This document shows, piece after piece, positions 1 to 12,908 of a DNA stretch of 12,908 nucleotides (position 1 is the stretch's first letter; each line of letters begins with the position of its first letter). The notes beneath the pieces were generated by a model. The model was not told where the DNA came from. It did not search any database and saw nothing but the letters and a program-made list of their open reading frames with translations. The stretch covers positions 1 through 12,908 of the forward strand of contig JAKSUP010000018.1 of the NCBI GenBank assembly GCA_024408905.1, written 5' to 3'. The stretch is from a bacterium (GTDB taxonomy: Bacteria; Cyanobacteriota; Vampirovibrionia; Gastranaerophilales; Gastranaerophilaceae). The position numbers and the translations under genes are program-made.

Positions 1-674
1 ATAATCTGACAGAAAATAGTAATAACAACAGTAGTATCTCATATAGTGGTATCAATTACTTAAAACAAGATGCTGAAGCTTTAAGCATATTCAAGCAGAT
101 TTATCTTCGCAACCCTAATGATTATGAAGTTATATACAAAATGGCATCATTGTCTGCAAAAATTGAAGATTACACATCTGCAAAAAAATATATAGAACTT
201 ATTCCAAGTTCTGACAGATATTATCAAAATGCACAAGAACTTGCAGAATCCATCAGAGTTCATACAAATTTACCACCACAACAATATAATCCTGTATCAA
301 AAGTTGCTACTCAAACAGGAGTATATGAAAATGTAGTTTCTCCAACAGGTGTTACAACAGACGGGCAAGGAAATGTTTATGTTTCAACTTTTTCCGATAA
401 CTCCATTATTAAGATAACTCCGGATAACAAGAGAATTGTATTTGTAAAAAGTGAACAGATTTCTGGGCCGATAAGTTTGGTTAGCGATTATTTGGGCAAT
501 ATTTATGTATCAAATTATAATGCTAATAATGTTTTAAAAATCACACCTCAAGGTGCCGTAAGTGTCCTTGTTTCAAACTTAGCAAAACCTTATGGATTAC
601 ATATTAACGGGAATATGTTATTTATCACTTGCCAAGGCTCAAATTCAATTTACAGACAAAAGATTGCTCAATAG
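1..674 (+). CDS. TPR and NHL-repeat protein, 3' part (5' end outside window)
   Basis: The frame is open from position 3 to the TAG at 672-674, so the gene begins before the window; the ATG at 141 is internal. The first visible stretch (NYLKQDAEALSIFKQIYLRNP and the following helices) looks like TPR-type helical repeats. From about nucleotide 320 there are three NHL/beta-propeller-like blades: SPTGVTTDGQGNVYVS, GPISLVSDYLGNIYVS and KPYGLHINGNMLFIT, each followed by an I-x-K/R-type strand. NHL repeats usually mediate protein or ligand binding in extracytoplasmic or signalling proteins. Three blades are fewer than a closed propeller needs. The next gene, also TPR, follows after 25 bases, so the two may act together. 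No catalytic motif is visible and the exact function is unknown. Confidence 0.8.
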   Translation, partial: NLTENSNNNSSISYSGINYLKQDAEALSIFKQIYLRNPNDYEVIYKMASLSAKIEDYTSAKKYIELIPSSDRYYQNAQELAESIRVHTNLPPQQYNPVSKVATQTGVYENVVSPTGVTTDGQGNVYVSTFSDNSIIKITPDNKRIVFVKSEQISGPISLVSDYLGNIYVSNYNANNVLKITPQGAVSVLVSNLAKPYGLHINGNMLFITCQGSNSIYRQKIAQ

Positions 675-692
675 TTGAAAATCGAGTATAAT
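664..692 (+). promoter_or_regulatory. Candidate promoter, leaderless arrangement, for the TPR gene at 700
   Basis: TTGCTC (664-669), a 17-base spacer and a perfect TATAAT (687-692). The ATG lies 7 bases beyond the -10, so transcription would start at or next to the start codon. The -35 matches 4 of 6 bases and lies inside the previous gene. No Shine-Dalgarno sequence is seen within the usual distance. Confidence 0.45.
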
Positions 693-699
693 TTAAGCT

Positions 700-1257
700 A
701 TGAGAAGATTTTTTAGAAAGCTGTTTCCATTAGTACTTATCCTTATACTTGTAGGGGTGGGATATTTTTATAAAAGTTGGTTTATAGAACAATATCACCA
801 CGCAAAAGGTATGTATTATATTTATAAAGGTGATCAGGCATATAGTGCTGACAACATGGGACAAACGATTAATTATTACCAAAGGGGTTTGGATTTGTTT
901 CCACAGCATTATGAGGCTTGGTTTAACTTAGGAAATATTTATGCCGTTCATGAGGATTATTATGCTGCAGTTGACGCATATGAACACGCAATAGAGGCGA
1001 ATCCGAAATTTGTTATGGCAAGAATGAATTTAGGAATTGTATATTCTGAAGATTTAGGATTTTTTGATGATGCAATAAAACAATTTGACACCGTAACCCA
1101 AATAAGATTGCTAAAATTATGGATACCTTGGGTATACAGTAATGTGAAAAGCATTAAGGGAAATCGAGGCTTGGCATATTTTAACAAAGGTGTAGCTTGG
1201 CGTCAAAAAGCCTTGTATTTGCCACTTGAAAAGCAATATTTGGCTTATAAATATTGA
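700..1257 (+). CDS. Membrane-anchored TPR protein, N-terminal portion ending at an in-frame TGA
   Basis: Translates to 185 aa before TGA (1255-1257). Residues about 8-24 (FPLVLILILVGVGYFYK) form one hydrophobic segment after a basic N-terminus (MRRFFRKL), so an N-terminal membrane anchor is likely. TPR repeats follow, the clearest being EAWFNLGNIYAVHEDYYAAV and ARMNLGIVYSEDLGFFDDAI. TPRs are protein-interaction scaffolds. An in-frame TAA at 694-696 makes the ATG at 700 the first possible start. The TPR frame continues without a break after the TGA (next entry), so this is very probably the front of a gene that was about 350 codons long. The product as read with the standard code would end in the middle of a TPR. 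A recent nonsense mutation, a sequencing error or readthrough are the options. Confidence 0.75.
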   Translation: MRRFFRKLFPLVLILILVGVGYFYKSWFIEQYHHAKGMYYIYKGDQAYSADNMGQTINYYQRGLDLFPQHYEAWFNLGNIYAVHEDYYAAVDAYEHAIEANPKFVMARMNLGIVYSEDLGFFDDAIKQFDTVTQIRLLKLWIPWVYSNVKSIKGNRGLAYFNKGVAWRQKALYLPLEKQYLAYKY

Positions 1258-1752
1258 GGTGAAGCAATTGAAGCATATACAAAATCGCTAAAATTCTTAG
1301 GTGAGAATCATGATATATATTACAACCGAGCTGTTGCACATCATTTAAGAGGAGAATACAGACCTGCCGGACTTGATTATTGTAAAGCGATAGAAATTCT
1401 ACCAATGAACTTTGAAGGTCATTATAATTTGGCTGTGCTTTTGCGTGGGATGAATAAAAACAGAGAATCCGTTGCAGAACTTCAAAAAGCTGCAATATTA
1501 ATTTCTGAATCACCGACATCCTCAACTTTACAAACAACATATATTTTTAATTTGTTAAACGAAGTAACAAGAAGATTAATAACAAGTGATGAATATTATG
1601 CAGAAAAACTTACGGATGAACCAACAGGTGCAATTAGCTACACATATATAAACGGCAAGATTGTTCCTGATGAAGAATTTGATAAGATAATGTTAAAAAA
1701 TTTCAAGACTTGTGCAGGATATAATTATTTCAAGGAAGATGCAGACGAATAA
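1258..1752 (+). pseudogene. C-terminal portion of the same TPR gene, downstream of the in-frame TGA
   Basis: Same frame as the gene starting at 700 (both frame 1), open for 164 codons to TAA at 1750-1752. The first codons after the TGA, GEAIEAYTKSLKFL, complete the second half of a TPR whose first half lies before the stop. More TPRs follow (YYNRAVAHHLRGEYRPAGLD, HYNLAVLLRGMNKNRESVAE). This proves continuity of the original protein. An internal ATG at 1405 could start a short 115-aa product, but no good Shine-Dalgarno supports it. The stop overlaps the start of the diguanylate cyclase gene by one base (TAATG), so loss of translation here could also lower coupled translation of that gene. Confidence 0.7.
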
Positions 1753-3167
1753 TGGATGATAAGAATTTAGTATTTTTAACAAAAACAACAGATATATTGA
1801 CAAAAGAATTGGATTCTTATGAACTTGTCGAAGAACTTAAAACAGTTCTTGGGAATTATACAACTTTAAAGGATTTGAATGTTTATGTTTTTGATCCGAA
1901 TACTTCTACACTTAGAAATTATGCACAAAATTGGTGTGTGATTGATGAAGTTTTACAGTGTGATATTAAAGATTTTATTTATAAAGCATATGAAAACATT
2001 CACGGAAATGACTTTGTAATCAATGATAAAGCATACAAATTGCCACAGAACATAAGTGAAATAAGTTTTAAAATAGAAAAACTATTTATGCCAATTGTTA
2101 AAGATGGTATGGTTTTTGGAATAATTAATATTGATTTTGAAGAAAATACTTCCGTTGATATGGAATTTTTATTCTTAATGAAAATTTTTGGTGCGCAGAT
2201 TTCATTAAAACTTCAAAATATTGTCTTGAACGAGCAATCTCAAATAAATGTTGAATTCCATGATTCAATGAAAAATATCGCAAAACTTATTGAAACGCAG
2301 TATGAATTGAATTATATTGTGCCTTTGATTGGTGAAATGCTTGATAGATTTATATCAGACCATTTAATTTATGTTTTCTTAAAGCGAGAAGGCACATTTA
2401 ATCTTGTATGGCCAAAGGCTTGTAAAGATGATAGAGTATATGATGTGTTAAATAATCTTGATGAAGAATTTAATTATACATTAACTGCTGATGATAAAAT
2501 CGGAGCTTTCCCACTAAGAACTGATGATGAAATAACAGGTTGTATCGTTGCAAGAAGTACAATTGAAAAACTTTCTAAGCGTGACATAGATTACTTGGAA
2601 CAACTTACAAGACAAGCAGCTGCAACTATTAATCGTGCAAATACATATTCAACAATATTACAATATGCAACACTTGACGCACTTACAAATCTTAATAACA
2701 GACGCCAGTTTGAAACTCGCTTAAAACAAGAAATCGCAATAACAAAACGTCAAAATAATCCTTTGTGTGCCATGATGATAGACATTGATTTCTTTAAAAA
2801 GGTTAATGATACGTATGGTCATGCAGCCGGTGACGAAGTACTGAGAGAAGTTGCAGCCACTATTAAAGAAGCGTTAAGAGAATCTGATATCCCTTCAAGA
2901 TATGGTGGTGAAGAATTTGCCGTACTTTTACCTTTTACAAAAATTGATGAGGCAAAAGTTGTAGGAGAACGTCTGCGAAAATCTGTTGAAGCAAAGAAGA
3001 TAACAATAAATAAAGACGAAGAAAATCAAAAAGATATAAATGTCACAATAAGTATGGGACTTGCAGAGTACGACGGGAACGAAACCGGCGAAATATTATT
3101 CGAAAGAGCAGATAAGGCTTTATATGATGCAAAAACAAATGGCCGAAATCAGGTCTGTGTCAATTAA
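1752..3167 (+). CDS. GAF-domain diguanylate cyclase (GGDEF)
   Basis: 471 aa, predicted to make cyclic di-GMP from two GTP. The C-terminal third (about 305-471) is a complete GGDEF domain: DALTNLNNRRQFE at its start, metal-binding DIDFFKKVND (D344), the active-site loop GGEEF at 385-389, and an inhibitory RxxD site (RESD, 376-379) five residues before it. It should therefore be catalytically active and product-inhibited. The N-terminal two thirds have no membrane segment and read as two GAF-like sensor domains (about 20-165 and 175-305); this assignment is by general pattern only. ATG at 1752 overlaps the preceding TAA by one base, with AAGGAAG at 1732-1738 as a somewhat distant ribosome site. 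Cytoplasmic, ligand unknown. Confidence 0.93.
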   Translation: MDDKNLVFLTKTTDILTKELDSYELVEELKTVLGNYTTLKDLNVYVFDPNTSTLRNYAQNWCVIDEVLQCDIKDFIYKAYENIHGNDFVINDKAYKLPQNISEISFKIEKLFMPIVKDGMVFGIINIDFEENTSVDMEFLFLMKIFGAQISLKLQNIVLNEQSQINVEFHDSMKNIAKLIETQYELNYIVPLIGEMLDRFISDHLIYVFLKREGTFNLVWPKACKDDRVYDVLNNLDEEFNYTLTADDKIGAFPLRTDDEITGCIVARSTIEKLSKRDIDYLEQLTRQAAATINRANTYSTILQYATLDALTNLNNRRQFETRLKQEIAITKRQNNPLCAMMIDIDFFKKVNDTYGHAAGDEVLREVAATIKEALRESDIPSRYGGEEFAVLLPFTKIDEAKVVGERLRKSVEAKKITINKDEENQKDINVTISMGLAEYDGNETGEILFERADKALYDAKTNGRNQVCVN

Positions 3168-3200
3168 TTATTATCTCTGTTCAACCTTTTATGCTTGATG

Positions 3201-3209
3201 TAATATAGT
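3201..3209 (+). promoter_or_regulatory. -10-like element just before tsaE (possible leaderless start)
   Basis: TAATAT (3201-3206) ends 6 bases before the tsaE ATG, and TATAGT overlaps it. No Shine-Dalgarno is present and no convincing -35 is seen. The sequence ATAGTTTTATG is identical to the one at the comF start. tsaE could also be served by the upstream transcript, whose last gene ends 45 bases before. Confidence 0.3.
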
Positions 3210-3212
3210 TTT

Positions 3213-3686
3213 ATGGAAAATAAATTCGTTCAAAAATGTAAAACAATTAATGATACCCAAAAACTTGCCGAAAAATTTGCCGGTTTAGTAAAAGAACAAG
3301 GCTGTTTTATTAACCTTTATGGCGAAATAGGAGCAGGAAAAACTGCTTTTACAAGACTTGTCGCAGAATCACTCGGAGTTAAAGAAAAAGTTACGAGTCC
3401 GAGTTTTGTCATCTTAAATGAATATCATTCAGCATCTATCCCTGTTTATCATTTTGATTTATATCGCTTAGAAAATGTAGGAATTTCAACTATTGCAGAC
3501 GAACTCAGAGAATATTCAGAAGGAAGAAAAATCACTTTTGTAGAGTGGGCTGAATTTTCGCAGGGCGAATTGCCATTTGAAAGAATTGAAATAAATGTTA
3601 CTTATGATGATGACGATAGCAGAAATTATGAATTTAAGACAGTTGGAAATAAATACAATTTTGTTATAGAGGGCTTGCAAAAATGA
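3213..3686 (+). CDS. tsaE: tRNA threonylcarbamoyladenosine biosynthesis ATPase TsaE
   Basis: 157 aa, the usual length of this small P-loop ATPase. It works with TsaB and TsaD to transfer threonylcarbamoyl to A37 of ANN-decoding tRNAs. The Walker A motif GEIGAGKT is at 37-44. The family motifs TSPSFVILNEY, HFDLYRLEN and FVEWAE follow in the normal order. An in-frame TAA at 3201-3203 means ATG 3213 is the first start available. There is no Shine-Dalgarno sequence. The TGA stop (3684-3686) overlaps the tsaB start, so the two are translationally coupled. This is the only intact gene in the window that ends in TGA; reading through would add just two more residues after the recoded codon before TAG. 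Confidence 0.95.
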   Translation: MENKFVQKCKTINDTQKLAEKFAGLVKEQGCFINLYGEIGAGKTAFTRLVAESLGVKEKVTSPSFVILNEYHSASIPVYHFDLYRLENVGISTIADELREYSEGRKITFVEWAEFSQGELPFERIEINVTYDDDDSRNYEFKTVGNKYNFVIEGLQK

Positions 3687-4306
3687 ATATGTTAGCTTTT
3701 GATACTTGTTTGGATAAAACATATATAACACTTTTCAACGGAAAAGAATTTAAAAACAAAGTTATTTTATCAAATGATGAAAATTATCATTCTGCATATT
3801 TGATTTCTACAATCGTTGAAATATTAAAAGAAGAAAATTTGACTCCAAGAGATTTGGATTGTATTTGTACAGATATCGGCCCCGGAAGTTTTACGGGAAT
3901 AAGAGCATGTACAACCGTTGCAAGAATGTTAGCACAACAGCTTAATATTAAAGTTATTGGAGTTTCTTCGCTTGAAATACTTTCAGGGGTAAATGACGGA
4001 AATAATTTGGTCGCACTTGATGCAAGAAAAAACAAAGCCTATGTTTATGATGGTAAAATTCTCGGGGCAATTGAACTTGAAGAAGTTGATAAAATTGTTG
4101 AAGGTCGTGTTTTAGTAACAGATAACAACCTTTATGAAAGATTTAACGGCAAAGCAAAAAGGTTGGTAAGTTATCAAAAAGAAAATTACGAACTTGGGGA
4201 AATTTTAGCAAAATTAGCTTTGGAAAAACTTGAGAATAATGCAGAAACAAATTGGGGGAGTTTAAAACCTCTATACATCCAACCACCACCTGTTTTCGGG
4301 AAATAA
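3683..4306 (+). CDS. tsaB: tRNA threonylcarbamoyladenosine biosynthesis protein TsaB
   Basis: 207 aa, slightly short for a family typically around 220-235 aa. TsaB is the ASKHA-fold partner and dimerisation platform for the TsaD catalytic subunit in the t6A37 pathway. Recognisable features are the N-terminal LAFDTCLDKTYITLF strand pair and the hallmark DIGPGSFTGIR at 64-74, followed by VIGVSSLEIL. The C-terminus ends in LKPLYIQPPPV, as TsaB proteins commonly do. ATG 3683 overlaps the tsaE stop (ATGA), with GAGGG at 3669-3673 nine bases upstream as ribosome site; a second in-frame ATG lies two codons later. The tsaE-tsaB order is common in bacteria. Confidence 0.94.
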   Translation: MNMLAFDTCLDKTYITLFNGKEFKNKVILSNDENYHSAYLISTIVEILKEENLTPRDLDCICTDIGPGSFTGIRACTTVARMLAQQLNIKVIGVSSLEILSGVNDGNNLVALDARKNKAYVYDGKILGAIELEEVDKIVEGRVLVTDNNLYERFNGKAKRLVSYQKENYELGEILAKLALEKLENNAETNWGSLKPLYIQPPPVFGK

Positions 4307-4315
4307 ACTTAATAT

Positions 4316-4346
4316 TTGAACATTTTTTTATGAATTTCGTTATACT
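4316..4346 (+). promoter_or_regulatory. Promoter of the anti-sigma/sigma operon, with an ECF-type motif
   Basis: Two overlapping readings exist. As an ECF-type promoter: TGAAC (4317-4321), 16 bases, CGTTA (4338-4342). As a housekeeping promoter: TTGAAC (4316-4321), 19 bases, TATACT (4341-4346). The AAC...CGT combination is the general hallmark of ECF sigma promoters, and such operons are usually autoregulated. The placement directly before the ECF operon supports this, but neither reading is proven. Confidence 0.5.
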
Positions 4347-4365
4347 AGTGTAAGAGGTAAACAAT

Positions 4366-4710
4366 ATGGATAATAAATGTTCAAAATATGAAGGCTTATT
4401 TATTTTTTCTGATGAAAAAACATTGCAAGAACATATTGAATCTTGCGAAGAATGTAAGCATGAACACGAAAAAATGCAAAAGGTTTCGGATTTATTAAGT
4501 GAAGTCAAATTGTATTACAAGGGTAAAAAACAAAGATTTAAAAAACTTAAAGCAATCTGTGCAGCATTTTTCCTTGTAATATTTAGCACTACAAGCACAA
4601 TTGTATATAATGATACGGACGTTGTGGATTCTATAGTGTACGGAGATACGCTTTCAGCAGAAGATTTAGGATTCCCAGTGGATGACGATGGATTATTAAT
4701 GGTGGATTAA
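4366..4710 (+). CDS. Anti-sigma factor with zinc-type (ZAS-like) motif and one membrane segment
   Basis: 114 aa. H23-x3-C27-x2-C30 (HIESCEEC) is the anti-sigma zinc-finger signature (zf-HC2/ZAS); C5 could be a further ligand. A hydrophobic segment at about 62-81 (KAICAAFFLVIFSTTSTIVY) should place the N-terminal sigma-binding part in the cytoplasm and a short acidic C-terminal tail of about 33 residues outside. The AAGAGG ribosome site at 4352-4357 has ideal spacing. The stop TAA shares its last A with the ATG of the sigma gene, so they are coupled. Here the anti-sigma gene comes before the sigma gene, the reverse of the commonest order but like the cnrYXH type of operon. The role is to hold the ECF sigma factor inactive until an envelope signal arrives. 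Confidence 0.8.
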   Translation: MDNKCSKYEGLFIFSDEKTLQEHIESCEECKHEHEKMQKVSDLLSEVKLYYKGKKQRFKKLKAICAAFFLVIFSTTSTIVYNDTDVVDSIVYGDTLSAEDLGFPVDDDGLLMVD

Positions 4711-5213
4711 TGAATTTTAACGAACTGATAAATTCAAACAAGCAAAATGTAAAAAACATAATACGTTTAATAACAAAACAAGATAACGAAGACGTTGAAC
4801 AAGAGGTCTATGTAAAAGTGTGGAAAAATTCAAGTAAATACGAAGAACGTGGAAATTTTAAAAGTTGGATATCAACAGTTGCAAAAAATGTTGCAAAAGA
4901 TTATTTGAAATCTGCCTCTTTTAGAAATTCCGAAAATACAACATCAGATGATTATGAATTGGAATGTATAAAGGATAAAAAATTGACTCCGGAATCTTCA
5001 ATTCTAATTTCAGAAAGACAACAAACAATAATAAATGCAGTTGAAAGTTTAAAACCAAAATTAAAAGAAGCGATTATGCTTTGTGAAATAGAAGGCTATA
5101 CGTACGAAGAAGCAGCACAAAAATTAAAATGTCCTATAGGTACAATAAAATCAAGAATATTCAATGCAAAAAAAGAATTAGCAGAAAAGTTATCAGAATT
5201 AATAGAGGTGTAA
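4710..5213 (+). CDS. RNA polymerase sigma factor, ECF family
   Basis: 167 aa, typical ECF length. Region 2 is seen as DVEQEVYVKVWKN, GNFKSWISTVAKN and VAKDYLK (-10 recognition and core binding). Region 4 is SLKPKLKEAIMLCEIEGYTY followed by EEAAQKLKCPIGTIKSRIFN (about 112-150), a helix-turn-helix that reads the -35. Regions 1.1 and 3 are absent, as expected for the family. It is coupled to the anti-sigma gene upstream (one-base overlap) and followed after 3 bases by a Spy-like periplasmic protein gene. It most likely directs its own operon from the ECF-type motif at 4317-4342 together with unknown envelope genes. Confidence 0.93.
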   Translation: MNFNELINSNKQNVKNIIRLITKQDNEDVEQEVYVKVWKNSSKYEERGNFKSWISTVAKNVAKDYLKSASFRNSENTTSDDYELECIKDKKLTPESSILISERQQTIINAVESLKPKLKEAIMLCEIEGYTYEEAAQKLKCPIGTIKSRIFNAKKELAEKLSELIEV

Positions 5214-5216
5214 ATT

Positions 5217-5726
5217 ATGAAAAAATTAGCAATTTTATTGAGTTTAGTAGTCCTCACAACAGCTTGCTCATACGCAGCAGATACAAAAACTACTCCAAAA
5301 AAACAAAGACCTGTAATAACTCAGGAACAAATGCAAAAAATGAAAGCTGAACGTGAAGCAGCATTTGAGCAAAAACTAAATTTAACTGATGAACAAAAAG
5401 CAAAAGCAAAAGAATTCAGAACTCAAGCTCATGAAAAACTGGCTCCTATTATGAAACAAATCAAGGAAAACAGACAAGAAGCTTTTGCTATCAAAAAAGC
5501 AAGAGGAGATGTTAAAACTCAGGAAGAAAAATTGACTAAGCTTGATAACGAGTTTAAGGAACTTCAAAAAGAAATGCACAAAATCAGACAACAAAATATG
5601 AAAGATTTTGAATCTATTTTGACAGCAGACCAGAAGAAAATATTGAAAAATATGAAAAAAGAAGGACGTAATAGATACAGAAAAGCACATCCTCCAATCA
5701 AAAGACCTGTTCAACAAACAAAATAG
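5217..5726 (+). CDS. Spy/CpxP-like (LTXXQ-family) exported protein
   Basis: 169 aa. Residues 1-21 (MKKLAILLSLVVLTTACSYA) form a signal peptide. Cleavage after SYA by signal peptidase I is plausible; LTTAC is a poor lipobox because of Thr at -3. The mature part is almost all charged helix and carries two LTxxQ signatures, LTDEQ (about 57-61) and LTADQ (about 137-141), as in the CpxP/Spy/metal-resistance (CnrX/ZraP-like) family of periplasmic stress proteins. It is rich in Met and Lys with a basic Pro-rich tail. The ribosome site GAGGTG (5205-5210) lies inside the end of the sigma gene. Because it sits in a sigma/anti-sigma operon, it is likely either the sensor that controls the anti-sigma factor or a chaperone induced by the system. 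Confidence 0.82.
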   Translation: MKKLAILLSLVVLTTACSYAADTKTTPKKQRPVITQEQMQKMKAEREAAFEQKLNLTDEQKAKAKEFRTQAHEKLAPIMKQIKENRQEAFAIKKARGDVKTQEEKLTKLDNEFKELQKEMHKIRQQNMKDFESILTADQKKILKNMKKEGRNRYRKAHPPIKRPVQQTK

Positions 5727-5734
5727 TTAAAACA

Positions 5735-5771
5735 CTAAAAAGAGAGTGTCCATGATTTTTTGGACACTCTC
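5735..5771 (-). terminator. Intrinsic terminator of the small-gene operon on the minus strand
   Basis: Perfect 10-base inverted repeat GAGAGTGTCC (5742-5751) / GGACACTCTC (5762-5771) with a 10-base loop. Read on the minus strand the stem is followed by TTTTTAGTGTTTT, the expected U-tract; on the plus strand it is followed by ACTGCTAAC with no T-run. It therefore serves the 79-aa gene, although it may also slow plus-strand transcription from the sigma operon. Confidence 0.85.
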
Positions 5772-5779
5772 ACTGCTAA

Positions 5780-6019
5780 CTATTGTGCAAATGTTCCTGA
5801 GTAAAAACCCATAAGATTTGCTAATCTGTGCTGCTTCTCAGCTACATTTTCAATGTTTTGCTTGATTTCATCAAGCTCTCTTAATAATGTTTTTAAATCT
5901 TTGCGTTGTTTGCTCTCTAGGCGTTCCTCCTTTGTTACCTGTCTTGTCGTATTCTCCAAATCAACCTCAAGCCAATTTGGGGAGAAGCAATTATTATTAA
6001 AATCTTGTTTTGATGACAT
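5780..6019 (-). CDS. Hypothetical 79-aa coiled-coil protein
   Basis: No family recognised. The ATG (6017-6019) is preceded by AAAGGG eight bases upstream on the minus strand. The gene ends with TAG eight bases before a strong terminator, and it lies 39 bases after the 59-aa gene in the same direction, all of which support a real gene. The protein is hydrophilic and charged. Residues about 27-68 (VTKEERLESKQRKDLKTLL and onward to HRLANL) have a heptad-like pattern suggesting a coiled coil. There is no signal peptide or membrane segment, so it is probably cytoplasmic. Confidence 0.72.
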   Translation of the reverse strand: MSSKQDFNNNCFSPNWLEVDLENTTRQVTKEERLESKQRKDLKTLLRELDEIKQNIENVAEKQHRLANLMGFYSGTFAQ

Positions 6020-6058
6020 AGCGCATACCCTTTCTATCGTTTGATATAAAATAAATCC

Positions 6059-6238
6059 CTAAACAACAGCTTGTTGTTTAAAACACTTCACGAAATTCTT
6101 AACTAGCCATTCAAATCCCGTTACTGCCCTTTCACATTCTTTAAAATCTTCTCTGATTTCTTTGTACTCCTTTGAATTAAAATCGAATGCCGTCATTTCT
6201 GAGAATTCAACTAACATTTCGTGTTCGTCACGTACCAT
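6059..6238 (-). CDS. Hypothetical 59-aa acidic small protein
   Basis: Short frame on the minus strand: ATG at 6236-6238, TAG at 6059-6061, 59 codons. A canonical AAGAGG ribosome site (6245-6250) lies six bases upstream. The protein begins MVRDEHEMLVEFSEMTAFDF and ends KCFKQQAVV. The first half is acidic and the second half is mixed helix with two Cys (residues 34 and 52). No family recognised and no signal peptide. It is the first gene of a probable two-gene unit with the 79-aa gene, and a perfect 9-base inverted repeat spans its stop codon. The combination of ribosome site, operon position and downstream terminator makes it credible despite its size. Confidence 0.65.
   Translation of the reverse strand: MVRDEHEMLVEFSEMTAFDFNSKEYKEIREDFKECERAVTGFEWLVKNFVKCFKQQAVV
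6060..6080 (-). repeat. Perfect 9-base inverted repeat over the stop of the 59-aa gene
   Basis: TAAACAACA (6060-6068), centre GCT, TGTTGTTTA (6072-6080). In the mRNA of the minus strand it would form a 9-bp hairpin with a 3-base loop at the end of the reading frame, followed by GGGATTTATTTT. It could act as a partial terminator or an RNA-stability element between the two small genes. Confidence 0.5.
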
Positions 6239-6404
6239 AACATACCTCTTGTCAACAGCTTATACAGATATTCTGTTTCGCTTTCACTTCTTTTTTCTTA
6301 CATTTGTGTTAACGACATTTTTCTAAAAAACTTTAGAGTTTTTATCAGTTTTGTTACAATTCGTTACATATATGGGGCAAAATACAGTAATAACATGGTT
6401 TTTG
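6239..6404. other. Spacer between comF-type gene and small-gene operon
   Basis: 166 AT-rich bases with no credible gene. It should hold the promoter of the 59/79-aa operon (minus strand), but no clear -35/-10 pair stands out. It contains two direct GTTACA copies (6353-6358, 6363-6368) and a third at 6404-6409 that runs into the comF end. Confidence 0.4.
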
Positions 6405-7049
6405 TTACACAGGGGTTGATGTAGCAAAGCAAGTTATGTTAGAAATATTTGCCGTTTTTAGAGACATAATCATTTCTTCAAACGTCGCGCCCGTTGTACA
6501 AATATCGTCTACTAATAATACTTTTGTACCGTTATAGAAGGAGTTGTTAACTTTAAAAGCTTGAGAAAGGTTTTGCAGACGCTCTTTTCTCGTTAATTTA
6601 TATTGAGGTTTTGTATCTTTAATTCTTTCAATCAAACTATAATTACATTTCCATCCGGTAAGCTTGGAAAGTTCTTCACAAACAAGCTCCATGTGATTAT
6701 ATTTGCGTTTTTTAATTCTATTTTTGTGCAAAGGAACAGGAACTAATTCATATTCTTCTTTTAATTTTCCGATTTGTTTTAGGTAATCATACATAAATTT
6801 TGCTTGATAATAGGCCAATTCCCTTTGCTTATGATATTTAACTCCCCTGATAAGTTTTTGCAGTTCTTTTGTATAAAACCCTGCACAATATACATCAACA
6901 CCGTCAATAACTCTGTTTGCACCATGTTCACAAAATTCAAGTTTTGCATAACAATCAGGACACATTTTTAATGAAGTTTTTGATTTTCCACAAAAATAAC
7001 ATTTTTTCCTATAGATTAAATCTAATAAGGACTCCAAAATCTTTTTCAT
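6405..7049 (-). CDS. comF: ComF family phosphoribosyltransferase-like protein
   Basis: 214 aa. The N-terminus has two CxxC pairs (C17/C20 and C30/C33), the zinc-binding knuckle of ComF/ComFC proteins. The C-terminal half is a type I phosphoribosyltransferase fold with the PRPP-binding loop VLLVDDICTTGATFEE, preceded by the family stretch LVPVPLHKNRIKKRKYNHME. ComF proteins are needed for DNA uptake in transformable bacteria but occur widely; their reaction is not settled. Start ATG 7047-7049 has no Shine-Dalgarno, and a TATAAT lies six bases upstream, so the mRNA may be leaderless. It is divergent from glnA with 106 bases between starts. Confidence 0.9.
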   Translation of the reverse strand: MKKILESLLDLIYRKKCYFCGKSKTSLKMCPDCYAKLEFCEHGANRVIDGVDVYCAGFYTKELQKLIRGVKYHKQRELAYYQAKFMYDYLKQIGKLKEEYELVPVPLHKNRIKKRKYNHMELVCEELSKLTGWKCNYSLIERIKDTKPQYKLTRKERLQNLSQAFKVNNSFYNGTKVLLVDDICTTGATFEEMIMSLKTANISNITCFATSTPV

Positions 7050-7055
7050 AAAACT

Positions 7056-7061
7056 ATTATA
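7056..7061 (-). promoter_or_regulatory. TATAAT -10 element of comF, leaderless arrangement
   Basis: On the minus strand a perfect TATAAT occupies 7061-7056 and the ATG begins six bases later, so transcription would start at the ATG itself. No good -35 was found at 16-18 bases. No ribosome binding site is present. Confidence 0.45.
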
Positions 7062-7090
7062 TTCTAAAACTGTTAATTTTGCTTAAAACA

Positions 7091-7125
7091 TTGACCTTTT
7101 AAAGAAAATACGGTATTTTTATACT
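7091..7125 (+). promoter_or_regulatory. glnA promoter region with an embedded palindrome
   Basis: TTGACC (7091-7096) and TATACT (7120-7125) are 23 bases apart, too far for a normal pair; TATTTT (7114-7119) is at 17 bases but weak. Between them lies a perfect palindrome AAAATAC-G-GTATTTT (7105-7119). A promoter with poor spacing plus an operator-like dyad suggests regulation, as expected for glutamine synthetase. No NtcA (GTA-N8-TAC) or GlnR-type site was seen. Confidence 0.4.
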
Positions 7126-7155
7126 ATAGAATAAGTAAGTTATGAGAGGTTTTTT

Positions 7156-8517
7156 ATGGATTTTAATCATGTTCCTATGAATGGAGAAAGTTATTCAAAT
7201 GAAGATATCAAACGCATTGTACAAGAATATAATGTTCAATTTATAAAACTGCAGTTTGTTGATATTAACGGACAGGTTAAAAACCTTGCTGTTCCTTCAG
7301 AACATATAGACAGGGTTTTAAATAACGAAATTATGCTTGATGGTTCTTCTATAAAAGGTTTTAGAAATATAGAAACATCAGATATGTTTTTCCATCCTGA
7401 TAAAAATACTTTCCAAATTCTTCCTTGGCAAGAAAACGATGGGAAGAATTCTGCAAGATTAATTTGTGATATTTATAATGCAGACGGAACACCATTTGAG
7501 GGATGTCCAAGATGTAATTTAAAAAGATTAATGGCAGAAGCTCAAAATCTCGGATTATCAATGAATATTGGTCCTGAAGCTGAATTTTTCTTGTTCGAAA
7601 GAGATGAAGACGGACAAATTACAACAAAAACCCACGACAGGGCAGGATATTATGACATGGGGCCTGACGATTTAGGAGAAGCCGTTAGGGCTGATATCGT
7701 AAGCACATTACAAGAAATGGATTTTGATATTGAAGCTTCTCACCACGAAGGTGCTGATGGTCAACACGAAGTAGATTTTAAATATTCAGACATATTAACA
7801 ACTGCCGATAATGTTGTGACATTTAGAATTGCTGTTAAAGCTATCGCAGCACAGTATGGATTGCATGCAACATTTATGCCAAAACCGGTTTACGGAATAA
7901 ACGGTTCAGGCATGCATTGTAATATATCATTAGCTCGAGACGGACAAAATGCTTTTTATGATGAAAATGCACAGTTCCAACTCTCTGAAACTGCACGATA
8001 TGCAATTGGTGGACTTTTGAAACATATTAAAAGTATAACGGCAATTCTTAACCCAACGGTAAACAGTTACAAACGATTGGTTCCGGGATATGAAGCACCT
8101 GTTTATATGGCTTGGTCTTTGGCAAACAGAAGCGCCCTTTTGAGAGTTCCGTCTAAACGTGGAGCTTCTACAAGAGTTGAGCTTCGTTCACCTGATCCTA
8201 GCTGCAACCCGTATTTAGCATTTGCAACTATTTTAGCAGCTTGTATTGACGGTGTCAGAAACAAAATTGAGCCTCCAAAACCTGTTGATGGAAACATTTA
8301 TAAATTTACGGATAAAGAAAGAAAACGCCTTAGAATTGAATCATTACCAGGAAGTTTAAAAGAAGCATTAGTTTGTATGCAAAATTCTCTAATTGTTAAA
8401 AATGCACTTGGTGAACATATTTTAGAAGAATTTTTAACAGCCAAAGAAATCGAATGGGACAGCTACAGAACAGATGTCTCCGAGTGGGAGATTAATAAGT
8501 ATTTGGCTAAATACTAA
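7156..8517 (+). CDS. glnA: Glutamine synthetase, type I (GSI-alpha-like)
   Basis: 453 aa; joins ammonia and glutamate to glutamine with ATP, as a cytoplasmic dodecamer. Motifs in order: the latch region MLDGSSIKGF (60-69); metal-binding GPEAEFFLF (E141, E143); HHEGADGQHEVD (196-207); GINGSGMH (H254); NPTVNSYKRLVPGYEAP; NRSALLRVP (R325); and STRVELRSPDPSCNPYLA. The length and the lack of the insertion found in the longer beta type fit GSI-alpha, which is feedback-controlled rather than adenylylated. One oddity is that the usual HHEVAPGQHE reads HHEGADGQHE here. GAGAGG (7144-7149) six bases upstream fixes the start. It has a single-gene layout, divergent from comF. Confidence 0.97.
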   Translation: MDFNHVPMNGESYSNEDIKRIVQEYNVQFIKLQFVDINGQVKNLAVPSEHIDRVLNNEIMLDGSSIKGFRNIETSDMFFHPDKNTFQILPWQENDGKNSARLICDIYNADGTPFEGCPRCNLKRLMAEAQNLGLSMNIGPEAEFFLFERDEDGQITTKTHDRAGYYDMGPDDLGEAVRADIVSTLQEMDFDIEASHHEGADGQHEVDFKYSDILTTADNVVTFRIAVKAIAAQYGLHATFMPKPVYGINGSGMHCNISLARDGQNAFYDENAQFQLSETARYAIGGLLKHIKSITAILNPTVNSYKRLVPGYEAPVYMAWSLANRSALLRVPSKRGASTRVELRSPDPSCNPYLAFATILAACIDGVRNKIEPPKPVDGNIYKFTDKERKRLRIESLPGSLKEALVCMQNSLIVKNALGEHILEEFLTAKEIEWDSYRTDVSEWEINKYLAKY

Positions 8518-8571
8518 CGCAAAACTTTTTTATTAAACAAATTATATATTTTGTTATATCAGTAATGTTTA

Positions 8572-8690
8572 CCTCTCCTAGGGGGAGCGAATTTTCGGAA
8601 GGGTGCAGGCGAAGCCAAACCCGTAAGTTCGAGTCGGACGTTACTCCGACGAGAACCCGAATAATTCAAGACAGGGTAGTGTGAGGGTTT
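8572..8690 (+). ncRNA. Candidate structured RNA with a three-way junction, family not recognised
   Basis: 47 of 80 bases from 8581 to 8660 are G/C, against roughly a quarter in the flanks. A closing stem GAATTTTCGG (8589-8598) pairs with CCGAATAATTC (8657-8667, one bulged base). It encloses two hairpins. The first is GGG (8601-8603)/CCC (8620-8622) with inner GGC/GCC. The second is GTTC-GA-GTCGGA (8627-8638) / TCCGAC-GA-GAAC (8645-8656), ten pairs around a tandem G-A internal loop. A 5' hairpin CTCTCC/GGGGAG (8573-8587 region) precedes it, and GTGAGGG followed by TTTTATTTTT (8680 on) could terminate transcription. It does not match the core motifs I know for 4.5S, tmRNA, RNase P or common riboswitches. 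Strand is chosen from the T-run and gene direction. It could be a free small RNA, a 3' element of glnA or a leader of the next gene. Confidence 0.55.
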
Positions 8691-8708
8691 TATTTTTCTT
8701 TTATTTTA

Positions 8709-8760
8709 TTTGGAGCTTTCTTTCTCTTTACTGTGCAACAAAGAGAAAGAAATGCCCAAA
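8709..8760. repeat. Long near-perfect hairpin (20 bp, two single-base bulges)
   Basis: TTTGG-a-GC-TTTCTTTCTCTTT (8709-8729) pairs with AAAGAGAAAGAAA-t-GC-CCAAA (8740-8760). The innermost 13 pairs are perfect and the loop is ACTGTGCAAC. No T-run follows on the plus strand, so it is not a standard terminator. The symmetric purine/pyrimidine arms suggest a dispersed palindromic repeat or a processing/stability element. Confidence 0.6.
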
Positions 8761-8807
8761 GAAAAAATATAAAATTAATTAAAACTCAATACATTAAAAT
8801 ATATATT

Positions 8808-8872
8808 TTGATGAACACCCAACCATATATCCTATAAATATATGGTTACAATTTTCAAATGGTTATTATAAT
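8808..8872 (+). promoter_or_regulatory. Promoter region with 10-base palindrome before the TPR-glycosyltransferase gene
   Basis: Perfect inverted repeat AACCATATAT (8821-8830) / ATATATGGTT (8838-8847), loop CCTATAA. The likely promoter is GTTACA (8845-8850), 16 bases, TATAAT (8867-8872), which would start transcription about 8879 just before the ribosome site AGGGGG (8880-8885). A second possible pair is TTGATG (8808-8813), 19 bases, TATAAA (8833-8838). The palindrome overlaps the -35 of one and the -10 of the other, as an operator would. Confidence 0.5.
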
Positions 8873-8893
8873 TGGTATTAGGGGGAAAATGTT

Positions 8894-10378
8894 ATGCCTA
8901 CAATTGAAGAAATTATAAATGAAGGATTTTCGTTACATCAAACCGGACGCTTGGAAGAAGCAGAGAACATTTACCATGAAGCTCTTTCTGTAAGCAGCGA
9001 GAACGCAGAAGTGTGTAACCTGTTAGGGGTGCTAAAACTACAGCAAAATGATGTTAATTCTGCAGTTGAATGGTCACAAAAAGCTATTTCTATTTCTCCT
9101 GAAGCATATTTTTATGAAACCCTTTTCCAAGCTTATATTCGTGGCAAATTTTATGAAAAAATAACTGAATGTGAACAAATTATTTGCACAAAATTCCCAA
9201 ATAATTTCTCCCTAATGTTCAATATTGCCGTTGCATATAAAAATTTAAAACAAAACAAGCAAGCCATAAAATATTATGACAAAGCATTAAAAATTAATCC
9301 GTCTTCATATCAAGCCTGGTTCAACCTTGCTCATATATATAATATCGAGGGACAGTGTAAAAACGGTCTTGATGCAATGAAAATTTGTAATAAATTAAAT
9401 CCGAACGATAAAGAAACAGAATACTTTTTATCTTTGGCATTAATGCGTGTAAAAGATTATACCAAAGGATTAAAGTATTTTGAGAAAAGACTTTGTAAAG
9501 AAACGGCTGTTGCATTACAAAACAGAACTTATCCGAATTTATGCTCTTTGGATAGGCTATGGAATGGTGAAAACATAAAAGACAAAACTATTCTTGTATA
9601 TTATGAAGCAGGATATGGTGACGTCATAATGTTTTCAAGATATCTTCCATTACTTAAAAACCGTTGCAAGAAACTTATATTCTACCCACAAAAACCTTTA
9701 GTACCATTATTTGAGGAAAGTGGTTTGGGAATTGATGAACTCATTGAAGGTTTTATTCCTGAACAAAATCTTAGTTTTGATGTTCATGCCCCTTTACTAA
9801 GCTTACCATACCTTTTAGGCTTGAAAGGAGATAATGTTTTTGCCTCTCCTGAAGGATACATAAAAGCTAATCCGGATTTAACAGAAGATTTCCGTCATAA
9901 ATACTTTGACAACAAAAAGCTCAAAATAGGTATAAAATGGCAAGGAAATACATATTATGACCAAGATAGAGTAATTCCTGCAGAAATGTTCTTGCCACTA
10001 ATTGATATTGAAAATACTCAATTCTATTCATTCCAAACCTTTGAAGGTTCAGAAGATATTAAACAATTAACCGACAAAACAAACATTATAGATATCGGAA
10101 AAGACTTAATCGACTTCGGACAAACTGCTGCTGCAATACAAAACCTTGACCTTATAATTTGTAATGACACATCTTTAGCTCATCTTGCCGGCGCTATGGG
10201 AAAACCATGCTTTGTAATTTTACCATACGAAGTTAATTGGAGATGGCACGAAGATTTGAGCCACTGCGATTGGTACAATAGTATAAAATTATTCCGTCAA
10301 AAAGCTATTGGCGATTGGAACGGTGTCTTTGAAGAAGTTAAAAACACTATGATAAGCGCGATTAGTAAAAATAAATAG
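8894..10378 (+). CDS. TPR protein with C-terminal glycosyltransferase (GT9/heptosyltransferase-like) domain
   Basis: 494 aa. Residues 1 to about 210 are TPRs (e.g. EAENIYHEALSVSSENAEVC, YYDKALKINPSSYQAWFNLA, KETEYFLSLALMRV). From about 225 to the end is a GT-B-type glycosyltransferase half like those fused to TPRs in many bacteria: VYYEAGYGDVIMFSRYLPLL (235 on) and, near 420-436, the sugar-nucleotide site ICNDTSLAHLAGAMGKPC. The acceptor is unknown; cell-surface polysaccharide or protein glycosylation are the usual roles. No signal peptide or membrane segment. Start ATG 8894 has AGGGGG at 8880-8885. It is alone in its direction, with its own promoter and possible operator. It ends two bases from the convergent 80-aa gene. 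Confidence 0.88.
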   Translation: MPTIEEIINEGFSLHQTGRLEEAENIYHEALSVSSENAEVCNLLGVLKLQQNDVNSAVEWSQKAISISPEAYFYETLFQAYIRGKFYEKITECEQIICTKFPNNFSLMFNIAVAYKNLKQNKQAIKYYDKALKINPSSYQAWFNLAHIYNIEGQCKNGLDAMKICNKLNPNDKETEYFLSLALMRVKDYTKGLKYFEKRLCKETAVALQNRTYPNLCSLDRLWNGENIKDKTILVYYEAGYGDVIMFSRYLPLLKNRCKKLIFYPQKPLVPLFEESGLGIDELIEGFIPEQNLSFDVHAPLLSLPYLLGLKGDNVFASPEGYIKANPDLTEDFRHKYFDNKKLKIGIKWQGNTYYDQDRVIPAEMFLPLIDIENTQFYSFQTFEGSEDIKQLTDKTNIIDIGKDLIDFGQTAAAIQNLDLIICNDTSLAHLAGAMGKPCFVILPYEVNWRWHEDLSHCDWYNSIKLFRQKAIGDWNGVFEEVKNTMISAISKNK

Positions 10379-10380
10379 TT

Positions 10381-10623
10381 TTATTTAGTCAATTGTTCCC
10401 ATAATGAAAAATGGTGATGTTTTAATACACCATCTGTTTCTTCTATAACTTCTTTTCCGTTATATGTATAAACTTGATTTCCGTTAAGAATAACCTTTTG
10501 TGGAACTCCTTGAGAATCTCTGATAATATTTTTTGTAGCAGGATTTTGTACTTTAGATGATTTTTTAAATGATTGTAACATCATTTTGAAAGGTCTTCTT
10601 ATAGGATTAATTTTTAATGACAT
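10381..10623 (-). CDS. Hypothetical 80-aa basic protein, convergent with the glycosyltransferase gene
   Basis: No family recognised. Minus-strand ATG (10621-10623) has AAGGGG eight bases upstream (10632-10637) and a TATAAA -10-like element at 10662-10657, both in good position. TAA is at 10381-10383, two bases from the stop of the convergent gene. The N-terminus is basic (MSLKINPIRRPFKMMLQSFK). The middle IRDSQGVPQKVILNGNQVYT followed by YNGKEVIEETDGVLK looks like short beta strands with alternating G/N turns. No signal peptide and no transmembrane segment. No separate terminator is seen, so its mRNA may run into antisense of the glycosyltransferase gene. Confidence 0.65.
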   Translation of the reverse strand: MSLKINPIRRPFKMMLQSFKKSSKVQNPATKNIIRDSQGVPQKVILNGNQVYTYNGKEVIEETDGVLKHHHFSLWEQLTK

Positions 10624-10755
10624 ATTTCATACCCCTTGTTCATGTACTTATATGTATTTATACTATCACTAAAAAACTTAAAAAAATAATTTGTTTTTGT
10701 TGATATAAAAAGTAAACAAAATGTTACAAATAGTAGAAATTATTTTTTTTATTCA

Positions 10756-10773
10756 TTACAATATTCATTGTAA
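10756..10773 (+). promoter_or_regulatory. 7-base inverted repeat over the probable -10 of the HTH gene
   Basis: TTACAAT (10756-10762), ATTC, ATTGTAA (10767-10773). TACAAT at 10757-10762 is one base off the -10 consensus and lies in the left arm, so a dimer bound here would block transcription. The next gene encodes a putative DNA-binding protein, so self-regulation is possible. Confidence 0.4.
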
Positions 10774-10800
10774 CGATGAGAAACGAGGGGTTGGAAATTA

Positions 10801-11307
10801 ATGAGCACAAATCAAGATAAAGTTTTGTTACCTAATGATGTCAGAAAGCTTTTAAACGTTGATAATAGAGAGATTGTAGAACTTTGTAAAAAAACTTCTG
10901 TTAATCCTAAAAAAGATTCCAGAGGTCAAATCTATTTTTCTATAGATGAAGTTAAAAAGTTAAGAAACGCAAAAACATCTGTTATTGCAGAAATGAATGA
11001 AAAGAAAGCTTTATCCGTTGTTTCAAAACCTCAATCACAAATGGTTGTTAATAACTTAATCGATACTCTTACTCAAATGGAAAATAATATTACAACCTCT
11101 ATGACAAAAGTTATTGATGAAAAGCTTGAAGGCATGGATGATGTTGTCCTTGAACTTGTTCGTTGCAAAACCGAAAACGAAAATCTTAAAAATAAAGTTA
11201 ACGAATTAAATAAAGAAAACTTTAAACTTAAAAATATGTTAAATAGTTTTAAACCATTGTTGTGTGGTTTTTATATTAAAAAAGAAGAAGATAGCATTTT
11301 ATTATAA
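10801..11307 (+). CDS. Putative DNA-binding protein: N-terminal HTH (MerR-like) and C-terminal coiled coil
   Basis: 168 aa, no named family recognised. Residues about 8-56 (LLPNDVRKLLNVDNREIVEL, then CKKTSVNPKKDSRGQIYFSI and DEVKKLR) resemble a MerR-type winged helix: helix-turn-helix, wing with RGQIYF, then a helix. The middle is flexible. Residues about 120-150 (KTENENLKNKVNELNKEN then FKLKNMLNSF) form a leucine-zipper-like coiled coil, so a dimer is likely. No ligand domain is evident. The ribosome site GAGGGG (10785-10790) is 10 bases from the ATG, slightly long. It lies 72 bases upstream of recA in the same direction, so read-through into recA is possible. Role unknown; transcription factor or nucleoid-type protein are candidates. 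Confidence 0.75.
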   Translation: MSTNQDKVLLPNDVRKLLNVDNREIVELCKKTSVNPKKDSRGQIYFSIDEVKKLRNAKTSVIAEMNEKKALSVVSKPQSQMVVNNLIDTLTQMENNITTSMTKVIDEKLEGMDDVVLELVRCKTENENLKNKVNELNKENFKLKNMLNSFKPLLCGFYIKKEEDSILL

Positions 11308-11335
11308 TTTGTACACATGCCCATCAAGGGATTAG

Positions 11336-11365
11336 TGTAATTATTGTAATAGTTTGTATGAAACT
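11336..11365 (+). promoter_or_regulatory. recA upstream region: -10-like hexamers and a short dyad
   Basis: Two TGTAAT hexamers (11336-11341 and 11345-11350), each one base from the -10 consensus, are followed by the dyad AGTTT-GTATG-AAACT (11351-11365), which sits where an SOS-type repressor could act. TACACA at 11312-11317 is a weak -35 18 bases before the first. None of the known LexA box consensus sequences is matched exactly. Confidence 0.35.
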
Positions 11366-11379
11366 TGGGAAGTGAAATT

Positions 11380-12399
11380 ATGGCAAAAGAAGAAACTATA
11401 CCTGTATCAGAGGAAAGAAATAAAGCGCTCAAATTAGCAATCGAAAAGATTGAAAAAGATTTTGGCAAAGGCGCAATTATGAAGCTTGGCGACAAGCCGG
11501 CTGTAAGCGTAGAAACAATTCCTACAGGAGCTTTAGCTCTTGATGTTGCACTTGGTGTCGGAGGAATTCCAAGAGGCCGTATAATTGAAGTTTATGGCCC
11601 AGAATCATCAGGTAAAACAACTTTGGCACAACATATCGTTGCAGAATGTCAGAAAAAAGGTGGTATTGCAGCTTTCGTTGACGCAGAACACGCTCTTGAC
11701 CCTGAATATGCAAGAAATTTGGGAGTAAATGTTGATGAACTTTTGATTTCACAACCTGATACAGGAGAACAAGCTCTTGACATTACAGAAGAACTTGTTC
11801 GTTCAGGCGCAGTTGATATAATCGTTGTAGACTCTGTTGCAGCTCTTGTTCCAAAAGCTGAAATAGAAGGCTCAATGGAAGATCAACAAATGGGATTACA
11901 AGCAAGACTTATGTCAAAAGCTTTAAGAAAACTTACAGGTGTTATCGGGAAAACAAATACAACTGTAATTTTCATTAACCAGTTAAGACAAAAAATCGGT
12001 GTTATGTACGGAAACCCTGAAACTACAACAGGTGGTAATGCACTGAAATACTATGCTTCTGTACGTATGGAAATCAGGAGAACAGAAGGTTTGAAAGGTG
12101 AAGGCGAAGATATCGGAAACCATGTAAGAGTTAGGGTATTAAAGAACAAAGTAGCTCCTCCTTTCAGAACAGCAGAATTTGATATTATTTTCGGAAAAGG
12201 TATATGCAAAATCGGTAATATTTTAGACGTAGCTGTTGATTTGGATATTGTGAAAAAAGCAGGTTCTTGGTTTAGCTATAAAGAAGAAAAACTGGGACAA
12301 GGAAGGGATAAATCAAAAGAATATTTAGCAGAAAATCCTGCTATATTAAACGAAATAGAAACTCTCGTCAGAGAGAAACTAGCATTAAACAATCAATAA
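11380..12399 (+). CDS. recA: Recombinase RecA
   Basis: 339 aa. Forms ATP-dependent filaments on single-stranded DNA for homologous recombination and triggers LexA-type self-cleavage. Clear family sequence throughout: the N-terminal oligomerisation helix [20 protein letters not shown], Walker [10 protein letters not shown] (73-81), [13 protein letters not shown], Walker [16 protein letters not shown], the DNA-binding loops around [10 protein letters not shown] and [19 protein letters not shown], and a full C-terminal domain. It lacks the acidic C-terminal tail seen in some RecAs (it ends EKLALNNQ). The start is set at ATG 11380 (MAKEETIP) with GGGAAG (11367-11372) seven bases upstream; an in-frame TTG at 11365 gives an unlikely longer form. 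Probably monocistronic, or transcribed with the HTH gene before it. Confidence 0.98.
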
Positions 12400-12403
12400 T
12401 AGA

Positions 12404-12429
12404 GCATGCCTTTATAAAAATTGGCATGC
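12404..12429. repeat. Inverted repeat directly after recA
   Basis: GCATGCC (12404-12410), 12-base loop, GGCATGC (12423-12429), five bases after the recA stop. No T-run follows (CATAAAAACTT), so it is at best a weak terminator or an mRNA 3' stabilising hairpin. Confidence 0.45.
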
Positions 12430-12505
12430 CATAAAAACTTAATAATTTTGGGAGAAATTGGGGAAACCCACTAGATTCCTTATATTCAAGCTTTTCACAA
12501 AATGC

Positions 12506-12535
12506 TTGACATGGCATGGAAAAGTATGGTATAAA
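12506..12535 (+). promoter_or_regulatory. Strong consensus-like promoter with no obvious gene
   Basis: TTGACA (12506-12511, perfect), 18-base spacer, TATAAA (12530-12535, one mismatch), giving a start near 12542. It is the best -35/-10 pair in the window, yet a strong terminator begins about 20 bases downstream of the predicted start. Confidence 0.6.
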
Positions 12536-12561
12536 GTTAGTGGGGTAAATGTATATTTTTG

Positions 12562-12596
12562 AGTCTTGCACATTCTGCAAGACTTTCCTTTTTTTA
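12562..12596 (+). terminator. Intrinsic terminator
   Basis: Perfect 9-bp stem AGTCTTGCA (12562-12570) / TGCAAGACT (12576-12584), 5-base loop CATTC, then TTCCTTTTTTT. Classical plus-strand terminator. It would end recA transcripts about 190 bases after the stop codon and also any transcript from the promoter at 12506-12535. Confidence 0.9.
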
Positions 12597-12663
12597 AATC
12601 CCTGTTTTAGATTAATTTTATTGAGCTTTATCCAAGCGACAACTAGAAGAGTAACCGTTAACT

Positions 12664-12703
12664 CCTCAGTACCTTAGTGCCTTAGTGCCTCAGTGCCTTA
12701 GTG
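12664..12703. repeat. Octamer tandem repeat, CCTYAGTR x 5
   Basis: Five head-to-tail units: CCTCAGTA, CCTTAGTG, CCTTAGTG, CCTCAGTG, CCTTAGTG, then a degenerate CCTTATTC. The unit is 8 bases, not a multiple of three, and it lies between genes. It is richer in G/C than its surroundings and lies about 70 bases upstream of the acpP -10. Confidence 0.85.
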
Positions 12704-12753
12704 CCTTATTCATACCTCATACAACCCAACCATGTAACAATTTCTTAACTTTA

Positions 12754-12781
12754 TTGCTAAATTATCTTTATATAGTATAAT
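12754..12781 (+). promoter_or_regulatory. acpP: acpP promoter
   Basis: TTGCTA (12754-12759), 16-base spacer, perfect TATAAT (12776-12781). This predicts a leader of about 37 bases containing GTGTTTACAC (12795-12804 region) and the ribosome site. Confidence 0.6.
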
Positions 12782-12825
12782 TTTATTGGAAAAAGTGTTT
12801 ACACATAAATAAGAGGATAAAAAAC

Positions 12826-12908
12826 ATGAGTACATTAGACAAAGTAAAAAAAGTAGTTGTTGATCAACTTAGCTGCGATGAAGCATTAGTTACACCTGAA
12901 GCAAGCTT
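12826..12908 (+). CDS. acpP: Acyl carrier protein, 5' part (cut by window end)
   Basis: 27 codons visible: MSTLDKVKKVVVDQLSCDEA then LVTPEAS. This is the first helix and following loop of the small acidic carrier that holds growing fatty acyl chains on a phosphopantetheine arm; the DSL attachment serine lies beyond the window. ATG 12826 has AAGAGG at 12811-12816, nine bases upstream, and its own promoter. In many bacteria acpP is followed by fabF. Confidence 0.9.
   Translation, partial: MSTLDKVKKVVVDQLSCDEALVTPEAS

Follow-up and report, generated by a model that had tools for sequence, protein, structure and literature searches.

A GC-rich folded element behind glnA probably belongs to a nested family of dispersed repeats in Gastranaerophilales

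The GC-rich element lying behind glnA in the window (the whole stretch of DNA analysed, 12,908 nt) probably belongs to a family of self-folding, nested, dispersed repeats of Gastranaerophilales gut bacteria, whose members are short (about 80-145 nt) and non-autonomous. What appeared to be a new regulatory RNA becomes a genome-wide repeat family, and the best reading places the element, here called E, nearest in kind to the REP, RPE and MITE elements. The family is absent from Rfam and from the papers searched; the kind is known, and the anatomy and the insertion habit are unusual. None of the papers listed in literature searches, to judge from titles and the starts of abstracts, dealt with repeats of these gut bacteria. 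The case holds a warning for RNA discovery, since a dispersed repeat, too, can show strong covariation and stand out by its local GC content.

Attention had been drawn to the locus by a first-pass annotation made from the letters, which described a GC-rich patch in an AT-rich spacer closing into a compact three-way junction. Both descriptions hold. G and C make up 47 of the 80 bases at 8581-8660 in a window of 32.2% GC, only three of its 12829 80-nt stretches (starting at 8572, 8580 and 8581) reach 47 G/C, and free folding returns P1, hairpin 1 and hairpin 2 at the coordinates that had been drawn by hand (Table 1). The free fold of 8587-8669 has an energy of -31.8 kcal/mol (z -4.23), and 0 of 200 shuffles were equally good. 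Wider folds stand out less, with z -1.49 for 8572-8690 and, for 8565-8695, z -1.22 on the + strand and -1.99 on the minus strand; this slightly better showing of the minus strand against shuffles is counter-evidence to a + strand fold. The T-run reported at 8688 does begin there. The tandem G-A internal loop was correctly seen in the window copy but belongs to a minority of copies: among distinct hairpin-2 sequences it occurs in 7 of the 41 that are 29 nt long and in 7 of the 14 that are 28 nt long.

Table 1. Parts of the element and of the repeat that surrounds it, in window coordinates
Feature	Position	Strand	Basis
E, the 87-nt core (GCGAATTTTCGG...CCGAATAATTCAAGACA), folding as a three-way junction, fixed ends	8587..8673	+	Repeat search, covariance-model matches; ends via tandem joints and occupied/unoccupied comparison
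P1 closing stem, U8662 bulged	8589-8598/8657-8667	+	Free fold; 99.4% of cells paired in alignment A4
Hairpin 1, GGGU/ACCC plus GGC/GCC; interior very different from copy to copy	8601..8622	+	Fold, alignment
Junction strand GUAA, inside the core's CCCGTAAG	8623..8626	+	Comparison of copies
Hairpin 2, tandem G-A internal loop G8631-A8632 / G8651-A8652	8627..8656	+	Fold, covariation
Left portion of outer palindromic repeat around E, ACCTCTCCTAGGGGGA	8571..8586	+	Alignment of own-genome copies, flanks
Right portion of outer repeat, GGGTAGTGTGAGGGTTTTATTTTTC, includes T-run	8674..8698	+	Alignment of own-genome copies, flanks

In its own genome E is embedded in a palindrome, CCCTCTCC...GAGGGTTTT. 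Beyond E, at 8714-8757 of the window, comes another and longer palindrome, CTTTCTTTCTCTTT...AAAGAGAAAGAAATG, and similar ones follow E elsewhere in the genome, so that a still larger composite may travel (the second palindrome is found after L001 to L003 and, partly, L004).

The annotation had matched E to no known family, and a search of Rfam (4227 families) likewise gave 0 matches in the window at the gathering cut-off; at E-values up to 10 every + strand match began at or beyond 8689, and the minus-strand matches over the region were far under gathering scores. The proposed tie to glnA did not survive. The glnA loci of the genus that were fetched numbered 30 (54 genomes have a glnA match), and the model finds E in the window's own alone. 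At least 600 bases are visible downstream in 28 of the 29 other loci (L189 shows just 13), and E is absent behind glnA in all 28; elsewhere it lies beside other genes. A glnA-linked RNA or riboswitch is rejected, as the site is not conserved and Rfam is silent. A switch between two folds through pairing of AACCC with GGGTT had also been suggested; the pairing occurs in the minimum free energy fold of 8565-8695, but a switch is unsupported beyond this genome's outer repeat, because GGGTTTT belongs to an arm of that repeat and not to the core in other genomes.

Copies of E occupy 10 places in its own genome (1.71 Mb, 78% complete), 8 of them complete and 2 (L008, L010) truncated where their contigs end. 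Some copies have flanks in common, a left flank of ~25 bp in L002, L004 and L005 and both flanks in L006 and L007, so larger composites may account for part of the spread. Model R1, made from five copies of the own genome, found E in 22 of 57 genomes (own included), comprising 20 of the 34 of the genus together with G038 and G046 from another family; its strict filters lose weak matches, so these counts are lower bounds. Model R2, built from alignment A4 and used to score 12 candidates per genome, found E in 91 of 292 genomes of the phylum (own included; E-value up to 1e-4) and 26 of 115 genera, and all 91 are of the window's family save G038. Copy number and position of E change from genome to genome. 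A pattern scan of named genomes gave at least 116 stretches. Among the 80 pattern matches listed, 53 were titled Gastranaerophilales, Melainabacteria or Galligastranaerophilus, 21 were bacteria without finer taxon, 2 were Cyanobacteria UBA6984 and 4 had other names. Two of these four, the contigs of L091 (titled Muribaculaceae) and L136 (titled Bacteroidales), are, to judge from their translations, probably misbinned, because their proteins near-match those of Gastranaerophilales-type loci: one protein of the former is 82% identical to proteins of other loci, as are two of the latter at 85-87% and others at 56-77%. On the contig of L093, which bears the name of another phylum, the best protein identity to other loci was 34%. 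A phage origin of E was rejected, a single IMG/VR contig alone matching the pattern.

Compensatory changes in the stems, which the annotation had named as support for its reading, are plentiful. Five pairs covary across the five own-genome rows. In alignment A4 (87 matches, 79 distinct) 98.0% of cells are paired and 18 of 26 pairs show two-sided changes, in 238 cells; slid controls gave 31-59% paired and 11-40 two-sided cells, and 0 of 500 shuffles reached any of these measures. Because A4 had been fitted to the structure, hairpin 2 was excised by anchor letters alone for a structure-free test, and the result agreed. The 41 distinct 29-nt sequences were 89% paired and had 58 two-sided cells, where shuffling gave 14.6 on average (maximum 23); 40 two-sided cells were still counted, at 49% paired, when this set was slid by -1; 14 sequences of 28 nt gave 36 two-sided cells against a shuffled mean of 14.7 (maximum 23). 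Hairpin 1 is too variable for such a test: its 23-nt set, treated as a simple mirror helix, was paired no better than shuffled sequences (26% in both), and its 25-nt set reached 8 two-sided cells where shuffling reached at most 6. Over 2656 cells (110 distinct rows, A4 and A5) there were 61 G.U against 9 A.C, a count that leans to the + strand, since the model behind the alignments was itself a + strand one. The + strand fold was more stable in 84 of 108 cases and less stable in 24, and P1 was present in the free fold of 104 of the 108. Hairpin interiors vary widely in length between copies, and units measure about 80-145 nt. In six copies from G038 (L050, L051, L052, L053, L054, L056) the same hairpin modules reappear in varied combinations, so that E units look like mosaics.

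Paired changes of this sort might be mutational in origin, hairpin-templated (quasi-palindrome) correction matching the arms and slippage with gene conversion accounting for the spread, so that no dedicated enzyme is involved. Such an origin would sit well with the other palindromic repeats around E, with the recombined hairpin modules and with G038, a genome 99% complete with 17 matches and none of the five helper families sought. It is opposed by the unpaired junction letters and both ends, which are largely constant while the helices change, a constancy partly built into the scan pattern (that of CCCGTAAG in the pattern-scan set is built in, since the pattern required it), and by the excess of G.U over A.C. 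We regard it as rather unlikely.

The ends of E are fixed, GCGG... on the left and ...AAGACA on the right, and tandem copies join ...AAGACA directly to GCGG.... In G038 99-bp units stand in rows, in gene orientation, behind two genes of the ribosomal operon that we take from their translations to be rpsH and rplF, and the first unit of the array provides the G of a TAG stop codon. Insertion was examined by comparing 106 distinct flank pairs with all loci, an unoccupied repeat needing at least 10 exact bases per side; 16 pairs passed, and L076 was dropped as a tandem joint, leaving 15 valid pairs, each with a further copy of the outer repeat as its unoccupied member and not with an orthologous empty locus. 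The target was intact in 8 of the 15, with only E and its tail added, and target bases were missing or changed in 7 (5 by 1 base, 1 lacking 2 and 1 lacking 3). Half of the clean pairs (L072, L144, L121, L154) exclude any duplication; in the other four, tail bases are common with the left flank (1 in L095, 1 in L145, 3 in L171 and 4 in L082, by eye) and could be a duplication. No constant target site duplication was found across these 15 valid, non-orthologous pairs. A pattern search of the own genome, allowing up to 3 mismatches, found no outer repeat without E.

Identical inserts speak for recent spread in G161. It has 12 scored copies, 10 of them fetched, and 8 of the 10 inserts are identical; the outer repeat is also largely common to the copies, so that multiplication was of the whole composite. 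Among the 8 E inserts of G129, 6 are identical. The larger composite in G161 and in the own genome may have carried E along, which is counter-evidence to E as a mobile unit of its own. Insertion into hairpins with no constant duplication of the target can be tested on E, for which G161 and G129 supply near-identical copies. A copy in G038 (L056, 598-740) precedes what appears by eye to be the 5' end of a tRNA-Leu, and ~38 bp including that start are present on both sides of E.

E might instead be an ordinary MITE of the DDE type, a DNA transposon derivative in which the P1 arms would serve as terminal inverted repeats and the inner hairpins would be passengers. ERIC and CIR are described as bacterial MITEs, short, non-coding, largely intergenic and with terminal inverted repeats (PMC10969869). 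E is likewise short, non-coding and multi-copy, its P1 arms form inverted repeats close to its two ends, and the 1-4 shared bases of four clean pairs are readable as duplication. Against this, the other four clean pairs exclude duplication, the length of any duplication is not constant, and the inner hairpins vary in step, which terminal inverted repeats alone leave unexplained. When the 116 pattern loci were searched for the arm motifs, 94 pairs of arms lay close together, and for the left arms without a near right arm there was no right arm more than 394 nt off. A DDE-type origin is quite unlikely. The motif search of these loci showed no autonomous parent element.

E lies inside other palindromes above chance, near their 3' arm. 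From 158 matches 69 were dropped (10 lacked an end motif, 7 were short, 13 were tandem or masked and 39 were same-site copies), and a perfect helix of at least 7 bp spans the insertion within 18 nt in 15 of the remaining 89, against an expected 2.0% and a maximum of 6.8% in 500 re-pairings; around 74 of the 89 this 18-nt test found no 7-bp helix. The mean flank duplex energy was -11.7 compared with -9.1 after re-pairing of the flanks, where 0 of 200 trials came as low, and a looser test, with duplex energy of -8 or lower, separated weakly (63 of 89 against 53% expected and at most 66%). Where at least 6 bp were formed within 26 nt (26 copies), E stood no more than 2 nt from the 3' arm in 18 and from the 5' arm in 1. 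In 57 of the 89 the left flank ends in A. Many of the outer repeats are themselves multi-copy, so the palindrome cases are not all independent.

A mode of movement can be sketched from these arrangements. The folded + strand, either as single-stranded DNA at a replication fork or as RNA, would be what the mover recognises; E would enter another hairpin on its loop side, directly 5' of the 3' arm; and the resulting composites would then multiply as units, as in G161. A bolder reading makes E a mobile module that travels as a folded single strand and enters hairpins on the loop side with no target duplication, the three-way junction being the recognition signal and a putative helper taking part; it is tentative and on balance unlikely. 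We know of no description of this mode of transposition. If true, this mode would operate in a lineage whose repeats nest in one another and feed into pilin leaders.

Orientation relative to neighbouring genes was counted for 119 of the 158 copies, with open reading frames of at least 120 aa and same-site copies removed. The upstream gene within 600 bp was co-oriented in 49 and opposed in 31 of 80 (p 0.057), the downstream gene in 35 and 25 respectively, and 14 of the copies used lay within an antisense frame. In the own genome all 8 complete copies follow a co-oriented frame (frames of at least 80 aa; L006 and L007 are not independent). Of 150 distinct copies, 8 (L111, L122, L073, L114, L135, L149, L167, L173) lead on their antisense strand directly into FTLAE, a pilin motif, and so do 8 of 8 in G129 (L243-L250); in the first eight, open frames with putative start codons traverse E. 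Pilin leaders, with RKSA, RKFA, RKSG or RKFG and then FTLAE, are a hot spot for E. Four of the G129 copies (L244, L245, L248, L249) have a second short module (GATHV...RQHNKR) between two FTLA(E) motifs. At such leaders repeats of E's kind meet coding sequence, and copies found there, within operons or at stop codons have the look of insertions that the host tolerates and not of designed regulators.

An RNA that serves the host, whether a 3'-UTR stabiliser, a processing site or a terminator-linked RNA, would be multi-copy by chance and would owe its covariation to selection on the RNA. The covariation and the + strand bias are what such an RNA would show, the co-oriented upstream genes (both the 49 of 80 and the 8 of 8 of the own genome) would fit a role at 3' ends, and the copies in the ribosomal protein operon of G038 follow gene orientation. 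Yet 35 of the 57 genomes have no match, none of the 28 other genus loci has E at the same site, the orientation bias over all loci is weak, and copies lie antisense to pilin leaders, inside other repeats and in tandem arrays. We consider a host-serving RNA distinctly improbable.

A helper enzyme for the dispersed repeat was sought in the 57 genomes among five families (Y1, RT, IS110, TnpB and integron integrase). Y1 transposases occur in 25 of the 57, with none in the own genome (78% complete) or in G038 (99%), and within the genus show no association with E (12/7/8/7, p 0.73). Reverse transcriptases occur in 13 of 57; 6 of the 22 E carriers have one and 16 do not, among them G000, G008, G014, G019, G029 and G038, and again there is no association within the genus (6/1/14/13, p 0.20). 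IS110 transposases (PF02371) were found in 6 of 57 genomes, among the 22 carriers in G014 only, and TnpB in 2 of 57, over the cut-off in G018 and below it in G046, with no match in the other 20 carriers. No genome of the 57 has an integron integrase over the cut-off, and all 57 have weaker matches, as of Xer-like recombinases; G038, with none of the five families, has two Xer-like recombinase frames. As helpers, RAYT, RT, IS110, TnpB and integron integrase are unsupported by these searches and by the genus association.

It is very improbable that E serves a known mobile system as guide, scaffold or target (as TnpB/IscB omega RNA, IS110 bridge RNA, group II intron, attC, or REP of a RAYT), for although it is structured, short and repeated and its insertion without constant duplication fits several such systems, Rfam is negative, G038 has no Y1, RT, IS110 or TnpB match, and neither the integrase counts nor the genus associations of Y1 and RT point to one.

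Set beside the classes of repeat already described, the E family shares features with several. Integron attC sites act as folded single strands, form arrays and give no target duplication; E also folds as a single strand, forms arrays and has no constant target duplication, but no integron integrase over the cut-off accompanies it in the 57 genomes and the attC box letters were not found by eye. REP and REPIN elements are single imperfect palindromes of 20-40 nt with a GTAG-type foot. E resembles REP, BIME and REPIN elements in being short, hairpin-forming and dispersed, and some of its copies lie inside palindromic repeats of such sort; it departs from the single 20-40 nt palindrome in being a three-stem unit of 80-145 nt, and Y1 is absent from its own genome and from G038. 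Insertion sequences that target REP palindromes are reported (PMC1525189); E has insertion into repeat palindromes in common with them but contains no gene, and an IS110 transposase accompanies it in 1 of 22 carriers. RPEs (Rickettsia palindromic elements), as described in PMC10969869, are palindromic multi-copy elements of about 150 bp, nearly half of those counted lying in genomic ORFs. E is like them a short palindromic multi-copy repeat found partly in frame within genes; compared by description, it differs from RPEs in its bacterial lineage, its three-way junction, its fixed ends and its position inside other palindromes.

Broken copies were also seen. L092, L119, L181, L182, L080, L133 and L089 are left parts of E, broken within hairpin 1 or 2, and several of them then run into another repeat, e.g. 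GTCATGCTGAACTTGTTTCAGCATC, as if nesting went both ways.
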